Shown: one piece after another, positions 1 through 64,000 of the stretch
Position numbering within the stretch: the first letter of the stretch is position 1
Layout of the letters: every line of letters begins with the position of its first letter
Source: Candidatus Eiseniibacteriota bacterium
GTDB taxonomy: Bacteria > Orphanbacterota > Orphanbacteria > Orphanbacterales > Orphanbacteraceae
Length of the DNA stretch: 64,000 nucleotides
Direction: 5' to 3'
Assembly (NCBI GenBank): GCA_024276995.1
Contig: JAJRWB010000014.1
Span: forward strand, 1 to 64,000
The notes under the pieces: model-generated
Told to the model about the DNA's origin: nothing
What the model saw: only the letters and a program-made list of their open reading frames with translations
The model's database searches: none
Position numbers and translations under genes: made by a program

Positions 1-154
1 ACGCCCGATACCATCGCATGACCGTTGTGCGGGATACCTCAACCTGCCGCGCTACTTCCGCCTGAGAATAACCACTCACAAAAAGCCGACCCGCACGTCG
101 CCGCCGTCGTTGCAGATCTCCTCGTGCCGCTTTCGATGTAAGAGAAATCGTCAT
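1..154 (-). CDS. IS630-type transposase, N-terminal fragment (cut by window edge)
   Basis: Reading the minus strand from an ATG at 154 gives 51 codons that stay open to the window edge. An Arg-rich start is followed by a helix-turn-helix with the pattern SGYSQAEVARQVEVSRTTVMRW, which is typical of the winged-helix N-terminus of IS630/Tc1-family transposases and related HTH_29 proteins. The DDE catalytic part would lie outside the window, so completeness cannot be judged. A good sigma-70 promoter ends almost at the ATG, so the message may be nearly leaderless. A non-transposase regulator with the same HTH is the alternative. Confidence 0.6.
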   Translation of the reverse strand, partial: MTISLTSKAARGDLQRRRRRAGRLFVSGYSQAEVARQVEVSRTTVMRWYRA

Positions 155-160
155 GCTTTG

Positions 161-189
161 AATATAGCACGTTCGATCCGAATCGTCAA
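161..189 (-). promoter_or_regulatory. sigma-70 promoter for the IS630-type gene
   Basis: On the minus strand TTGACG (189-184), a 17-nt spacer and TATATT (166-161). Predicted transcription start is about 154, at or next to the ATG. Between here and the next gene (start 366) I see nothing else recognisable. Confidence 0.55.
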
Positions 190-365
190 CTATTTATGCG
201 AGACTCTCTAGCCGATCGGGAGCGTTCCACGCCGTCCCTCCGGCGGCGACCGATTCCGCCACCCTTCCGGCCGTCGTCATCGACCGTCGATTTCCTCTTT
301 TCGATTCTTCCGTAATGCCGATAGGTGGAAATGGAGAGTCCGACATCGAGGGAGCGAAGAGAACG

Positions 366-1280
366 ATGATCCGAATGAAAAATGTCTCGAAATCGTTTCG
401 CAGCGATCTCCTCCGTCGGAAACGCATCGCCTTGAGGGGAATGAATCTTCACGTCCGTCGCGGAGAGACGTACGCCCTCCTCGGGGCGAACGGCGCGGGG
501 AAGACGACCACCATGAAGCTGCTTCTTGACCTGATACGGCCCGACGAAGGAGAGATCCGCGTCGACGGCATCGAGTCACACCGGTCCCGCTGCCGTCTGC
601 GGCTCGGCTACATTCCCGAGCGGCCGTACTTCTTCCCCCATCTCACCGGAGAGGAACTGGTCCTCTACTACGCGGCGCTCTCCGGTGTGGAGCGGCGTCT
701 CGCGCGCGTGCGGTGCGACAAGCTCCTGGAGAGTCTCGGCCTCGCCGGCGCGGCGTCGAAGAAAACCCGTTCCTACTCGAAGGGGATGCTCCAGCGGCTC
801 GCCTTCGCGCAGCTCCTTGTCGGGCGGCCCGAAATACTCATCCTCGACGAACCGCTCTCCGGACTCGACCCGGTCGGCAGGCGGGAGATCCGCGACATTC
901 TGCTGCGCGAGAAGGAAAGAGGCAGCACGATCCTCATTTCGTCCCACATCCTCGAGGATGTGGAGAAGGTTTGCGATCGGGCGGGTTTCCTGGTGGACGG
1001 CGGCATTCGGAACGAGGTCGATTCGTCGGGAACGGAGGTTCTCGAGGTGGAAGCGACCGGCATCGCAGCGGAGGAGCTGGAAGCGGCAAAACTCGTGGTC
1101 GAGCAGATCGCCCGCGTGGGGGAGAGGACCCGGTTCCGGCTCGGCGACGAGAAGGAACTGGAGAAAATGAATGAAGTGGTGCGGAATCACGGCGGCGAGA
1201 TCGTTTCGGTGAACCGCCATGCCCGTTCGCTGGAAAAGCTCTTTGTCGAGAACGTCAGCTCCAGGGAGGTGAACCGATGA
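366..1280 (+). CDS. ABC transporter ATP-binding protein (ABC-2 export type)
   Basis: Cytoplasmic ATPase of 304 residues. Walker A GANGAGKT lies at about residues 40-47, the signature YSKGMLQ near 137-143 and Walker B LILDEP at 158-163, followed by the D-loop and an H-loop (SSHILEDV). An earlier in-frame ATG (315) exists, but starting at 366 (MIRMKNVSKSF) gives the normal family N-terminus, with a purine-rich stretch just upstream. It overlaps the permease gene by four bases (ATGA), so the two should be one exporter. Substrate is unknown. The TPR protein and pilus regulators downstream suggest an envelope role but do not prove it. Confidence 0.88.
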   Translation: MIRMKNVSKSFRSDLLRRKRIALRGMNLHVRRGETYALLGANGAGKTTTMKLLLDLIRPDEGEIRVDGIESHRSRCRLRLGYIPERPYFFPHLTGEELVLYYAALSGVERRLARVRCDKLLESLGLAGAASKKTRSYSKGMLQRLAFAQLLVGRPEILILDEPLSGLDPVGRREIRDILLREKERGSTILISSHILEDVEKVCDRAGFLVDGGIRNEVDSSGTEVLEVEATGIAAEELEAAKLVVEQIARVGERTRFRLGDEKELEKMNEVVRNHGGEIVSVNRHARSLEKLFVENVSSREVNR

Positions 1281-2062
1281 CCGGTGGCGGTGCGGTGTCG
1301 AGGGCGGGCGAGGTCGCGCGCCACACGGTGCTCGAGGCGGTGAGGGACAAGGTCTTCGTCGTTTCGATCCTCTTCGCCGCCACGCTGCTCGGCGCCGCGC
1401 TGGCGCTCAGCCCCCTCGCATCGGGGGAGCGGGAGAAGCTCGTCCAAGACCTCGGCCTCGGGGCGATCGCGGCGATCGGGCTTCTCCTGGCGATCTTCGT
1501 GGGCACGAGTATCGTCTACCGCGAAATGGAGCGAAGAACGATCTACACCCTTCTCGCCAGGCCGGTCGGACGGAGCGAATACCTGGTGGGAAAGTATATC
1601 GGCATGGTGGCGACCATCGCGTTCAACGTGGCGATCATGTTCGTTCTCTACGCGGCGGTGGTTCACTTCGATCTTGGCACCTTCCACGTGGAACTTGCCG
1701 AAGCGGCGTATCTGATCGGCGTGGAACTAGCCGTGATCACGGCGTTTTCCCTTTTCTTCTCCGTTGTGGCGTCTCCTTTTCTCGGCGCGTTCTTCACGCT
1801 GATCCTCTTTGTCGCCGGCCACCTGACCGCGGACGTGATCCGTTTTTCGGAGATGCTCCCCCCCGGCGTGGGAAGGGCGGTTTTCCGGGGTGCGGCGTAC
1901 GTGCTGCCGAACCTGGAACTGTTCAACATCAAGGGAATGGCGGTGTACAACAAGCCGGTGACGTGGCAATACATCGCCGGCGCCACCGGGTATGCCGCCT
2001 TGTACATCGTCGCCCTCGTGCTCCTTTCGGTGGTGATCTTCAGGCGGAAGGATCTGAAGTGA
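1277..2062 (+). CDS. ABC-2 type transporter permease
   Basis: An integral membrane protein of 261 residues with about six hydrophobic segments (for example around residues 20-48, 68-85, 110-130, 145-185 and 235-255). The soluble stretch after segment 2 contains YREMERRTIYTLLARPVGRSEY, a pattern typical of ABC-2 membrane subunits. It is translationally coupled to the ATPase upstream (ATGA) and its stop overlaps the next start (TGATG). It probably forms the membrane part of an exporter with the preceding ATPase. Substrate not predictable. Confidence 0.85.
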   Translation: MTGGGAVSRAGEVARHTVLEAVRDKVFVVSILFAATLLGAALALSPLASGEREKLVQDLGLGAIAAIGLLLAIFVGTSIVYREMERRTIYTLLARPVGRSEYLVGKYIGMVATIAFNVAIMFVLYAAVVHFDLGTFHVELAEAAYLIGVELAVITAFSLFFSVVASPFLGAFFTLILFVAGHLTADVIRFSEMLPPGVGRAVFRGAAYVLPNLELFNIKGMAVYNKPVTWQYIAGATGYAALYIVALVLLSVVIFRRKDLK

Positions 2063-3111
2063 TGGTCCGCTCCCTGTCGGCGGCGCTGATCGCCCTCGGG
2101 TTGGTTGTCGGCGCGAACGCGAAAATCGCCCCGGCGCTCCAGTCGGCGCGGATCTCCACCGACGAGGAAGAGGAACTCGGCCTCTTCCCCTCCGGACTTC
2201 TCGTCGGTCCGGCGTCGTGCGGCTTCCGCAACGTGGTGGCCGATCTCCTCTGGCTGAGGGCGATCCAGTATTACGGCAAGCACAAACAGGGGGATCAGCT
2301 CTTCGAGAAGGCCGCCCACGTCTTCTCCGTGCTCACCGATCTCGATCCGAATTTCATCGGCGCGTATCGGTTCGGATCACTCGTCCTCGTGGAGGACGCC
2401 GGCGAGAAGGAGAAGGGATTCGCCCTTCTCAGGAAGGGGGTCCGCAAGAACCCGCTCGACGGTTCGCTCTACTTCGACCTCGGCTTCCATCATTTCATGG
2501 CGGAAGATTATGGCCGCGCCGCCGTCTACTTTCGAAGGGCCGCCTCCCTTCCCGGGGGGAGCGACAAGGCGGCGCGATTCGCCGCGTACGCGGAGAACCG
2601 ACAGGGACGGTTCGACGTGGCGGAGGAGATGTGGCTCGACATCCTTTCGAACACCGGGAACGACAAGACCCGGGCGTCGGCCGAATTCGCGCTGAAGGGG
2701 ATCGCCGCCGCGCGGGATACTCTCTTCCTGGCCGAAAGAGCCCGGACCTTTCATGACCGGTACGGCCGGTTTCCGCGGAGCGTGAACGAGATGATCGATT
2801 CGGGCGTAATCCGTTCCGCCCCGGAAGATCCTTTCGGCACATACTACGTCGTACAACCGGCCACGGGGGAAGTCCGCTCGTGGTACCTGTTGGCGAGGGA
2901 GCTGAAGCGCGACTGCGCCGTGCTCGACAAGGTGGCGGCCCGCTACGCCGAGGAACGCGGGTCGCCCCCCGCCGATGCCGCCGCTCTTGTGGAGGAGGGC
3001 TACCTGGGGAAGATCCCTTCCCCGTTCGGTGTGACGTACACCTTCGATCGACGGACGGGAAAGGCGGGCGTCCTCTTCCCGTCGGGCCGCGAAATGGGCG
3101 GTGACCGTTGA
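2062..3111 (+). CDS. Exported TPR-like protein
   Basis: 349 residues. A hydrophobic N-terminus (about residues 4-19) looks like a signal peptide or membrane anchor. A conserved-looking segment (FRNVVADLLWLRAIQYYG) near residue 55 is followed by helical pairs of tetratricopeptide type (GAYRFGSLVLVEDA, SLYFDLGFHHFMAEDYGRAAVYFRRAA) to about residue 220. The C-terminal third carries repeated short segments on either side of FGTYY and FGVTYTFD. The start at 2062 overlaps the permease stop, and the end overlaps the kinase start by four bases. Probable periplasmic scaffold; no specific function recognised. Confidence 0.7.
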   Translation: MVRSLSAALIALGLVVGANAKIAPALQSARISTDEEEELGLFPSGLLVGPASCGFRNVVADLLWLRAIQYYGKHKQGDQLFEKAAHVFSVLTDLDPNFIGAYRFGSLVLVEDAGEKEKGFALLRKGVRKNPLDGSLYFDLGFHHFMAEDYGRAAVYFRRAASLPGGSDKAARFAAYAENRQGRFDVAEEMWLDILSNTGNDKTRASAEFALKGIAAARDTLFLAERARTFHDRYGRFPRSVNEMIDSGVIRSAPEDPFGTYYVVQPATGEVRSWYLLARELKRDCAVLDKVAARYAEERGSPPADAAALVEEGYLGKIPSPFGVTYTFDRRTGKAGVLFPSGREMGGDR

Positions 3112-4472
3112 ACGATCCGGCGCGCATGCTCCCTCTCTTGCTGATCGGCGGTGGGGGGGCGCTCTTCGTCGCCATGATCGGCGTATTCCGTTTCGTGAAA
3201 GTGTGGAGGAGGCGCCGCGCCGCGCGGGGAGAGGCGGAGATGATGCTCTCCGCCGTGGACGGAGTGATTCGCGGTATCCGTGAGAATGAATCGGATCTGC
3301 GCGATCTCTACTCCCGCGCCGAGAGGCGCGCTTCCTTTCTCGATCGCTACCACCACTCGATCCTCGAATCGATGGCCACCGGTGTCCTGGCGTGCAACCG
3401 GATGGGGGAGATCACGGCGCTGAACCGGGCGGCGGAGATGATTCTCCGGATCGAGCGGGGAAGGGGCCGCGGTTCGCGTCTCGGTGCGGTTCTGGGAAAG
3501 GGGAACCTATTCGAAACGATTCTCGAGAAGTTGATCCGCACCGGGTCGGTGGAAGAGAGGATCGAATTGAAGCTGAAGGATTCGACCGGCGAGCCGACAT
3601 GGATCGAGCTGCGTATCTCTCCCGTGAAAGGAAGCAACGGCCAGGTGGCCGGGGCGACGTTTCTTCTCGACGACATCACCGACAGGAAGATGATGCGCCG
3701 GCGAATCGAGCTGAAGGACCGTCTCGCCGCCATGGGCGAGGTGTCCGCCGGAATCACCCATGAATTCCGGAACGCCCTTCACGCGCTGAACGGTTTCGCG
3801 AAGCTGATCGCCCGGCGCGCGAATGGGAACAGCCGGATCGAATCGCTCGCCGAGGAGATCCTCCGGGAGAATCGTCACCTCGAAAGAATGCTCAATGATC
3901 TTCTCGGCTTCCTCAAGCCGGAGGGACTCCGCACCGGGCGGATCGAGGTCGAGCCGTTTCTCGAGTCGCTGATCACGCCGTTTCGCGAGTCGTCGCCGGA
4001 CCGATCGATTCGCTTCGGCCTGTCGATTCGCGGGCGTCTTCCCACTCTGAAGGGGGACCGGGCGATGCTGGCGAGGGCGCTGAGAAACTTGGTGGAGAAC
4101 GCCGTGAACGCCGTCGGGAAGGAGGGCGAAGTGACGGTCCGGGTGTCGGCGATCCGGCCGCGCCGCGGGGGGGCGACACCGAGGACGCGCACGTACCTGG
4201 TGATCGCCGTGGAGGATAGCGGCCCGGGGATCGCCCCGGAGGCCCGCGGCAAGATCTTCCAGCCGTTCTACACGACGCGGTCCGAGGGGACCGGGCTCGG
4301 CCTCCCGATGGTGCAAAAAGCGGTCGCAGCCCACGGGGGCTGTATCGAGGTGGACAACACGCCGGCGGGGGGCGGCCGGTTCACCGTCATCCTGCCGGCG
4401 ATGGAAGAGGAGCCGACCGTCCGGGGGGAGGGGAGCGACGCGGCGTCGACCGAGCCGGTGCCTCACCTGTGA
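3108..4472 (+). CDS. PAS-domain sensor histidine kinase (NtrB/PilS-like logic)
   Basis: A 454-residue kinase with one N-terminal membrane segment (about 8-31), a linker, a PAS domain (about 78-190), a HisKA helix with the phosphoacceptor His218 in ITHEFRN, then an HATPase domain with N box (NLVENAVNAV), G1 (DSGPGI), F box and G2 (GTGLGLP). TTG at 3108 overlaps the previous stop; ATG at 3126 is an alternative. The NtrC-family regulator gene starts 45 bases downstream, so this is its likely partner. With a single membrane segment and no obvious periplasmic domain it may sense an internal or membrane cue. Confidence 0.9.
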   Translation: MNDPARMLPLLLIGGGGALFVAMIGVFRFVKVWRRRRAARGEAEMMLSAVDGVIRGIRENESDLRDLYSRAERRASFLDRYHHSILESMATGVLACNRMGEITALNRAAEMILRIERGRGRGSRLGAVLGKGNLFETILEKLIRTGSVEERIELKLKDSTGEPTWIELRISPVKGSNGQVAGATFLLDDITDRKMMRRRIELKDRLAAMGEVSAGITHEFRNALHALNGFAKLIARRANGNSRIESLAEEILRENRHLERMLNDLLGFLKPEGLRTGRIEVEPFLESLITPFRESSPDRSIRFGLSIRGRLPTLKGDRAMLARALRNLVENAVNAVGKEGEVTVRVSAIRPRRGGATPRTRTYLVIAVEDSGPGIAPEARGKIFQPFYTTRSEGTGLGLPMVQKAVAAHGGCIEVDNTPAGGGRFTVILPAMEEEPTVRGEGSDAASTEPVPHL

Positions 4473-4517
4473 GGCGTCTTCGTCCGATGAACGGATAGAG
4501 GAGTGGAGGAGGGCGCG

Positions 4518-5864
4518 ATGCACGGCTTGAGAATCCTCGTGGTGGAGGATCGCGAAAGCACACGGCGCATGCTCGAGGAGACGCTCGGTGACGCGGGCTA
4601 CCGTGTTTCGGGCATCGGTGACGGCACCGCGGCGGTGGAGGTGATCGCCGGCGAAGGGTTCGACCTGGTGATCACCGATCTGCAGCTCCCGGGGAAGGAC
4701 GGCATCGAGGTGCTCGCCGCGGCGCGCGAGAACGATCCGCTGGCGCCGGTGATCGTCATGACCGCGCACGGCACGGTGGAGTGCGCCGTCTCCGCCATGA
4801 AAAGGGGCGCATACGACTTCCTGACGAAGCCGGTCGATACCGACCGTCTCCTCCTTCTCGTCGAGAGGGCGCTCGAGCGAAGAGCGCTCGAGATCCGGAA
4901 CTGCGCCCTTGCCGAATCGACCCGGCCGCGCACGATGGTCGGGAAGAGCCGCGCCCTCCGGGAAGTGCTCGACCTGGTGGAGAAGGTGGCGCGCAGCGAC
5001 ACGGCGGTGCTCCTCCTGGGGGAGAGCGGCACGGGCAAGGAACTAGTGGCCCGGCAGATCCATTCGACGAGCCTGCGCGCGGCGAACCCCCTGGTGGCGA
5101 TCAACTGCGCCGCCCTTCCCGCCGGGCTCGTGGAGAGCGAGCTGTTCGGTGCCGAGAAGGGGGCGTATACCGGCGCCGACACCCTCCGGCGGGGAAAATT
5201 CGAACTCGCGCAGGGGGGGACGCTCTTCTTCGATGAGATCGGGGAACTCGACGTGTCGCTCCAGTCGAAGTTTCTTCGTGTCCTCGAGGAGAAGGAGATT
5301 ACCCGAGTGGGAGGTTCCCGGTCGATCCCGGTGAACGCAAGGGTGATCGCCGCCACGAACCGGGACATCGCCGAGGAGGTCCGAAAGGGCCGTTTCCGGG
5401 AAGATCTCTTCTACCGGCTGAATGTTTTCCCCATCCACCTTCCGCCGCTGCGCGAGCGAATGGAAGATGTTCCTCCCATTGCGGCGAGGCTGCTCGAGGG
5501 GATCGCCCGGGAGATGAGACTCACCACGCTCCGGCTCACGGCGGATGCCGTGGCACGGCTCATCTCCTACGACTGGCCCGGGAACGTGAGAGAGCTGAAG
5601 AACACCCTCGAACGGGCGGCCATCCTCGCCGGAGACGGGGAGATCACCCCCTCTCTTCTCGCTGTGGGAGAGGGTCCGCGGGGCGTCGATCGCGATGCCA
5701 CCGATCTTCACGCCGCCGTGCGCGCCGCGACGCGGAAGACGGAGATCGACCTGATCTCAAGGGTTCTCGCCGAGTGCGCCGGGAACAAGAGCGAGGCGGC
5801 GCGGAGGATGAAGGTGAGCTATCGGTCGCTCTGGTCGAAGATCAAGGAGTACGAACTGCAGTGA
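4518..5864 (+). CDS. Sigma-54-dependent response regulator (NtrC/PilR family)
   Basis: 448 residues. Receiver domain 1-115 with phosphorylatable Asp54 (VITDLQLPGKDG), AAA+ domain with Walker A GESGTGKE (168-175), the sigma-54 contact loop GAYTGA (215-220; Tyr in place of the commoner Phe), Walker B FFDE near 240, and a C-terminal Fis-type helix-turn-helix (NKSEAARRMKVSYRSLWSKI). ATG 4518 is preferred because GGAGGAGGG lies just upstream; a GTG at 4503 is in frame. A sigma-54-like promoter with an upstream palindrome lies 1.5 kb downstream, before the pseudopilin genes, and is the obvious target. Confidence 0.93.
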   Translation: MHGLRILVVEDRESTRRMLEETLGDAGYRVSGIGDGTAAVEVIAGEGFDLVITDLQLPGKDGIEVLAAARENDPLAPVIVMTAHGTVECAVSAMKRGAYDFLTKPVDTDRLLLLVERALERRALEIRNCALAESTRPRTMVGKSRALREVLDLVEKVARSDTAVLLLGESGTGKELVARQIHSTSLRAANPLVAINCAALPAGLVESELFGAEKGAYTGADTLRRGKFELAQGGTLFFDEIGELDVSLQSKFLRVLEEKEITRVGGSRSIPVNARVIAATNRDIAEEVRKGRFREDLFYRLNVFPIHLPPLRERMEDVPPIAARLLEGIAREMRLTTLRLTADAVARLISYDWPGNVRELKNTLERAAILAGDGEITPSLLAVGEGPRGVDRDATDLHAAVRAATRKTEIDLISRVLAECAGNKSEAARRMKVSYRSLWSKIKEYELQ

Positions 5865-7249
5865 TCTCCCATCGTACAGGACGCGCCGCGGCGGTCTTCG
5901 GGGCGCTCCTCGCCGTCTGTTTCGCCGCCCCGGCTGCGGCGGGAGGCGTGCGTGTCGCCCATCCCGACACGGTGCTTGCCGGGAGCTGGTCGATCCCGTT
6001 GTTCATCCACATCGACGGCGAGTCGGCCGAACCGGTGCGCGTCGCCGCGTCCCGTGACAGGGGAGAACCGTCGTTCTTCGAGCCGAAGGCACTGCCCGCT
6101 CTTCCGGGCGAACGACGCTTCGTGGCGTATCTCGACGATCCTCTCCTCGCCGCCGATCCGGGCCGGTCGATCGACTTCTCGGTGCTTCTCGGCGATTCGA
6201 TCGTTCTCACACGAACCATTCCCGTGGCGGCGGATATCGCCACGACGAGCCTCGTTTCCGTGTCCGAAGAGGGGGGCGTATTCCTTCTCGAGGGGGATGG
6301 GTGCGGCAATCTCTCGGTGGTCGATACCCTTCCGGTGGAAGGGGGGATCGAGGAGGTTCTCGTGGTTGAGAACGGCTTGGGCGGCGTCGACATCGCCGCC
6401 TTCTCGGACGGCGGGGAGATCGCCGCGTGGCGGCGCGATCGGCGCCTGGAGCCGCTCTTCCATGTCGATCCGGCCGGCCACGCAAGCTGTGCCGCCCCTC
6501 TTCCCACGGGAGATTCGTTCGTCGCCGGTTTTCTCGATGGGAGGATCATGCGCATCGACTGGGACGATGGGAAGCTGTCGGTACTGGCCACGACGACGGG
6601 AATCCCCTCTTCTCTCGCCGCCGGCGATGCAGACGGAGACGGGATCGCCGATCTCGTGGCGACGGTGCTCGAAATGAACCGCTCCCTCCTCCTCTTCTGG
6701 AAGGGGAACGGCGAGGGGAGCTTCGAATCGTCCCCCTCGCGAAGCGTGCCGCTCCCCGGCATGGGACGGGGCGTGACGTTCATCCGCACGGGGAAAGCGG
6801 GAGGCCGTGAGCTGGCGGTTCTTCTCGACGGCGGGAAAGCGGCCCTTTCCGGCGTGATGCTCGGCCTCCTCGATGACGACGCCGGCGGCCGGTCGGTGTC
6901 GATTCCCGGCGTGGAGAGTCGCCGGCTCTTTCGAATGTTCGACGGTGATTTCGATGGGGACGGAAACGACGATCTGGCGCTTCTCCATGGGGTGGGGGAA
7001 ACGGTGATCGAGATCTTTCTCCGTGAAGGGGGGACGGCCGGTGGGGCGTGGCCGGTCGACCTCGTTCCGGTGGGTGGGCCGGAAGTGGGCGCCGTCGCGG
7101 TCGATCTCGATCGGAACGGCGCGGCCGACCTGGTGGTGGGCGAAGGGGCGTTAAAGATCTACCTCAACGATGGGACGGGGAGACTCACCGCTCAGGCGTA
7201 TCCCCCGCCCGGCCGCCCTGCCCGGCTCTTCGCCCCCCGTGTGAACTAG
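5861..7249 (+). CDS. Secreted FG-GAP/VCBS repeat protein
   Basis: 462 residues starting at a GTG that overlaps the regulator stop (GTGA). A Sec signal peptide (hydrophobic AAAVFGALLAVCFAAPAAA) is followed by a beta-rich domain and then at least three calcium-binding FG-GAP type loops: DADGDGIADL, DFDGDGNDDL and DLDRNGAADL. Such repeats form beta-propellers of integrin-alpha type and are common on exported adhesins. Its place between the regulator and the pilin-like genes suggests a surface or pilus-associated role. No enzymatic motif seen. Confidence 0.75.
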   Translation: MISHRTGRAAAVFGALLAVCFAAPAAAGGVRVAHPDTVLAGSWSIPLFIHIDGESAEPVRVAASRDRGEPSFFEPKALPALPGERRFVAYLDDPLLAADPGRSIDFSVLLGDSIVLTRTIPVAADIATTSLVSVSEEGGVFLLEGDGCGNLSVVDTLPVEGGIEEVLVVENGLGGVDIAAFSDGGEIAAWRRDRRLEPLFHVDPAGHASCAAPLPTGDSFVAGFLDGRIMRIDWDDGKLSVLATTTGIPSSLAAGDADGDGIADLVATVLEMNRSLLLFWKGNGEGSFESSPSRSVPLPGMGRGVTFIRTGKAGGRELAVLLDGGKAALSGVMLGLLDDDAGGRSVSIPGVESRRLFRMFDGDFDGDGNDDLALLHGVGETVIEIFLREGGTAGGAWPVDLVPVGGPEVGAVAVDLDRNGAADLVVGEGALKIYLNDGTGRLTAQAYPPPGRPARLFAPRVN

Positions 7250-7303
7250 GAAAACGGGTGCCGAACGATTCGGAAAAGGATTGCAGAATGCACGGCGCCA
7301 CGG

Positions 7304-7318
7304 CCGTCGAATCGACGG
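7304..7318. promoter_or_regulatory. Candidate activator-binding palindrome upstream of the sigma-54 promoter
   Basis: CCGTCGA-A-TCGACGG is a perfect 7-bp inverted repeat with a one-base centre. It is centred about 99 bases before the predicted start at about 7410, the usual position of an NtrC-family enhancer site. Assignment to the regulator at 4518-5864 is inference. Confidence 0.45.
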
Positions 7319-7383
7319 GAAGAAACCGATGCAACGGAATGGAATGACCTATGTTACAGGTTTCGATGCGGACCGTCCGGGCG

Positions 7384-7398
7384 TGGTACGTCTCTTGC
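7384..7398 (+). promoter_or_regulatory. Sigma-54 (-24/-12) promoter of the pseudopilin operon
   Basis: TGGTACG-N4-TTGC keeps the invariant GG (7385-7386) and GC (7397-7398) exactly 10 bases apart, and matches the consensus TGGCACG-N4-TTGC at all but one position. Predicted start is about 7410. The Shine-Dalgarno sequence AAGGAGG (7413-7419) and ATG 7425 follow immediately, so the leader would be about 15 nt. Confidence 0.75.
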
Positions 7399-7424
7399 GG
7401 ATTCATCGGGCGAAGGAGGCGGTC

Positions 7425-7889
7425 ATGAGAACGATCAGGGGAAAAAGGAGATCGGACGGATTCTCCCTGGTGGAGTTGATGGTGGCGATGGTCCTCCTGA
7501 GCGTCGGGTTTCTCGCCATGGGTCACCTCATGCTCGCGTCGATCGAACATTCGAAACAGGGGAGGCACGACATGATCGCCCTCAACACGGCGAGCGAGAT
7601 CATCGAAAGGATCCGGGCGGTCCCGTTCGACGACGTCTTCTCCCTGTTCAACGGGCTCGACACGAGCGATTCGCTTTCGGTCCCGCCCGAGGCGAGGGAG
7701 TGGGTGAACCACGTGAGGTCGCAGCTCGGTCCGACCGCGTACTCGGTGGTGCATATCTATCGGACCGGAGACAAACCGGATCTCGATGCGCCCGGTCTCA
7801 TGGAAGTGGAGGTGCTCACATCGTGGGTGGAGCGGGCGAGGCAGCGAACGATGAAGACGAGCACGTATCTCGTCCGGATGGGGAGCTGA
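7425..7889 (+). CDS. PilV-type minor pseudopilin
   Basis: 154 residues. A short basic leader ends at Gly12, followed by the type III signal FSLVELMVAMVLLSVGF, with Glu at mature position 5 as prepilin peptidase substrates require. The remainder is a short soluble domain. ATG 7425 has a strong Shine-Dalgarno sequence (AAGGAGG). It is the first gene behind the sigma-54 promoter, followed by three more pilin-like genes. By family position it probably acts in the priming or tip complex of a type IV pilus or type II-like pseudopilus. Confidence 0.82.
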   Translation: MRTIRGKRRSDGFSLVELMVAMVLLSVGFLAMGHLMLASIEHSKQGRHDMIALNTASEIIERIRAVPFDDVFSLFNGLDTSDSLSVPPEAREWVNHVRSQLGPTAYSVVHIYRTGDKPDLDAPGLMEVEVLTSWVERARQRTMKTSTYLVRMGS

Positions 7890-7894
7890 GCAAG

Positions 7895-9448
7895 ATGAAT
7901 ATCACGCGTTCGATCCGCGGCCGAGAAGGATCGTCTCTCGTGCTCGCCCTGCTCGTTCTCACGGCGATCTCCCTGTTCGGGATGAGCCTCGCCCTCGTGA
8001 CGATCACCGACCGGAACGTCGCGAGCTACGAGCGACGGAGCATGGAGGCGCTCCAGGCGGCGGAGGCGGGGATCGCGAGGGCGAAGCGGGACGTGCAGGA
8101 CAGGGCGATCGTCTTCGGCGACGAGAACTCGAACGGCTTCCCCGACTTCCGCATGATCGACACCCTCGATTGGGGAGGAGCGTACAACGTATTCGGCGAG
8201 GCGGATCTGCCGGTGAGCGGCGCGCTCACGGGGTACTCGGCCGACCTGATCCGGATCGTCGCCGAGGGACGGTCGAAGGAAGGTTTCCGGCGGGTTCTTT
8301 CCGAAATCAAGCACGACAGCTTTCTGAAGTATGCACGTTTCGTGGAGAGCACCGGAACGGGCTATGCGTGCGGCGCCGTATTGACCGGCGAGATCTACGT
8401 GGGGGGAACGCTTTCCCTCCCCTCATCGTGCTCGAGCGGCGACGAGGTGGAATTCCTCGAAATGGTGGCCGCCGTGTCGGGGATCACCAACGCGGACCAG
8501 GCGATCTTCCACAAAGGCTACACCGACTCCGCCTCGCCCGTCGATCTCCAGGCTTCCGTCGACTTCGCCGATATGCGCGACCGCGCCCGGGGCAGCGCCT
8601 CGGAGTGCGACTGCGAAGGGGTCGGCCGGATCGGCATCTACATGAACGACAACCCCCTCGGCATCGGGACGAACGGGACGATCGACCTGACGCTCTTCGA
8701 CTTCTTCTTCCCCGACCCCGGGACGGGCGACACGGTGGTCACCTACGGGGGAGTTCCGGTGCCCGATCCAAGCACGGGGAACACGCTCCTGTCGGCCGAT
8801 TTCAACGGCGTGATCTTCTATGAAGGGGACGGTTTCGTGGAAGGGAACATGGACGGTGTGGGGGGGCGGAACCTGACGATCTGGGCGACCGACGACATCT
8901 TCATCGAGGGGAATATCATCACCGGCCACACCGGGTACGACCCGATCACCCGTCTGCCGAACGATGCTGGCGATCCGGTGAATCTGGGGCTGATCGCGGC
9001 GGACTACGTCTATATCGGCTCGGTGTCGAGGGTGGTGACCATCGATGCGGCGCTTCTCGCGGTGGCGTCGAACTGGAGGGTATGGAACACGTCGACGAGC
9101 GCCCATCCGCCGGCGGCGCCGGGAAACTACGATCTCGACCAGGACGGCATCGTCGGGGAGACGCCGGTAAACGACGACCCGAGCCCGGGAAGTGGGTGGG
9201 ACGAGGTGATCACCGGGGCGAACCAGGACATCACATGGGTGATGAACATCAACGGGCCGATCATCACCCACAACGGAGGGAGCGCGTACCCGTGGAATTC
9301 GAGCAGCGTGCTCAGCTCCGCGACGGGGAAGACGAGGCGGTACAACTACGATCATGATATCACCGATTTTCCGCCTCCTTGCTTTCCCGTGCCTCTCAAT
9401 CTTTGGGTGGATAACGCATGGGCGGAACTAACGGAAGCGGAGAAGTGA
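7895..9448 (+). CDS. PilX-like pilus assembly protein with large C-terminal domain
   Basis: 517 residues. The N-terminus (REGSSLVLALLVLTAISLFG) is a pilin-like hydrophobic helix without the usual Gly-Phe cleavage site, followed by a helix with EALQAAEAGIARAKRD. This resembles PilX/DUF4900-type minor pilins, where the AAEAG helix is characteristic. A beta-rich region of about 400 residues follows, with a few Cys and many Asp/Gly turns (DENSNGFPD, DLDQDGIVGE). It starts five bases after the previous gene. Likely a minor component; the oversized C-terminal domain is of unknown function. Confidence 0.68.
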   Translation: MNITRSIRGREGSSLVLALLVLTAISLFGMSLALVTITDRNVASYERRSMEALQAAEAGIARAKRDVQDRAIVFGDENSNGFPDFRMIDTLDWGGAYNVFGEADLPVSGALTGYSADLIRIVAEGRSKEGFRRVLSEIKHDSFLKYARFVESTGTGYACGAVLTGEIYVGGTLSLPSSCSSGDEVEFLEMVAAVSGITNADQAIFHKGYTDSASPVDLQASVDFADMRDRARGSASECDCEGVGRIGIYMNDNPLGIGTNGTIDLTLFDFFFPDPGTGDTVVTYGGVPVPDPSTGNTLLSADFNGVIFYEGDGFVEGNMDGVGGRNLTIWATDDIFIEGNIITGHTGYDPITRLPNDAGDPVNLGLIAADYVYIGSVSRVVTIDAALLAVASNWRVWNTSTSAHPPAAPGNYDLDQDGIVGETPVNDDPSPGSGWDEVITGANQDITWVMNINGPIITHNGGSAYPWNSSSVLSSATGKTRRYNYDHDITDFPPPCFPVPLNLWVDNAWAELTEAEK

Positions 9449-9452
9449 CGTG

Positions 9453-9944
9453 ATGAAGAGAATGGGCATGTCGAAGAGGTCTGGATTCTCCCTGGTGGAG
9501 CTGATGGTCGTTCTCCTGATCATGGGGATGGCGATGACCGCCATGGCGCCCCAGTTCGCGAAGGGATGGCGCCGGTCCGATCTCGAGATGGTCTGCTGCC
9601 GCATGGAAACCGCCGTGAGAATCTGCCGCCAGAAAGCGGTGCTCCAGAGGAAACCGTACCGGCTGATCATCAACACTTCCGGCAAGTTCTTCTATTCCGA
9701 GAGACGCGATTCCGCCGGAGTGTGGACCCTCGATCCGCCCGAAACGCTTTATGTCGACCGGGGAATCGACTTCTCGTCCACCGCGGGAGGGGGCGCGGGC
9801 GACAGCGAAATCTTCTTCGAAACGAGGGGGACCGTGGCCGCCGCCGATGCGCCCGCGACGGTGCAGTTCTGGAACAGCCGCGGGGAGACCCTTTCGGTGA
9901 ACGTCGTGCGGACCGGCCGGGTGCGTGTCACGAGAAAGGGATAG
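9453..9944 (+). CDS. GspH/FimT-type pseudopilin
   Basis: 163 residues with a prepilin signal ending SKRSG followed by FSLVELMVVLLIMGMAMTA (Glu at mature position 5). A GspH-like soluble domain follows, with the typical RQKAVLQRKPYRLIIN strand and a beta-rich C-terminus. GTG 9450 and ATG 9453 are adjacent start candidates. It sits four bases after the PilX-like gene and five before the giant pseudopilin. Likely a minor pseudopilin incorporated at the fibre tip. Confidence 0.8.
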   Translation: MKRMGMSKRSGFSLVELMVVLLIMGMAMTAMAPQFAKGWRRSDLEMVCCRMETAVRICRQKAVLQRKPYRLIINTSGKFFYSERRDSAGVWTLDPPETLYVDRGIDFSSTAGGGAGDSEIFFETRGTVAAADAPATVQFWNSRGETLSVNVVRTGRVRVTRKG

Positions 9945-9948
9945 GGGA

Positions 9949-12822
9949 ATGATAGGGCGCTCGAAAGGATTCACCCTGGTGGAGATGGCGGTGGGCCTCT
10001 TCCTCCTGGCCGCCGTCGCGACGCTGGCGTACCGCATCCTGCTCAATACGCAGTCGACCTACAGGACGCACCGGGATATCGTCGAGGCGACCCAGAACGC
10101 CCGAATCGCCATGGAGGCGGTGTCGAGCGATATCCGCCAGATCAGCTACGGCAAGGATCCGACCCAGGCATCGATCGTTTTCGCGGGCGCCGATTCGATC
10201 GTTTTCGTCGCCGATATGTATGACTCCGTGCCGGGGGGGGAGATCGTGAGTTTCTATCTCACGGCGGAACTCGATTCGGTGACACAGAATCCGAGCGATC
10301 GCTTGATCTACCGGTCGGTGGCGGACACCGGCGGAACGATCCTCGAGGAAGGACCGGTGGCGTACGGCGTGGCGGACAGCGGTCTCACGTTCCTCTATTT
10401 CGATCGCGACGGCGCGCAGATGAGTTTCCCCATCGTCCAACCGGAGCACGTGAGCGAAGTCGAGGTGGCGGTCACGGCGCAGACGGCGCACTACGAGAAA
10501 ACGGTCGGCTATCGCGACGTGACGGTGACGAGTATCGTCTATCCGCGAAACCTCCCCTTCTCGCCTCCCATGGCGCGGCCGAGTTCACCGGTCTGCCAGA
10601 GCCTGGTCAGCCCGAACTGCGGGTCGCTGACGGCGGCGTGGAGCACGCCGACGACGAACACCGACGGGAGCGAGCTGAAGTTCAACGACATCTCGTTCTT
10701 CGCGGTGTACTACGGCACGAAGCTCGACTCGATGAAGATGGACACACGCCTGGCGAGGAATGTGAACGAGTGGACCGTGGGAAATCTCACGGCGGGCGAG
10801 ACGTACTACATCAGCGTCACCGTGACGAGCCAAGCGGGGGTGGAGAGCTTCTCGTGCACGCAGCAAGGCGCGGTGGGCACCACGGCGCCGCCCTCGGCGC
10901 CGGCGCCCTTCTCCGGCGTCGGCGGCGCCGGCGGGGTGAGCCTTTCGTGGACTCCGGTGACCACCGACAGCGCCGGGAGCATTATCACCGCGGCGGTGAC
11001 GTACTCGGTCTACCGCGGCGCGACGAGCGGTTTCACCGTCGATGCCTCCACACAGATCGCAACCGGTGTGGCGGACACATCGTACTACGACCCGGTGGTC
11101 GACTCGTGCGGCACGTATTACTACCGTGTCACCGCCCAAGCGTGCGGACTCGACGGCGCGCCGTCGAGCGAGATCGGTGTAAGCACGACGCCGCCCCCCT
11201 CGTGTCCCTCGTCGATCACGGCCGTCGAGGGGACGACGAGCGGGGAGATCACCGTGTCGTGGAATCCTCCCTCGACGCGCGTCGACGGTTCCCCGATCAG
11301 CACGGCCGACCTTTCCTGGTTCATCGTTCGCTATTCCCTCACATCGGGAATCTACACCGATTCGCTCTTCGTGGGGGGGGGGAGTGCCACGTCGGCGAAC
11401 CTGACGGGGCTGCTCTTCTGCGAGACGTACTACACCAACGTGAGCGCCGTCGACCTTTGCTCGAACGAGGGGACGCTCTGCGTCGGTCTCGAGGCGGCGG
11501 CACGGACGAAGGCGCCGTGCAACGCCATGGTGCCGCAGGAACCGACCAACCTGTATGTCGTCGGGGGGAGCGCACGGGTCGATATCACATGGAAGCCGAA
11601 CACCTTCGACTGCGACCTCGACGGTTACCGGATCTACTACGGCACGTCGCCGGGCGACCTGTGGGGGAGCGGCGCCGTCGAGGGGCCCTCGCCGGTCTAC
11701 GTCGACGCGGGAGCGGTGCAGATCGACACGTCGAGCGCCGCCTTCAGCCTCACCGGCCTTATGCCGTGCGTGGTGTACTACATCACCATCACGAGCGTCG
11801 ATAACTGCTCTCCGGCGAACGAATCGGTGTTCCCGCCCGAAGTGAGCGCCATGGTCGACTGCTCACCGTGCAACGTGGCGAAAGAGTGCGTCTACGAGGA
11901 GGCGGTCGGATCGTTCCAGGAGCAGGTGAACTTCACCGTGGGGAACGAGGGGGGGAGCGACATCACGGTGGAGCAGATCGAACTGAAGTGGGGCAGCGGA
12001 TCGAACGTCACCGAAGTCCGCGTCGAGGGAAGTCCCGTCTGGAGTGCCGGCGGGGCGAGCGGCGACGGCCCGGCGGGCGCGCAAGGTACCGGTGTCGTGC
12101 TCGACGTGTGGGACTTCGATCTCTTCGCCACGGAGGATTTCACCGATCCTGTGGAGATGACCGTCGTGTTCGATGGATCGGCGAATGGCGACGTGATCGA
12201 CGTCGTTTTCCATACCAATGACGGAGTGTGCACCGTCACGCTGTCGCCGTGCGCCACGCTGTTCAGCGACAATTTCACCGAGCCGGACGGCGCCGTCGCC
12301 GGCTGGACCCCGCGTACCGGCACGTGGGACATATCGGGGAACACGCTTCACACGAGCAAGAACGCCCGGATCACGCCCGATCCCTTCGGCTTCGGAAATA
12401 CCGACTTCACCGCCGAGGCGAAGGTCCTCGTGGTCGGGTCGAAATCGAATCGGCGGGCCGGAATTTATGTCCGCTATATCGATACGGGAAACTATTATCT
12501 CTTCCGTTTCTACCCGGCGACGAGTCTTCTCGAGTTCCGGAAGAAGGTGTCGAGCGGTTCCCTGGTGAAACTCGCTTCCACGTACGCCTATAACGTGGCG
12601 GGCGATGTGTGGCGCACGATGAAGGTATCGGCCTACGGCAACACGTTCCGCTGCTGGGTCGACGACCAACTCATCGACTGGGGGGGGTCGACCGGCACGG
12701 TGATCACCGACTCGTCGATTCCCGCCGGCAGTTTCAGCTTCTACGCATGGCGGGAGGCCGATGCGTGGTTCGATGATGTAACGATAAGTCCCACATGCGG
12801 TTGTGGAGGTGTGGTGCCGTAG
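9949..12822 (+). CDS. Giant pseudopilin with fibronectin type III domains and a C-terminal jelly-roll
   Basis: 957 residues. It begins with a class III signal (MIGRSKG, then FTLVEMAVGLFLLAAV) and a PilW-like domain to about residue 190. Four Fn3-like modules follow (about 200-650), recognisable by repeated ETYYISVTV, GTYYYRVTA, ETYYTNVSA and CVVYYITITS strands with paired Cys. A beta domain follows, and from about residue 780 a concanavalin/DUF1080-like module (GWTPRTGTWDISGN, GIYVRYIDTGNYYLFRF). Such a protein would carry an adhesive or carbohydrate-binding rod at the pilus tip. Several times longer than typical minor pilins. Confidence 0.78.
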   Translation: MIGRSKGFTLVEMAVGLFLLAAVATLAYRILLNTQSTYRTHRDIVEATQNARIAMEAVSSDIRQISYGKDPTQASIVFAGADSIVFVADMYDSVPGGEIVSFYLTAELDSVTQNPSDRLIYRSVADTGGTILEEGPVAYGVADSGLTFLYFDRDGAQMSFPIVQPEHVSEVEVAVTAQTAHYEKTVGYRDVTVTSIVYPRNLPFSPPMARPSSPVCQSLVSPNCGSLTAAWSTPTTNTDGSELKFNDISFFAVYYGTKLDSMKMDTRLARNVNEWTVGNLTAGETYYISVTVTSQAGVESFSCTQQGAVGTTAPPSAPAPFSGVGGAGGVSLSWTPVTTDSAGSIITAAVTYSVYRGATSGFTVDASTQIATGVADTSYYDPVVDSCGTYYYRVTAQACGLDGAPSSEIGVSTTPPPSCPSSITAVEGTTSGEITVSWNPPSTRVDGSPISTADLSWFIVRYSLTSGIYTDSLFVGGGSATSANLTGLLFCETYYTNVSAVDLCSNEGTLCVGLEAAARTKAPCNAMVPQEPTNLYVVGGSARVDITWKPNTFDCDLDGYRIYYGTSPGDLWGSGAVEGPSPVYVDAGAVQIDTSSAAFSLTGLMPCVVYYITITSVDNCSPANESVFPPEVSAMVDCSPCNVAKECVYEEAVGSFQEQVNFTVGNEGGSDITVEQIELKWGSGSNVTEVRVEGSPVWSAGGASGDGPAGAQGTGVVLDVWDFDLFATEDFTDPVEMTVVFDGSANGDVIDVVFHTNDGVCTVTLSPCATLFSDNFTEPDGAVAGWTPRTGTWDISGNTLHTSKNARITPDPFGFGNTDFTAEAKVLVVGSKSNRRAGIYVRYIDTGNYYLFRFYPATSLLEFRKKVSSGSLVKLASTYAYNVAGDVWRTMKVSAYGNTFRCWVDDQLIDWGGSTGTVITDSSIPAGSFSFYAWREADAWFDDVTISPTCGCGGVVP

Positions 12823-12825
12823 GAC

Positions 12826-12996
12826 CCGCCCTTGTGGGCGGCGGGGGCCTCGGACGCTTACCCTGCTCGGAATTCGCACACTCGTCCCGTATCCGACGCG
12901 GGACGCCTCTGCGCGCGCACAGGGCGGATTCCACCGGAGAAACGGGAGAATCGAGGGTCAAGGATTTCGCCGACTCTACCGAAAATCAGGGTAGAG
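12826..12996. repeat. Three inverted repeats in the gap before pilM
   Basis: The 211-base gap holds three short dyads: CCGCCC-TTGT-GGGCGG (12826-12841), CGTCCCG/CGGGACG (12883-12905) and CTCTACC/GGTAGAG (12974-12996). None has a clear T-tract, so they are not textbook terminators. They may separate the pseudopilin and pilMNOPQ transcripts or fold in a pilM leader. I found no convincing promoter here. Confidence 0.4.
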
Positions 12997-13033
12997 GAAT
13001 TCCTCACGTCCGCCAAGGAGACAGACTGAAGCC

Positions 13034-14080
13034 ATGGGACTTTTCGATCCGTTCGTGAAGAGTGACCCCTCGGTGGTGGGCATCGACATCGGGAGTCACG
13101 CCGTGAAGGTGGTCGAAATCTCCCGAAGGGGAGGCCGGCCCGAGGTCGTGAACTACGGTGTCGGTCCGCTCCCTCCCGATGCGATCGTCGACGGTGAGGT
13201 GATGGACAGCGAAGTGGTGGTGGAGTGCATCAACGACCTTCTCCATGACCGGGGGATCCGCGCGCGCAACGTGGCGTCCGCCGTGTCGGGCCGGTCGGTG
13301 ATCGTCAAGCGGATCACCATGGAGTCGATGACCGACGACGAGGCGGCGGAGGCGATCTACTGGGAGGCGGAGCAGCACGTTCCGTACGGCATCGACGAAG
13401 TGACCCTCGACTTCGAGGTTCTCGGCCCGGCGGAGGACGAGAAGATGGAAGTGCTTCTCGTGGCGGCGAAGCGGGAGACGGTGGAGATGCACACCGCCAT
13501 GCTCCGTGACGCCGGCCTCGTACCGTACGTGGTGGATGTCGATTCCTTCGCCGTGCAGAACGCCTTCGAGGCGAACTACGAATCGGAGGAGGGCGAGCAG
13601 ATCCTCCTGCTGAACGTGGGCGCCTCGGTGACGAACGTGAACCTCCTGTGCGACGGCGCGCCGCTGCTGACGAGGGATCTTTCGGTGGCGGGCAACGCCT
13701 TCGTCGATGAAGTGCAAAGAACTCTCGCCGTCGATCGTGAACAGGCGCTCGGCCTCGTCGCTTCCGACGACGAGGCCGACCGCAACCGGGTCGCCCCGGT
13801 GCTCGAGACGGTGGGCCAGGATCTGTTGCTCGGCGTCGAGAGGTCTCTTTCCTATCTCAAGGGAAGCGCCGGTTCGGCCGAGGTTTCCCGTGCGATTCTG
13901 TCCGGCGGCGGCGCCCTTCTCGGAGGACTCCAGCCGTATCTTTCAACCCACCTCGGCATACCGGTGGACGTGGCGAATCCGCTCCGGCAGCTCGCATGCG
14001 ATGCATCCCTTTTCGGGGAGGGCGAATCGGAGCGCGTGGGTGCGTCGCTCATGGTGGCCGTGGGATTGGCCTTACGCTGA
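13034..14080 (+). CDS. pilM: Type IV pilus assembly ATPase-like protein PilM
   Basis: 348 residues of the actin-like PilM family. VVGIDIGSHAVKVVEI near the N-terminus is the phosphate-1 motif; later nucleotide-fold motifs include LLLNVGASVTNVNLL and LSGGGALLGGL. The usual PilM start is MGLF, as here, with AAGGAG upstream. PilM is cytoplasmic and binds the N-terminus of PilN, linking the inner-membrane alignment complex to the motor. First gene of pilMNOPQ. Confidence 0.95.
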   Translation: MGLFDPFVKSDPSVVGIDIGSHAVKVVEISRRGGRPEVVNYGVGPLPPDAIVDGEVMDSEVVVECINDLLHDRGIRARNVASAVSGRSVIVKRITMESMTDDEAAEAIYWEAEQHVPYGIDEVTLDFEVLGPAEDEKMEVLLVAAKRETVEMHTAMLRDAGLVPYVVDVDSFAVQNAFEANYESEEGEQILLLNVGASVTNVNLLCDGAPLLTRDLSVAGNAFVDEVQRTLAVDREQALGLVASDDEADRNRVAPVLETVGQDLLLGVERSLSYLKGSAGSAEVSRAILSGGGALLGGLQPYLSTHLGIPVDVANPLRQLACDASLFGEGESERVGASLMVAVGLALR

Positions 14081-14093
14081 AGAGAGCGGGAAC

Positions 14094-14720
14094 ATGATTC
14101 GAATCAATCTGATTCCGAGTGAAGAGCGAATCGTCACCACCACGGCGGGGCCGAACTGGGCGGTTATCGCTCTCGCGGTGGCGCCCGTTGTGTATGCCAT
14201 GCTGCTCGGCTCGGTCTACATGTATCAGGTCCACACGATGACCGAACTGGACGAGAAGATCCGCGAGGAGGAGGCGGCGCTCAATCACTACAAGCCGGCG
14301 GTGGCGAAGCTCGAGACGATGCGCAAGGAGCACGACGACATCCAGGCGCGCCTCGAGTCGATCGAGCAGATCGATCGCGACCGGCAGATCCCGGTGCGCC
14401 TGATCGAGGCGGTGAGCCGTTCGGTTCCCCGCTATCTCTGGCTCGACCGGATCGAGGAGACGGGGGCGCCCGGGGTGGAAGTGGCGATCCAGGGAAAGAC
14501 GTTCTCCAACCTGATCGTATCGGATTTCCTCGATCGTCTAGGGGGATCGAGGTTCTTCACCGTTCCCGAATTGACCATTACCGAGGAGCAGAAGATCGGA
14601 AAGACGCGGGTCGTGGAGTTCAAGCTCGTCGCAAGGGGTGATAGGGACGGCCCCTACGAGGAAGAAGAGATCCGCACCGCCCTGGCGGTGACCGACGACG
14701 GGACGATCGATGGATATTAA
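14094..14720 (+). CDS. pilN: Type IV pilus alignment protein PilN
   Basis: 208 residues. The start MIRINLIP is the PilM-binding signature of PilN. One membrane helix (about 20-42) is followed by a coiled-coil stretch (about 45-90) and a small ferredoxin-like domain. It lies 13 bases after pilM and overlaps pilO by 11 bases. The acidic C-terminal tail (after about 180) is not obviously part of the fold. Confidence 0.93.
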   Translation: MIRINLIPSEERIVTTTAGPNWAVIALAVAPVVYAMLLGSVYMYQVHTMTELDEKIREEEAALNHYKPAVAKLETMRKEHDDIQARLESIEQIDRDRQIPVRLIEAVSRSVPRYLWLDRIEETGAPGVEVAIQGKTFSNLIVSDFLDRLGGSRFFTVPELTITEEQKIGKTRVVEFKLVARGDRDGPYEEEEIRTALAVTDDGTIDGY

Positions 14721-15414
14721 GAATCTCGAAATCGATTTCAAGAACCCGAAGCTGATCCGATCGGCGATCGGCGCGGTGGTCTTTCTCGGCATCACCTACG
14801 TCTACTTCTTCACCGGCGTCTTCCCGTTCTGCTACCGGAACCTGAGCGGGGAGATCGTGCAGAAGGAAGAGAGGGCGAAGAAACTCAGCGTCAAAGTGAT
14901 CGAGGCGAAAAGGGCGTCGGAGAACCTGCGCAGGCTCGAAAAGGAAGTGGCCGAACTTCATCGGAAATGGGACGTCGCCGTCGCGTGTCTCCCGGAGAAG
15001 AAGGAGATCGCCTCGCTCCTGCGGCGGGTGACCCTCGCCGGGGAACGTTCGGGCGTGCGGTTCCGGCTATTCGAGCCGCAGGAGATCCAGTATCACGGCG
15101 TCTACGATGAACATCCGGTGAGCGTGAAGATCGAGGGCGGGTATCACGAGATCGGTTCGTTCTTCGGACGGTTGAACGACATGTCGCGGATCGTTCAGGT
15201 ATCGGGCATTTCGCTGAAGGCGGAGAAGAACGACGAAGACGAGAACGTGGTGCGGGGCGAGATGACGATTTCCGCGTTCACCGTTCCGACGGCGCCGGCG
15301 GCGCAGGAGGCGTCGGCCGCATGGAAGGGTTCGTCCGGCGCGAAGGTGGATCGTAAACGAATAAGAGGCACCAGGCATGGCAGCAGGAATATTCCGGTCG
15401 ATTCGGACGAATAG
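14710..15414 (+). CDS. pilO: Type IV pilus alignment protein PilO
   Basis: 234 residues. A short cytoplasmic start, one membrane helix (about 17-37), a coiled coil (about 45-90) and a periplasmic domain containing LRRVTLAGERSGVRFRLFEP and a strand pattern ending in GEMTISAFTVP, as in PilO. PilO pairs with PilN in the periplasm. It overlaps pilN by 11 bases and pilP by 38, tight enough to imply coupled translation. Confidence 0.92.
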   Translation: MDIKNLEIDFKNPKLIRSAIGAVVFLGITYVYFFTGVFPFCYRNLSGEIVQKEERAKKLSVKVIEAKRASENLRRLEKEVAELHRKWDVAVACLPEKKEIASLLRRVTLAGERSGVRFRLFEPQEIQYHGVYDEHPVSVKIEGGYHEIGSFFGRLNDMSRIVQVSGISLKAEKNDEDENVVRGEMTISAFTVPTAPAAQEASAAWKGSSGAKVDRKRIRGTRHGSRNIPVDSDE

Positions 15415-16138
15415 GCGCGCAGCGCTGATCGCCGGCGCGCTCGCCGCCTGTTCGGCGGCGCTTCTCGCCTTTCAAGGGGGCGCGGTGATCAACGGGGCTT
15501 CGCGGGGAGCCTCGTGGGTGGTCGGCCGCGTGGTGAAATCGATCGCCTACCGCGACGTATCGGATGCGCCGCCCGATGGAAACGTGAAGGCCGCCGGCGC
15601 GAAAGTACTGCCCACCGAGGCGACCGTGTCGCTTCGAGCGGAGAGCCTCTCACCCACCGCTCCCGGCACGCCCGCCGCCTCGGCACAGGACGCCCCCTTC
15701 TCGACAGATGCGACCGGGAAGAGCGATGCCCCGCCGAACGCGCCGACCGTCTCGCGGACGGAAGAAACCTTCCCCGCGCCGGCAACGGAAGAGGAGCCGG
15801 AGGAGACGAGATTCCTTTCCACTTTCGAACCATACCGGTCGTACGGGCTGCGCGATCCGATGCTTCCCCTGGTCGAGGCGGGCAGGGAGGAAGAGGGGGC
15901 GGGACGGTTCAGCGTGGCCGGACTCACCCTCGTTGGAATCGCCTGGAAGGGGACCGACCGGGTCGCCCTTCTCGAAGACGATCGGGGCCGCAGCTTTATT
16001 TACCGGCACGGGGATATGGCGCCCGACGGGGCGCGGGTCGTCTCGATCCGTGATGATTCGATCACTTTCGCCATGGTCCGCTACGGGGAGACGAGCCGTC
16101 TCACCCTTCAGATCGCGAAGAAAGAGGAGGAGAACTGA
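15377..16138 (+). CDS. pilP: Pilus assembly protein PilP/GspC-like
   Basis: 253 residues. An N-terminal hydrophobic stretch (about 13-31) serves as signal or anchor. A long low-complexity Ala/Pro/Glu linker runs to about 150. The C-terminal domain opens with YGLRDPMLP and contains LTLVGIAWKGTDRVALLED, the PilP HR-domain pattern that binds the secretin. Its N-terminus overlaps pilO by 38 bases, and pilQ starts within its stop codon. PilP bridges PilN/O to PilQ. Confidence 0.82.
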   Translation: MAAGIFRSIRTNRRAALIAGALAACSAALLAFQGGAVINGASRGASWVVGRVVKSIAYRDVSDAPPDGNVKAAGAKVLPTEATVSLRAESLSPTAPGTPAASAQDAPFSTDATGKSDAPPNAPTVSRTEETFPAPATEEEPEETRFLSTFEPYRSYGLRDPMLPLVEAGREEEGAGRFSVAGLTLVGIAWKGTDRVALLEDDRGRSFIYRHGDMAPDGARVVSIRDDSITFAMVRYGETSRLTLQIAKKEEEN

Positions 16139-17457
16139 TGCGTTTCGACGGGATACCCTTGAAGGGACGGGGGGCGGGCGCCTTGTTGTGCGTGGGGATC
16201 CTGGGAATCCTCCTGCTGCTCCCAGGCGCCGCCCCGGCGGACAACGGGGACGACCTGATCTCCATCGACGTTCAACAGGCGGGAATACTGACCATCCTGC
16301 GGACCATCTCGGATCTGAGCGGCGAGAACATCGTTCCCGGACCCGAGGTGAAGGGCGAAGTGACGGTTCGGTTGAACAACGTACCGTGGCAGGACGCTCT
16401 CGATGTCGTCCTTCGCGCCAACGGGTTCGGCTGGAAGTACGACGAGGCGGGCATCATCCGCGTGACGACGATCAAGAATCTTCAGAACGAGGATCTCGCG
16501 AAGGAGGCGGCGGCGCGGAAGAAGGAAGATCTCATGCCCCTCGTCACGCGGGTGATCCCGGTGAACTTCGCCAAGGCGAGCGAAGTGGAGCTGTCGATCG
16601 AGACGATGCTCTCCAAGCGGGGCGATGTTCAGACCGATGAGCGGACCAATTCGATTCTCGTGAAGGATATCGAAAAGAACGTGACCCGTGCCGAGGAACT
16701 GGTACGCAAGCTCGATCAGATTACCAAGCAGGTCGACATCGTGACGAAACTTGTCGATGTCGACGCCAGGGTGTCGCAGGAACTGGGGATCGACTGGCTC
16801 GCCTCGGGGCTGAACAACGACGGCATCGACGCCACGGGAGAGGCGAAAGTTTCGGCGCTCATCGGTAACCCGGTGGGCACCTTCACGGTGGGCACCACCG
16901 GACCGGGCGGGAATCTCGACGCGACGCTCCAGGCGCTCGCCACGGAGAACAAGGCGGAGATCATCTCCAACCCCCACATCACCACCCTCGACAACCAGGA
17001 GGCGACTATCCTCGTGGGGAAGAAAATCCCGCTGATCGTTTCCGATCCGTCGGGGAATCCGATCACCGAGCTGACCACCATCGGGATCCAGATGAGGGTG
17101 ACGCCCCACGTGCATAGCGACGGAAACATCACCCTCGAACTGAACACCGAGGTGAGCGACCTCTCGTCGCAGGCGACCGTGCAGGGAGGGATCATCATCG
17201 TCACGAGCGAGGCGAGCACGCGGGTGATCGTCCGGAGCGGTGAAACCGCCGTTATCGGCGGATTGATACGGAAGAACACGGCGGAGACGGTACAGGGCAT
17301 TCCTCTTCTTCGCGACATTCCCCTTTTCGGGAACCTATTCAAGTCGACATCCGACGTCGACGAGTCGAGAGAACTCCTGATCTTCGTGACCCCGACGATT
17401 GTGGAGATCGGGGATCTGTCCAGTGTATCCGAGCTTCCGGAGGCGGCGAACCAATGA
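16138..17457 (+). CDS. pilQ: Type IV pilus secretin PilQ (short form)
   Basis: 439 residues: signal peptide (1-34), STN/secretin N-terminal domain (about 38-115, containing VTVRLNNVPWQDALDVVLRA), NolW-type N1 domain (about 125-190, with RTNSILVKD) and the secretin barrel (about 195-430, with GIQMRVTPHV, VIGGLIRKN and VPLLRDIPLFGNLF-like GIPLLRDIPLFGNLF). It lacks the AMIN repeats of larger PilQ proteins. Forms the outer-membrane pore for the pilus fibre. The next gene starts inside its stop (ATGA). Confidence 0.93.
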   Translation: MRFDGIPLKGRGAGALLCVGILGILLLLPGAAPADNGDDLISIDVQQAGILTILRTISDLSGENIVPGPEVKGEVTVRLNNVPWQDALDVVLRANGFGWKYDEAGIIRVTTIKNLQNEDLAKEAAARKKEDLMPLVTRVIPVNFAKASEVELSIETMLSKRGDVQTDERTNSILVKDIEKNVTRAEELVRKLDQITKQVDIVTKLVDVDARVSQELGIDWLASGLNNDGIDATGEAKVSALIGNPVGTFTVGTTGPGGNLDATLQALATENKAEIISNPHITTLDNQEATILVGKKIPLIVSDPSGNPITELTTIGIQMRVTPHVHSDGNITLELNTEVSDLSSQATVQGGIIIVTSEASTRVIVRSGETAVIGGLIRKNTAETVQGIPLLRDIPLFGNLFKSTSDVDESRELLIFVTPTIVEIGDLSSVSELPEAANQ

Positions 17458-20400
17458 GAGCGGATAGAGCAAGACCGGCGATACTCCTGGCGATCGCTCT
17501 TCTGGCGGGGCTGATCGTCCTCGTGGCGGGCTGTCAGAACAAAGGATCGATTCATCCCTTCGAACCGACGCCCCTTCCCGGAGCGTTCCTTCAGTCTTTC
17601 TCCGTCTACCCGACCACCCTCGGGTTGGGCGACAGGGAAGCGGAGATGACCGCCTACGTGGTCGACGCCGAGGGGGAACCGGTGGAGGGTGCTGTGATCC
17701 GCTTCACCACCGACCTCGGAACGGTGTCCGATTCGGCCGTCTCCGATTCTCTCGGCGTGGCGAAGGCGATCTTCCGGAGCGGTTCGACGAAGGGGACGGC
17801 GAAGGTGGTCGCCTCGATCGGTTCGGTGCAGTTCGAGGCGTCGATCCTGATCGGCGCGAACGAGCTGATCGTCGGGCAGACCACCGCCCTCGCGGATGGG
17901 CGCACGGTGATCCCCGTGTCGGCATCGGTCTACCGGCCGGACGGCTCTTCCGCGCAGCGGGTGTTCATCACTTTTTCCGCCACCGCGGGCACGATTCCCG
18001 CCACGGCGTTGAGCGATTCCTCCGGATGGGTTTCGGTCGAACTGACCGCGCCGGCGAGCGAGGCGGACATCCAGGCGGAGATCACCGCCTCCGTCGAAGG
18101 GAGCGAGATCGACCCGACCGGGGCGTTCGGCATCCCGCCCGACGAACAGCAGGTGGTCGGCGTGGCGCTTATCCAGTTCCGCGGAATCACCCTCGCCCTG
18201 TCGAGCGAGAAGTCGGAACTCGTCGCCTCGGGGTCCGATTCGACCGACGTCTACTGCCTCGTCTCCGAGACGGTGAGCAAAGTTCCCGTTCCGGGGTTGG
18301 AAGTCTATTTCGGCACCGATCTCGGTTCGATCAAGTCGCCGATCACCACCGACGGGAGCGGCGTCGCCGTATCGAGACTGTTCAGCGATATCTTCCCCGG
18401 CACGGCGGCGGTCGGGGCGTCCGTCGAAACGCTCACCGATTCGACGAAGATCGAGTTCACGCCCCTTTCGCTCGAGCCGCTCAAGGCGACGCCGAGGGAG
18501 ATCCTCACGGGGGGCGATCAGGCGCTTCTCACCACGCGGTTGCTCAACCAGAGCAACAACCCGGTGGAGGGGATGACCATTCATTTCGAAACCGACCTCG
18601 GTGTCATCCCCGGCGAAGCGATCACCGATACGATGGGCCAGGTCGCCGTGCACCTCGCGAGCGGGGACAGCACGGGCACCGCGTTCGTGAGCGCCCGTTT
18701 CGGTTCGCTCCTAGTGAGCACCGAAGTGTCGTTCCGTGATCCGGTGATCGAGCCGATCCGTCTCACCGACATATGGTGGGAAGGCCAGCCGCTGTCGGAC
18801 GGCGAGAGCGGCACCTGGGTGAGCACACGGCTGCTGAACGAGGGGAACAACCCGGTGATCGGGAGTGTCGTCGAGTTCGCAACCGACCTCGGCGTAATCG
18901 CCGAGGTGGACACCACCGATTCGAGCGGCGTCGCGTCGGCGTGGCTCACGGCGATCCTGAGCCCCGACACGATCTTGGCCAATGTGACGGCGTCCCATGG
19001 AAGTCTCAGCGTGTCGGCGACGATCCCGTTCGTGCCTCCCGCCTCGCGCACGCCGGTGGCGATGATGCTCAAGCCGGCGGTCAACGATATCCAGGTGGCC
19101 GGCGCCAGCGGGCTCGAAAGCGTGGTGCTCAGCGCCGTCGCTTTCGACGCGTCGGGCGACACGGTGTTCGCCGGTTCGGACGTGACGTTCCGCATCGTGG
19201 ACGGTCCCGGCGGGGGAGAGTTCCTCGTGTGGCCCGATTCCGGGTCGGGAAGCGAGATCACCGTGCCGATCGTCAACGGGGCCGCGCGGATCAGCCTGAA
19301 CGCAGGCACGGTGAGCGGCATTGTCGCTCTCGAGGCGGAAACGGGCGACCACGTGACCGCTACCGCGGCGGTGACGATCACGGCGGGACCGCCGATGTAC
19401 GCCACCGTCGGCTTCGATTCGGTGGTGAGCACGGCATCGGGAGGCGGCTTGTACGCCTGGAAGGTCGGCATCCTGGTGACTGATGTCTATTCGAATCCGG
19501 TGAGCGAGGGGACTCCCGTGTTCGTCACGCTTCACGCCGACTCGTGCGGGTCGGTCGACGCACCGGACGGGCTTTCGATATCCGGCTCGGCCTACACGGG
19601 GAACGTCCCGTCGTGCCAGGCGCTTCTGCCCGAGCCCGGAATCGCGTATGTGTGTATCATTTCACCGTATATCAATTTCGAGGAGTTCCCCAGCTTTGCA
19701 ATCGAAGCGAGATCGGGATCGAACGACTTGCTCGGCTGCCTCGAGATCCGCCACGGCGCCACCACGTCCGAACCGGCCACGGTGGAACTGATCGCCGTGG
19801 AGGACACGTCGCTTTCGGTCCAGGGTGTGGGGGGGAACGAAACCTCGCTTCTCGAATGGGAGGTGCGTGACGCGCAGGGCTTCCCGCTGGGAAGCAGCAA
19901 CGCGGTGGACGTCGATTTCAGCATCGTCGCCTCACCGGGCGGCGGCGTGACGCTCAGCCCGATGTCGAGTCGCACCAACAACGTGGGACGGGTCTACACC
20001 ACCGTGTCGAGCGGAACGGTTGCCGGCGTGGTAAGGATCCGGGCGAGTGCCGGCGACGTGCAATCGAGCGCGGCGAGCGTGGCGATTCACGGCGGGCCGC
20101 CCGACGCCGACCACTTCAGCATCGCCCCGGCGAGCATGAACGTTGCGGGACTGCTCCATCTCGGTATCGAGAACCGGATCACCGCCTACGTGTATGACCA
20201 GTACGCCAACCCGGTGCCGGAAGGGACGGCGATCTACTTCACCACCGATTTCGGGGGCATTCTCGGTTCGGCGCTCACCGGCTTCAACGGCCAGGGTCAC
20301 GTGGATCTCTACTCGGCCCTTCCCCTTCCCGATTGCGGCGGCGGCGGCCTTGTGACGGTGACGGCGCGGACGATCGACGGGGCGAATCAGACGATCGAAA

Positions 20401-20750
20401 CGCAGACCTCGGTTCTCTTCACGGGGAGCACGGTGATCACTTCGGACGTCAATTCCTTTGCCGTGCCGGACAGCGGTTTCCAGGACATCTTCTTCACCGT
20501 GAGCGATCAATGCGGGAACCCGCTCGTTCACAGCAGCAAGATCGACATCACCTCGTCCGGCGGAATCTTAGTGGGTGCGGTGTCGACGCTGCTTCCCGAC
20601 ACGCGGGACGTCGCCTGGACCCGTTTCTGGGTCCGTCTGTCCGACGACCAGCCGGGCGACGTCGACCCGCCGATGGGCCATTCGATCGAGGTCGAGGTGA
20701 GCAGTTCGAACGGCAGCGGCAATTTCATTCTCTTTGGGACGATCGATTAG
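17454..20750 (+). CDS. Large Ig-like (Big_1/invasin-type) repeat lipoprotein
   Basis: 1098 residues. A lipoprotein signal ends LIVLVAGC, giving an acylated Cys27. The rest is a tandem array of bacterial Ig-like domains. The characteristic strand F-x-TDLG followed by a Ser/Asp-rich turn and a Gly-Val/Ala strand recurs at least five times (first at residues 84-89; also FGTDLG, FETDLG, FATDLG, FTTDFG). ATG 17454 overlaps the pilQ stop, so it is translationally coupled to the secretin. Probable outer-membrane-anchored stalk or adhesin; whether it works with the pilus is inference. Confidence 0.82.
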   Translation: MRADRARPAILLAIALLAGLIVLVAGCQNKGSIHPFEPTPLPGAFLQSFSVYPTTLGLGDREAEMTAYVVDAEGEPVEGAVIRFTTDLGTVSDSAVSDSLGVAKAIFRSGSTKGTAKVVASIGSVQFEASILIGANELIVGQTTALADGRTVIPVSASVYRPDGSSAQRVFITFSATAGTIPATALSDSSGWVSVELTAPASEADIQAEITASVEGSEIDPTGAFGIPPDEQQVVGVALIQFRGITLALSSEKSELVASGSDSTDVYCLVSETVSKVPVPGLEVYFGTDLGSIKSPITTDGSGVAVSRLFSDIFPGTAAVGASVETLTDSTKIEFTPLSLEPLKATPREILTGGDQALLTTRLLNQSNNPVEGMTIHFETDLGVIPGEAITDTMGQVAVHLASGDSTGTAFVSARFGSLLVSTEVSFRDPVIEPIRLTDIWWEGQPLSDGESGTWVSTRLLNEGNNPVIGSVVEFATDLGVIAEVDTTDSSGVASAWLTAILSPDTILANVTASHGSLSVSATIPFVPPASRTPVAMMLKPAVNDIQVAGASGLESVVLSAVAFDASGDTVFAGSDVTFRIVDGPGGGEFLVWPDSGSGSEITVPIVNGAARISLNAGTVSGIVALEAETGDHVTATAAVTITAGPPMYATVGFDSVVSTASGGGLYAWKVGILVTDVYSNPVSEGTPVFVTLHADSCGSVDAPDGLSISGSAYTGNVPSCQALLPEPGIAYVCIISPYINFEEFPSFAIEARSGSNDLLGCLEIRHGATTSEPATVELIAVEDTSLSVQGVGGNETSLLEWEVRDAQGFPLGSSNAVDVDFSIVASPGGGVTLSPMSSRTNNVGRVYTTVSSGTVAGVVRIRASAGDVQSSAASVAIHGGPPDADHFSIAPASMNVAGLLHLGIENRITAYVYDQYANPVPEGTAIYFTTDFGGILGSALTGFNGQGHVDLYSALPLPDCGGGGLVTVTARTIDGANQTIETQTSVLFTGSTVITSDVNSFAVPDSGFQDIFFTVSDQCGNPLVHSSKIDITSSGGILVGAVSTLLPDTRDVAWTRFWVRLSDDQPGDVDPPMGHSIEVEVSSSNGSGNFILFGTID

Positions 20751-20792
20751 CCCGGGCGGCGAGGCGACCCGGGAACGGGGGGGAAGAGCGAA

Positions 20793-21551
20793 ATGAGAAG
20801 ACCATGGATGGCACCGATCGGCATCGCCGTGCTGCTGATGCCCGGCGTGGCGGCGGCGACCTCCGTAAACGTGCCCCTCGCGTGGGACGGTGAAGGCGCC
20901 TACCTCGCCGGCTTCGAGGTGGAGACCATGGAGGATGAGATCAGTGGAGAGAGTGTATCCGGTATCCGGTACCTGGCGAGGCTGACGTGGCGCGCGCTGC
21001 CCGACGTGGGACTCTCCCTGCGGGCCGGCGGCAGCCGGCTCGACGTCGAATCGACAGGCCTTCTCGGTGCGCCGCTCAACTTCGAGGGCGATCCGAAATT
21101 CGCCGCCGGGGCGGGGGCGACGTGGCTTCGCCCGCTGCGGGGCGAGAAGCTTGGATTCTTCGCGGACGCCCAGGTGCTGTATACTCTTTCGTATGGCAAT
21201 ACCGACTATGTGCAGTCGATCCAGCTGTCGACCTATGAGAACAGCTACGAGAACCGGATCGCGTGGAACGAATACCAGGGCGCCTTCGGCATGCAGATGG
21301 GTCTCCCGTGGGCCCGGTTCTACACAGGCGTGGCGGTTCGTTCCGTCAACGGTTCCGTCAGTCGGAAGACGTTCCAAAACGGCGATCTCATGGAGGAGGG
21401 GAAAGAAGATTTCTCGAAAGAGCCCGCGTCGTTCGGACTCTTCGGGATCGACATCCCCTTCGCGAGCCGGATGGTCTTTTCCGCCGGCGCGCTGGCGAGG
21501 GACGCCGACCACTTCTCCTGGACGATCGGCATCTCCGAATTCAGCCGTTGA
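20793..21551 (+). CDS. Exported beta-rich protein, probable outer-membrane barrel
   Basis: 252 residues. A signal peptide (hydrophobic IGIAVLLMPGVAAA) is followed by alternating polar/hydrophobic strands (LSLRAGGSRLDVES, KLGFFADAQVLYTLSYG, ARFYTGVAVRSVNGSV, MVFSAGALARDADHFSWTIGI). This is the pattern of a small 8-12 strand barrel, though the last residue is Arg rather than an aromatic. A purine-rich GGGGGGAAGAG precedes the ATG. Last gene of the pilus island. I do not recognise the family. Confidence 0.6.
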   Translation: MRRPWMAPIGIAVLLMPGVAAATSVNVPLAWDGEGAYLAGFEVETMEDEISGESVSGIRYLARLTWRALPDVGLSLRAGGSRLDVESTGLLGAPLNFEGDPKFAAGAGATWLRPLRGEKLGFFADAQVLYTLSYGNTDYVQSIQLSTYENSYENRIAWNEYQGAFGMQMGLPWARFYTGVAVRSVNGSVSRKTFQNGDLMEEGKEDFSKEPASFGLFGIDIPFASRMVFSAGALARDADHFSWTIGISEFSR

Positions 21552-21588
21552 CCGTCGTCGGACGAACGGCGCCGTGAAACGCTTCGGG

Positions 21589-21616
21589 CCCTCCCCTTCG
21601 GGAGGGTCGTTCTCTT
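21589..21616 (+). terminator. GC hairpin that is both terminator candidate and aroK SD mask
   Basis: CCCTCCC (21589-21595), CTTC loop, GGGAGGG (21600-21606), then the T-rich TCGTTCTCTT. It closes the upstream unit, yet its 3' arm GGGAGG is also the only Shine-Dalgarno sequence for aroK, whose TTG starts at 21615. Confidence 0.6.
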
Positions 21617-22136
21617 GAAGAGGAAGCGCGGCATCGCCCTCACCGGGATGATGGGCGCCGGCAAGAGTATCGTCGGCCGCCTTCTCGCCCGGGAGCTTTC
21701 CCGGCCCTTTCTCGACATGGACGAAGAGATCGAGCGCCGCGAGGGGGCGACCATCGCGGATATCTTCCGCGAGAGAGGGGAGGTGTCGTTCCGCGCTCTC
21801 GAGAGCACGCTGCTGAGGGAGACGTGCGGCTCCTTCGACGGCGTGCTCGCCACGGGTGGGGGCGTGGTCCTTTCGTCGGCGAACCGCGCGCTCCTTTCGC
21901 GGTGGGGGACCGTCGTCTACTTGAAGGCGGACGCGACCGTCCTCGCCGGGCGTCTCGGGGGCGACGGGCGGAGCGTGAGGCCGCTCCTCGCGAAGGGAGT
22001 TTCCCTCGACGGGATACTCAAGGAGATGCTCTCGCGGAGGGACGTCTTCTACTCCGAGGCGGAGTGGATCATCGACACGTCGGCCCTTTCTCCCCGGGAG
22101 GTGTGCGGTCGGATCGTCGAGAGCCTCTCTCCTTGA
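21615..22136 (+). CDS. aroK: Shikimate kinase
   Basis: 173 residues. Phosphorylates shikimate at O3 in the chorismate pathway. Walker A GMMGAGKS (11-18), the shikimate-binding Asp/Glu region FLDMDEEIE, ATGGGVVLS (substrate-binding glycines) and the lid Arg in SVRPLL are all present. Start is TTG 21615, nine bases after GGGAGG; there is no ATG that keeps the P-loop. A hairpin covers the ribosome-binding site. Full family length. Confidence 0.93.
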   Translation: MKRKRGIALTGMMGAGKSIVGRLLARELSRPFLDMDEEIERREGATIADIFRERGEVSFRALESTLLRETCGSFDGVLATGGGVVLSSANRALLSRWGTVVYLKADATVLAGRLGGDGRSVRPLLAKGVSLDGILKEMLSRRDVFYSEAEWIIDTSALSPREVCGRIVESLSP

Positions 22137-22241
22137 CCCCGCGGGGATCGATGTCGGATCCTATGCGGCAGGGGACGATCAAGTCGGTGAAACCGGCTGG
22201 AAGCGGGCCCGGGGGGATCGACCCGCCGTGGGGGTGACGCG

Positions 22242-22790
22242 ATGAGGATTATCGCCGGCGACCGAAGGGGGGCGAAGCTCGCCTCCGGAAGGGCGAGCGG
22301 GTACCGCCCGACATCGGATCGGGTGCGGGAGGCGATTTTCGCCATCCTCGGCGATCGCGTGGAAGGGGCGCGCGTGGTCGATCTCTTCGCCGGATCGGGC
22401 GCCCTCGGTCTCGAGGCCCTCTCCCGCGGGGCGGCGGAGGCGATTCTCGTCGAGAAGCGCCGCGCCGTGGCAGCATGGGCCGAAAGGAACGCGGCGAATC
22501 TCCGCTTCACCGGCCGGTGCCGCGTGATCCGGGCCGATGCGGTCCGGATCGCCCGCTTGGGAACTCTTCTCGCCGACCGCGACCTTCTCTTCGCCGATCC
22601 GCCGTATGGGAAGGGACTCGCCGCGCCACTCGTCGAGGCGCTCCACGCCCTCCCGGGAGAACGTCTTCTTGTCCTCGAGCGGGAAAGGCGCGAGGAACAC
22701 GGTATCGAACTGACGGAATGGACCGCCCGCCGCCGGTATGGCGATACGGTGGTCGAATTCCTGAACATCGGGAAGGAGGCATCGCGATGA
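22242..22790 (+). CDS. rsmD: 16S rRNA (guanine966-N2)-methyltransferase
   Basis: 182 residues. It begins MRIIAGDRRG, as RsmD proteins do, and has the AdoMet-binding motif VVDLFAGSGALGLEAL and the catalytic N-methyltransferase motif DPPYGKG. The last bases overlap coaD (ATGA), a very common rsmD-coaD pairing in bacteria. The 105 bases upstream contain only a CCCCGCGGGG palindrome and a doubtful 28-codon reading frame. Confidence 0.94.
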   Translation: MRIIAGDRRGAKLASGRASGYRPTSDRVREAIFAILGDRVEGARVVDLFAGSGALGLEALSRGAAEAILVEKRRAVAAWAERNAANLRFTGRCRVIRADAVRIARLGTLLADRDLLFADPPYGKGLAAPLVEALHALPGERLLVLERERREEHGIELTEWTARRRYGDTVVEFLNIGKEASR

Positions 22791-23272
22791 GGACCGCCCT
22801 GTTTCCGGGCACCTTCGATCCGATCCACTCGGGACACTTGAACCTGATCGAAAGGGGAGCGCGCATTTTTGACCGCGTGATCGTCGGCGTGGCCGAAGGT
22901 CACCACAAGAACCCCCTCTTTTCCAAAAGGGAGCGACTCGACCTGGCGCGGCGAGTGGTCGACTCGGACGGTGTGGAGGTGAAGCCGTTCAGCGGTCTCG
23001 TCGTCGATTTCGCCCGCGCCGAGGGAGCGTCGGTCATCCTTCGCGGCGTCCGGACGGGTGCCGACTTCGAATACGAAAGTCGTATGGCCTTCATGAACCG
23101 GCGCCTCGGCGGCGGAGTGGAAGTGGTGTTCCTTCCCGCCCACAGCGAGTACGCGCATATCCACTCCTCCCTGGTGCGCGAAATCGCCCGCCTCGGCGGT
23201 TTCACGGCGCCTTTCGTCCCGGAGGCGGTGGCGGAGCGGATCGCCGGGAAACTCGGCGGAAAGAAATCGTGA
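22787..23272 (+). CDS. coaD: Phosphopantetheine adenylyltransferase
   Basis: 161 residues. Transfers AMP to 4'-phosphopantetheine in coenzyme A synthesis. The nucleotidyltransferase motif GTFDPIHSGH (HxGH at residues 14-17) and the C-terminal substrate motif HIHSSLVRE (for ISSTxVR) are present, together with ILRGVRTGADFEYE, a diagnostic CoaD stretch. It overlaps rsmD and the Nudix gene by four bases on each side. Confidence 0.96.
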   Translation: MRTALFPGTFDPIHSGHLNLIERGARIFDRVIVGVAEGHHKNPLFSKRERLDLARRVVDSDGVEVKPFSGLVVDFARAEGASVILRGVRTGADFEYESRMAFMNRRLGGGVEVVFLPAHSEYAHIHSSLVREIARLGGFTAPFVPEAVAERIAGKLGGKKS

Positions 23273-23814
23273 GGCGGTGGAAGACCCTTTCGCGGGAGAC
23301 GGTTTTCCGCACGCCGCGATACACGTTCGACCATGACACGTTCCGCCTTCCCGGCGGGGAGGAAGGGGATTACTATTCGATACGCACCCCGGGCGCCGTG
23401 ATGGTGGTGCCCGTGGAGGACGACGGAAGAATCGTCCTCGTCCGCCAGTATCGATACCTTCTCGGGCGGGACTCGATCGAGTTTCCCGCCGGTGGGGTCG
23501 GCCCGGGGGGCGATTTTCTCGAGCAGGCGAAGAAGGAACTCGCCGAAGAGGCGGCTCTTCGTGCCGAACGGTGGGAAGAAGCGGGGCGCTTCGCCTCGTG
23601 GAACGGTGTCACCGACGAGATCTGTCGTCTCTACGTCGCCACCGGTCTTTCACCGGGCGAAGGACGGCGGGACGGTACCGAGGAATTCGAGATTCTACGG
23701 GTTCGCTGGGACGAACTCCTGCGCATGGTGGTTGGAAACGAGATCGACGACGGGATGACCCTTGCGTCGATCACTCTGGCGCGCGAGCGGGTGATCCGGC
23801 ATATCGATCGATAG
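23269..23814 (+). CDS. Nudix hydrolase (ADP-ribose pyrophosphatase-like)
   Basis: 181 residues from a GTG overlapping the coaD stop. The fold resembles NudF/ADP-ribose diphosphatases: RQYRYLLGRDSIEFPAGGV precedes the Nudix box. In the box the three metal-binding Glu are kept (KELAEE), but the consensus Arg is Lys, GE is GG and the terminal Gly is Ala. It may therefore have altered metal affinity or specificity. Substrate not predictable. Confidence 0.82.
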   Translation: MRRWKTLSRETVFRTPRYTFDHDTFRLPGGEEGDYYSIRTPGAVMVVPVEDDGRIVLVRQYRYLLGRDSIEFPAGGVGPGGDFLEQAKKELAEEAALRAERWEEAGRFASWNGVTDEICRLYVATGLSPGEGRRDGTEEFEILRVRWDELLRMVVGNEIDDGMTLASITLARERVIRHIDR

Positions 23815-23855
23815 CGCCCGTTCGGAGGCGTCTGATGAAGGAAAGGGGACTGCCT

Positions 23856-24176
23856 ATGCCCACATATGAATACGAATGCACCCATTGCGCCCACCGGTTC
23901 GAGCGCTTTCAGTCGATGAAGGACGAACCGGTGAAGCGATGTCCCGAATGCAGGCATAAGGTCCGCAGGATCCTGTCGGGGGGCGCGGGATTTCTCTTTA
24001 AGGGCGAAGGGTTTTACATCACTGATCACCGGAGCGCCGATTACAGGAAGCGGGCGAAAGAAGAGAGCGGGAAGGGGGCGGAGAAACCGCCGGCAAAAAA
24101 AGGCGGCGGCGAGAAGGGGAAGACGAAAGAGGGTGGGGCGAAGAGCGACGGCGGGGGAAAGAATCCTTCGCCGTGA
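23856..24176 (+). CDS. FmdB-family zinc ribbon protein
   Basis: 106 residues. It opens with MPTYEYECTHC, the standard FmdB start, so ATG 23856 is chosen (AAAGGGG upstream) over ATG 23835. Two CxxC knuckles (CTHC and CPEC) make one zinc ribbon within the first 40 residues, followed by a GAGFLFKGEGFYITD strand typical of the family. The last 45 residues are Lys/Gly-rich and disordered. Described in the family as a putative regulator; role unknown here. Confidence 0.88.
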   Translation: MPTYEYECTHCAHRFERFQSMKDEPVKRCPECRHKVRRILSGGAGFLFKGEGFYITDHRSADYRKRAKEESGKGAEKPPAKKGGGEKGKTKEGGAKSDGGGKNPSP

Positions 24177-24203
24177 ATCTTCCGCTCCACCGGGCGCCTT
24201 CCG

Positions 24204-24233
24204 TTGACAGGGGCCGCACCGGCGGGATAGGAT
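24204..24233 (+). promoter_or_regulatory. sigma-70 promoter for obg
   Basis: A perfect TTGACA (24204-24209), 18-nt spacer and TAGGAT (24228-24233). The leader of about 60 nt contains a CGGCCT/AGGCCG hairpin (24252-24285) and ends with a GGGGGAG ribosome-binding site (24291-24297). Confidence 0.65.
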
Positions 24234-24303
24234 CTGCCGCCGGGCGCGACGCGGCCTGGGGGTGCTTTAGGCGCGCGATAGGCCGGTAGGGGGGGAGTAA
24301 GCG

Positions 24304-25311
24304 ATCCGTTTCGTCGATCGAGCCACAATCCACGTGGAATCGGGCAGGGGGGGGGACGGATGCGTCAGTTTCCGGCGGGAGAAGTACGTGCCCCGCGGTG
24401 GACCCGACGGGGGCGATGGAGGACGGGGGGGGGACGTGGTCCTCGAGGTCGATCCCGGGAAGAGGACGCTCCTCGACTTCTACTATCAGACCCGCTTCGC
24501 CGCCGACAGGGGGCGCCATGGAAGCGGTGGGCGGAAGAGCGGTCGTGACGGTGGGGAGAAGATCGTCTCGGTGCCCCCGGGGACGATGGTCTTCGATGCC
24601 GATACGGACGAGATGCTCGCCGACCTCGTCTGTGACGGCGAGCGGTTCGTCGTGGCCCGCGGCGGAAGAGGAGGGGCGGGAAACGCGAGTTTCGCCACTT
24701 CCACCAACCGCTCGCCCCGCCGGGCGGGTGTCGGCGGGCCGGCACAGGCGAGGGAGATCCGCCTCGAACTCAAGCTCCTCGCCGATGCCGGTCTCGTCGG
24801 GCTTCCGAACGCGGGGAAATCGACACTCCTTTCGAGGATCTCGGCCGCCCGTCCGCGGATCGCGGCCTACCCATTCACCACGCTCACGCCGAATCTCGGT
24901 CTCGTTCGGTCGGGAGATTTCAGGAATTTCCTTCTCGCCGACATCCCCGGACTGATCGAGGGCGCCAGCGAGGGGAAGGGACTCGGTTTCGACTTTCTAA
25001 GGCATATCGAAAGGTGCCGTGTCCTGATCTACCTGATCGATGCGACGTCGGAAGACCCTATCGGTGATCTGAAAATTCTCGAAAACGAACTCGCCCTCTA
25101 CAGCGCCGAACTACTTGAAAGGCGCCGGATCGTCGTGTGGAACAAGATCGATGCGCTTGCGGAGACGGCACCGGTCGTCGAGCCGCCGGGCGAGGTGTGG
25201 CGCATTTCGGCCGTTTCCGGCGAGGGGCTGGACGGCCTGGTTCATAAGATCGATTCCCTTATCGCGGAGGAGGAGGATGACGGGAGGAATGAAAAGGGAG
25301 ACGAGTGGTGA
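24304..25311 (+). CDS. obg: GTPase Obg, apparent AUC start codon
   Basis: 335 residues. Gly-rich Obg domain (about 1-155), G domain with G1 GLPNAGKS (166-173), switch motif DIPGL, NKID (G4) and SAVSGEG (G5). Ribosome-associated GTPase needed for 50S assembly. Canonical Obg begins M-x-FVD; here the matching codons IRFVDRATIHVESG start at ATC 24304, six bases after GGGGGAG and two codons after an in-frame TAA (24298). The first canonical codon, GTG 24334, would remove ten conserved residues and has no ribosome-binding site. Either a rare AUC start or a one-base error. Confidence 0.92.
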   Translation: MRFVDRATIHVESGRGGDGCVSFRREKYVPRGGPDGGDGGRGGDVVLEVDPGKRTLLDFYYQTRFAADRGRHGSGGRKSGRDGGEKIVSVPPGTMVFDADTDEMLADLVCDGERFVVARGGRGGAGNASFATSTNRSPRRAGVGGPAQAREIRLELKLLADAGLVGLPNAGKSTLLSRISAARPRIAAYPFTTLTPNLGLVRSGDFRNFLLADIPGLIEGASEGKGLGFDFLRHIERCRVLIYLIDATSEDPIGDLKILENELALYSAELLERRRIVVWNKIDALAETAPVVEPPGEVWRISAVSGEGLDGLVHKIDSLIAEEEDDGRNEKGDEW

Positions 25312-26377
25312 GTGGATACGGTTCCATCTCGCGCCGCTGAAAGACCGGTCGAAGAAGCGGCTGATCCGCAAGCACGGCGAACCCGCGACGGTCTTCCGTC
25401 TTTCGGCGGGTGCGATCGCCCGCGAGACGGGAGAAACGGTCGACCGTGCCGGAGACTTCCTGGCCGATCGGCCGGAGTGCGGCATCGTGCTCGATCGCCT
25501 TTCGGCGTGTGGTGGGGGGATGATCGCGTGGAACGATTCGCGCTATCCGTTCCTGCTCAAGGAGTGCTACGATCCCCCGCCGGTGCTCTTTTACCGGGGC
25601 GATCCGTCGCTGCTGGAAGGGGAGATCGTCGCCGTGGTGGGGGCGCGGAAGGCGGATCGGGGTGCATCGTCGTGGACGGCGAGGATCGCCGCTTCCCTCG
25701 GCCGGGCCGGCTTCGTCGTGGCGAGCGGCCTCGCCCTGGGCATCGACGGGGCGGCGCACCGGGGCGCGCTCGACGGCGGCGGAGGGACGATCGCCGTGGT
25801 CGGCACGGGAGTCGATATCGTCTATCCCCGCTTTCATTGCCGCCTCGGGGAAGAGATCGCGGCGCGGGGGCTGATCGTGTCGGAGCTTCCCCCGGGGGTG
25901 GAGGCGAGGCCCTTCCACTTTCCGAGGCGGAACCGGATTCTCGCGGGGATCTCGTCGGCGGTGCTGATCGCCCAGGCTTCGGAGCGAAGCGGTGCGGCGA
26001 TCACCGGGCGTCTCGCCCTCGAGTCGAACCGGGATCTCCTCGTTCTCGCTTCGCCGCCGTGGGACAGGCGTTTCGCGGGCAACCGGCGTTTCGCCCTCGA
26101 AGGGGCGCCGGTGATCCAAGACGGCGACGACCTCGTCGTCCGGCTCGGCGGGACGCCGGTGCCGGAGACGTCGCCGGCGGAGCGCGCCGGGCGGATGCTC
26201 ACCGCCGCCGAAGGGGAGGTAACGCGCCTTCTCGACCGGGGCGCGGCGAGCGTCGATTCGATCGGGAGAACGATCGGGAGGCCGGCATCGGAAGTGCTCG
26301 CCCTTCTGGCGCTTCTCGAGATGAAGGGGATCATCGAGCCGGAAGGGACGATCGGATCGTTCCGGCTGAAGCGGTGA
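25277..26377 (+). CDS. dprA: DNA processing protein DprA
   Basis: 366 residues. The Rossmann-like DprA core is clear: VAVVGARKADRGA, VVASGLALGIDGAAHRGAL, TIAVVGTGVDIVYP, LPPGVEARPFHFPRRNRILAG and SGAAITGRLALE. A C-terminal winged helix (about 305-366) follows. DprA loads RecA on incoming single-stranded DNA during transformation. ATG 25277 has GGAGG six bases upstream; ATG 25289 is also possible. It overlaps obg by 35 bases. Its presence with pilMNOPQ is compatible with competence. Confidence 0.92.
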   Translation: MTGGMKRETSGEWIRFHLAPLKDRSKKRLIRKHGEPATVFRLSAGAIARETGETVDRAGDFLADRPECGIVLDRLSACGGGMIAWNDSRYPFLLKECYDPPPVLFYRGDPSLLEGEIVAVVGARKADRGASSWTARIAASLGRAGFVVASGLALGIDGAAHRGALDGGGGTIAVVGTGVDIVYPRFHCRLGEEIAARGLIVSELPPGVEARPFHFPRRNRILAGISSAVLIAQASERSGAAITGRLALESNRDLLVLASPPWDRRFAGNRRFALEGAPVIQDGDDLVVRLGGTPVPETSPAERAGRMLTAAEGEVTRLLDRGAASVDSIGRTIGRPASEVLALLALLEMKGIIEPEGTIGSFRLKR

Positions 26378-26390
26378 GGGAGGCTGTTCC

Positions 26391-27317
26391 TTGAAGAAGC
26401 GAGGCGGGATGATCCGTGTGAAACACCGTCTCGAGGACATCGGCCTCGCGCTGATCGTGGCCTCTCTCGGCGTCGCCGGGTTCCGGGGTGCGCAGAAAAT
26501 CGGTTCCTTTCTCGCCACGCTCTGGTATCGCTACTACCGCCGTAGAGTCGACGTGGCGAAGGAGAATATCCGGCGCGCCCTGGGCGATGCGATCCCCCCC
26601 GGCCGGCTCGACGAACTCGCCCTTCTCTCGTTTCGAAACGTCGGGATGACCTTTATGGAATTCGCCCGTTTTCCCTATATGAGCGCGGCCGACGCCGCCC
26701 GGCTCGTCCGTTTTTCCAACGTCGAGGTGATCCACCGGCTCCATGACGAGGGGAAGGGAGCGCTCCTCGTAACGGGGCATCTCGGAAACTGGGAACTGCT
26801 CGGCGCGGCGGTAGCGAGCCTCGGCTACCCGATCTCTTTCGTCGTGGGGCGCCAGGGGAACACCCTCGTGGACAGGAGAATCAACCGGTACCGCGCCAGG
26901 ATGGGCGTCCAGATCATCTATCACGGCGCCGCCCTTCGCGAGATTCCCCGCGCGTTGCGAAGGAAGGAGTTCGTCGCCCTTCTCGCCGACCAGGACGCGG
27001 GGCGGTCGGGTCTATTCGTCGATTTTCTCGGAACGCCGGCGTCGACCCCGAGGGGGACGGCGCATTTCGCGTACCGGTGCGATGTGCCGATCGTTTTCGG
27101 CGCCACCGAGCGACTCGCCGACGGCACCCATTTCGCGCGCCTCTCGGAACCGATCTACCCCGATACGACCGCCGATGAACGAAGCGAAGCGCTCCGGTTG
27201 ACGCGGGCGTACACCGACCTTCTCGCGGCCGAGGTGCGTCGCCGACCGGAGCAGTATTTCTGGCCCCATCGGCGGTGGAAAACGAAGCCGGTGGAGGGAG
27301 GCAGGATTCATGACTGA
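26391..27317 (+). CDS. Lysophospholipid/lipid A acyltransferase (LpxL/HtrB family)
   Basis: 308 residues. An N-terminal hydrophobic anchor (about 16-42), the catalytic HxxxxE motif GHLGNWE, LADQDAGRSGLFVDFLG and the C-terminal RRWKTKP are those of HtrB/LpxL acyltransferases, which add a secondary acyl chain to lipid A at the inner membrane. TTG 26391 has GAGGGAGG at good spacing; ATG 26409 is an alternative. It overlaps the PfkB gene by eight bases. Confidence 0.88.
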   Translation: MKKRGGMIRVKHRLEDIGLALIVASLGVAGFRGAQKIGSFLATLWYRYYRRRVDVAKENIRRALGDAIPPGRLDELALLSFRNVGMTFMEFARFPYMSAADAARLVRFSNVEVIHRLHDEGKGALLVTGHLGNWELLGAAVASLGYPISFVVGRQGNTLVDRRINRYRARMGVQIIYHGAALREIPRALRRKEFVALLADQDAGRSGLFVDFLGTPASTPRGTAHFAYRCDVPIVFGATERLADGTHFARLSEPIYPDTTADERSEALRLTRAYTDLLAAEVRRRPEQYFWPHRRWKTKPVEGGRIHD

Positions 27318-28278
27318 AATCGCTGTTGTGGGAACGATCAATTACGACCGCGTAATCCTTCCGGGGGGAGAGAGCTTCCAGGGACTCGGCGGGATTCTCT
27401 ACAACGTTCTCACCCTCGCTCCTTTCGTCGGCGCCGAGGATCGGATCATCCCGATCGGCCGGGTGGGCGTCGAAAGGCGCCGGCAGGTGGAAAGCCTTCT
27501 TGCGCCGTGGCCGGCGATCGACCGGTCGAACCTCCTATGGAACGAGGGGGGATCGAACGAGACGGTTCTCACCTACAGGAGTGCCGATCGGAGGGAAGAA
27601 GCGCTCGTCGAGAGGGTCGCTCCCCTCACCTGGGAGGAGATCGCGCCGGCGGCGGCGGCACACCACGTGGTGATCAACATGATATCGGGAAAGGAGGTCA
27701 CGGCGCCGCTCGTCGCCAGGATCGCCTCGGAGGGGAAGGGAAAGATTCTTCTCGATATCCAAAGCCTGACGTTCACGTTCGACAGGGCGTCGAAGCGAAG
27801 CCATGCCCAGGTGGCCGACTGGAGGGAATGGCTCGGCCCGGCGGAAACGGTGAAAGGGAATGAACAGGAGATGAGGGCCCTCGCGGGAGGAGGAGACGAA
27901 CCGTTCGGGGGATCGATCGAGGATCTGGCGCGCCTCGTGCTGGACGCGGGGCCCGCCGTGGTGCTGATCACCCGCGGAACACAGGGCCATTGCATCGCGC
28001 GGCGCTTCGGGAGCGGTGCCCGGTGCGAATCATTTCCCGCCCCGCCGGTGCCGGCCGAACGGGTGGTCGATACCACCGGGTGCGGCGACGCGTTCACGTC
28101 GGGGTATCTCCTCGGTTCGCTGCGCGGGGAAGATCCCGTGGCGTCCTCGCTCCTCGGCGCCTCCCTGGCGGCGGAAGTGTGCACCCTCCAGGGGGTCGAG
28201 GCGCTCGGTGCGCTCGCCGATCCGGCGATCACTCGGGGTTCGCTGTACCGGTCGTTCCGGGAGGGCGACGGCGGCTGA
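27310..28278 (+). CDS. PfkB-family carbohydrate/nucleoside kinase
   Basis: 322 residues. The C-terminal signature DTTGCGDAFTSGYLLG gives the anion hole and the catalytic Asp of the ribokinase superfamily, and VLITRGTQGHCI the nucleotide side. The N-terminus VVGTINYDRVILPGGESFQGLGG is the substrate-side Gly-Gly motif. The middle (HHVVINMISGKEV, LLDIQSLTF) differs from ribokinase and fructokinase, so the substrate is open. It is coupled to the acyltransferase gene and converges on the minus-strand DUF3467 gene. Confidence 0.87.
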   Translation: MTEIAVVGTINYDRVILPGGESFQGLGGILYNVLTLAPFVGAEDRIIPIGRVGVERRRQVESLLAPWPAIDRSNLLWNEGGSNETVLTYRSADRREEALVERVAPLTWEEIAPAAAAHHVVINMISGKEVTAPLVARIASEGKGKILLDIQSLTFTFDRASKRSHAQVADWREWLGPAETVKGNEQEMRALAGGGDEPFGGSIEDLARLVLDAGPAVVLITRGTQGHCIARRFGSGARCESFPAPPVPAERVVDTTGCGDAFTSGYLLGSLRGEDPVASSLLGASLAAEVCTLQGVEALGALADPAITRGSLYRSFREGDGG

Positions 28279-28303
28279 TTCCTCCCGGGGCGCGTGCGTT
28301 CCG

Positions 28304-28609
28304 CTACGGCGCCGGCTTGAAGCCGATGCTCGTGTCGTCGTTCGTCTCTCCCGAGACCTTCACCTTTCCGTGCTTTTCCTCGTACGACTTCAGGTTTCGA
28401 TCGAGCAGGTTCAGCAGCGCTTTCGCGTTGGAGGGGGTCATCACGATCCGGGAGAACACTTTCGCCTTCGGAGCGGCGGGGAGGAGGCGTGCGAAGTCGA
28501 GGATGAACTCGGAGGCGCTGTGCGCGATGAGCACGAGGTTCGAATAGATCCCTTCCGCCTCTTTCTCGCCGAGTTCGATGTTCAGTTTCTTTTGCTGAGG
28601 AGCGTTCAT
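28304..28609 (-). CDS. DUF3467 family protein
   Basis: 101 residues. The sequence pattern (YSNLVLIAHSASEFILDFA, then SRIVMTPSNAKALLNLLDRNLKSYEEKHG) matches the small conserved DUF3467 family, whose function is unknown. The Shine-Dalgarno AGGAGA overlaps the stop of the protease gene 11 bases upstream, so the two are co-transcribed. No membrane segment or signal. I can say only that it is a soluble alpha/beta protein. Confidence 0.85.
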   Translation of the reverse strand: MNAPQQKKLNIELGEKEAEGIYSNLVLIAHSASEFILDFARLLPAAPKAKVFSRIVMTPSNAKALLNLLDRNLKSYEEKHGKVKVSGETNDDTSIGFKPAP

Positions 28610-28620
28610 TTCTCAATCTC

Positions 28621-30525
28621 CTATTGTAGGACCGCGATTTTTCCGGTTCTTGTTTCTTTGCCGGCGTGAACCACGACGAGGTAGACCCCCGCTGCGACCG
28701 GTTCGCCAGTGTCGTTGGTGCCGTCCCACGTGACGATCCAGTCGTCGCCCGCGGAACCGCCGGGTGAAAGGAGGCGCACTGGTGTGCCTCCGATGTCGAA
28801 TATCCGAACCTGAAAGATATTGGAGGAGGCCGACGGACCGGAAGTCTCTCCCCCGGGACGGAAGCTGATGCTCGCTTTCGCTCCGCCGGCGGGGCGGAAC
28901 GGATTCGGGTAGATCATGAGAGTCTCTTCTCTCTCGTCGAAGAGATCGACATCGAAAACGACCTCGTTGTCGCCGGCGGGAAGGGCGATACGGCGCACCG
29001 ACACGCCGCTGTACGCCCCCGAATGAAGCGCCGATGAGGGATTGCTTTCGGGAGTCCATTCGTCCTTCGTTCCATTCGGCCAGACGTCGTTCTCGCTCCC
29101 CAGGTCGGTGACGCCGATGCCTGAACGCTCCGGGTCCGAAAGGACGAGTTGCACGAGTTGCTGGGAGGGCGAGCTGCGCGCGTTGTCTGGGTAAGTCTCG
29201 TCGGCGTGCCAGATGAGAAGACCAGCGGCGGGCACGGATTCCTCCGACCCCGCCTGCGGTGTTCGATACTCGAGAAGAAAATACTCGCCGTCGCCGCCTT
29301 CGGGATCGTCCCAGTCGGGGCCGCCCGGGTTCGCCAGGAGGCGCACCGCATCGCCGGTCACGGCGACAGGGCCGAGCCGGACATCCGGAATCGACGTGTT
29401 TCCTCCCGGGCGGTCTTCATACACCACAGGATCGAGCCAGCCGAGCCACTCTTTGAACACCGGGTTGATGTGCGTCGGAACGTCGCCGGCGCGACTGCCG
29501 CGAAGAGGGACGAGCCCCCCCGCGTCCATGAGGCAGAAGGCGCCCACCACCGAGCGCTGCACGGTCACTCCCTGATCGACGTAGGTGGTATAGACGTCGG
29601 GAAGACCGAGGATATGTCCGAACTCGTGGACGTAAACACCCAGAGCGCCCACCTCGGTGATCAGGATGTACGGGCCGATCTTCACGCCGTCGGCGATCGT
29701 TTCGCCCATGAGATTGACGAGGGTGGGGTCGGTGAAGTCCGACTTGTGGGACCATATGTTGTCGGCCGCCACCGCGGGGTTCAATGATTCGGCCCCCGGT
29801 CCGGCATGAATAATGATCACCGCGTCGACGATGCCGTCGTCGTCTCCCGAACCGGGAAAGCCGTCCGGCCCGTCATTGTCGTACTGTGTGAAATCGACGC
29901 CCGCGTCGTCGGCGCGCCGTATCGCTTCACGGGCGAGCCCCCAGACGTTCATGGGCGGATCGAAGGTGAAGGCCGACTCGGACGTGTCGAATCCGAAATC
30001 GTCCGCCGTTCCCGCCGTACCGTCGGAGTTGACGTAGTAATGGAAAGCCTTTTCCGATGTGAGCCACACCGTCGATTCGCCGGTAATCCGGAAACGGCCG
30101 AGAGAGACCTCGTCGAAATAGGCCCTCATCCGATTGTTGACGAAACTCTCGAAGGAGAAGGGAGTGCCGTCGCTCGTACTCGGATAGTCGGACCACTCGA
30201 GCAGGATGACGAGGGCGGTGATCGAATCGGGCGCCGCCTCCCTCTTCTCGGCGAGCGCCGGGTAGACGGAAACGCCGGTGAGGCGTGCGCGGCCTCCCTC
30301 CTTGAGCGCTTCGATCATCGCCGGTCGTCCCGGGGCGATGCACGACACCGGGATCGGCGTCCCTTCGACCCCGGCTGCCGGCGCAAAGGAGGGGAGGGCG
30401 ATCGCCGCCGCGGGGAGGATCGCGGCGACGGCGCGGCGCGGCCATCGAGAAGGCGATCGCCGGCGCGAACGACCGGGGGTCTGGAAAACGCGTAGAGCGA
30501 AGTTCACGCTGATGTCGACAGGCAC
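28621..30525 (-). CDS. Secreted M6-family metalloprotease with FlgD/Ig-like C-terminal domain
   Basis: About 634 residues. A basic, Ser/Arg-rich start and hydrophobic AVAAILPAAAIALPSFAPAAG form the signal. The M6 (immune inhibitor A-type) domain has the zinc site HEFGHILGLPD and the downstream Met-turn-like CLMDAGG. The C-terminal 90 residues (LMIYPNPFRPAG through GVYLVVVHAGKETRTGKI) are a FlgD-like Ig fold of the type used as a secretion or anchoring tail in FCB bacteria. The start is uncertain: GTG 30525 touches the AGGAGG, while GTG 30507 is 17 bases from it; the promoter rules out longer forms. Confidence 0.85.
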   Translation of the reverse strand: MPVDISVNFALRVFQTPGRSRRRSPSRWPRRAVAAILPAAAIALPSFAPAAGVEGTPIPVSCIAPGRPAMIEALKEGGRARLTGVSVYPALAEKREAAPDSITALVILLEWSDYPSTSDGTPFSFESFVNNRMRAYFDEVSLGRFRITGESTVWLTSEKAFHYYVNSDGTAGTADDFGFDTSESAFTFDPPMNVWGLAREAIRRADDAGVDFTQYDNDGPDGFPGSGDDDGIVDAVIIIHAGPGAESLNPAVAADNIWSHKSDFTDPTLVNLMGETIADGVKIGPYILITEVGALGVYVHEFGHILGLPDVYTTYVDQGVTVQRSVVGAFCLMDAGGLVPLRGSRAGDVPTHINPVFKEWLGWLDPVVYEDRPGGNTSIPDVRLGPVAVTGDAVRLLANPGGPDWDDPEGGDGEYFLLEYRTPQAGSEESVPAAGLLIWHADETYPDNARSSPSQQLVQLVLSDPERSGIGVTDLGSENDVWPNGTKDEWTPESNPSSALHSGAYSGVSVRRIALPAGDNEVVFDVDLFDEREETLMIYPNPFRPAGGAKASISFRPGGETSGPSASSNIFQVRIFDIGGTPVRLLSPGGSAGDDWIVTWDGTNDTGEPVAAGVYLVVVHAGKETRTGKIAVLQ

Positions 30526-30556
30526 CTCCTCGCCCGCGTATTCGCAGGGTGAGCCT

Positions 30557-30585
30557 ACTATACCGGCGGGGGCGCCTCGGCACAA
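30557..30585 (-). promoter_or_regulatory. sigma-70 promoter of the M6 protease gene
   Basis: Minus strand TTGTGC (30585-30580), 17-nt spacer, TATAGT (30562-30557). Lies back to back with a plus-strand promoter about 20 bases away. Confidence 0.6.
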
Positions 30586-30605
30586 GGAGGGCGGCGGGCG
30601 ATCCG

Positions 30606-30634
30606 TTGACCCTCTCCGGACGGCGTGATACTTT
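30606..30634 (+). promoter_or_regulatory. sigma-70 promoter of the rfaE1-rfaE2-PHP operon
   Basis: TTGACC (30606-30611), 17-nt spacer and TACTTT (30629-30634); GATACT at 30627 with 15-nt spacing is an alternative -10. About 95 nt of leader precede rfaE1. Confidence 0.5.
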
Positions 30635-30734
30635 TACCCGGGTTGTTCAGGAGTTTCCCGCCGGGTCTCGAATCGCGGGCTGCGACACGGTCTGTCGAGG
30701 GCCTTCCGCGGGGGAAAGAGGTAAAGGAGACGCC

Positions 30735-31724
30735 TTGGCGACTCTCGAGATCGAGCGATTCGACGCCATTGTCACTTCGTTCCCATCGAAACGATTTCTC
30801 GTCGTGGGCGACGTGATGCTCGACCGCTACGTCCATGGGACGGTGAGCCGCATTTCCCCCGAGGCGCCCGTTCCGGTCGTGCGCGTCGGCCGGGAGGAGT
30901 CGAGGCTCGGGGGGGCGGCGAACGTGGCGAAGAACCTCGCTTCCCTCGGCGCGCAGGTCTACCTTTGCGGTGTGATCGGGGAAGACGCCGACGAACAGAT
31001 GCTTACCGCGAAACTGAAGGCGCAGGAGATCGATTCCACTTTTCTCCTCACCGTTCCCGGCAGGCCGACCACGCGGAAGGTGAGGATCATCGCCCACCGC
31101 CAGCAGGTCGTTCGCGTCGACTACGAAAGCGATCTTCCCCTCCCCGGGGAAGTGGGAGAGGAACTCGCCCGTAGGGTGGCCGAGGCGATCCCGGCGATGG
31201 ATGGCGTGATCCTTTCGGACTACGGCAAGGGGATCGTCTCCGAAGGGGTGATCTCCGCCGTGGTGAAGGTGGGGGGGGGAGAGAAATACATCGCCGTCGA
31301 TCCGAAGGTGAAGCACTTCTCCCGTTACCGCGGCGTATCGCTCGTCACGCCGAACCTCGCCGAAGCGGGCCTGGCGGCGGGCGAAAAGATCGTCGACGAC
31401 GCCTCGCTCCTCCGGGCGGGGGGGAAGCTGATCGACATGCTTCCGGGCACTTCGATCCTTCTCACCCGGGGGGAAGAGGGGATGTCGCTTTTCGAACCCG
31501 ATCGTTCGGTCACCCATATCCCGACGGCGGCGCGGGAAGTGTTCGACGTCACCGGCGCGGGGGATACGGTGATCTCCACGTTCGCCCTCTCGAGGGCGGC
31601 GGGCGCCTCGAACTTCGAGGCGGCCACGCTTGCGAACAGCGCGGCCGGCGCGGTGATCGCCGAGGTGGGGGCGGCGGCGATCACCGTCGACGCACTTTGC
31701 CGTTCATTCCGGGCGACGGCGTGA
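30735..31724 (+). CDS. rfaE1: D-glycero-beta-D-manno-heptose-7-phosphate kinase
   Basis: 329 residues of the PfkB superfamily. FLVVGDVMLDRYVHGTVSRISPEAPVPVV is the HldE/RfaE kinase-domain start, RLGGAANVAKNLASLG the substrate motif, and FDVTGAGDTVISTFA the catalytic Asp motif. Phosphorylates heptose 7-phosphate at C1 for LPS core synthesis. Start is TTG 30735 with AAGGAG upstream. It overlaps the adenylyltransferase gene by four bases: the two halves of E. coli HldE are separate proteins here. Confidence 0.93.
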   Translation: MATLEIERFDAIVTSFPSKRFLVVGDVMLDRYVHGTVSRISPEAPVPVVRVGREESRLGGAANVAKNLASLGAQVYLCGVIGEDADEQMLTAKLKAQEIDSTFLLTVPGRPTTRKVRIIAHRQQVVRVDYESDLPLPGEVGEELARRVAEAIPAMDGVILSDYGKGIVSEGVISAVVKVGGGEKYIAVDPKVKHFSRYRGVSLVTPNLAEAGLAAGEKIVDDASLLRAGGKLIDMLPGTSILLTRGEEGMSLFEPDRSVTHIPTAAREVFDVTGAGDTVISTFALSRAAGASNFEAATLANSAAGAVIAEVGAAAITVDALCRSFRATA

Positions 31725-32215
31725 GCGGCGGCGTCGTCGGCGAGGAGGATCTCCTCCGTCTCCGGTATCGGGCGAAGAGGGACGGCCTACGTTTCGTCTT
31801 CACCAACGGCTGTTTCGACCTTCTCCACGCGGGGCATCTCAAGGTGCTCGAAGAAGCGAAGAGGCGCGGGGATGTGCTCGTGGTGGGGGTGAACGGAGAC
31901 GACTCGGTCCGGTGTCTCAAGGGAGAGGGGAGGCCACTCACGCCGGCCGCCCACCGCGCCGCCCTCGTCGCAGCGCTCGCTCCGGTGGACCATGTGATCA
32001 TCTTCCATGAGGAGACGCCCGCGCGGCTGATCGACCTCCTCATCCCCGATGTTCTCGTCAAGGGGGGCGACTACGCCGTCGCCGACATTGTGGGCGCTGA
32101 AACGGTGATCGCCGCCGGCGGCGAGGTAGCGGTGGTTCCCCTCCTGGAAGGGTTCTCCACGAGCGCCCTGATCGAGGCGATCGTCCGTCTTGGCGCCGGT
32201 GGATCGCAGGAGTGA
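31721..32215 (+). CDS. rfaE2: D-glycero-beta-D-manno-heptose 1-phosphate adenylyltransferase
   Basis: 164 residues from GTG 31721 (GTGA overlap). The nucleotidyltransferase motif FTNGCFDLLHAGHLKVLEEAK (HxGH) and the ADSVRCLKG-like DDSVRCLKGEGRPLTP, VLVKGGDY and GFSTSALIE segments are diagnostic for the HldE C-terminal domain. Converts heptose 1-phosphate to ADP-heptose. It ends coupled to the PHP gene. Confidence 0.93.
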   Translation: MSGGVVGEEDLLRLRYRAKRDGLRFVFTNGCFDLLHAGHLKVLEEAKRRGDVLVVGVNGDDSVRCLKGEGRPLTPAAHRAALVAALAPVDHVIIFHEETPARLIDLLIPDVLVKGGDYAVADIVGAETVIAAGGEVAVVPLLEGFSTSALIEAIVRLGAGGSQE

Positions 32216-33378
32216 TGAGAAAGCTTCTTTTCCTTCGTCTCCTCCCCGGTCTCGTTTTCGTTCTTTACGTCGGCAATCTTTTCTACGTCGCCGGTGATCG
32301 TCCCTGGAGGGCTCCCGCGCGATCCCCCGCCGGCGTGGAGGACGAGTGGAGCGGCGTGATCCACGTCCACAGCCGCTTCTCCGACGGTTCGGGCAGCGTC
32401 GAGTCGATCGCCCGGGCCGCTTCTCAGGTAGGCGCGCGATTCGTGATCCTCACCGATCACAACACCACCTCCGCCCGTGCCGCTGAGGGGTATCACGACG
32501 GTGTCCTCGTGGTAGTGGGCGAGGAGCGTTCCACCGACCAGGGACACCTGTTGATCCTGGGGGAGGCCGCCGCCGGCCGCGACGCGGCGCTCGTCGCCGC
32601 CGTCGTGGCGCGAAACGGCGGGATCACAGTGGTGGCCCACCCCTTCGGTCGGCGCGCCTGGAAGGGACCGTTTCCTCCGGCGTGTACCGCCGTCGAGATC
32701 GTAAACGCCGATACCGCCTGGCGCGACGACCCGTTCGGCTCTCTCTTGTCCTCGCTCATCGCCTTGCCTCTTCTCCCGCGCGCCCCGTGGAATCGCCTTT
32801 CCGGCAGGCCGGACCGGAATCTCGCCCTCCTCGATTCCCTCGACGCCGTCCGGCCGGTGGTGCCGATCGGCGCGGTGGACGCCCACGCCGCCATCGAGCT
32901 TTTTGGCGACGTGACGCTCCCTTTCCCGTCGTACGAGTCGTCGTTCGGTCTGATCCGGACGCACGTACTGCTCGATGCGGCCCCCACGGGAGACGCTTCT
33001 CACGACGAGGCGCTCCTCCTTCGGGCGATCGCTTCGGGCGGTGTATTCGTGGCGTTCGACGGGCTCGGCGAAAGCGACGGCTTCCGCTTCGAAGCCGCGG
33101 CGGGGGGCTTGGTGGTCCGGGCGGGCGGCGAAATCGCGGAGGATCGGGCGAAGATTTCCGTCGTGCTCCCCTTGCCCGGACCGACGACGATCCGGATATT
33201 GAAGGACGGGAAGGTGTGGAGAGAGGGGAACGGTCCGCGCCTGAACGCGTCCGCCGGGCCCGGGGTATATCGCGCCGAAGTCTACCAGCAGCGGCGGGTC
33301 CTCCGCCCATGGATCTTCAGCGGCGTTCTTCGGGTGACGGGAAAGCGGCCCCGGGGGGGGACCGGCGAAGAAGGTTGA
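32212..33378 (+). CDS. Membrane-anchored PHP-domain phosphoesterase
   Basis: 388 residues. One N-terminal hydrophobic segment (about 6-27) is followed by a PHP domain with metal ligands in IHVHSRFSDGSG, LTDHNTT, VVGEERS and VVAHPFG. The C-terminal part (about 300-385) is beta-rich (ISVVLPLPGPTTIRILKDGKV). PHP proteins hydrolyse phosphoesters with two or three metals; substrate unknown. GTG 32212 overlaps the rfaE2 stop; ATG 32215 is equally possible. Operon position suggests an envelope or sugar-phosphate role. Confidence 0.78.
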   Translation: MMRKLLFLRLLPGLVFVLYVGNLFYVAGDRPWRAPARSPAGVEDEWSGVIHVHSRFSDGSGSVESIARAASQVGARFVILTDHNTTSARAAEGYHDGVLVVVGEERSTDQGHLLILGEAAAGRDAALVAAVVARNGGITVVAHPFGRRAWKGPFPPACTAVEIVNADTAWRDDPFGSLLSSLIALPLLPRAPWNRLSGRPDRNLALLDSLDAVRPVVPIGAVDAHAAIELFGDVTLPFPSYESSFGLIRTHVLLDAAPTGDASHDEALLLRAIASGGVFVAFDGLGESDGFRFEAAAGGLVVRAGGEIAEDRAKISVVLPLPGPTTIRILKDGKVWREGNGPRLNASAGPGVYRAEVYQQRRVLRPWIFSGVLRVTGKRPRGGTGEEG

Positions 33379-33404
33379 ACCACTTCTCCTTTCTCCGGTG
33401 GAAG

Positions 33405-33413
33405 TGTTAAGAT
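33405..33413 (+). promoter_or_regulatory. Extended -10 promoter candidate for the cDPG synthetase-sucCD operon
   Basis: TG-T-TAAGAT is an extended -10 element with no good -35 (TTCTCC at 33384). A start at about 33420 would give a leader of about 110 nt that holds the alternative stems at 33452-33514. Confidence 0.35.
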
Positions 33414-33420
33414 TCCCTAC

Positions 33421-33514
33421 TGTGCCTCGTGCGCACAGAAGAGTCGATTCATCGGAAGACCGGGCCTCATTCGGTTCGGCCTTCGCGGGTCTTCCGACAA
33501 AGGCCAGGAACCGA
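33421..33514 (+). promoter_or_regulatory. Bistable structured leader upstream of the cDPG synthetase gene
   Basis: Small stem TGTGC/GCACA (33421-33437). Stem A pairs TCGGAAGACC (33452-33461) with GGTCTTCCGA (33488-33497), 10 bp. Stem B pairs TCGGTTCGGCCTT (33471-33483) with AAGGCC (33500-33505) plus GAACCGA (33508-33514), 13 bp with a two-base bulge. The 5' arm of B lies in the loop of A and only two bases separate the 3' arms, so full A and full B should exclude each other. The likely ribosome-binding site (AGGATGGA, 33517-33524) follows B at once. No known riboswitch class recognised. Confidence 0.5.
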
Positions 33515-33530
33515 ACAGGATGGAAGTACA

Positions 33531-34886
33531 ATGAGCAGAAAACGTGTTGTGATCATGGGAGCCGCCGGACGGGACTTCCATACGTTCAACACTATCTACC
33601 GCGACGATGCCTCGGTGGAAGTGGTGGCGTTCACCGCCACGCAGATTCCGAACATCGACGGCCGGGCGTACCCGGCTGTTCTGGCGGGATCGCACTATAA
33701 GAAAGGGATCCCGATCCGTCCCGAGGCGGATCTACTCCGGTTGATTGAGAAGGAGAAGATCGAAGAGGTGATCTTCGCCTACAGCGACGTGCCTCACCAA
33801 TATGTGATGAACCGGGCCTCCGCCGTTCTCGCCGCGGGCGCCGATTTCAAGCTGATCGGCATGAATCGCTCGGCGATTCCGAGCACGAAGCCGGTCGTGT
33901 CGATCTGCGCGGGCAGGACCGGTTCGGGCAAGAGCCAGACGACGAGGCGGGTGTGCGACATTCTGCGCGGCATGGGGCTCAAGCTCGCCGTGGCGCGTCA
34001 CCCGATGCCGTACGGCGACCTGGCGAAGCAGGCGGTGCAGCGTTTCAAGACCCTCGCCGACATGGACCGCCACGAGTGCACGATCGAGGAGCGGGAGGAG
34101 TACGAACCCCACATCAAGAACAAGACCGTCGTGTACGCCGGTGTCGACTACGAGGCGATTCTCCGGAAGATGGAAAAAGAGGCGGACGTGATTCTTTGGG
34201 ACGGCGGCAACAACGACCTCCCCTTCTTCATGCCCGATCTATCGATTGTCGTCGTCGACCCCCACAGGCCGGGCCACGAGGTGACGTACCATCCGGGCGA
34301 CACGAATGTGCGCGCCGCCGACGTGATCCTGATCAACAAGATCGACACCGCCGACCTCGAGGATATCGAGGATGTGCGCGAGAACATCGACATCGTCAAT
34401 CCCGGCGCGGTGGTCATCGACGGCGCCTCGCCCCTCACGGTCGACCATCCCGAGTGGATCCGCGGAAAGACGGTCCTCGTGGTGGAGGACGGCCCGACGC
34501 TCACCCACGGGGAGATGGAATACGGCGCGGGCACCGTGGCGGCCCGACGCTACGGCGCGGCCGACCTGATCGATCCGCGGCCTTTCGCGAAGGGCTCGAT
34601 CCGCGGCGTGTTCGAAAAGTACCCGGAAGTGGGGACCCTTCTTCCCGCCATGGGCTACGGGGCGAAGCAGATCCGCGACCTCGAGAGGACGATCAAGGCA
34701 TCGGGCGCGGAGGCGGTGGTGATCGGCACGCCGATCGATCTTTCGAAGCTGATCAAGATCCCGATGCCCGCCGTTCGGGTCGGTTACGAACTGCAGGAGA
34801 TCGGCAAGCCGGACCTCACCGATGTGCTCACCGCGTTCTGGAAGAAGCACGGGAAGAAGAGCGCGCGGCGAGGTGGGAAGAAATGA
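33531..34886 (+). CDS. Cyclic 2,3-diphosphoglycerate synthetase family GTPase-like protein
   Basis: 451 residues. MSRKRVVIMGAAGRDFHTFN and the P-loop CAGRTGSGKSQTTRRV (GRTGSGKS at 128-135) with WDGGNNDLPFF and INKIDTAD are characteristic of the COG2403 family named after archaeal cyclic 2,3-diphosphoglycerate synthetase (cpgS). The archaeal enzyme closes 2,3-diphosphoglycerate to the cyclic form; many bacterial members are untested. It is coupled to sucC (ATGA) and heads a four-gene operon with sucD and ndk. Catalytic assignment is by family only. Confidence 0.82.
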   Translation: MSRKRVVIMGAAGRDFHTFNTIYRDDASVEVVAFTATQIPNIDGRAYPAVLAGSHYKKGIPIRPEADLLRLIEKEKIEEVIFAYSDVPHQYVMNRASAVLAAGADFKLIGMNRSAIPSTKPVVSICAGRTGSGKSQTTRRVCDILRGMGLKLAVARHPMPYGDLAKQAVQRFKTLADMDRHECTIEEREEYEPHIKNKTVVYAGVDYEAILRKMEKEADVILWDGGNNDLPFFMPDLSIVVVDPHRPGHEVTYHPGDTNVRAADVILINKIDTADLEDIEDVRENIDIVNPGAVVIDGASPLTVDHPEWIRGKTVLVVEDGPTLTHGEMEYGAGTVAARRYGAADLIDPRPFAKGSIRGVFEKYPEVGTLLPAMGYGAKQIRDLERTIKASGAEAVVIGTPIDLSKLIKIPMPAVRVGYELQEIGKPDLTDVLTAFWKKHGKKSARRGGKK

Positions 34887-36028
34887 AGATCCACGAATAC
34901 CAGGCGAAGGAGATCTTCGCGGAACATGGAATCCCGGTGCCCGACGGGAAGGTGGCTTCCACCGCCGGGGAGGCGGAAAAGATCGCCCGCGAGATCGGCG
35001 GTGGTGTGGTGGTGAAGGCGCAGGTCCACGTCGGCGGCCGGGGGAAGGCGGGGGGCGTGAAGCTCGCCGCCACTCCCGAGGAGGCGAAGGAGAAGGCGGC
35101 CGCCATTCTCGGCATGGAGATCAAGGGTCTGCCTGTGAAGAAGGTGCTCGTCACCCGGGCGATGGAGATCGCGTCGGAATCGTACGTCGGCCTCCTTCTT
35201 GACCGCGGATCGAAGAGGATCACCTGGCTCGTCAGCGCGTCGGGCGGCGTCGATATCGAAGAAGTGGCCCGCACGAGCCCCGAGAAGATCCGCCGTCTCA
35301 CCGTCGATCCCCTCGTCGGTTTCCGGTGGTACCACGCTCTCCGTCTCGCCTCGGCGCTCTACGACGACCGCGGCCAGATCAAGGCGGCGGCGTCGATCAT
35401 CACCAAGCTTCACAAGGCGTTCGTCGACACCGACTCGTCGCTCGCCGAGATCAATCCGCTCATCACCACGCCCGGCGGCGAGATATGGGCGGTAGACGCG
35501 AAGCTGAACGCCGACGACAGCGCCCTGTTCCGGCAAGAAGAGATCGAAGCGATGCGTGATCTCGACGCGGAAGCGCCCGCCGAGACCCTCGCCCGGGAGA
35601 AAGGACTGTCCTACGTTCCGCTCGACGGGGAGATCGGATGCGTCGTGAACGGCGCCGGTCTCGCCATGGCGACGATGGACGTGATCCAGCACCACGGCGG
35701 CTCACCGGCGAACTTCCTCGACATCGGGGGGAGCTCCAACCCGGAGAAGGTGGTCGCCGCCCTCGATATCGTGACCGCCGAGAGCCACGTGAAGGCGATC
35801 CTCTTCAATATCTTCGGCGGTATCACGCGATGCGATGACGTGGCCGAAGGGATCCGCCAAGCGTTCGAGACGAAAGAGCCGTCGGTGCCGGTGGTGATCC
35901 GCCTGACCGGCACGAATGAGGAAAAAGGCCGCCGGATCCTGACGGAGGCGGGTTACTCCGCGCTCACCACCATGGATGAGGCGGTGAGGGAAGTGGTCTC
36001 TCTGGCGGGGGGAGGTAAGGGAGAATGA
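34883..36028 (+). CDS. sucC: Succinyl-CoA synthetase beta subunit
   Basis: 381 residues. Starts [12 protein letters not shown], the universal SucC N-terminus. It has an ATP-grasp domain ([20 protein letters not shown]), [16 protein letters not shown] and the C-terminal CoA-ligase domain ([26 protein letters not shown]). Forms the nucleotide-binding subunit of the TCA-cycle enzyme that interconverts succinyl-CoA and succinate. It overlaps both neighbours by four bases. Confidence 0.97.
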
Positions 36029-36906
36029 GCATTCTCATCGACCGGGAAAGCCGCGTGGTAGTGCAGGGGATCACCGGAAGGGACGGATCTTTCCATACCC
36101 GGGGTATGCTGGAATACGGCACCCGCGTCGTCGCGGGCGTGACCCCGGGCAAAGGCGGACAGAAGTTCGACGACGTTCCCGTGTTCGACACGGTGGGCGA
36201 AGCGGTGGAAGAGACGAAAGCCGATGTTTCAATCATTCTCGTGCCGCCCCGTTTCGCCACCGACGCTCTCTATGAGGCGATCGAATCGGGTGTTGCGCTG
36301 GTGGTGTGCATCACCGAAGGGGTTCCGGCGCTCGACATGGTCGGCGTCTATGCCGCCGCGCACATGAACGGCGTCCGCCTCATCGGCCCGAACTGCCCGG
36401 GGCTGATCTCTCCGGGCAAGGCGAAGGTCGGTATCCTCCCGGGATCGATTCACAAGCCGGGGAATGTGGGGGTGATCTCGCGAAGCGGTACGCTGACCTA
36501 TGAGATCGTGGCGAACCTCACCGCCAAGGGGATCGGCCAGTCGACGTGCATCGGCATCGGCGGCGATCCGATCGTCGGGTCGTCGTACCTCGATCTTCTT
36601 CCCCTCTTCCAGGCCGATCCGGAAACGGCGGGCATCGTGCTGATCGGGGAGATCGGCGGCACCGACGAAGAAGAGGCGGCCGAGATGATCCTCTCGGAGA
36701 TCGACAAGCCGGTCGTCTCGTTCATCGCGGGGCGGACGGCGCCCCCCGGGAAGAGGATGGGCCACGCCGGCGCGATCATTTCGGGCGGAAAGGGAACGGC
36801 GGAAGACAAGATCGCCGCCCTCGGGAAGGCGAACGTTCCGGTGGCGGATATACCGTCGCAAATCGGTGATCTCATGGAGAAAGCACTGGGAGTGAATTCA
36901 GAATGA
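36025..36906 (+). CDS. sucD: Succinyl-CoA synthetase alpha subunit
   Basis: 293 residues. Rossmann CoA-binding domain with [26 protein letters not shown] and [13 protein letters not shown]; the phosphorylated His lies in [20 protein letters not shown]. Together with sucC it gives the complete enzyme. It overlaps sucC and ndk by four bases each (ATGA), so SucCD and Ndk are made together. Confidence 0.97.
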
Positions 36907-37328
36907 TCGAACGCACACTGCTCATGGTCAAGCCGGATGCCACCGGAAGGGGGCTCGCCGGAGAGATCGTCGGCCGGCTGGAAAAGGGCGGATTCAAACT
37001 GGTCGCCATACGATCGCTCACCCTCACGCGGAGCGAGGCGGAGTCGTTCTACGGCGTGCATCGCGAGCGGCCTTTCTTCGGCGACCTCGTGGAGTACATC
37101 ACCTCCGGCATGGTGGTCCCGATGGTGCTCGAGAAGGAGAACGCGATCCTCGACCTACGCGAGTTTATCGGCGCCACGAACCCGGCGGAGGCGAGGAAAG
37201 GTTCGATCCGCAGCGACATGGGGACCGATATCCAGCATAACGCGGTTCACTCCTCCGATGGACCGGACACGGCGCGACGGGAGATCTCCTTCTTTTTCAC
37301 CGAAAGGGAACTGGTTCAGGTCGTGTAA
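36903..37328 (+). CDS. ndk: Nucleoside diphosphate kinase
   Basis: 141 residues, full family length. [12 protein letters not shown] start, Kpn-loop region and active-site His116 in [16 protein letters not shown]. Transfers gamma-phosphate among nucleotides. The sucCD-ndk coupling makes sense because Ndk uses the GTP/ATP formed by succinyl-CoA synthetase. Ends the operon. Confidence 0.97.
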
Positions 37329-37369
37329 TCCGTCCGGGGACCGAGCCGGCCCTTTCCCCCGGGGGGGGA

Positions 37370-38677
37370 ATGTCGGAACGCAAGATACTTCTCGTTTCGT
37401 ACTACTTTCCCCCCCTCGGAGGCGTGGGCGCTTTTCGGGCGCTCAAGCTCGCCCGCGCCTTCCCGCACTTCGACTGGCGACCGTCGGTACTGACGCCGCT
37501 TGCCGCCCACTACTACTGCATCGATGAGACTCTCCTCGCGGCGATCCCCGCCGGCGTGGAGGTTCACCGCACCGAGAGCCTCGACCCGTTCCGTCTCTTC
37601 GGCCGGCTTCGGGGAGGCCGCCCGGCGGGAGCGGTGGACGGAACGAAGAGCGACCCCCTCTTTGGCCGGATCACCCGCTTCGCCAAGGGGCTGAACACGT
37701 GGCTCTTCGTGCCCGACAACAAGATCGGCTGGCGCCGCTTCGCCTCGAAAGAGGGGATCCGTCTCGTTCGGGAAGAGGGCGTCGACCTGGTCTACACGAT
37801 CAACGTTCCCCAGACATGCCATCTCATCGGCAGGGATATCCACCGCGCCACCGGCGTGCCGTGGGTGGCGGATTTTCGTGACGCGTGGACGGCGAATCCC
37901 GATCTCGCGCCTCCGACGCCGTTCCATCGCTCGCTCTCGACGGCGATGGAGCGCTCGGTGCTGCGCGAATCGAACCTCGTGGTGGCGGTGAACGAGACGA
38001 TCCGCGATCTCCTCGTTCGATCGGGGGATGTGGCGGATGAGAAGGTGGTCACCGTTCACAACGGTTTCGATCCGGCCGATTTCGAGGACGTGCCGCGCAG
38101 GGAATCGGACCGGTTCACCATGGTTTTTATCGGCACGTTTCACAGGCGAACCGATCCGAGGCTCCTTCTCGAACCGTACGCGTCGGCCCTCGAACGCGGG
38201 GCGATCCCGCCGGGGCGTTCGAGGATCGTCATCGTCGGCGGCCAGACGGAAAGAACCGCCGAGGCGGTGGCGCGGCTCGGTCTTCGCGACCACGTGGAAC
38301 TCACCGGCTTCCTTGCACACGCCGAGAGTCTTTCGTGGATGGTCTCGGCCGATCTTCTCCTCCAGGTGATCGCCGGCGGGAAGGGGAGCGATCAGATCGT
38401 GTCGGGTAAGCTTTACGAGTACATGGCCGCCCGCCGGCCGGTGCTCACCATCGGGCCGGAAGGAGAGGCGCGGCGCATGGTGGAGCGACTCCGCCTCGGC
38501 CGGGCGGTGGAGGTGAGTGACCGACGGGCGGTGGAAGACGCGCTCATCGATCTGTACACCCGCCACGCAACCGGCGGGATTCCCTACGACGCCGACCGCG
38601 AGGGGGTGGAGGCGCTCTCGTTTCCGGAGCAAACCGCCCTTTTGTGCGATCACCTCGAAAGAATCGTCCCGGCGTAG
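37370..38677 (+). CDS. Glycosyltransferase, GT4-like
   Basis: 435 residues of GT-B fold. The N-terminal YYFPPLGGVGAFRALKLARAF is a typical donor-family start, WVADFRDAWTANPD and VVTVHNGFDPADF are GT4/GT1 motifs, and SGKLYEYMAARRPVLTIGPEGE carries the C-terminal nucleotide-sugar contact. Cytoplasmic enzyme of cell-surface polysaccharide synthesis; acceptor and donor unknown. The ATG follows a run of G residues that serves as ribosome-binding site. Gene stands alone between ndk and the HU-like gene. Confidence 0.87.
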   Translation: MSERKILLVSYYFPPLGGVGAFRALKLARAFPHFDWRPSVLTPLAAHYYCIDETLLAAIPAGVEVHRTESLDPFRLFGRLRGGRPAGAVDGTKSDPLFGRITRFAKGLNTWLFVPDNKIGWRRFASKEGIRLVREEGVDLVYTINVPQTCHLIGRDIHRATGVPWVADFRDAWTANPDLAPPTPFHRSLSTAMERSVLRESNLVVAVNETIRDLLVRSGDVADEKVVTVHNGFDPADFEDVPRRESDRFTMVFIGTFHRRTDPRLLLEPYASALERGAIPPGRSRIVIVGGQTERTAEAVARLGLRDHVELTGFLAHAESLSWMVSADLLLQVIAGGKGSDQIVSGKLYEYMAARRPVLTIGPEGEARRMVERLRLGRAVEVSDRRAVEDALIDLYTRHATGGIPYDADREGVEALSFPEQTALLCDHLERIVPA

Positions 38678-38718
38678 CCTCGGCCGCGCGGGCCGACGCG
38701 TCCGGAAAAAATCGCCTG

Positions 38719-38757
38719 ATTTCTGACCACCCCCTCTCGAGAGGGGTGGTAAGAAAT
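38719..38757. repeat. Long imperfect palindrome upstream of a sigma-54 promoter
   Basis: ATTTCT-g-ACCACCCC-c-TCTC facing GAGAGGGGTGGT-a-AGAAAT: about 18 paired bases around 38738. Neither side has a T-tract, so it is a poor terminator. Its centre is about 150 bases before the predicted sigma-54 start (38888), a normal enhancer distance. A second possible site is the direct repeat TAACAC at 38793 and 38803, ten bases apart. The gap 38678-38990 otherwise holds the promoter and leader listed next. Confidence 0.5.
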
Positions 38758-38861
38758 TGAGCGGTACGGCGGCGCGGTGGGATCCGGCGACGTAACACAA
38801 TATAACACGCACGATATCAACGAGTTGCACTCTTCATTCTCCCTCGGTTTTCAACCGATTC

Positions 38862-38878
38862 TGGCATCGCCCTTGCAT
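38862..38878 (+). promoter_or_regulatory. Sigma-54 (-24/-12) promoter of the HU-like gene
   Basis: TGGCATCGCCCTTGCAT: GG (38863-38864) and GC (38875-38876) are exactly 10 bases apart, with the full TGGCA and TTGCAT halves of the consensus. Predicted start about 38888. An inverted repeat TCGGTT-TTC-AACCGA (38844-38858) lies just upstream. Confidence 0.75.
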
Positions 38879-38903
38879 AAGGAGCGGTGCGCGTAACAGA
38901 AAC

Positions 38904-38980
38904 GCTCCGTACGGGGAGGAAGAGCGACCCTTCGTCGCTGTGAGAACCTCTCCGGGGCGGAGCCAAACCTTGTGAAAGGT
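38904..38980 (+). promoter_or_regulatory. Structured leader of the HU-like mRNA
   Basis: A three-tier stem: GCTCCG (38904-38909) with CGGAGC (38958-38963), CGGGGAGG (38912-38919) with CCTCTCCG (38947-38954, one G-U), AGCGAC (38923-38928) with GTCGCT (38934-38939). A second hairpin ACCTT-GTGA-AAGGT (38967-38980), capped by a GNRA-type tetraloop, ends ten bases before the ATG. Resembles no riboswitch I can name; the GNRA hairpin recalls part of c-di-GMP-I but the rest is missing. Confidence 0.5.
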
Positions 38981-38990
38981 GGACCAGGGT

Positions 38991-39263
38991 ATGAACAAGA
39001 CTCAGCTCATCAACTACGTTTCCCGTCGGACGAAGCTCTCTCGCAAGGAGTCGTGGAACGCCGTTAACTGGACTCTCGAGGGGATCATGAAGGGCACGAA
39101 GAGCCGCGAGGGAATGAAGCTGAGCGGGTTCGGCAACTTCAAGACCCACACCGAGAAGCCGAAGCGGAAATACAACTCCCGGACGAAGAAGTACACCTGG
39201 ACGAAGAAGACGAGCCAGATCTCCTTCAGCCCCACGAAGAAGTACAAAGACTACGTCCTCTAG
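38991..39263 (+). CDS. Divergent HU/IHF-like DNA-binding protein
   Basis: 90 residues. The first 50 (NKTQLINYVSRRTKLSRKES, LSGFGNFKTH) clearly follow the HU fold. The DNA-binding arm is unusual: where HU has RNPxTG with the intercalating Pro, this protein has KYNSRTKKYTW, and the C-terminus (SFSPTKKYKDYVL) has extra aromatic residues. Very basic overall. ATG 38991 is preferred over GTG 38979. Monocistronic, from a sigma-54-like promoter, and closed by a strong terminator. Probably a specialised nucleoid protein. Confidence 0.82.
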   Translation: MNKTQLINYVSRRTKLSRKESWNAVNWTLEGIMKGTKSREGMKLSGFGNFKTHTEKPKRKYNSRTKKYTWTKKTSQISFSPTKKYKDYVL

Positions 39264-39292
39264 GACGCGGCATCGTACCTCATCGACGATGG

Positions 39293-39325
39293 AGCGCCCG
39301 GCTTCGGCCGGGCGCTTTCGCTTCT
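39293..39325 (+). terminator. Intrinsic terminator after the HU-like gene
   Basis: AGCGCCCGGC (39293-39302), TTCG tetraloop, GCCGGGCGCT (39307-39316), then TTCGCTTCT: a perfect 10-bp stem with a T-rich tail. Confidence 0.85.
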
Positions 39326-39345
39326 CACCTCCTGCGCACGGGCCG

Positions 39346-39374
39346 TTGACACCGGCAAGACCCTTCCCTATACT
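39346..39374 (+). promoter_or_regulatory. sigma-70 promoter of the tol-pal operon
   Basis: TTGACA (39346-39351), 17-nt spacer, TATACT (39369-39374); expected start about 39381. One of the best sigma-70 matches in the window. Confidence 0.8.
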
Positions 39375-39413
39375 GCCGTTGTCCTGAAACGGGAATATCC
39401 ACCCCTTACGGCG

Positions 39414-40163
39414 ATGGGAATCGGAATGCCTGTATCGAATTTCCTCCTGTCCGGGGAGACGGAGCGGAGTGTCCAGCGGATCATTTTCGACTCGGGACCG
39501 GTCGCGAAGGGAATCCTGCTCATCCTCCTTTTCCTCTCCGTCCTCTCTTGGGCGGTAATCCTTCAAAAGGCGTGGCGCTTCAATAGGCTCGGGGCGGCGT
39601 CGAAACGATTCTGGCGATGCTACAACGGCGTCAACTTCATCCAGTCGCTCCACCAGTGCGCTTCGGCCGCCCACAGGTCGACGCCGCTGCAAAAACTGCT
39701 GTTCGTGGGCATCGAGAAGGGGTACGGGATCCGCAATCCGACGGTGGACGACTGGCAGCGGATCGAGGAGAGGGGCGCCCTCCCGCGTTCGGAGGCGGAG
39801 CGCCTCGAGAGGGCGATCGACCGCACCGGCCTGTTCGAGCTGGAAAAGCTGGAGCGGCGCCTCACGGTGCTGGCGACTACGGCGAATGTCTCTCCCTTTT
39901 TCGGTCTCTTCGGCACGGTGTGGGGCGTGATGGGGTCGTTCCTCGCGATGGGCTCGAAAGGTTCGGCGAGCCTCGCCGTGGTCGGTCCCGGTATCGCCGA
40001 GGCGCTGATCACGACGCTCGCCGGACTCGCGGCGGCGATTCCCGCCGTGATCGCCTACAATCATTTCCTCGGCAGGCTCCGCTTCGTCTCCACCGATCTC
40101 GAACGGTTCCGTTCATCCCTGACCGACAGGCTGACGGGGGAATCGAAAATTGATGAAACATGA
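39414..40163 (+). CDS. tolQ: TolQ/ExbB proton channel subunit
   Basis: 249 residues with three membrane helices (about 30-52, 160-182 and 195-218). The segment LATTANVSPFFGLFGTVWGVMGSFLAM and GIAEALITTLAGLAAAIPAVIAYN are diagnostic of TolQ/ExbB/MotA-type subunits. First gene of tolQRAB-pal-cpoB. Uses the proton gradient to energise TolA. ATG 39414 or 39426 may be the start; neither has a strong ribosome-binding site. Confidence 0.93.
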   Translation: MGIGMPVSNFLLSGETERSVQRIIFDSGPVAKGILLILLFLSVLSWAVILQKAWRFNRLGAASKRFWRCYNGVNFIQSLHQCASAAHRSTPLQKLLFVGIEKGYGIRNPTVDDWQRIEERGALPRSEAERLERAIDRTGLFELEKLERRLTVLATTANVSPFFGLFGTVWGVMGSFLAMGSKGSASLAVVGPGIAEALITTLAGLAAAIPAVIAYNHFLGRLRFVSTDLERFRSSLTDRLTGESKIDET

Positions 40164-40563
40164 GTACCGTCCCCTTTCACAGGTCAACGTTACCTCGCTC
40201 GTTGATATCACCCTCGTGCTTCTCATCGTTTTCATGCTCACCGCGCCCCTTCTCGAGGAGGGGCTGAAGATCGATCTGCCCGAGGCGGAAGTGCGGGGGC
40301 TCGACATGTCCGACTCGTGGATCGTGTCGATCGCGAAGGATGGAACGATCTTTCTGAACGATGGCCGCACCGATCTCGACGGACTTCGCGCCGCTGTTCG
40401 AAACCGGATTCTCGCGTCGGGAGGGGATGAGGTGTTTGTCCGGGGGGACGCCGGCGTTCCGTACGGCGAGGTGGTGCGGGTCATCGGAGCGTTGAAGGGC
40501 GCAGGCGTCGGCAGTGTCGGTCTCGTGGCGGAATCGGAGGAGCTTTCCGGTGAATCCCGCTGA
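40153..40563 (+). CDS. tolR: TolR/ExbD biopolymer transport protein
   Basis: 136 residues. One membrane helix (VDITLVLLIVFMLTAPLL) with the conserved protonatable Asp in the first residues, then a periplasmic domain ending in GDAGVPYGEVVRVIGALKGAGV. The start overlaps tolQ by 11 bases. Works with TolQ as the stator. Confidence 0.92.
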   Translation: MKHEYRPLSQVNVTSLVDITLVLLIVFMLTAPLLEEGLKIDLPEAEVRGLDMSDSWIVSIAKDGTIFLNDGRTDLDGLRAAVRNRILASGGDEVFVRGDAGVPYGEVVRVIGALKGAGVGSVGLVAESEELSGESR

Positions 40564-41233
40564 CCGGATCGTTCCGTTCGTGGCGGTTTCGTTTTTCCTC
40601 CATCTCATCGGCGGTTTCTGGTATGCCCACGCCTTCCAGTCGAAGGCGCGTCCCTTCCCGAAACAGGCGTCGTATTACAAGGTGAATCTCGTGGAGGTGC
40701 CGAGGAAAAAGCCGGTGGAGAAGATCGTGCCCTCCCGCGAGGCGCGACCTACGAAACCGCCGGAGAAGAAGAAGGTTCGTCTCCCCGAGAAGAAGCGGCC
40801 CCGCAAGGAGGAGAAGAAGAGGGAAAAACCGGCGAAAAAGAAAGAGCCGGAAAAGGCGGTTCCCCCCGCTCCGCGCCCGCTCCTGGTGAACGAGCGGGAG
40901 AAGGAGGCCGCGCCGTCGCCCGGTGCTCCCGTCACGGTGGAAACGGAGAACTTCCCGTTCGCCTACTACCTTTCGCTCATCGAAAACCGCGTGGGGAGCC
41001 GGTGGAATCCCCCGAAAGGTCTCGTCATGACGAAGCCGTCGGTGACGGTACATTTCGAGATCCACCGGGACGGACGGATCTTCGCTCCCGCCGTCGTTTC
41101 CTCGTCGGGCCGGCCGTTCTTCGATCTTTCCGCCATGCGCGCCGTCACCGATTCGAATCCGTTCCCGCCCCTTCCCGACGGTTTCGAGGGGAACGCGCTC
41201 GCCGTGAACTTCATTTTCCATTATGAAGGTTGA
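40550..41233 (+). CDS. tolA: TolA/TonB-like energy transducer
   Basis: 227 residues from GTG 40550 (GGAGG nine bases upstream). Inner-membrane helix (about 7-25), a Lys/Glu/Pro-rich stretch (about 45-125) that spans the periplasm, and a TonB/TolA-type C-terminal domain (FAYYLSLIENRVGSRWNPP, VTVHFEIHRDGRI, RAVTDSNPFPPLP). Much shorter than E. coli TolA and with a Pro-rich rather than helical linker, so TonB-like in form, but operon position makes it TolA. Confidence 0.85.
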   Translation: MNPADRIVPFVAVSFFLHLIGGFWYAHAFQSKARPFPKQASYYKVNLVEVPRKKPVEKIVPSREARPTKPPEKKKVRLPEKKRPRKEEKKREKPAKKKEPEKAVPPAPRPLLVNEREKEAAPSPGAPVTVETENFPFAYYLSLIENRVGSRWNPPKGLVMTKPSVTVHFEIHRDGRIFAPAVVSSSGRPFFDLSAMRAVTDSNPFPPLPDGFEGNALAVNFIFHYEG

Positions 41234-41237
41234 CCCG

Positions 41238-42467
41238 ATGGCGCTTTTCTTCGTTCTTTTCGCCCTCCTTTCCGTGGCGTCCGTTGCGGGTGGGGACGAT
41301 GCGGTGACTCTTGAGACGTACCGGCGGGGCGCGACGGCGATTCCGATCCTCGTCGCGCCGTTCGAGGGTGATGAGGAGATGGCCCGCTAACTTGGCGCCG
41401 TGGTGGGACGCGACCTCTCTCTCACCGGTCTCATCGAGGTGATCGATTCCGCGGCCGTTGGCGCGCGACAGGCCCAGGCTCGGGTGCGCGCGGTGGTCGA
41501 CCTCGACGCGGGAACGCTCACCGGGGCGATCGATCAGCCGCGGACGGGAAAACGGATCGCCTCGTACCGCTACGACATGAACGTTTTCGGTCCGCGGGAT
41601 TCGGCGCACCGTTTTTCCGACGACATCCTCTTCAACCTCACCGCCGTCGAGGGGCTTTCCCGCACCCGTCTCGTGTTCGTCCGGGCCGCCGGATCGGGCG
41701 TTTCCGATCTGTATACCGTCGCGTGGGACGGATCGGAAGTGAAACGGATCGTGTCGAACGGCGCCCTCAACATCACACCCGCCTGGGCGCCCGATGGAAA
41801 CAAGATTCTTTTCACCAGCTACGTGAACGCCAATCCCGACCTCCACTGGGTCGACGCGAACAGCGGCGCGGGCGGTGTGGTGAGCGACTATCCGGGACTG
41901 AACACGGCCCCCTCGTGGTCGCCCGACGGGAAACGGATCGCCTTCGTCCTTTCGAAGGGAAAGAACGCCGATATTTATGTGATGAAAAGGGACGGGAGCC
42001 GCCTGAGGCGGCTGACCCATCACGCGGCGATCGACACCGATCCGACGTGGTCGCCGAGCGGGCGGCGGCTCGCGTTCACTTCGGACCGCTCCGGCTCGCC
42101 CCAGATCTACACCATGAACGACGACGGTTCGCAGGTCACGAGGATGACCTTCGATCATGCGTACAACGCGTCGCCGGCGTGGTCGCCCGACGGCGGAAGG
42201 ATCGTTTACGTCACCCGGGAGGAGGGAGGCTTTCAGATCCGTGTTCTTGACCTTGCCGATCAGGAATCGTATCTTCTGACGATCCGGAGCGGGAACAACG
42301 AGGATCCGGTTTGGTCGCCGGGTGGGCGTTACATCGCCTTCACCTCGACCCGCACCGGCCGGCGGAAGGTCTATATCATGGATGCCGACGGCGGGAACGT
42401 CCGGTTGCTCGTCCCCGGTGAGAACGAAGAATATTCCCCAGGCTGGTCTCCCCGACCGCGGCGTTGA
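41238..42467 (+). pseudogene. tolB: tolB interrupted by an in-frame TAA
   Basis: From ATG 41238 the frame encodes a signal peptide and the start of the TolB N-terminal domain (AIPILVAPFEGDEEMAR), then TAA at 41388-41390 (codon 51). In the same frame it continues LGAVVGRDLSLTGLIEVID and six PD40 beta-propeller blades (APDGNKILFTS, SPDGKRIAFVL, SPSGRRLAFTS, SPDGGRIVYVT and others) to 42467. Everything except one codon is intact. TAC or TAT (Tyr) would restore a normal TolB. The internal GTG 41400 lacks a close ribosome-binding site and a signal peptide. Sequencing or assembly error, recent mutation and readthrough are all possible. Confidence 0.88.
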
Positions 42468-42494
42468 GCGGCGGGGAACGAGGGAGGTTGAATC

Positions 42495-43046
42495 ATGAAG
42501 CGAATTCCGGTGCGCATCTGGCCGGCCGTTATGCTGGCCGCGGTGTTGACCTTCGGCTGCGGGTCGAAAAACGACGTCGCCCCCGGCGACCTCACCGGAG
42601 AGGGCGACGCCTCCCGCACGGGTGAGTCGACCGCCGCGGGGGATCACACCTCGGGCATACCCTCGGATAAGGGAGACGGCGCCGCCGGCGCGAACCGCCT
42701 CGACGACCGGGAGTACCGCTTCGACAATGTCCACTTCGAATTCGACCAGTACCGCCTGACGCCGGAGGCTCGAAGAATCCTCACCGCCCACGCGAAGGTG
42801 CTTCTCGAGAACGGCGGGTGGACCGTGGTGATCGAGGGGCACTGCGACGAGCGCGGTACGGTGGAGTACAACCTTGCCCTCGGGGAGAAGCGTGCCGCCG
42901 CCGCCCGGGATTTTCTCGTTCAATACGGCGTGCCGGCGAGTCGCCTTCGGATCATTTCCTATGGAAAAGAACGGCCGGTGGCGACCGGTTCCACCGAGGA
43001 GGCGTGGGCGGTGAACCGAAGGTGCGAATTCAAGGTTACGCGATAG
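42495..43046 (+). CDS. pal: Peptidoglycan-associated lipoprotein Pal
   Basis: 183 residues. Lipobox LTFGC gives an acylated Cys22. A disordered Asp/Gly/Thr linker follows, and the OmpA-like peptidoglycan-binding domain (about 75-180) has VHFEFDQYRLTPEARRIL and IEGHCDERGTVEYNLALGEKRA. Outer-membrane anchor of the Tol-Pal bridge. Good ribosome-binding site (GGGAGG). Confidence 0.95.
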   Translation: MKRIPVRIWPAVMLAAVLTFGCGSKNDVAPGDLTGEGDASRTGESTAAGDHTSGIPSDKGDGAAGANRLDDREYRFDNVHFEFDQYRLTPEARRILTAHAKVLLENGGWTVVIEGHCDERGTVEYNLALGEKRAAAARDFLVQYGVPASRLRIISYGKERPVATGSTEEAWAVNRRCEFKVTR

Positions 43047-43062
43047 AGACGGGGGGAAAACG

Positions 43063-43839
43063 ATGGCAAGGGGGATCGTGATCGCGGCATGCCTCGTCCC
43101 GGCGGTTCTTTCGGGCTGCTACGCGAAGCAGTGGGCGCGGGAGCCGATCACGGTGGAGGAGAACGCCGCCGCCCTTGCCGGCGTGATCTCGCGCCAGGAT
43201 GAACTCGACGATCGTCTCGGCCGTCTCGAGGAGAAGATGTCGACGCAGCTCGACCTGATACGCTCGATGCGCGCCGATGACTCGCAGTTCGACGAGGAGA
43301 TCCGCGCCAGTCTTCTGGCGATCAGAGAACTCTTCTCCGACAGCCGGGGACAGCTCGAAGATGTGGCGGGACGGATCGACCGGGTTTTGAGGAGGCAGGC
43401 GGCGGCCCCGACCGGCGCGGCGGCGGGAGATTCCGTCTCCGTGGCGGGGGGGGCGCCGGCGATGATCGACCCCCAACCCCTTTACAACGCCGCCTACATC
43501 GACTTGATCCGCGGAAACTACGCCACCGCGCTCGTCGGTTTCGACTCGTTTCTCGCCGCCTACCCGGACGGCGCCCTCGCCGACGATGCCCGATACTGGA
43601 TGGGCGAATGCTACCTGGCCGAGGGGAACGCCGCCGAGGCGGCGGCCCAGTTCGAACGGGTGGAAGCCGATTTCCCTTCCTCGGAGAGGATCCCGCCGGC
43701 ACTGCTGAAGCTGGGGGGCTGCTACATCGATCTCGGTAAGAGAGATGAAGCGCGCAAGACGTTCACCCGGCTGTTCGAGAAGTACCCGCAGTCGGTGGAG
43801 GCACCGCTCGCCGAAGAGATGCTGAAGGAACTCGATTGA
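43063..43839 (+). CDS. cpoB: CpoB/YbgF-like Tol-Pal accessory protein (lipoprotein form)
   Basis: 258 residues. Signal ending VLSGC (Cys19 acylated; E. coli CpoB is instead soluble), a coiled-coil region (about 35-110: DELDDRLGRLEEKM) and a C-terminal set of TPR repeats (YNAAYIDLIRGNYATALVGFDSFLAAYPDG, ARYWMGECYLAEG, PPALLKLGGCYIDLG). It sits 16 bases after pal, as expected. In E. coli it couples Tol to peptidoglycan synthesis. Confidence 0.88.
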   Translation: MARGIVIAACLVPAVLSGCYAKQWAREPITVEENAAALAGVISRQDELDDRLGRLEEKMSTQLDLIRSMRADDSQFDEEIRASLLAIRELFSDSRGQLEDVAGRIDRVLRRQAAAPTGAAAGDSVSVAGGAPAMIDPQPLYNAAYIDLIRGNYATALVGFDSFLAAYPDGALADDARYWMGECYLAEGNAAEAAAQFERVEADFPSSERIPPALLKLGGCYIDLGKRDEARKTFTRLFEKYPQSVEAPLAEEMLKELD

Positions 43840-43867
43840 AGAGAGCTTTCCCCTGGCGGATCGACCC

Positions 43868-44800
43868 GTGATCGAAGCGATCGGCCTCGGCAAGACATTC
43901 GGACGAAACGTGGCGCTTCAGGACGCGACCTTCCGCGTGGCAAAAGGAGAAGTGGCCGCTTTTCTCGGAATGAACGGCGCGGGCAAGACGACCACCCTGA
44001 GAATCCTGACCGGCTTTCTTCCACCCACGTCGGGCCGCGCGCGGATCGGCGAGAGCGAGATCGGGCCGGGAAACGGCGCCGTGTGCGGCGTCGGCTACCT
44101 TCCCGAACGGATGCCCCTGTATGCGGAGATGCGCGTCGGCGGTTACCTGCGATACGCCGCCGCGATGAAGGGGCTCGCCGGCGGCGAAGCACGCCGGGAG
44201 GTCGGGCGCGTCCTCGAGAGGAGCGGCGCCGACGTGGTGGCGGATCGGCGGATCGCTGGGATATCGCACGGGTACCGCCGCCGCGTCGGACTCGCCCAGG
44301 CGCTCCTCGGCGACCCGCCGGTTCTCCTCCTTGATGAGCCGACCGCCGGCCTCGATCCGGAGCAGGCGGCGGAGCTTCGCGCTCTTATCAGCGCTCTCGC
44401 CGGGAAGGTGACGGTCCTCTTGTCGACCCACATTCTGGAGGAGGCTTCGCGGATTTGCTCGAAGGTGATCATCCTCCACGAGGGGCGGGTGGCGGCGATC
44501 GATACACCGAACCGTCTTCGCGATCGTGTCGGGCAGGGGGGATACACTCTCGTCGCGGCGGGGGACGTCGAGGCGATCCGGGCGGGTCTCCTCTCCCTGG
44601 GCGCCGCCGCCGTCCGTGTCGGCGATGAGGAAGGGGAAGGGCGGTGTTTCGATATCGAATTCACCGCCTCCGGAGAAGAAGGCCCGGGGATCGCGCGCGT
44701 TGTGGCGGACGCGAAGGGAAGGCTTTTCGAATTGAAGAAGAGACGCCCCTCGCTCGAGGAGGTCTTCCTCCGGCTCACCGGAAGGGGAGGATCGTCGTGA
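43868..44800 (+). CDS. gldA: ABC transporter ATPase, GldA-like
   Basis: 310 residues. Walker A GMNGAGKT near 36-43, signature ISHGYRRRVGLAQ, Walker B LLLDEPTAGLDP, and the H-loop LSTHILEEA. The C-terminal DVEAIRAGLLSLGAAAV and RPSLEEVFLRLTGR are those of gliding-type (GldA) and Yhih-type exporters. GTG 43868. Heads a unit with a GldF-like permease, GldG and a DUF4340 protein. In gliding Bacteroidota these genes support motility, but the same set occurs in non-gliders. Confidence 0.85.
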   Translation: MIEAIGLGKTFGRNVALQDATFRVAKGEVAAFLGMNGAGKTTTLRILTGFLPPTSGRARIGESEIGPGNGAVCGVGYLPERMPLYAEMRVGGYLRYAAAMKGLAGGEARREVGRVLERSGADVVADRRIAGISHGYRRRVGLAQALLGDPPVLLLDEPTAGLDPEQAAELRALISALAGKVTVLLSTHILEEASRICSKVIILHEGRVAAIDTPNRLRDRVGQGGYTLVAAGDVEAIRAGLLSLGAAAVRVGDEEGEGRCFDIEFTASGEEGPGIARVVADAKGRLFELKKRRPSLEEVFLRLTGRGGSS

Positions 44801-44822
44801 AACCGTGCCGGGGGACCGCGGC

Positions 44823-45602
44823 GTGACCGGGAAAGCGTTCGCCGTGGCGAAGAGAGAGACGGCGTCGTTCTTCCACTCCCCCGTGGCGTGGGTGACCGGG
44901 ACGGTCTTCCTTCTCCTTGATGGGTACTTCTTTTACACATTTGTCACATACTACCATCTCCTTTGTCTCCGGACACCGGAGTCGCGCCGCGAACTGGGAG
45001 TGCTCACGCTTTCGGAAGGGGTGATCCGCCCGCTCCTGGAAAACGTGAGCTTCATCGCGATTCTCGTCATTCCCCTCCTCACCATGGGGCTGTTCGCGAG
45101 GGAGCGGCGCGACGGCCTCCTCGAGATGAACCTCTCCTGGCCGGTACGGCCGTGGGAGATCGTGGCGGGAAAATTCGCGGCGGCGCTCCTCTTTTTCACT
45201 TCGCTGTCGGTGCTCGCACTCCTCGAGGCGGTGTGGCTCTTTCGCGTCGCCGATCCCGACCCCGGGGTGTTCGTGTCCGGGTTTACCGGTCTTTTCCTCG
45301 TCGGTTCCGCGTTCATCGCCGTCGGAATTCTTCTCTCCTCGATCACGGCGAACGTCATCGCCGCAGCGGTATCGACCTTCTGCGCTCTCTTGGCCGCGTG
45401 GTCGATCGGCTGGACCGTGACGATCGTCCCGGTTGCCCTCTCGCGGGCGATCGAGAAAATCTCGCTGCTTCACCGGACGCACGGTTTTTTCGGCGGCGTG
45501 ATCGATGCCGGCGACATCGCTTTCTTCCTCGCGCTGACGGCGGCGGCACTCACGGGGGCTGCGCGCTTCATCGCCTCGTCCGGGTGGAGGGGGAAGGAAT
45601 GA
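44823..45602 (+). CDS. gldF: ABC-2 permease, GldF-like
   Basis: 259 residues with six membrane segments. The N-terminal AVAKRETASFFHSPVAWVTGTVFLLLDGYFF and LLTMGLFARERRDGLLEMNLSWPVRPWEIV are the GldF/NosY-type ABC-2 pattern. GTG 44823 has GGGGG upstream; GTG 44805 would add six residues. Its stop overlaps gldG. Confidence 0.87.
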   Translation: MTGKAFAVAKRETASFFHSPVAWVTGTVFLLLDGYFFYTFVTYYHLLCLRTPESRRELGVLTLSEGVIRPLLENVSFIAILVIPLLTMGLFARERRDGLLEMNLSWPVRPWEIVAGKFAAALLFFTSLSVLALLEAVWLFRVADPDPGVFVSGFTGLFLVGSAFIAVGILLSSITANVIAAAVSTFCALLAAWSIGWTVTIVPVALSRAIEKISLLHRTHGFFGGVIDAGDIAFFLALTAAALTGAARFIASSGWRGKE

Positions 45603-46927
45603 CACGGCGCCTCCCGTTCGCCCTCTTCGCTTTGCTCCTCCTTCTCGCCGTGGCCGTCGCGGACCGCTACGGCGGAAGGGTCGACCTCACCCGCGGTGGG
45701 CGACACTCTCTTTCGACGCGCTCGAAGGAGGTGCTCCGGCATCTTCCGGGACGAGTCGATGCTTCCGCATTCTATCGGGGCGAGGACCTGAAAGCCGGGA
45801 ATGTTCGGGACCTTCTTCTCCTCTACGAGAAGGAAGGCCGTCGTTTCCGCTTCACCTTCGTCGATCCCGACAGGAATCCGAACGAAGTCGCCCGTGCCGG
45901 GGTGCGCCGCTACGGGGTGATCGTTCTCGAGGCGGGCGACCGGAAGGAGACGGTTTACAACTGGAGCGAGAACAGCATGACCGCCGCACTCGTTAGGCTC
46001 TTCCGGGAGACGCCGCTCACGGTGCGCGTTACCACGGGCCACGGGGAGAACGACGGGGAGTCGTCGGAAGACGGGGGGATGTCGCTGGCGTGGGAGGCGC
46101 TTCACGCCGAGGCGATCGACACCGCCTTGTTCACGGCGGTCGGAGAGTTCGCCCTTCCCGGCGGCACCGATCTCGTCGTCATGGCGGGGCCGAAGGTGCC
46201 CCTCACGCCGGGGGAGGTCGACCGGTTCGAACGATTCATCCGCGCCGGAGGGAAGATGCTTCTTCTCCTCGACCCGGGCGTGTCGGGGGGCGTTCTCGAT
46301 CTGTTGAACCGTTTCGGCATGGAGGCACGGCGTGACGTGGTGGTCGATCGGTCGGGGCGTCTCTTCGGCACCGACGCCACCACGATCGTGGTGGAGCGAT
46401 ACGATACCCACGACGCGACGCGCGGCCTTCGCGGAGCGACGGTGCTTGCCGGTTGCCGGTCGATCGTCCCTTTCCGGCGCGGGGCGGGTGGGGGAGAGGT
46501 CCGGTCCCTCCTCACGACGGGGGACGGGGCGTGGGGGGAGACCGGCCCGATCGGGCCCGGGGGGAAAAATATCCGGTTCGACGAAGGGAAGGATCATCCC
46601 GGCCCTCTCTGCGTCGGGATGATCGCGTCCGTTCCCGTGCCGGGGAGCGAGGCGAAGGGGAGACTCGCCGTGATCGGCGATTCCGATTTCGCCACGAACC
46701 GGTATGTCTCCGAGGCGTTGAACGGCGATCTCTTCCTCGCTCTTGTCCGGTGGATGGCGGGGGGGGAGTCGGCGGGGGGAATCCGTGCCGTCGAGGGTGG
46801 GGAGGAACTTCTCCTCCTTTCGGCGACTCGGGGAAAGATCCTCTTCTGGGCGGTCGTCGTCGCCGTGCCGGCGCTGTGGGCTCTCATCGGCGGTGCGGTC
46901 GCCTTTCGTTGGCGGAGGAGAGGATGA
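45599..46927 (+). CDS. gldG: GldG-like transport auxiliary protein
   Basis: 442 residues. N-terminal helix (4-21), then RVDLTRGGRHSLSTRSKEVLRHLPGRVDASAFYR, the hallmark opening of GldG/ABC_transp_aux, a thioredoxin-like middle (FTFVDPDRNPNEVARAGVRRYG, LVVMAGPKVPLTPGEVDRFERFIRAGGKMLLLLDP), and a C-terminal membrane helix (about 413-433). Partner of the GldA/F exporter; mostly periplasmic. Confidence 0.87.
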   Translation: MTRRLPFALFALLLLLAVAVADRYGGRVDLTRGGRHSLSTRSKEVLRHLPGRVDASAFYRGEDLKAGNVRDLLLLYEKEGRRFRFTFVDPDRNPNEVARAGVRRYGVIVLEAGDRKETVYNWSENSMTAALVRLFRETPLTVRVTTGHGENDGESSEDGGMSLAWEALHAEAIDTALFTAVGEFALPGGTDLVVMAGPKVPLTPGEVDRFERFIRAGGKMLLLLDPGVSGGVLDLLNRFGMEARRDVVVDRSGRLFGTDATTIVVERYDTHDATRGLRGATVLAGCRSIVPFRRGAGGGEVRSLLTTGDGAWGETGPIGPGGKNIRFDEGKDHPGPLCVGMIASVPVPGSEAKGRLAVIGDSDFATNRYVSEALNGDLFLALVRWMAGGESAGGIRAVEGGEELLLLSATRGKILFWAVVVAVPALWALIGGAVAFRWRRRG

Positions 46928-48207
46928 ATCGGGGTGTGGGGACGGGAATCGTCGTGTCGATCACCTCGGCGGTGCTTCTGGCGATTCTCTTCCGGGGAGG
47001 AGATCGCGCGGGTGTTCCCCGGAAAGAGGCGCTCTTTCCGGGCGTCGGCGCGGTGGTCGACTCGATTACGATCCGGAACGACTCGCTCGATTTCAAGGCG
47101 GTTCCCCTCGAGGGGATCTATCTCCAGGAGAGGCCGGCTCATGACAGGGCCGACCTCGACAGGGTTGTCGAGATGATCACCTTTCTCCGCCGGGCCCCGA
47201 TCGCTCGGATCGTGGAGAAAGAGGCGAAGGAGATGGGAGACTACGGACTCGAACCGCCGGGGGCGACGGTCGGCCTCGACGGAATGAAGGTCCGCATCGG
47301 GTCTGCGAACCCGGTGGGCGACGGGATCTATGCGTCGGTGGAAGGAAGTTCGAAAGTCCTTCTCGTGGGGAAGGGGTTCGGTGATTTCGCCTCGCTCGGG
47401 CCGGAGAGTCTTCGCGATCCGATCCCCGTGCGCTTTCCCCTGCGCGGCGTGACGACGGTGGATGTTCGCATCGGCGAGAAGACGATCTGCGCAAAGCGCC
47501 GGGGGAAGGGAGGGTGGTTTCTCGTGAACCGTTCTCTCAGGGCGTCGCCGGCATCGGTGTGGCGCATCGTCGCGACGGTCGCCTCGGCGCGGATCAACCG
47601 TTTCGACCCGGAACGGATCGAGCCGGGGGGAGATCGCATCGTCACCGTGGTGCTCGAGTGGGAGGGGGGGCGCGACTCTCTGGTGATCGGCGAGGAGGTG
47701 CCGGGTACCGCCCTCAGGCGCGCCACGGCGGGCGGGCGGCCGGGATCGTTTCTCATCCCCGGTCGGGTGGCGGACAGTGTGGTCGTCCATACCGGAACGA
47801 TCGTCGAGCGGCATCTTTTCGAAGCCGATCCTCTCGGCGCCGACCGGGTCGTGATCTCTCTCGGGTCGGGGGATCTCATCTTCCGCCGTGCCGGCGCCGG
47901 GGGATGGATGGTCACCGCCGGCACCGGAAAGGAGCGGCCCGCCCGGACGGAAGCGGTGCGCGCCCTTCTCAGGAACCTGCGGGAATCGGAGGCGGCCGGT
48001 GTGTTGGGGGGGGCGGTGCGGGACGGAGTCTTCCGCGCCGACGGCGTGATCCGCGTGGATAATGAGGTCGTGGAGATCGACGGCCGTGTCGACGGCGCTC
48101 CCCTGGCGAGGAGGGAGGGGGAGGAGGGTGTGTTCCTTCTCGGGGAAGGATTATGGAACTCTCTTCGCCGGGCGGTGGACGGCGCGGCCGTACCGGGAAC
48201 GCCGTGA
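46924..48207 (+). CDS. DUF4340 domain protein
   Basis: 427 residues. One N-terminal membrane helix (7-24) and repeated alpha/beta modules containing LDRVVEMITFLRRAPIARIVEKEAKEMGDYGLEPPGATVGL, typical of DUF4340 proteins encoded after GldG. Starts inside the gldG stop codon (ATGA). Likely a periplasmic accessory of the same exporter. Function not known for the family. Confidence 0.82.
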   Translation: MNRGVGTGIVVSITSAVLLAILFRGGDRAGVPRKEALFPGVGAVVDSITIRNDSLDFKAVPLEGIYLQERPAHDRADLDRVVEMITFLRRAPIARIVEKEAKEMGDYGLEPPGATVGLDGMKVRIGSANPVGDGIYASVEGSSKVLLVGKGFGDFASLGPESLRDPIPVRFPLRGVTTVDVRIGEKTICAKRRGKGGWFLVNRSLRASPASVWRIVATVASARINRFDPERIEPGGDRIVTVVLEWEGGRDSLVIGEEVPGTALRRATAGGRPGSFLIPGRVADSVVVHTGTIVERHLFEADPLGADRVVISLGSGDLIFRRAGAGGWMVTAGTGKERPARTEAVRALLRNLRESEAAGVLGGAVRDGVFRADGVIRVDNEVVEIDGRVDGAPLARREGEEGVFLLGEGLWNSLRRAVDGAAVPGTP

Positions 48208-48216
48208 ATCTTCCGC

Positions 48217-48254
48217 GGAACAAGAAAGGGGACCGGACTCGTGGTCCGGCCCCC
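48217..48254 (-). terminator. Intrinsic terminator of the minus-strand HU gene
   Basis: On the minus strand a 10-bp stem GGGGGCCGGA/TCCGGTCCCC (one G-U), seven-base loop, then TTTCTTGTTCC. The same hairpin may also halt the converging DUF4340 transcript, but its plus-strand tail is weak. Confidence 0.8.
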
Positions 48255-48278
48255 TCTTGCAATCGCTGCGATCGATTT

Positions 48279-48548
48279 CTACAGCACGCCCTTGAACGCT
48301 TTGCCCGCCTTGAAGCGTACATTCTTGCTCGGGCCGATCTTGATCGCTTCGCCGGTCTGCGGATTCCGTCCCATGCGGGCCTTCCTCTTCGACACGCTGA
48401 ACGAACCGAAGCCGGCGAGCTGGACGCCGCCGCGCTTCTTGGTGTTCTTCTTGATGGTGTCGAACGTGCAGTCGATCACCTCGCGCGCCTGGCGCTTGGA
48501 AATCTTCGTCGACTTGGCGACATGCTGGATGAGTTCTCCCTTGTTCAC
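48279..48548 (-). CDS. HU-family DNA-binding protein (canonical)
   Basis: 89 residues. MNKGELIQHVAKSTKISKRQAREVIDC, LAGFGSFSV and the intact arm RMGRNPQTGEAIKI with RFKAGKAFKGVL match HU alpha/beta closely. Minor-groove DNA-bending nucleoid protein. Own promoter and terminator, oriented against the neighbouring operons. One of three HU-like genes in 21 kb. Confidence 0.95.
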   Translation of the reverse strand: MNKGELIQHVAKSTKISKRQAREVIDCTFDTIKKNTKKRGGVQLAGFGSFSVSKRKARMGRNPQTGEAIKIGPSKNVRFKAGKAFKGVL

Positions 48549-48593
48549 GGTTCACCCCCTGGGTAAAAGGTTACGGTTTCCAAAACCGGGGTG

Positions 48594-48622
48594 AAATTAT
48601 CTCCGGCGGTGAGGCGTGTCAA
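48594..48622 (-). promoter_or_regulatory. sigma-70 promoter of the HU gene
   Basis: Minus strand TTGACA (48622-48617), 17-nt spacer, TAATTT (48599-48594), with an A/T run just upstream that could act as an UP element. Confidence 0.75.
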
Positions 48623-48653
48623 TAAAAAAAAGTGATTCCCATGCACATTTTTT

Positions 48654-48688
48654 CGCCCCCCCGTCTCGAGATGCGCTCCGGGGGGGCG
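48654..48688. repeat. GC-rich inverted repeat between HU and TPR genes
   Basis: CGCCCCCCC (48654-48662) and GGGGGGGCG (48680-48688), perfect 9-bp arms with a 17-base loop. It lies downstream of the minus-strand TPR gene and may end its message, but in that direction the next bases are A, with a T run only about 18 bases further on. Confidence 0.4.
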
Positions 48689-48761
48689 ATTCAGGACGTG
48701 TGGCGTCTGAAAGTCAGCGGGGACAGGCGTTCCAGGGGCGTCGCCCAGGCCGAAAAAACGG

Positions 48762-49760
48762 TTAACCCGCTTCCGCTTCCTTCACCTTCTTCAGGTAATC
48801 CTCCAGAGCCGCGGCGGCGTTGCTCGCCGCCTTCCGGTTTTTGAACGAGCGATCCTTCGCGGCGGCCTTGTAATGTTCGAGCGCCTTGTCATCCTCGAAG
48901 TTCTGCTGGTACATCACTGCGAGGCGATAATGGGATTCGCCGTGACCGGGCTTACGCTCGAGGGTGGCGAGATACTCTTTTTCCGCCTGCTTCATTTTCT
49001 TTTGAGCTCTCAATGCTTCGGCGGTGTAAAAATACGGCTTCCACTCCGATGGCTTGATCAGCTTCGCGGCGGCGTAGTAATCGATCGCCTTGGCGTACGC
49101 TTTCTTGCGGATCTGGATCGTGGCGAGATCCATGTTCGTGGAGTAGAGGATGTCGCCGTCCTTTCCGCGTTCCAGATACGACGAGAGGTAGTCCGCGGCC
49201 TTGGAGAAATCCTTCGTTTTCGCCGCGGTCTCGAATTCGTAACGGCCGAGACGGTAGTAGGCGAGGGGGAAGTTCTCCGGGTCGAGAGCGATCGTTTTCT
49301 TGTATTCGAGCCGGGCCTTTTTCGTATTCTTCATCTTGTGATACATCGTGCCGAGGCCGAAGTGGACGGTCGCGTTCCCTTGGTCGATCTTGAGCGCTCT
49401 GTCGAAATAGCCTTTCGCCTCGTCGTAGTTTTCCACCCGGACGAAGTAGTTGCCGGCGCCGACGAGGGCGTCGATATTGTCTTTATCGTAGGTAAGCACG
49501 GTGAGGTACTGGAACTTGACATTCGCCCAGTCTTCGAGTTTCTCCGCCACCCGGGCCGCGTTGACCCTTGCTTCCGAATAAACCGAGTCGGCATCGATGG
49601 CGTCGACGAACTTCTGTAGCGCTTCGCTGTAGCGGGCCTGGGAAAAGAGTTCCTTTCCCTCGTTGTTGAGCGCCACCGCCTTGTCCGATGCGCCGAGAGC
49701 CGGCCCGGCGGCGATCGACGCGATGAGCAGTGCGAAGAGAGTTACCGTAACGGATTTCAT
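48762..49760 (-). CDS. Exported TPR repeat protein
   Basis: 332 residues. Signal peptide (MKSVTVTLFALLIASIAAGPALGA) followed by about seven TPR repeats (for example GKELFSQARYSEALQKFVDAIDAD, GAGNYFVRVENYDEAKGYFDRALKIDQ, VHFGLGTMYHKMKNTKKARLEYKKTIALDP). ATG 49760 lies ten bases after GGGAGG; ATG 49769 is too close to it. Periplasmic protein-interaction scaffold; no enzymatic domain. Divergent from the PorV-like gene. Confidence 0.82.
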   Translation of the reverse strand: MKSVTVTLFALLIASIAAGPALGASDKAVALNNEGKELFSQARYSEALQKFVDAIDADSVYSEARVNAARVAEKLEDWANVKFQYLTVLTYDKDNIDALVGAGNYFVRVENYDEAKGYFDRALKIDQGNATVHFGLGTMYHKMKNTKKARLEYKKTIALDPENFPLAYYRLGRYEFETAAKTKDFSKAADYLSSYLERGKDGDILYSTNMDLATIQIRKKAYAKAIDYYAAAKLIKPSEWKPYFYTAEALRAQKKMKQAEKEYLATLERKPGHGESHYRLAVMYQQNFEDDKALEHYKAAAKDRSFKNRKAASNAAAALEDYLKKVKEAEAG

Positions 49761-49800
49761 GTTTCGCATTCCTCCCGTATGATCTGGAGAGTTCAACGGC

Positions 49801-49830
49801 ACGGTACCAATGAAACACGGGCAGTGTCAA
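49801..49830 (-). promoter_or_regulatory. sigma-70 promoter of the TPR gene
   Basis: Minus strand TTGACA (49830-49825), 18-nt spacer, TACCGT (49806-49801). Confidence 0.55.
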
Positions 49831-49877
49831 GAAAGGTCCCGCCGGTATCGTGGTGGAAGGGGGTGGAGGTGTCGATG

Positions 49878-49906
49878 TTGACACGGTATAATCGGTCTGG
49901 TAAGCA
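49878..49906 (+). promoter_or_regulatory. Promoter region of the PorV-like gene
   Basis: TTGACA (49878-49883) with TAAGCA (49901-49906) at 17-nt spacing. A perfect TATAAT at 49887-49892 overlaps this site but has no -35 at the right distance, so which -10 is used is unclear. Confidence 0.45.
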
Positions 49907-49940
49907 AGGACTCGGGCGTTTTCCGGCGAAAGGAGAGGGT

Positions 49941-50927
49941 TTGGCATTTTCATGGCGGTATCGGACGGCGTGGAGCGAGGCCTCGGTTGCCTTCGTCGCC
50001 GCGATCGTGATCGTTCTCGTCGCGCCGACCGGGGCGTCTTGCGGCGACCAAGCCGGCACGAGGGGTTTTTCTTCCCTTCGGATCGGGACGGACGCGCGTG
50101 CTCTGGCGATGGGGGAAGCTTTCGTCTCCGTGGCGACCGGACCGGACGGCGCGCTCTGGAACGCGGCCGGTGCGGCGACGGTCAACCGGCCGAGTCTCTC
50201 CACGAGTTTTCTCGACTACGCGTTGGATGGCATCCACGCCGGCTCGATCGTCTTTGTGCAACCCTTGGGGCGGCGCGGCTCGGTGGGCGCGGCGGCGCGG
50301 TATTTCCGTGCGGGCGGGATCGCGCGAACCACCGAGGAGAATCCTACCGGCGAAGGACTCGGAGATTTCTCCGCGACCGATATCGCATTGAAGCTGATCC
50401 TCGCCTTTCGGATCACCGACCGCATCTTCGTCGGCGGTTCGGGAGCGGTTCTCTCAGGTTCGATCGACGACAGCGGCGCCGTGGGAATCTCGAGTGATTT
50501 CGGCGTTCTGTGGCGCAACGTCGTCGGCCGACTCCGGATCGGCGGCGCGATTCGTCATGTGGGGGCGCAGACGACGGCATACGCCGAGACGACCGATCCG
50601 CTCCCCACCGAGTTCGCCGCCGGCGCGTCGTATCCTTTCTTCACGGGGCGTCTCCTGCTGGCGGGGGACTACAACTGGTCGGTCGACCGGGATGGATCGT
50701 TCAACAGCGGCATGGAATGGCAGGTGGTGGACGACTTTTTCCTCCGGAGCGGGTACCGTTCCCGCTTCTCCGATCTTCGGAGTGCGAGCGAGGAACCGGG
50801 GCTTGCAGGCATGACTTTCGGGGGCGGCCTCCGGAAGATCCGTTCATACGCAATTGATTACGCGTACGCCTCCCTCGGCGATCTCGGAGGAACTCATCGA
50901 TTTACGTTCACGTGGGATTTCCGCTGA
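49941..50927 (+). CDS. PorV/PorQ-family outer-membrane barrel protein
   Basis: 328 residues. TTG 49941 follows AAAGGAGAGGG and gives a signal peptide (ASVAFVAAIVIVLVAPTGASC). The mature start SSLRIGTDARALAMGEAFVSVATGPDGALWNAAG is the diagnostic opening of the PorV/PorQ family, and the remainder is alternating beta strands ending GGTHRFTFTWDFR. PorV-type barrels shuttle cargo in type IX secretion; family members also occur without a full system. Downstream purD starts 12 bases later. Confidence 0.85.
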   Translation: MAFSWRYRTAWSEASVAFVAAIVIVLVAPTGASCGDQAGTRGFSSLRIGTDARALAMGEAFVSVATGPDGALWNAAGAATVNRPSLSTSFLDYALDGIHAGSIVFVQPLGRRGSVGAAARYFRAGGIARTTEENPTGEGLGDFSATDIALKLILAFRITDRIFVGGSGAVLSGSIDDSGAVGISSDFGVLWRNVVGRLRIGGAIRHVGAQTTAYAETTDPLPTEFAAGASYPFFTGRLLLAGDYNWSVDRDGSFNSGMEWQVVDDFFLRSGYRSRFSDLRSASEEPGLAGMTFGGGLRKIRSYAIDYAYASLGDLGGTHRFTFTWDFR

Positions 50928-50939
50928 AGAGGTGATCCG

Positions 50940-52205
50940 ATGCGCATTCTGGTGGTGGGGAGTGGTGGGAGGGAGCACGCCCTCGCCTCCGCGGCCGCGC
51001 GGTCCGATGCCGTGTCGCGCGTGTTCGCCCTTCCCGGACGGGAAGGGTTCCGAAACGTGGCCGACGTGCTCGGCGGCGGCGCGCCGACGATCGACTCGAT
51101 TCTCGCCGCGGCCCGATCGGTGCGGGCCGACCTCACCATCGTAGGTCCCGAGACACCCCTCGTCGAGGGGGTGGCCGATCTTTTTCGCAGCGAGGGAGTT
51201 CCCCTCTTCGGCCCGGTGGCGGCCGCCGCCCGTCTCGAGGGGAGCAAACATTTCGCCAAGGAAGTGCTCGAGGCATCGGGCGTGCCCACCGCGCGATCGG
51301 TCATTGTTCGCCGTCGCGGCGAAATCGACGACGCCCTGAGACGGATCGATCTTCCCGCCGCGGTCAAGGCGGACGGCCTCGCCGCGGGGAAAGGGGTGGT
51401 GATCGCCCGTGAGGAGAGCGCCGCCCGCGAGGCGGTGGACCGCTTCCTCGGCGACGACCGGTACGACGAGAAGGGCGTGGTCGTCTTCGAAGAATGTCTC
51501 GAGGGGGAGGAACTTTCCCTCTTCGCCCTCGTTTCGGGGCGGAAGTATGCGCTCTTTCCCACCGCGAGGGACTACAAGCGGATCGGCGATGGGGGGAAGG
51601 GGCCGAACACGGGCGGCATGGGGGCGGTCACCCCCGTGGATCGTTTCGGTGCACCCGAAGCGGAACGGATCGGTGAGACTCTCTTTCCGCCGCTTCTCGA
51701 GGAATTGGAGCGACGAGGGATCCTTTACGAAGGGATTCTATATGCCGGTATCATGCTGACCGCCGGGGGGCCGATGGTCCTCGAATTCAACTGCCGCTTC
51801 GGTGATCCCGAGGCGCAGGCGCTCCTTCCCCACCTCGCCGCCGATGCGATTCCGCGCTTCCGGGAGGTCGCCCGGGGCGAGTGGACCGACGGGCCGTTCG
51901 AGGCGGCGGAAGGAGTGTCGGTGTGTGTCGTACTCGCCGCGCACGGCTATCCTGGAAAGCCCCGCACGGGTGATGTGATCGAGGGGATCGACGAGGCGGT
52001 GGGTGAGGGGGCCGTCGTTTTTCATGCCGGCACCGAGCGAGCGCCCGGTCGGTGGGTGACGGCGGGGGGGCGGGTGCTCAACGTCGTGGCCGGCGGATCG
52101 AATGTCGCCGAGGCGAGGCGCAATGCGTACCGCGCCGCGGGGCGGATCCGCTTCGACGGTGTCCGGATGCGCGGCGACATCGGTGTCGCGGGGGTGCGGG
52201 GATGA
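50940..52205 (+). CDS. purD: Phosphoribosylamine-glycine ligase
   Basis: 421 residues. MRILVVGSGGREHALASAAARS is the PurD start. The ATP-grasp core has AVKADGLAAGKGVVIA, GPNTGGMGAVTPVDRF and LEFNCRFGDPEAQALLPHL. Joins glycine to phosphoribosylamine in purine synthesis. Full family length; overlaps purE by four bases. Confidence 0.97.
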   Translation: MRILVVGSGGREHALASAAARSDAVSRVFALPGREGFRNVADVLGGGAPTIDSILAAARSVRADLTIVGPETPLVEGVADLFRSEGVPLFGPVAAAARLEGSKHFAKEVLEASGVPTARSVIVRRRGEIDDALRRIDLPAAVKADGLAAGKGVVIAREESAAREAVDRFLGDDRYDEKGVVVFEECLEGEELSLFALVSGRKYALFPTARDYKRIGDGGKGPNTGGMGAVTPVDRFGAPEAERIGETLFPPLLEELERRGILYEGILYAGIMLTAGGPMVLEFNCRFGDPEAQALLPHLAADAIPRFREVARGEWTDGPFEAAEGVSVCVVLAAHGYPGKPRTGDVIEGIDEAVGEGAVVFHAGTERAPGRWVTAGGRVLNVVAGGSNVAEARRNAYRAAGRIRFDGVRMRGDIGVAGVRG

Positions 52206-52693
52206 ACCGGGAGGCGCCACGCGTGGGAATCGTTCTCGGTAGCGAATCGGACCGCGCGGTGGCCGAGCGGATCGAGGAGGTGCTCGCCTCGCTCGGGATT
52301 CCTTTCGAGACGATCGTCGCTTCCGCCCACAGGGATCCTGAAAAGGTCCGAATGTACGCGGCGGGCGCCGAGATGAAGGGACTCGAAGTGCTCATCGGCG
52401 TGGCGGGGATGGCGGCCGCCCTCCCCGGCGTGATGGCGAGCCACTCTATCGTTCCCGTGATCGGCGTTCCGGTGGGTGGGGGACCGCTCGGCGGCATGGA
52501 CGCGATCTTGTCGATCGTCCAACTCCCCGCCGGCGTTCCGGCGGCGGCGGTGGCGCTCGGCGCTTCGGGCGGCGTGAACGCGGCGCTGCTGGCCGGGCGT
52601 ATTCTCGCGCTCCACGACGAGGGCCTGCGCGAAAAGGTTCGCGCCTACCGGCATGCCGGCGGGAAGAACCGCCGGGCGAAGAGATCGGATTGA
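52202..52693 (+). CDS. purE: N5-carboxyaminoimidazole ribonucleotide mutase
   Basis: 163 residues. VGIVLGSESDRAVAERIEEVLASLGIPFE, ASAHRDPEKV and GVAGMAAALPGVMASHSIVPVIGVPV are diagnostic of class I PurE; the catalytic His is in SAHR. Overlaps purD and tsaC, so the three are co-translated. Confidence 0.96.
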   Translation: MNREAPRVGIVLGSESDRAVAERIEEVLASLGIPFETIVASAHRDPEKVRMYAAGAEMKGLEVLIGVAGMAAALPGVMASHSIVPVIGVPVGGGPLGGMDAILSIVQLPAGVPAAAVALGASGGVNAALLAGRILALHDEGLREKVRAYRHAGGKNRRAKRSD

Positions 52694-53310
52694 TTCTCGA
52701 TCTCCAGGATTGTCTTCCCGGCGGTGGCGGAATCGCGTCGCTGATTGACGTGATCCAACGGGGGGGGACGATCGCCTATCCGGCGGAGACGATGTACGGC
52801 ATCGGCGGCGATGGGGAGAATCGCTCGGTCGTCGAGGCGGTCCGGCGTCTGAAACGGCGGGAAAAGGGAAAGGGGATGATCGTTCTCGCCTCCAGCGCAA
52901 AAGAGGTGGAGCGGCGCTTCGGTCCTCTTCGGGGCGGCGCGGCCCTCCTCGCCCGGCGCTATTGGCCGGGGCCGCTCACACTCCTCCTTCGCGACCCCAC
53001 CGGCTCGCCCGCCGCGGCGAAAGGAAAGATCGCGGTACGGGTGCCCGATTCGCCGTACCTCGCGGAATGGATCCGCCTGAGCGGGCGGCTCCTCCTCTCG
53101 ACGTCGGCGAACGAGGCGGGCGAAGCGCCGATGACCGAGTCCGCGGCGGTGCGCACGCTCTGGTCCGACCGGGTCGACCTTCTCGTTCTCGGGCCGTCGT
53201 TCTCCCACGACACGCTCCCATCCACCGTTGTCGATGCCTCCGTCGATCCTCCGCGGATCGTGCGAAGGGGTTGCGTGATTCCCGTCGAGCTTGCAGGCGG
53301 AGATGATTGA
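52690..53310 (+). CDS. tsaC: L-threonylcarbamoyladenylate synthase
   Basis: 206 residues from TTG 52690. YrdC-type fold: GGTIAYPAETMYGIGGDG, KRREKGKGMIVLAS (KxR-type nucleotide contact), RYWPGPLTLLL and LSTSANEAGE (the SxN motif). Makes threonylcarbamoyl-AMP for t6A37 of tRNA. No Sua5 C-terminal domain. Lies upstream of the phosphatase gene as in Bacillus ywlC-ywlE. Confidence 0.94.
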   Translation: MILDLQDCLPGGGGIASLIDVIQRGGTIAYPAETMYGIGGDGENRSVVEAVRRLKRREKGKGMIVLASSAKEVERRFGPLRGGAALLARRYWPGPLTLLLRDPTGSPAAAKGKIAVRVPDSPYLAEWIRLSGRLLLSTSANEAGEAPMTESAAVRTLWSDRVDLLVLGPSFSHDTLPSTVVDASVDPPRIVRRGCVIPVELAGGDD

Positions 53311-53346
53311 CGCAGAAAGAAGATCGCACCCCCCGCCGCCGTCGTC

Positions 53347-53376
53347 TTGACACGGTCGCGGCCCTTCCGATACGGT
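53347..53376 (+). promoter_or_regulatory. sigma-70 promoter of the phosphatase-ilvE-rpiB/glyA unit
   Basis: TTGACA (53347-53352), 18-nt spacer, TACGGT (53371-53376). Confidence 0.55.
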
Positions 53377-53397
53377 GACGCCCCTAGGAGGGTGTCG

Positions 53398-53901
53398 ATG
53401 ACGGCGGATGAGAAGTACGCCATCGTATTTGTGTGCACCGGGAATACGTGCCGCAGCCCGATGGCGGAAGGGGCATTGCGCGCGATGATTCCCGATTGCC
53501 GTGCCGACCGCGTGGAGATCGGCTCGGCGGGAATCGCCGCCGTGCCCGGAAAGAGGGTGACTCCCCTCGCGGCGGAAGTCGCCGCGAGGCGGGGAATCGA
53601 TCTCGCTTCCGGGCGGTCCCGGCCGTTCACGGAAGAACTGGCGCGCCGCGCCGATCTCATCATCTGTATGGAGTCGTCCCATCGGAGCGCCGCGGAGGCC
53701 GTGGCGCGCGGCGGGCGGGGAAAGGTCGTTCTCCTTCAGGACTTTCTTCCCCCGTCCGACCCGATGTTCGGGAAGGACATTCCCGACCCTTTCGGTGGTA
53801 GCATGGAAGAATACGAGGAGACGTTTCACCGGATCCGCCGGGCGCTCGAGAGCGGCTGGCCGGTGATCGAGAAGTGGCTCGACGAAACGGACTCTTCCTG
53901 A
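53398..53901 (+). CDS. Low-molecular-weight protein-tyrosine/arginine phosphatase
   Basis: 167 residues. The P-loop VCTGNTCRSP gives nucleophile Cys13 and Arg19 (Cx5R), and the general acid Asp lies in IPDPFGGSMEEYEETFHRI. Position next to tsaC and upstream of rpiB/glyA mirrors B. subtilis ywlE, a protein-arginine phosphatase; Thr after the Cys (CTGNTCRS) also matches YwlE, so arginine phosphatase is possible. ATG 53398 has AGGAGGG upstream. Confidence 0.92.
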   Translation: MTADEKYAIVFVCTGNTCRSPMAEGALRAMIPDCRADRVEIGSAGIAAVPGKRVTPLAAEVAARRGIDLASGRSRPFTEELARRADLIICMESSHRSAAEAVARGGRGKVVLLQDFLPPSDPMFGKDIPDPFGGSMEEYEETFHRIRRALESGWPVIEKWLDETDSS

Positions 53902-53925
53902 TCCGGTCCGGTCAAGGAGCGGCGA

Positions 53926-54861
53926 ATGGCTTTTGCGAAGAGCAGCAAAATCTGGATGAACGGCGAATTCGTCGATTGGGAAAACGCCACCGTACACGTC
54001 CTCTCCCATGCCCTCCATTACGGATCGAGCGTTTTCGAAGGGATCCGCTCTTACCGCACGCCGAAAGGCCCCGCCGTGTTCCGGCTGAAGGATCATTTGC
54101 GCAGGCTTCTCGATTCGGCGAAGATCTACAGAATCGATCCGGCATGGGATGAAAAGGCGCTCTTCGACGCCGTGATGAAGACGATCCGTGTCAACCGGCT
54201 CGAGGAGTGCTACGTAAGGCCGCTGATCTACAGGGGCTATGGCGACGTCGGGGTGAACCCGAGGCCGTGCCCCGTCGAAGCGATGATCGCCGTGTGGGAG
54301 TGGGGCGCGTACCTCGGACCGGAGGCGGTCGAGAAAGGGGTCGACGTGCAGGTCTCCACGTGGCAGCGTTTCGCGCCGAACACTCTACCCGCCATGGCGA
54401 AGTGCGCGGCGAACTACATGAATTCCCAACTCGTCAAGATGGAGGCGCTCGACAACGGCTTCGCCGAGGGGATCATCACGAACACCGGGGGGAGAATCTG
54501 CGAGGGGAGCGGCGAGAACATCTTTCTCGTTTGGCGCGGCCGTCTCCTGACGCCGCCGCTGTCCGCGTCGATCCTCCCGGGGATCACACGGGAGAGCGTG
54601 ATCACCCTGGCGCGGGAGATGGGGTACGAGGTGGTGGAACAGGAGATACCCAGGGAGGCTCTTTACGTGTGCGATGAAATCTTCTTCACCGGGACGGCGG
54701 CGGAGATCACCCCGATCCGGTCGGTGGACCGCATATCGGTGGGAGGAGGGTCGAAGGGACCGGTGACGAAGAGACTCCAGGAACGCTACGCCGGCATCGC
54801 GTCGGGAACGATGAAGGATGAGCACGGGTGGCTCGACTTCGTGCCGGGAGGTGAACGATGA
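53926..54861 (+). CDS. ilvE: Branched-chain amino acid aminotransferase
   Basis: 311 residues of fold-type IV PLP enzymes. [32 protein letters not shown] is the IlvE N-terminus, the PLP Lys159 lies in [15 protein letters not shown], and GENIFLV and [12 protein letters not shown] close the cofactor site. Final transamination of Leu, Ile and Val synthesis. AAGGAG precedes the ATG. Overlaps the fusion gene by four bases. Confidence 0.95.
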
Positions 54862-56573
54862 AAATCGCGCTCGCGTCGGACCATGCGGGATACGAACTGA
54901 AAGAGGCGGTGAAGGGGATGGTGGGGCGGGCGGGAAACGAGACGATCGACTGCGGCGTGTCCGGCGCGTCCGAAAGCGTCGACTATCCCGATTACGCCCG
55001 AATCGTTACTTGGAAAGTGCGCGCCGGCGAGGTGGAAAGGGGCATCCTCGTTTGCGGCAGCGGCGTCGGCATGTCGATCGCCGCGAACCGCATGATCGGG
55101 ATACGCGCCGCGCTCGTATGGAACGAGGAGCAGGCCGCGCTGTCGCGAGAACACAACGACGCGAATGTGCTTGTCCTCGCGGGACGTTTCCTCTCTCCCG
55201 GTGAAGCGGAGAAGATCGTGAGTTGCTGGCTCGATACCTCCTTCGAAGGGGGGAGGCACGAGCGGCGGGTAGGGAAGATCGACGCCCCCCGGCCGGAGGC
55301 CGACTTCGGCGCCCCTCCTCCCGGCGTAGGGAATCACACGTTCTTGCCCCTCACCGATCCGGAAATCGCCACCGCGATCGACTGCGAGCGAAAGCGGCAG
55401 GAGACGCAGCTCGAACTGATCGCGTCGGAGAACTTCGCCGGCGAGGCGGTGCTCGAGGCGCTTGCATCGGTGATGAATAACAAGTACGCCGAAGGGTATC
55501 CGGCGAAGCGGTACTACGGCGGATGCGAATTCGTCGACGTGGCGGAGGAACTCGCCCGGGAGAGGGTGAAGACGCTCTTCGGCGCGGAGCACGCGAACGT
55601 GCAACCTCATTCCGGTTCGTCGGCGAACCTGGCGGCCTACTTCGCACTGCTCGATCACGGCGATCGGATTCTCGGGATGAACCTTTCCCACGGCGGGCAC
55701 CTGACCCATGGGCACAAGGTCAATTTCTCCGGACGGTTCTTCGATGTCGTGTCGTACGGCGTCGCCAAGGAGACCGGAACGATCGACTACGACAAGCTCC
55801 GGGCGGTGGCGAAAGAGACGAAACCGAAGATGATCGTCGCCGGAGCGTCCGCCTACGCGAGGACGCTCGACTTCGAGGCGTTCCGTTCGATCGCCGACGA
55901 GGTGGACGCCTTCTTGATGGTCGACATGGCGCACATCGCCGGGCTGATCGCCGCCGGTCTCCACCCGAACCCGGTGCCGTGGGCGGACGTGGTGACGAGC
56001 ACGACCCACAAGACGCTTCGCGGGCCGAGGGGAGGCTTCATCCTCTGCCGAAAGGAGCACGCAGCCGCTGTCGACAGGACGGTCTTTCCCGGCATGCAGG
56101 GAGGCCCGCTCATGCATTGCATCGCCGCGAAGGCGGTCTGTTTCCTCGAGGCGTCGAAGACGCCGTTCGTCCGGTACCAGGAACGCGTGGTGGAAAACGC
56201 GGCCGCACTGGCTTCCGGTTTTATGGACGAGGGACTCGCCGTCGTGTCGGGGGGGACCGATACGCACCTGATGCTGATCGACCTGACGGCGAACGGCGTA
56301 TCGGGAAAGAAGGTGGAGAAGGGACTCGACGCCGCGGGGATCACGGTGAACAAGAATACCGTTCCCTTCGACGAGCGTTCCCCGTTCATCACGAGCGGTA
56401 TCCGCGTCGGAACGCCGGCGGTGACCACCCGGGGCATGGGAAGCGCCGAGATGAAGAAGATCGCCTCGCTCATCCGGCGCGTCGTCGATGCTCCGAGCGA
56501 TGTGACCGTTCTCGACGGCGTGCACGGCGAGGTGCGGGATCTGTGCGCCGCGTTCCCACTTTACAGACTGTAA
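54858..56573 (+). CDS. rpiB-glyA: RpiB-GlyA fusion: ribose-5-phosphate isomerase B / serine hydroxymethyltransferase
   Basis: One uninterrupted frame of 571 residues. Residues 1-142 are a full RpiB ([16 protein letters not shown]; catalytic Cys66 in [14 protein letters not shown]; His99 in REHNDANVL; ending [13 protein letters not shown]). A Pro-rich linker (143-160) leads to a full GlyA (161-571) with [21 protein letters not shown] and the PLP Lys385 in [13 protein letters not shown]. The two genes are often adjacent but separate (for example ywlF and glyA in Bacillus). No internal stop or frameshift is visible. The fusion joins ribose 5-phosphate supply to one-carbon supply. Confidence 0.93.
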
Positions 56574-56586
56574 GGATGATCGATCG

Positions 56587-57036
56587 ATGAAGTGTCCCGC
56601 CTGCGGAAAGGATAGGGATCGCGTGGTCGACTCGAGGGCGGTGCAGGACGGACGCTCCGTGCGAAGGAGACGGAGCTGCCTCGAGTGCGGCCATCGCTAC
56701 ACGACGTACGAGTATATCGAGCCGTCCACGACGACGGTGATCAAGAGGGACGGGAGGCGTGAATCGTACGACCGGCAGAAGCTGGTGGCGGGAATCGTCG
56801 CCGCCTGCCAGAAGCGGCCCGTCTCGAGGGACGATGTCGACGCTCTCGTCGACAGGGTGGAGGCGATCCTCGGTGAAGGGGGCGAGCGGGAGGTTTCCGG
56901 TGAGGCGATAGGCGAGGCGGTGATGGCGCAACTTCAGCAGCTCGACCAGGTGGCATATGTCCGCTTCGCCTCGGTGTACAGGCATTTCAAGGATGTGGGA
57001 CAGTTTCTCGATGAAATCCGTACGCTGCTGAAATGA
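56587..57036 (+). CDS. nrdR: Transcriptional repressor NrdR
   Basis: 149 residues. Zinc ribbon with Cys3, Cys6, Cys31 and Cys34 (MKCPACG, SCLECGHRYTTYE), then an ATP-cone (VIKRDGRRESYDRQKLVAGIVAAC). Represses ribonucleotide reductase genes in response to dATP/ATP. No NrdR box was searched for here. Overlaps tatC by four bases. Gene order glyA-nrdR is common. Confidence 0.96.
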   Translation: MKCPACGKDRDRVVDSRAVQDGRSVRRRRSCLECGHRYTTYEYIEPSTTTVIKRDGRRESYDRQKLVAGIVAACQKRPVSRDDVDALVDRVEAILGEGGEREVSGEAIGEAVMAQLQQLDQVAYVRFASVYRHFKDVGQFLDEIRTLLK

Positions 57037-57839
57037 CCACTGAAGAGAAAAAGGGAGGGACGGAGGGGACGAATCGTCTTCGAGGCGACATGCCTTTCCT
57101 CGATCACCTCGAGGAGCTGAGGGGCGTCCTCATCTGGTCGGCCGCCGTCGTCGTCGCCCTCGCCGCCGGTGCGTGGTTCGTGTCGTCGCCGGTACTCGAG
57201 CGGATCACCCGGCCCGCCGGGAAGCTCGTCTTCCTCGGACCGACCGAGGCGTTCACCCTTAGGATCAAGGTCGCCCTCGTCACCGGTCTTTTCGCGGGCC
57301 TCCCGTTCGTCCTCTACAAGGTGTGGAGCTTCATCGCGCCCGGGTTGCTGGCGAACGAAAAGAAACTTCTCGTCGTCGTCGTGGGCGGCTCGACGCTCCT
57401 GTTCGTCATCGGGTCGCTCTTCAGTTTCTTCGTCATCGTCCCGATCGCCTTCTCGTTCCTGCTCGGATTCGGGACGAGCTACCTCACCCCGATGATCTCG
57501 GCGGGAAACTACTTCGGCTTCGTCATCAAGCTCTCCCTCGCCCTCGGAATCGTCTTCCAACTCCCTCTGGTGGTGTCGCTCCTCACCTGGATCGGTATCC
57601 TCCAGCCCCGCTGGCTCCTCGGCAACTGGCGTTACGCCATCGTGGTGATCGCCCTCGTGTCCGCCCTCTTCACGCCCCCCGATATCGCCTCGCAGGTTCT
57701 CATGGGCCTTCCGGTGATCGGCCTCTATTTCCTCTCTGCGTTTCTCTCCGTTCTCATCGATAAGCGACGGAAGAAGGATGCCGCCGAACGCGCGCGGAAC
57801 GTGGAAGAAGACGTACCGGAAGAGGGGGAAAGGCGATGA
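57033..57839 (+). CDS. tatC: Sec-independent translocase TatC
   Basis: 268 residues with six membrane helices. MPFLDHLEELRGVLIWS is the TatC signature with the conserved Glu; FIAPGLLANEKKLL and ALFTPPDIASQVLMGLPVIGLY are also family motifs. Receptor for twin-arginine signals. An N-terminal extension of about 20 polar residues and a charged tail after 240 are variable parts. tatA/B are not in the window. Overlaps suhB. Confidence 0.96.
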   Translation: MTTEEKKGGTEGTNRLRGDMPFLDHLEELRGVLIWSAAVVVALAAGAWFVSSPVLERITRPAGKLVFLGPTEAFTLRIKVALVTGLFAGLPFVLYKVWSFIAPGLLANEKKLLVVVVGGSTLLFVIGSLFSFFVIVPIAFSFLLGFGTSYLTPMISAGNYFGFVIKLSLALGIVFQLPLVVSLLTWIGILQPRWLLGNWRYAIVVIALVSALFTPPDIASQVLMGLPVIGLYFLSAFLSVLIDKRRKKDAAERARNVEEDVPEEGERR

Positions 57840-58636
57840 TCGATTTCGTCATCGCCGCGGCGTGTGGGGCGGGCGGGATCGTGCTCGATCATTTCGGGCG
57901 TCTCGGTGAAAACGATGTTCGCTATAAGAGCGAAAAGGATCCGGTGACGGTCGCCGACCGTGCGGCGCAGGAATACCTGATCGAGCGGATCGCCCGGCGA
58001 TTTCCCGACGATCGGATCCACGCGGAGGAAGAGGGGGGCGTCGTCGACGGGAGTGCCGAGGCGACGTGGTACATCGATCCTCTCGACGGAACGACGAATT
58101 TCGTCCACCGGCTTCCCTTCTTCTCGATCTCTGTGGCGCGGGAAGTTCGCGGAAAGCTCGAATGGGGAGTGGTGCACAATCCGTGCTCGGGGGCGACATT
58201 CTCCGCCGTGGCGGGAAAAGGGGCGCGGCTGAACGGTAGGCCGATCGGCGTGAGCGGGACGGAAGAACCGATCCGCTCACTTCTCGCCACCGGTTTCGCA
58301 TGTGTTCGGTCGAATCGCGTTCCCGACACCGTTCCCCTCTTCGACCGTTTCGTGCGGGAGGTCCAGGGAATCCGACGGGTTGGATCGGCGGCGCTCGATA
58401 TGGCGTACACTGCGGCCGGGACGTTCGACGGTTTCTACGAACTCAATCTGAACCGGTGGGACATCGCAGCGGGGATCCTCCTGGTGCGCGAAGCGGGGGG
58501 CGTGGTCACCGATTTCACCGGGGGCGACGCGATGTTCGAGCGGAAGGAGGTGGTCGCCGGAGGTGCGGCGATGCACCGCTATCTCGTCGAAACGATCGGC
58601 GACACGGCTGGAGAACTCGGTTGGCCCCTGGCGTAG
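57836..58636 (+). CDS. suhB: Inositol-1-monophosphatase family protein
   Basis: 266 residues. Metal site motifs HAEEEGGV, DPLDGTTNFVHRLPFFSIS and the C-terminal WDIAAGILLVREAGGVVTDFTG are all intact. Hydrolyses inositol or related sugar monophosphates; SuhB also acts in ribosome biogenesis in E. coli. Which holds here is open. Overlaps tatC and the DUF92 gene. Confidence 0.9.
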   Translation: MIDFVIAAACGAGGIVLDHFGRLGENDVRYKSEKDPVTVADRAAQEYLIERIARRFPDDRIHAEEEGGVVDGSAEATWYIDPLDGTTNFVHRLPFFSISVAREVRGKLEWGVVHNPCSGATFSAVAGKGARLNGRPIGVSGTEEPIRSLLATGFACVRSNRVPDTVPLFDRFVREVQGIRRVGSAALDMAYTAAGTFDGFYELNLNRWDIAAGILLVREAGGVVTDFTGGDAMFERKEVVAGGAAMHRYLVETIGDTAGELGWPLA

Positions 58637-59922
58637 CACGTCGTCTTTCCACCGCCGTCCGCCATCTCTGGCCGCCGGTGACGCTCCTGTTCGTTCCCCT
58701 TATCGGCCGACTCGATCCATCCGGCGCGACCGTCCTTGTCTGGGTCGTTTTCCTCCCTTCCGTCGCGGTGTCCCTCTTTCCCGGGGGGACGGGCCGGGCT
58801 GCGCCGCGCTTCGGCGGCCGCCTCTTCGGCGCGTCGGCGTTTCCCGCCGCCCTCTCCCTTCTTCTCTACTTTTTTCCCGGGAAACCGGAGACCGTGGCGA
58901 CGGCGTGGATCGTCGCCGTCGCCGGAGAGGCGGGTGGTCTGCTGGTGCGGCGGTTCCGCCCCGGCGTCGTGCCGTTCGCGGCCGCCCACGCCCTGATGGC
59001 CGGCGCCGCCCTCGCCGCCGCGGCGCTCCTATCGGCCGGGCGCGATCTGTTCGTCTTTCCCGCGTGGAGCGCTCTTCTCCTGCCGGTGGCGGCGGCGGCG
59101 GTCACCCGATCGCTCCCTCTTCGGATCGACCTCCGCCTCCCCTCTCTTCTCGCGGTCGGACTTCTCGCCGGTCTCTCCTCCGGCGGGGAGCCGCCCGGCG
59201 CCGCCTGGATCGCCATGAGAGCGGTGTGGGCGCTGCCGGCGATCGCCGTCGCAGCCCTGGCCGGCGTCCGGACCGGCGCCTTCGACCGGCGGGGCGCTCT
59301 CGCGGGATCTTTCTTCAGCCTCTCCGTGTTGACCGCCTTCGGCCCGGGCGGGGCGCTCATTCTGCTCCTGTTCGTTGCCGCCGGATCGGCGCCGCCGCGT
59401 CTCTTTCGGCGTGCGGCAAGGGCGAAGCGGACCGGACGCCACGCCGCGGCGAATCTCGCGCTCCCCGCCTTCGCGGGCGCGGTCTATCTCCAGAGCCTCG
59501 AACCTCTCGCGGTGGCGGCGTTTTGCGGCGCCGTGGCCGCCATGCTGGCCGATACGATCTCGGGGGAAGTGGGCATCCCCTTCGGCGGCACTCCCCGGCT
59601 GATACTGACCGGCCGTGCCGTCCCCCCGGGGACCGACGGGGCCGTGTCGCTCGCCGGGAGCGCGGCCGGGGTGGTGGGTGCTCTCGCCGTGGGGGTCGCG
59701 GCGTGGGGGGGAGGATTGATCGGCGCCGGCGGGGTCGTCGCGGTGACGGTCGCCGGCATGGCGGGAAGCGTGGCGGACAGCATGCTCGGCGCCTCGCTGG
59801 AGAGGGCGGGGATTCTCGGCAACGGCGACGTGAACTACCTCGGCGCCCTCGCGGGCGCACTCACGGCGGCGGCGATGATCTCCATCGCCGGAACCGAAAC
59901 AATAACAATGGTTTTCGCTTGA
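58621..59922 (+). CDS. DUF92 family integral membrane protein
   Basis: 433 residues, about a dozen hydrophobic segments. The C-terminal half (ADTISGEVGIPFGGTPRLILTGRAVPPGTDGAVSLAGSAAG, GMAGSVADSMLGASLERAG, DVNYLGALAG) is the DUF92/TMEM19 signature; plant VTE6, a phytyl-phosphate kinase, belongs to this family. The N-terminal half resembles a CTP:dolichol-type kinase membrane region, so a polyprenyl/lipid phosphate kinase role is a guess. The best start is TTG 58621, inside suhB. Confidence 0.78.
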   Translation: MAPGVARRLSTAVRHLWPPVTLLFVPLIGRLDPSGATVLVWVVFLPSVAVSLFPGGTGRAAPRFGGRLFGASAFPAALSLLLYFFPGKPETVATAWIVAVAGEAGGLLVRRFRPGVVPFAAAHALMAGAALAAAALLSAGRDLFVFPAWSALLLPVAAAAVTRSLPLRIDLRLPSLLAVGLLAGLSSGGEPPGAAWIAMRAVWALPAIAVAALAGVRTGAFDRRGALAGSFFSLSVLTAFGPGGALILLLFVAAGSAPPRLFRRAARAKRTGRHAAANLALPAFAGAVYLQSLEPLAVAAFCGAVAAMLADTISGEVGIPFGGTPRLILTGRAVPPGTDGAVSLAGSAAGVVGALAVGVAAWGGGLIGAGGVVAVTVAGMAGSVADSMLGASLERAGILGNGDVNYLGALAGALTAAAMISIAGTETITMVFA

Positions 59923-59948
59923 CAGGCGAATCGGCATTCTGCAAAGAT
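59919..59948 (+). promoter_or_regulatory. sigma-70 promoter of the third HU gene
   Basis: TTGACA (59919-59924), 18-nt spacer, AAAGAT (59943-59948); overlaps the end of the DUF92 gene. Confidence 0.55.
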
Positions 59949-59993
59949 GAATCTTGAAAAACCGATGTGCTGACCGGTGGAAAGGAGGGTCGC

Positions 59994-60281
59994 ATGACCA
60001 AGGCGGATCTGGTCGAGCAGATCTCGAACAGCACGGGCCTGACTAAGAAGGATACGGCCGAGGCGGTAGACGAGTTCCTCAGCGCGATCAAAAGAGCGCT
60101 TCGGGACGGCAATCATATCGAGATCCGCGGATTCGGCACCTTCAAAGTGAAGGAGCGGAAGGCGCGTACCGCTCGAAATCCCCGGACGGGCGATCCGGTG
60201 CCTCTTCCTTCCCGAATGGTCCCGATCTTCAAGGTATCGAAGGAACTGAAAAACAGGGTGAATCAGAATAACGAAGCGTGA
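59994..60281 (+). CDS. HU/IHF-family DNA-binding protein
   Basis: 95 residues. MTKADLVEQISNSTGLTKKDTAEAVDEFLSAIK, IEIRGFGTFKVKERKARTARNPRTGDPV: intact HU/IHF fold with the intercalating Pro in RNPRTG. The C-terminus PSRMVPIFKVSKELKNRV is closer to IHF-type than HU. ATG 59994 has AAAGGAGG upstream. Confidence 0.94.
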   Translation: MTKADLVEQISNSTGLTKKDTAEAVDEFLSAIKRALRDGNHIEIRGFGTFKVKERKARTARNPRTGDPVPLPSRMVPIFKVSKELKNRVNQNNEA

Positions 60282-60317
60282 TCCGTGCCGGCGGCGCCCG
60301 GCACGGACCGTTTCAGG
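60282..60317 (+). terminator. Hairpin between HU gene and tmk
   Basis: TCCGTGCCGG (60282-60291), loop of six, CCGGCACGGA (60298-60307), then CCGTTTCAGG. Strong stem, weak T-tail: probably partial termination, since tmk has no other visible promoter. Confidence 0.5.
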
Positions 60318-60330
60318 GCACGCTGCGACC

Positions 60331-61071
60331 ATGGGACTGTTCATCGCTTTCGAAGGTCTCGACGGCGCGGGGACGACGACCCAGTCCCGGCTCCTCGCCG
60401 ACCGCCTCGAAGAGGAAGGCTACCCGGTCCACCTGACGAAGGAGCCGTCGGAAGGGCCGGTGGGCAACCTGATCTCCCTCGTGCTCAAGGGGAGACTCGT
60501 GGCGCCCCGCGCGCCGCGCGCCGTCGACCCCTTCCCCGACGACCTGCTCGCGCTCCTCTTCGCCGCGGACAGGATCGATCACCTGCAGGCGGAGATCCTC
60601 CCGAAACTTCACGAAGGAATGGTGGTGATCTCCGATCGCTATCTCCTGTCGTCGTATGCATACCAGTCGCTCGGCTGCGAACTCGCCTGGCTCCGTTCGA
60701 TCAATGAACACGCCGCCGTGCCCGACATGACGATCCTGATCGATGTGCCTGCGCCGGTTTGTCTGCGCCGGATCGAGAAGGAGCGGTGGCAGACCGAGCT
60801 ATTCGAAGGGATCGAAAAACTCTCCGTGGTGCGCAAGAACTACCTCAGGCTCGCTTCGAGCCGCTTCGGAGAGACGATGAATATACGGACCGTGGACGGC
60901 GAAAGAGAGATCGGCGCGGTGCACAGGGACGTATGGAACGCCCTCAGGGGGAGCGATTTGCTCGGCCGCGGCGGCGGCGGCGGGCGCGGTGCGTCCGGGA
61001 CGGCCGGGGGCATCGAAAGCGGAACGGGAGGCGTCGCTCCGGGCCTGCCGTTCGGGGAGAAAGAGGAATGA
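60331..61071 (+). CDS. tmk: Thymidylate kinase with Thr in place of the Walker A Lys
   Basis: 246 residues. Overall a dTMP kinase: FEGLDGAGTTTQ, DRYLLSSYAYQSLGCELAW (the DR(Y/H) dTMP contact), TILIDVPAPVCLRRIEKER. The P-loop reads GLDGAGTT instead of GLDGAGKT, so the catalytic Lys15 is Thr (ACG; AAG would be one base away). The last 40 residues are a Gly-rich tail not seen in short TMKs. Overlaps rpoZ by four bases. Either another Lys substitutes or activity is altered. Confidence 0.85.
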   Translation: MGLFIAFEGLDGAGTTTQSRLLADRLEEEGYPVHLTKEPSEGPVGNLISLVLKGRLVAPRAPRAVDPFPDDLLALLFAADRIDHLQAEILPKLHEGMVVISDRYLLSSYAYQSLGCELAWLRSINEHAAVPDMTILIDVPAPVCLRRIEKERWQTELFEGIEKLSVVRKNYLRLASSRFGETMNIRTVDGEREIGAVHRDVWNALRGSDLLGRGGGGGRGASGTAGGIESGTGGVAPGLPFGEKEE

Positions 61072-61319
61072 CAGGGGAACGGCACCACTCCACGTTCACC
61101 AGGGAAGTGCCTCAGGTGGAAAACGTCTACGAACTCGTGGTGGTCGCCTCGCTCCGGGCGAGACAACTGAACGAATTCCAAATGCACGTTCCGGTGGACT
61201 CGCAGATCAATCCCGTGGAAGAGGCGCTCAAGGAAACGTTCAACGGCGAGGTGGAGTACGACTTCACCGTTGCGAGCCATATGGTGAACGAAGCGCCCGC
61301 GGACGAAGAGGAAGAGTGA
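61068..61319 (+). CDS. rpoZ: RNA polymerase omega subunit
   Basis: 83 residues. VENVYELVVVASLRARQLNEF and NPVEEALKETFNGEVEYDF are the RpoZ/Rpb6 helices (RARQL is the core motif). The N-terminus is longer than in E. coli and the tail acidic. Assembles the beta-prime subunit. Coupled to tmk by ATGA. Confidence 0.78.
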   Translation: MTGERHHSTFTREVPQVENVYELVVVASLRARQLNEFQMHVPVDSQINPVEEALKETFNGEVEYDFTVASHMVNEAPADEEEE

Positions 61320-61325
61320 ACCGGA

Positions 61326-62255
61326 ATGGAAACCGCCTGCGCCGTCGGTGTCGACTTGGGCGCGACGAATTGTCGCGCCGCTCTTTTTCTCGCCGGGGGG
61401 AAGCTCCTCGGTAGGCGTGAGATCCCGTCGGTGGGGGACAGGCCCCCCGGCGAGGGCGTGGACGCCCTCGCCACCCTGGTGGAAAGCCTTCTTCGAGAGG
61501 CGCCGGCGACCGCGGTCGTGCGGGGCGTCGGAATCGGCTCGCCCGGACCGATCGATCTCGCGGCGGAAGTGGTGCTCGAGGCGCCGAACATGCCCGCCTG
61601 GAACCGGGTTCCCCTCCGCCATCTTCTCGAGGAGAGACTCTCTATCCCCGTCCGCCTCGGGAACGACGCCAACTTGGCCGTGTTCGGCGAGTTCGTCCAC
61701 GGTTCCGGGCGGGATGTCGACTCCCTCCTCGGTCTCACCCTCGGCACGGGAATCGGCGGCGGTTTCGTGAAGGGGGGCGTCATCGACAGGGGCGCCCACG
61801 GCATGGCGTGGGAGGTCGGCCATCTCTACGTCGGCGGCGAGGGCCTCGTATGCGCGTGCGGGTCGATCGACTGTCTCGAGCTGTACGCTTCCGGCGAAGG
61901 GATCAAGAACGGGTATCTCCGCCGCGCGCGAGGGGAGGAACTGTCGTGCCGCGACGTGTTCGCCGCCGCCCGAGGCGGCGACCGGACGGCGGGTGAGGTG
62001 ATCCTCTTGGCGGCGACTCTTCTCGGGCGGGCGCTCGGTACGCTGCAAAAGGTGATCGATCCGGAGAGGATCGTCCTATCGGGAGGGCTCTCCCGGGAGA
62101 GGGAGATGCTCGTCGAGCCGGCGATCGCGGAGGCACGTAGAAATCTCTTTCGAACATCTCTGCAACACATTGATATAAAAGAGGCTGAGCTAGGCGTCGA
62201 TGCCGGTCTCTACGGTGCGGCCGAGCTGATCTTCTCCTCGATGCCCACCGGGTGA
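61326..62255 (+). CDS. ROK-family sugar kinase (glucokinase-like)
   Basis: 309 residues. Phosphate motif VGVDLGATNCRAALF, substrate motif NDANLAVFGEFVHGSG, GLTLGTGIGGGFV and the zinc-binding HxGH-type CACGSIDCLELYASG (two Cys plus one more Cys, with the E of the catalytic pair). Phosphorylates glucose or a related hexose with ATP. No HTH, so it is a kinase rather than a ROK repressor. Stands seven bases after rpoZ. Confidence 0.9.
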   Translation: METACAVGVDLGATNCRAALFLAGGKLLGRREIPSVGDRPPGEGVDALATLVESLLREAPATAVVRGVGIGSPGPIDLAAEVVLEAPNMPAWNRVPLRHLLEERLSIPVRLGNDANLAVFGEFVHGSGRDVDSLLGLTLGTGIGGGFVKGGVIDRGAHGMAWEVGHLYVGGEGLVCACGSIDCLELYASGEGIKNGYLRRARGEELSCRDVFAAARGGDRTAGEVILLAATLLGRALGTLQKVIDPERIVLSGGLSREREMLVEPAIAEARRNLFRTSLQHIDIKEAELGVDAGLYGAAELIFSSMPTG

Positions 62256-62342
62256 AAATCCCCGATCTTCCCTCCAAGGCAGTTCGATTTGTGCGCTAAA
62301 GCGGTTTCCCTTGGGGCCGATCTTCGGTTCAGGGAGGCAGCG

Positions 62343-62924
62343 ATGCAGGTCGACTACGCAAAACTGCGGGAACTGGAAAGGCGCTTCGCCCACTTGAACC
62401 GGTGCGAAGTGGGGGAGTCGATCTTCTACCGGACGAAGCGGGGGCGGGAACTCTTCCGGCTGGAGGGGAACGGCAGCCGCCTGAGGCTCCCCGTATCGTA
62501 CGAGATCCTGCAGAGCCTCTTCGGCGAGGTTCCCTTCCACGTCGAACCGTTCGGCGACAGCTGCGTCATCCCCCTCGACACGCTTCACGATGAGGTGCTT
62601 CTGTGGACCCTCCTCGAAGCGCTCGGCGAGCAATCGGTCGACACCACCGACGAACTGCGCCGGCAAGATCCCGTCGATGTGATCGAAAGGAGCATCGAAG
62701 AGATCGAGGCGACCTCGCCGCCGCCGAAGCGGAGGAAAGCGCAGACCGCGGAGTCGGAGATCGCCGGCTCCACGCGGCAGCTGCCGCTCCATTTCATCGT
62801 GCGAGTGGCCGTCGCCGGTTTCGTTCTCCTCTTCGCGGCGTTCCTGACCCTTTCCTTCCTTCTCGGGGCGAAACCGACGCCCGATGATCCGCGCGCGCCG
62901 GTGGAACAGCTTCTCCGGCGCTGA
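62343..62924 (+). CDS. Tail-anchored protein of unknown function
   Basis: 193 residues. A soluble alpha/beta N-terminal part (about 1-130, with ELERRFAHLNRCEVGESIFYRTKRGRELFRLEG), a charged linker, and one membrane helix near the C-terminus (about 148-173: FIVRVAVAGFVLLFAAFLTLSFLLG). AGGGAGG precedes the ATG. Codon usage fits its neighbours. I do not recognise the family. Confidence 0.65.
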   Translation: MQVDYAKLRELERRFAHLNRCEVGESIFYRTKRGRELFRLEGNGSRLRLPVSYEILQSLFGEVPFHVEPFGDSCVIPLDTLHDEVLLWTLLEALGEQSVDTTDELRRQDPVDVIERSIEEIEATSPPPKRRKAQTAESEIAGSTRQLPLHFIVRVAVAGFVLLFAAFLTLSFLLGAKPTPDDPRAPVEQLLRR

Positions 62925-62966
62925 TCGGGAGATCGCCCCCTTCTTCGCCGTGTGCGGTTCGCCATA

Positions 62967-62995
62967 TTGACACGCGGCGAAGCAGATCCTAATCT
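62967..62995 (+). promoter_or_regulatory. sigma-70 promoter of meaB
   Basis: TTGACA (62967-62972), 17-nt spacer, TAATCT (62990-62995). Expected start about 63002, only about five bases before an in-frame ATG at 63007. Confidence 0.55.
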
Positions 62996-63057
62996 ATAGC
63001 TGTTCTATGCGCATAACGCACCGCGCGAGGGTACACCCACTTCGGGACGGCGGATCC

Positions 63058-64000
63058 GTGCAGCCAAACGGCCATCAGTTGATCGACGGTTTGCTCCGTG
63101 GAGACCGTGCCTCCCTCGCGAGGGCGATCTCTTTCGTGGAAAACGCCGCCCCGTCGTCGATGAAGATTCTCGACGCCGTCTACCCCCGCACGGGAAAAGC
63201 GTACCGTATCGGCGTGACCGGGCCTCCCGGCGCGGGGAAGAGCACTCTCGTCAGCCGGCTCGTCGGGGAGCTGTGGAGCGAGGGGAAGAGTATCGGCGTC
63301 GTCGCCGTCGATCCGTCGAGTCCTTTCACCCGAGGCGCGCTTCTCGGCGACAGGGTCCGCTTCCAGGAGATCCCGGACGACCCGCGTTTCTTCGTTCGGA
63401 GCATGGCGTCCCGGGGAAGTTCCGGCGGGCTCGCCTTTCGCACCGGTGAGGTGTGCGACCTCCTCGACGCGTCGGGGAAGGATGTGCTCGTCATCGAGAC
63501 GGTCGGCGTGGGCCAGTCGGAACTCGACGGGGCCGCCGCCGTGCACACCACCGTGGTGGTTCTCGTGCCCGAGTCGGGAGACGAAGTGCAGGCGATGAAG
63601 GCGGGCCTGATGGAGATCGGCGATGTTTTCACCGTGAACAAGGCCGACCGTGTCGGCGCGGACCGGATGGCCCGCTGCGTGGAGGAGATGCTCCACCTCG
63701 GGGCGGGCGGGGACGGATGGAAAGCTCCCGTGGTGCTCCTCTCGGCGCTCAGCGGCGATTCGTTCCCCCTCTTTCTCGACGCTCTTCGCCGCCACGAGGA
63801 TCACATCCGCAAGTCGGGCGACTTCGCGCGGCTCAAGATCGAGAGGGGACGCGCGAAGATCGAGGAGATCGTCGAGAGGGAACGGAACAGGGAGTTCTGG
63901 AAGCGTTCCGAAGTGGAGTGTTCTTTCGAGGAGGCCCTCGCCCAACTCGCGGGGGGGAAGACGACGCCGTACCGGGAAGCGGCCCGGATGCTCGATCAGT
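63058..64000 (+). CDS. meaB: MeaB/ArgK-type GTPase chaperone of methylmalonyl-CoA mutase (cut by window edge)
   Basis: 314 codons to the window edge, close to full family length. P-loop GVTGPPGAGKSTL (55-62 region), VVAVDPSSPFTRGALLGDRVR, FVRSMASRGSSGGLA, VLIETVGVGQSE and NKAD are all MeaB motifs. GTG 63058 aligns with family starts (GLLRGDRASLARAIS); ATG 63007 would add 17 residues and would be almost leaderless from the promoter above. Guards the B12 cofactor of a mutase, which is outside the window. Confidence 0.92.
   Translation, partial: MQPNGHQLIDGLLRGDRASLARAISFVENAAPSSMKILDAVYPRTGKAYRIGVTGPPGAGKSTLVSRLVGELWSEGKSIGVVAVDPSSPFTRGALLGDRVRFQEIPDDPRFFVRSMASRGSSGGLAFRTGEVCDLLDASGKDVLVIETVGVGQSELDGAAAVHTTVVVLVPESGDEVQAMKAGLMEIGDVFTVNKADRVGADRMARCVEEMLHLGAGGDGWKAPVVLLSALSGDSFPLFLDALRRHEDHIRKSGDFARLKIERGRAKIEEIVERERNREFWKRSEVECSFEEALAQLAGGKTTPYREAARMLDQ

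What the first reader, a model, noticed from the sequence alone, without database searches (positions are those of the whole stretch)
33421..33530. Leader with two mutually exclusive stems before the cDPG synthetase-sucCD-ndk operon
A 10-bp stem (33452-33461/33488-33497) and a 13-bp bulged stem (33471-33483/33500-33514) interleave, with only two bases between the 3' arms, so both cannot form fully. The second ends just before the ribosome-binding site. This is the layout of a switch and may be an undescribed regulatory RNA sensing a central metabolite.
Basis: partly seen in the sequence, partly recalled or inferred. Interest (0 to 1): 0.65.

Follow-up and report, generated by a model that had tools for sequence, protein, structure and literature searches.

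The report
Conserved pseudoknot in an operon leader
A short RNA fold just before the start of a four-gene metabolic operon has been kept intact in four related genomes while the DNA around it changed beyond recognition, so it is probably a previously undescribed control of translation, but what it senses is unknown.

Summary
The two stems are real, but relatives change how they should be read. Five genomes of a small phylum (window plus four; four distinct leaders) carry one copy each, directly before a cpgS-like–sucC–sucD–ndk operon. The core is invariant (one loop U apart) while upstream DNA is mostly unalignable and fourfold sites are 35-49% identical. P1 changes on both sides (constrained test, P about 4e-5 from three relatives). 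No Rfam family matches, and a model built from the leaders finds nothing convincing in about 380 genomes outside the phylum. A sister genome that lacks cpgS but keeps sucCD-ndk lacks the motif, so the RNA follows cpgS, not succinyl-CoA synthetase. Most likely a translational control element of the direct-occlusion kind; trigger (metabolite or protein) undetermined.

The parts
33408..33413 (+). putative extended -10 box (TGT-TAAGAT); predicted transcript start about 33420, upstream of the whole RNA
   Evidence: consensus match only; boxes like a -10 (TATAAT, TACAAT) lie 23-49 nt before GGCC in all five leaders. The stricter tool scan found no promoter.
33452..33461 (+).
   Evidence: perfect 10-bp pairing; shorter P1 with different letters in relatives, 5 of 7 pairs change on both sides; constrained test P about 4e-5
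33488..33497 (+). P1 3' arm
   Evidence: as for the 5' arm
33463..33466 (+). P2 5' arm GGCC
   Evidence: invariant in all five leaders
33478..33481 (+). P2 3' arm GGCC
   Evidence: invariant in all five leaders
33467..33469 (+). loop L1, UCA
   Evidence: invariant
33470..33477 (+). pseudoknot helix 5' arm UUCGGUUC in the hairpin loop
   Evidence: invariant apart from the first U, which is missing in G002, G003 and G006; 8-bp perfect complement to 33508-33515
33508..33515 (+). pseudoknot helix 3' arm GAACCGAA, directly before the Shine-Dalgarno
   Evidence: invariant in five leaders
33498..33507 (+). linker L3 of the pseudoknot (10 nt; 9-11 nt in relatives)
33500..33505 (+).
   Evidence: not conserved: 57% of cells paired against 52% in shuffles
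33517..33520 (+). Shine-Dalgarno AGGA (AAGG(A) in relatives)
   Evidence: sequence; 1-4 nt after the pseudoknot helix in all leaders
33531..34886 (+). cpgS-like gene, 451 aa, remote relative of archaeal cyclic 2,3-diphosphoglycerate synthetase
   Evidence: profile E = 8.4e-10 to PDB 9sxb; best fold match 8oru, E = 9.3e-17, TM 0.45
34883..36028 (+). sucC, start overlapping the cpgS stop
   Evidence: NCBIfam NF001913 above its cut-off
36025..36906 (+). sucD
   Evidence: NCBIfam NF004230 above its cut-off
36903..37328 (+). ndk
   Evidence: NCBIfam NF001908 above its cut-off

Best explanation
The leader carries a cis-acting RNA of about 65 nt that folds as an H-type pseudoknot: P1 plus P2 form a hairpin, and the hairpin loop pairs with GAACCGA(A) directly in front of the Shine-Dalgarno. 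A trigger, most likely a small molecule or a protein tied to the cpgS-like gene, shifts the balance. Shown here: the complementarity, its conservation, the change of P1 on both sides, the position next to the Shine-Dalgarno, and absence of the motif where cpgS is absent from the operon. Inferred: that all three helices coexist, the direction of control (off when closed), translational rather than transcriptional action, and the existence and nature of a trigger.
For: Identical core in five genomes while upstream flanks mostly match no better than shuffled DNA and fourfold sites are 35-49% identical. P1 kept with different letters. Two conserved blocks complementary over 7 nt, chance about 0.01. 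Constant geometry: L1 3-4 nt, no spacer between loop helix and P2, J3 6-7 nt, L3 9-11 nt. Loop helix ends 1-4 nt before AAGG(A). Single copy per genome, always before this operon. G001 keeps PHP-sucC-sucD-ndk but has neither cpgS nor the motif. No terminator-like site. Direct occlusion by H-type pseudoknots is an established riboswitch mechanism (PMC10907184).
Against: P2 and the loop helix never vary, so the pseudoknot itself has no covariation. Only four distinct leaders of one family. The alignment behind the pair counts was fitted by hand; with free positions the relatives' P1 gives only P 0.09-0.15 each. In the window the non-pseudoknotted long hairpin is the predicted minimum, -30.4 against -26.0 kcal/mol for folds with P1/P2, and nested-only folding of G003, G006 and G002 does not favour P1/P2 either. 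No ligand, protein or expression evidence.
Confidence: 0.6

Rival explanations
1. One reading: P1 and the long stem 2 are alternative folds of a two-state switch and do not coexist.
For: In the window stem 2 has 14 pairs and is the predicted minimum; in G002 the loop helix as a plain hairpin is also favoured (probability 0.86).
Against: The extension that makes the stems exclude each other is not conserved; without it the linker is 9-11 nt and the helices share no bases. In G003, G004 and G006 the plain hairpin has a probability near 0.
Confidence: 0.18
2. The conserved fold is an operator bound by a protein (CpgS-like, SucCD, Ndk or another), which represses translation, rather than a small-molecule aptamer. 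The pseudoknot may still form.
For: Short invariant core, single copy, next to the Shine-Dalgarno; many ribosomal-protein leaders work this way (general knowledge).
Against: No operon protein has a known RNA-binding domain in the Pfam scan. Nothing tested directly.
Confidence: 0.25
3. An RNA thermometer or a target of a trans-acting small RNA that pairs with the loop.
For: The invariant loop and the Shine-Dalgarno-proximal arm would also fit an accessible pairing site.
Against: A thermometer would not need invariant letters in the loop and L1; no candidate small RNA was sought or found.
Confidence: 0.08
4. The conservation comes from a leader peptide or an upstream extension of cpgS.
For: The frame is open in the window (GTG 33429) and G003/G006 have a 23-codon upstream frame from an ATG inside the motif that overlaps the cpgS start.
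Against: The distance of the motif to the cpgS ATG differs modulo 3 between leaders, the two conserved blocks are not in the same frame in G004, and G000 and G002 have no such upstream frame.
Confidence: 0.03
5. Chance inverted repeats without function.
For: Folding energy z-scores are unremarkable.
Against: 0 of 3000 shuffles have such crossing helices, and the core is identical across genera whose flanks are unalignable.
Confidence: 0.02

Closest known systems
H-type pseudoknot direct-occlusion riboswitches: SAM-II/V, preQ1-I, SAM/SAH (PMC10907184, PMC11625349)
   Same: Hairpin whose loop pairs with the stretch at the ribosome-binding site, short leader, translational position.
   Different: No sequence or Rfam match; larger (two stacked stems P1 and P2 with an asymmetric internal loop); the Shine-Dalgarno lies just after, not inside, the loop helix; gene context unrelated; no ligand known.
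sucC and sucA-II RNA motifs (RF01759 gamma-Proteobacteria, RF01758 Pseudomonadales; PMC2864571)
   Same: Leader RNAs before TCA-cycle operons.
   Different: No match in Rfam scans up to E = 10; other phyla; here the first gene is cpgS-like and the RNA is missing where cpgS is missing.
Ribosomal-protein leader pseudoknots such as E. coli S15 (general knowledge)
   Same: Pseudoknot over the ribosome-binding site, feedback on the operon.
   Different: The operon encodes no ribosomal protein; no Rfam leader family matches.

Membership tests
Any Rfam 15 family (preQ1, SAM-II, SAM-V, sucA-II, sucC and others) | Covariance-model score above the gathering cut-off | tested here: not met
   0 matches in the window; no overlapping match up to E = 10 in four leaders
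Direct-occlusion H-type pseudoknot riboswitch (as a mechanism) | Hairpin loop pairs with a downstream strand in H-type topology | tested here: inconclusive
   complementarity and geometry present and invariant in all leaders; coexistence with P1/P2 not shown; no covariation in that helix
Direct-occlusion H-type pseudoknot riboswitch (as a mechanism) | Ribosome-binding site within or next to the pseudoknot | tested here: met
   AAGG(A) starts 1-4 nt after the loop helix
Direct-occlusion H-type pseudoknot riboswitch (as a mechanism) | Binds a small molecule that changes translation | not testable with these tools
   needs in-line probing and reporter assays
sucC RNA motif (RF01759) | Match to the family model and leader of the suc operon | tested here: not met
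   no Rfam match; the motif is absent before sucC in G001
Cyclic 2,3-diphosphoglycerate synthetase (label of the first gene) | Homology to the archaeal enzyme | tested here: inconclusive
   remote: profile E = 8.4e-10 to 9sxb over about 110 residues; best fold match 8oru but TM 0.45, 15% identity. Activity not shown.

The most novel reading that the evidence does not exclude
A new riboswitch class: a translational H-type pseudoknot aptamer that senses a metabolite of the CpgS-like enzyme (a phosphoglycerate-type or related compound) in an uncultured phylum.
Probability: 0.3. Interest if true: 0.75.

Novelty: new member of a known kind. Interest (0 to 1): 0.5.

Why it matters
It is an unlisted, strongly conserved leader RNA tied to a widespread enzyme family whose bacterial function is not established; its trigger would point to what that enzyme makes or uses. 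If it is a riboswitch, it would add a pseudoknot class from an uncultured phylum.

Tried and rejected
Rfam search of the window and of four leaders: none. Covariance model over 386 genomes, then three small phyla and a second set of 385 that largely repeats the first: only the five family members; the next best hit is 26 bits (G025), in GC-rich sequence without the conserved loop, judged chance. Model over 95 loci with cpgS homologues, nearly all from other phyla: best E 0.099, judged chance. Scan for the same architecture with other letters in 92 such leaders: 4 hits against 1.7 in shuffles, not convincing. Exact core in viral contigs: one hit, without the downstream arm. Second copy in the own genome: best 18.7 bits against 60.7. 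Leader peptide: disfavoured. Terminator: none.

Full report
Observation. Crossing helices of this size occur in none of 3000 shuffles of the leader and in 1 of 1162 tiles of the window. Thermodynamic stability by itself is ordinary.

Relatives. The window lies in a small phylum of which seven genomes are held, all of one family. A homologue of the gene behind the leader is present in six of them. In G002, G003, G004 and G006 the leader holds GGCC-UCA(U)UCGGUUC-GGCC followed by GAACCGAA and the Shine-Dalgarno. The exact core occurs once in each of these four genomes and in the window's genome. G005 has only a more distant cpgS-like copy (60% identical) on a short contig, with an unrelated leader. 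G001 has no cpgS-like gene.

Selection. Leaving out the close pair G003/G006, the proteins are 69-78% identical and fourfold-degenerate sites 35-49%. The 100 nt upstream of the motif match no better than shuffled DNA in most pairs; G002 is slightly above it against G003 and G006 (57-62% against 52-53%). The core is identical apart from one U in the loop. The distance of the motif to the cpgS start differs modulo 3 and there is no upstream reading frame common to all leaders, so a peptide does not explain the conservation.

Structure. P1 is kept with different letters: 5 of 7 pairs change on both sides among four distinct sequences. The alignment behind that count was fitted by hand (three junction bases left out of G004, three distal pairs left out of the window's P1, one N added), so I also tested P1 with shuffled flanks and positions fixed around the core: P = 0.005-0.009 in each of three relatives, combined 4e-5; the window, which defined the positions, was left out of the combination. 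Without fixed positions the same three give P 0.09-0.15 each. P2 and the loop helix never vary, so for them conservation shows importance but not pairing; that the two conserved blocks are complementary over 7 nt has a chance of about 0.01.

Pseudoknot or switch. P1, P2 and the loop helix share no bases. In all leaders the loop helix abuts P2 with no spacer, L1 is 3-4 nt and L3 9-11 nt, proportions that an H-type pseudoknot can take (general knowledge, not modelled here). In the window that extra pairing makes the long hairpin the predicted minimum, -30.4 kcal/mol, so an alternative state there is possible. Nested folding of the relatives gives mixed results: P1 is favoured in G004, the loop helix as a plain hairpin in G002, and neither in G003 and G006. 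The program used cannot score a pseudoknot, so energy does not decide the matter.

Position and mechanism. Boxes like a -10 lie 23-49 nt before GGCC in every leader, so the predicted transcript includes the whole motif; these are consensus matches, not mapped starts. The 7-bp loop helix ends 12-18 nt before the ATG and 1-4 nt before AAGG(A). No terminator-like site is present. The cpgS stop overlaps the sucC start in the window, G003, G004 and G006. The simplest mechanism is direct occlusion of the ribosome site when the pseudoknot is closed, as in SAM-II and preQ1-I leaders (PMC10907184, PMC11625349). Direction and trigger are inferred.

What it belongs to. The order hldE-(PHP)-RNA-cpgS-sucC-sucD-ndk-glycosyltransferase is conserved in the five genomes; the PHP gene was not found in G003 and G006. 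G001 has hldE2-PHP-sucC-sucD-ndk without cpgS, and no model match. Its sucC leader still aligns to that of G003 better than any of 200 shuffles (34.8 against a maximum of 33.0; three other comparisons are not above shuffles) but lacks the UCAUCGGUUC loop and GAACCGAA. This looks like a decayed copy, on weak evidence. The RNA therefore goes with cpgS rather than with succinyl-CoA synthetase; this rests on one genome. The protein is a remote relative of archaeal cDPG synthetase: profile E = 8.4e-10 over about 110 residues; best fold match 8oru with E = 9.3e-17 but TM 0.45.

Spread. A covariance model built from four of the leaders scores the five at 57-77 bits (by construction) and finds nothing convincing in about 380 further genomes (the second set mostly repeats the first), three small phyla or 95 loci around cpgS homologues. 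A scan of metagenomes was not available.

Verdict. A real, conserved leader RNA that matches no listed family, of a known kind, restricted to one small phylum as far as could be searched; most likely a translational pseudoknot control of the cpgS operon. Whether it is a riboswitch is open.

Noticed in passing
L152 1400-1503 (G001): The sucC leader of the genome without cpgS keeps a -10-like TATACT and CCGATTCCAACG shared with the G003 leader but not the loop or GAACCGAA; possibly a decayed copy of the RNA.
   Followed up: partly
window 33417-33441: A further small inverted repeat CTACTGTGC/GCACAGAAG (8 of 9) would lie at the 5' end of the predicted transcript; the relatives G002, G003 and G006 have much shorter predicted 5' ends.
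   Followed up: no
L148 8095-8280 and L150 6100-6292 (minus strand): Between the matched part of sucD and ndk, G003 and G006 carry about 170 nt of Ala/Lys-rich coding-like sequence, probably a C-terminal extension of SucD.
   Followed up: no
L033, L034, L043, L046, L048, L055; L025, L030, L032, L036, L037, L041, L057: In other phyla the cpgS-like gene sits directly before ndk (records named Neomarinimicrobiota) or a few kb before sucC-sucD (mostly Zixibacteria), so an association of these genes is older than the RNA.
   Followed up: partly
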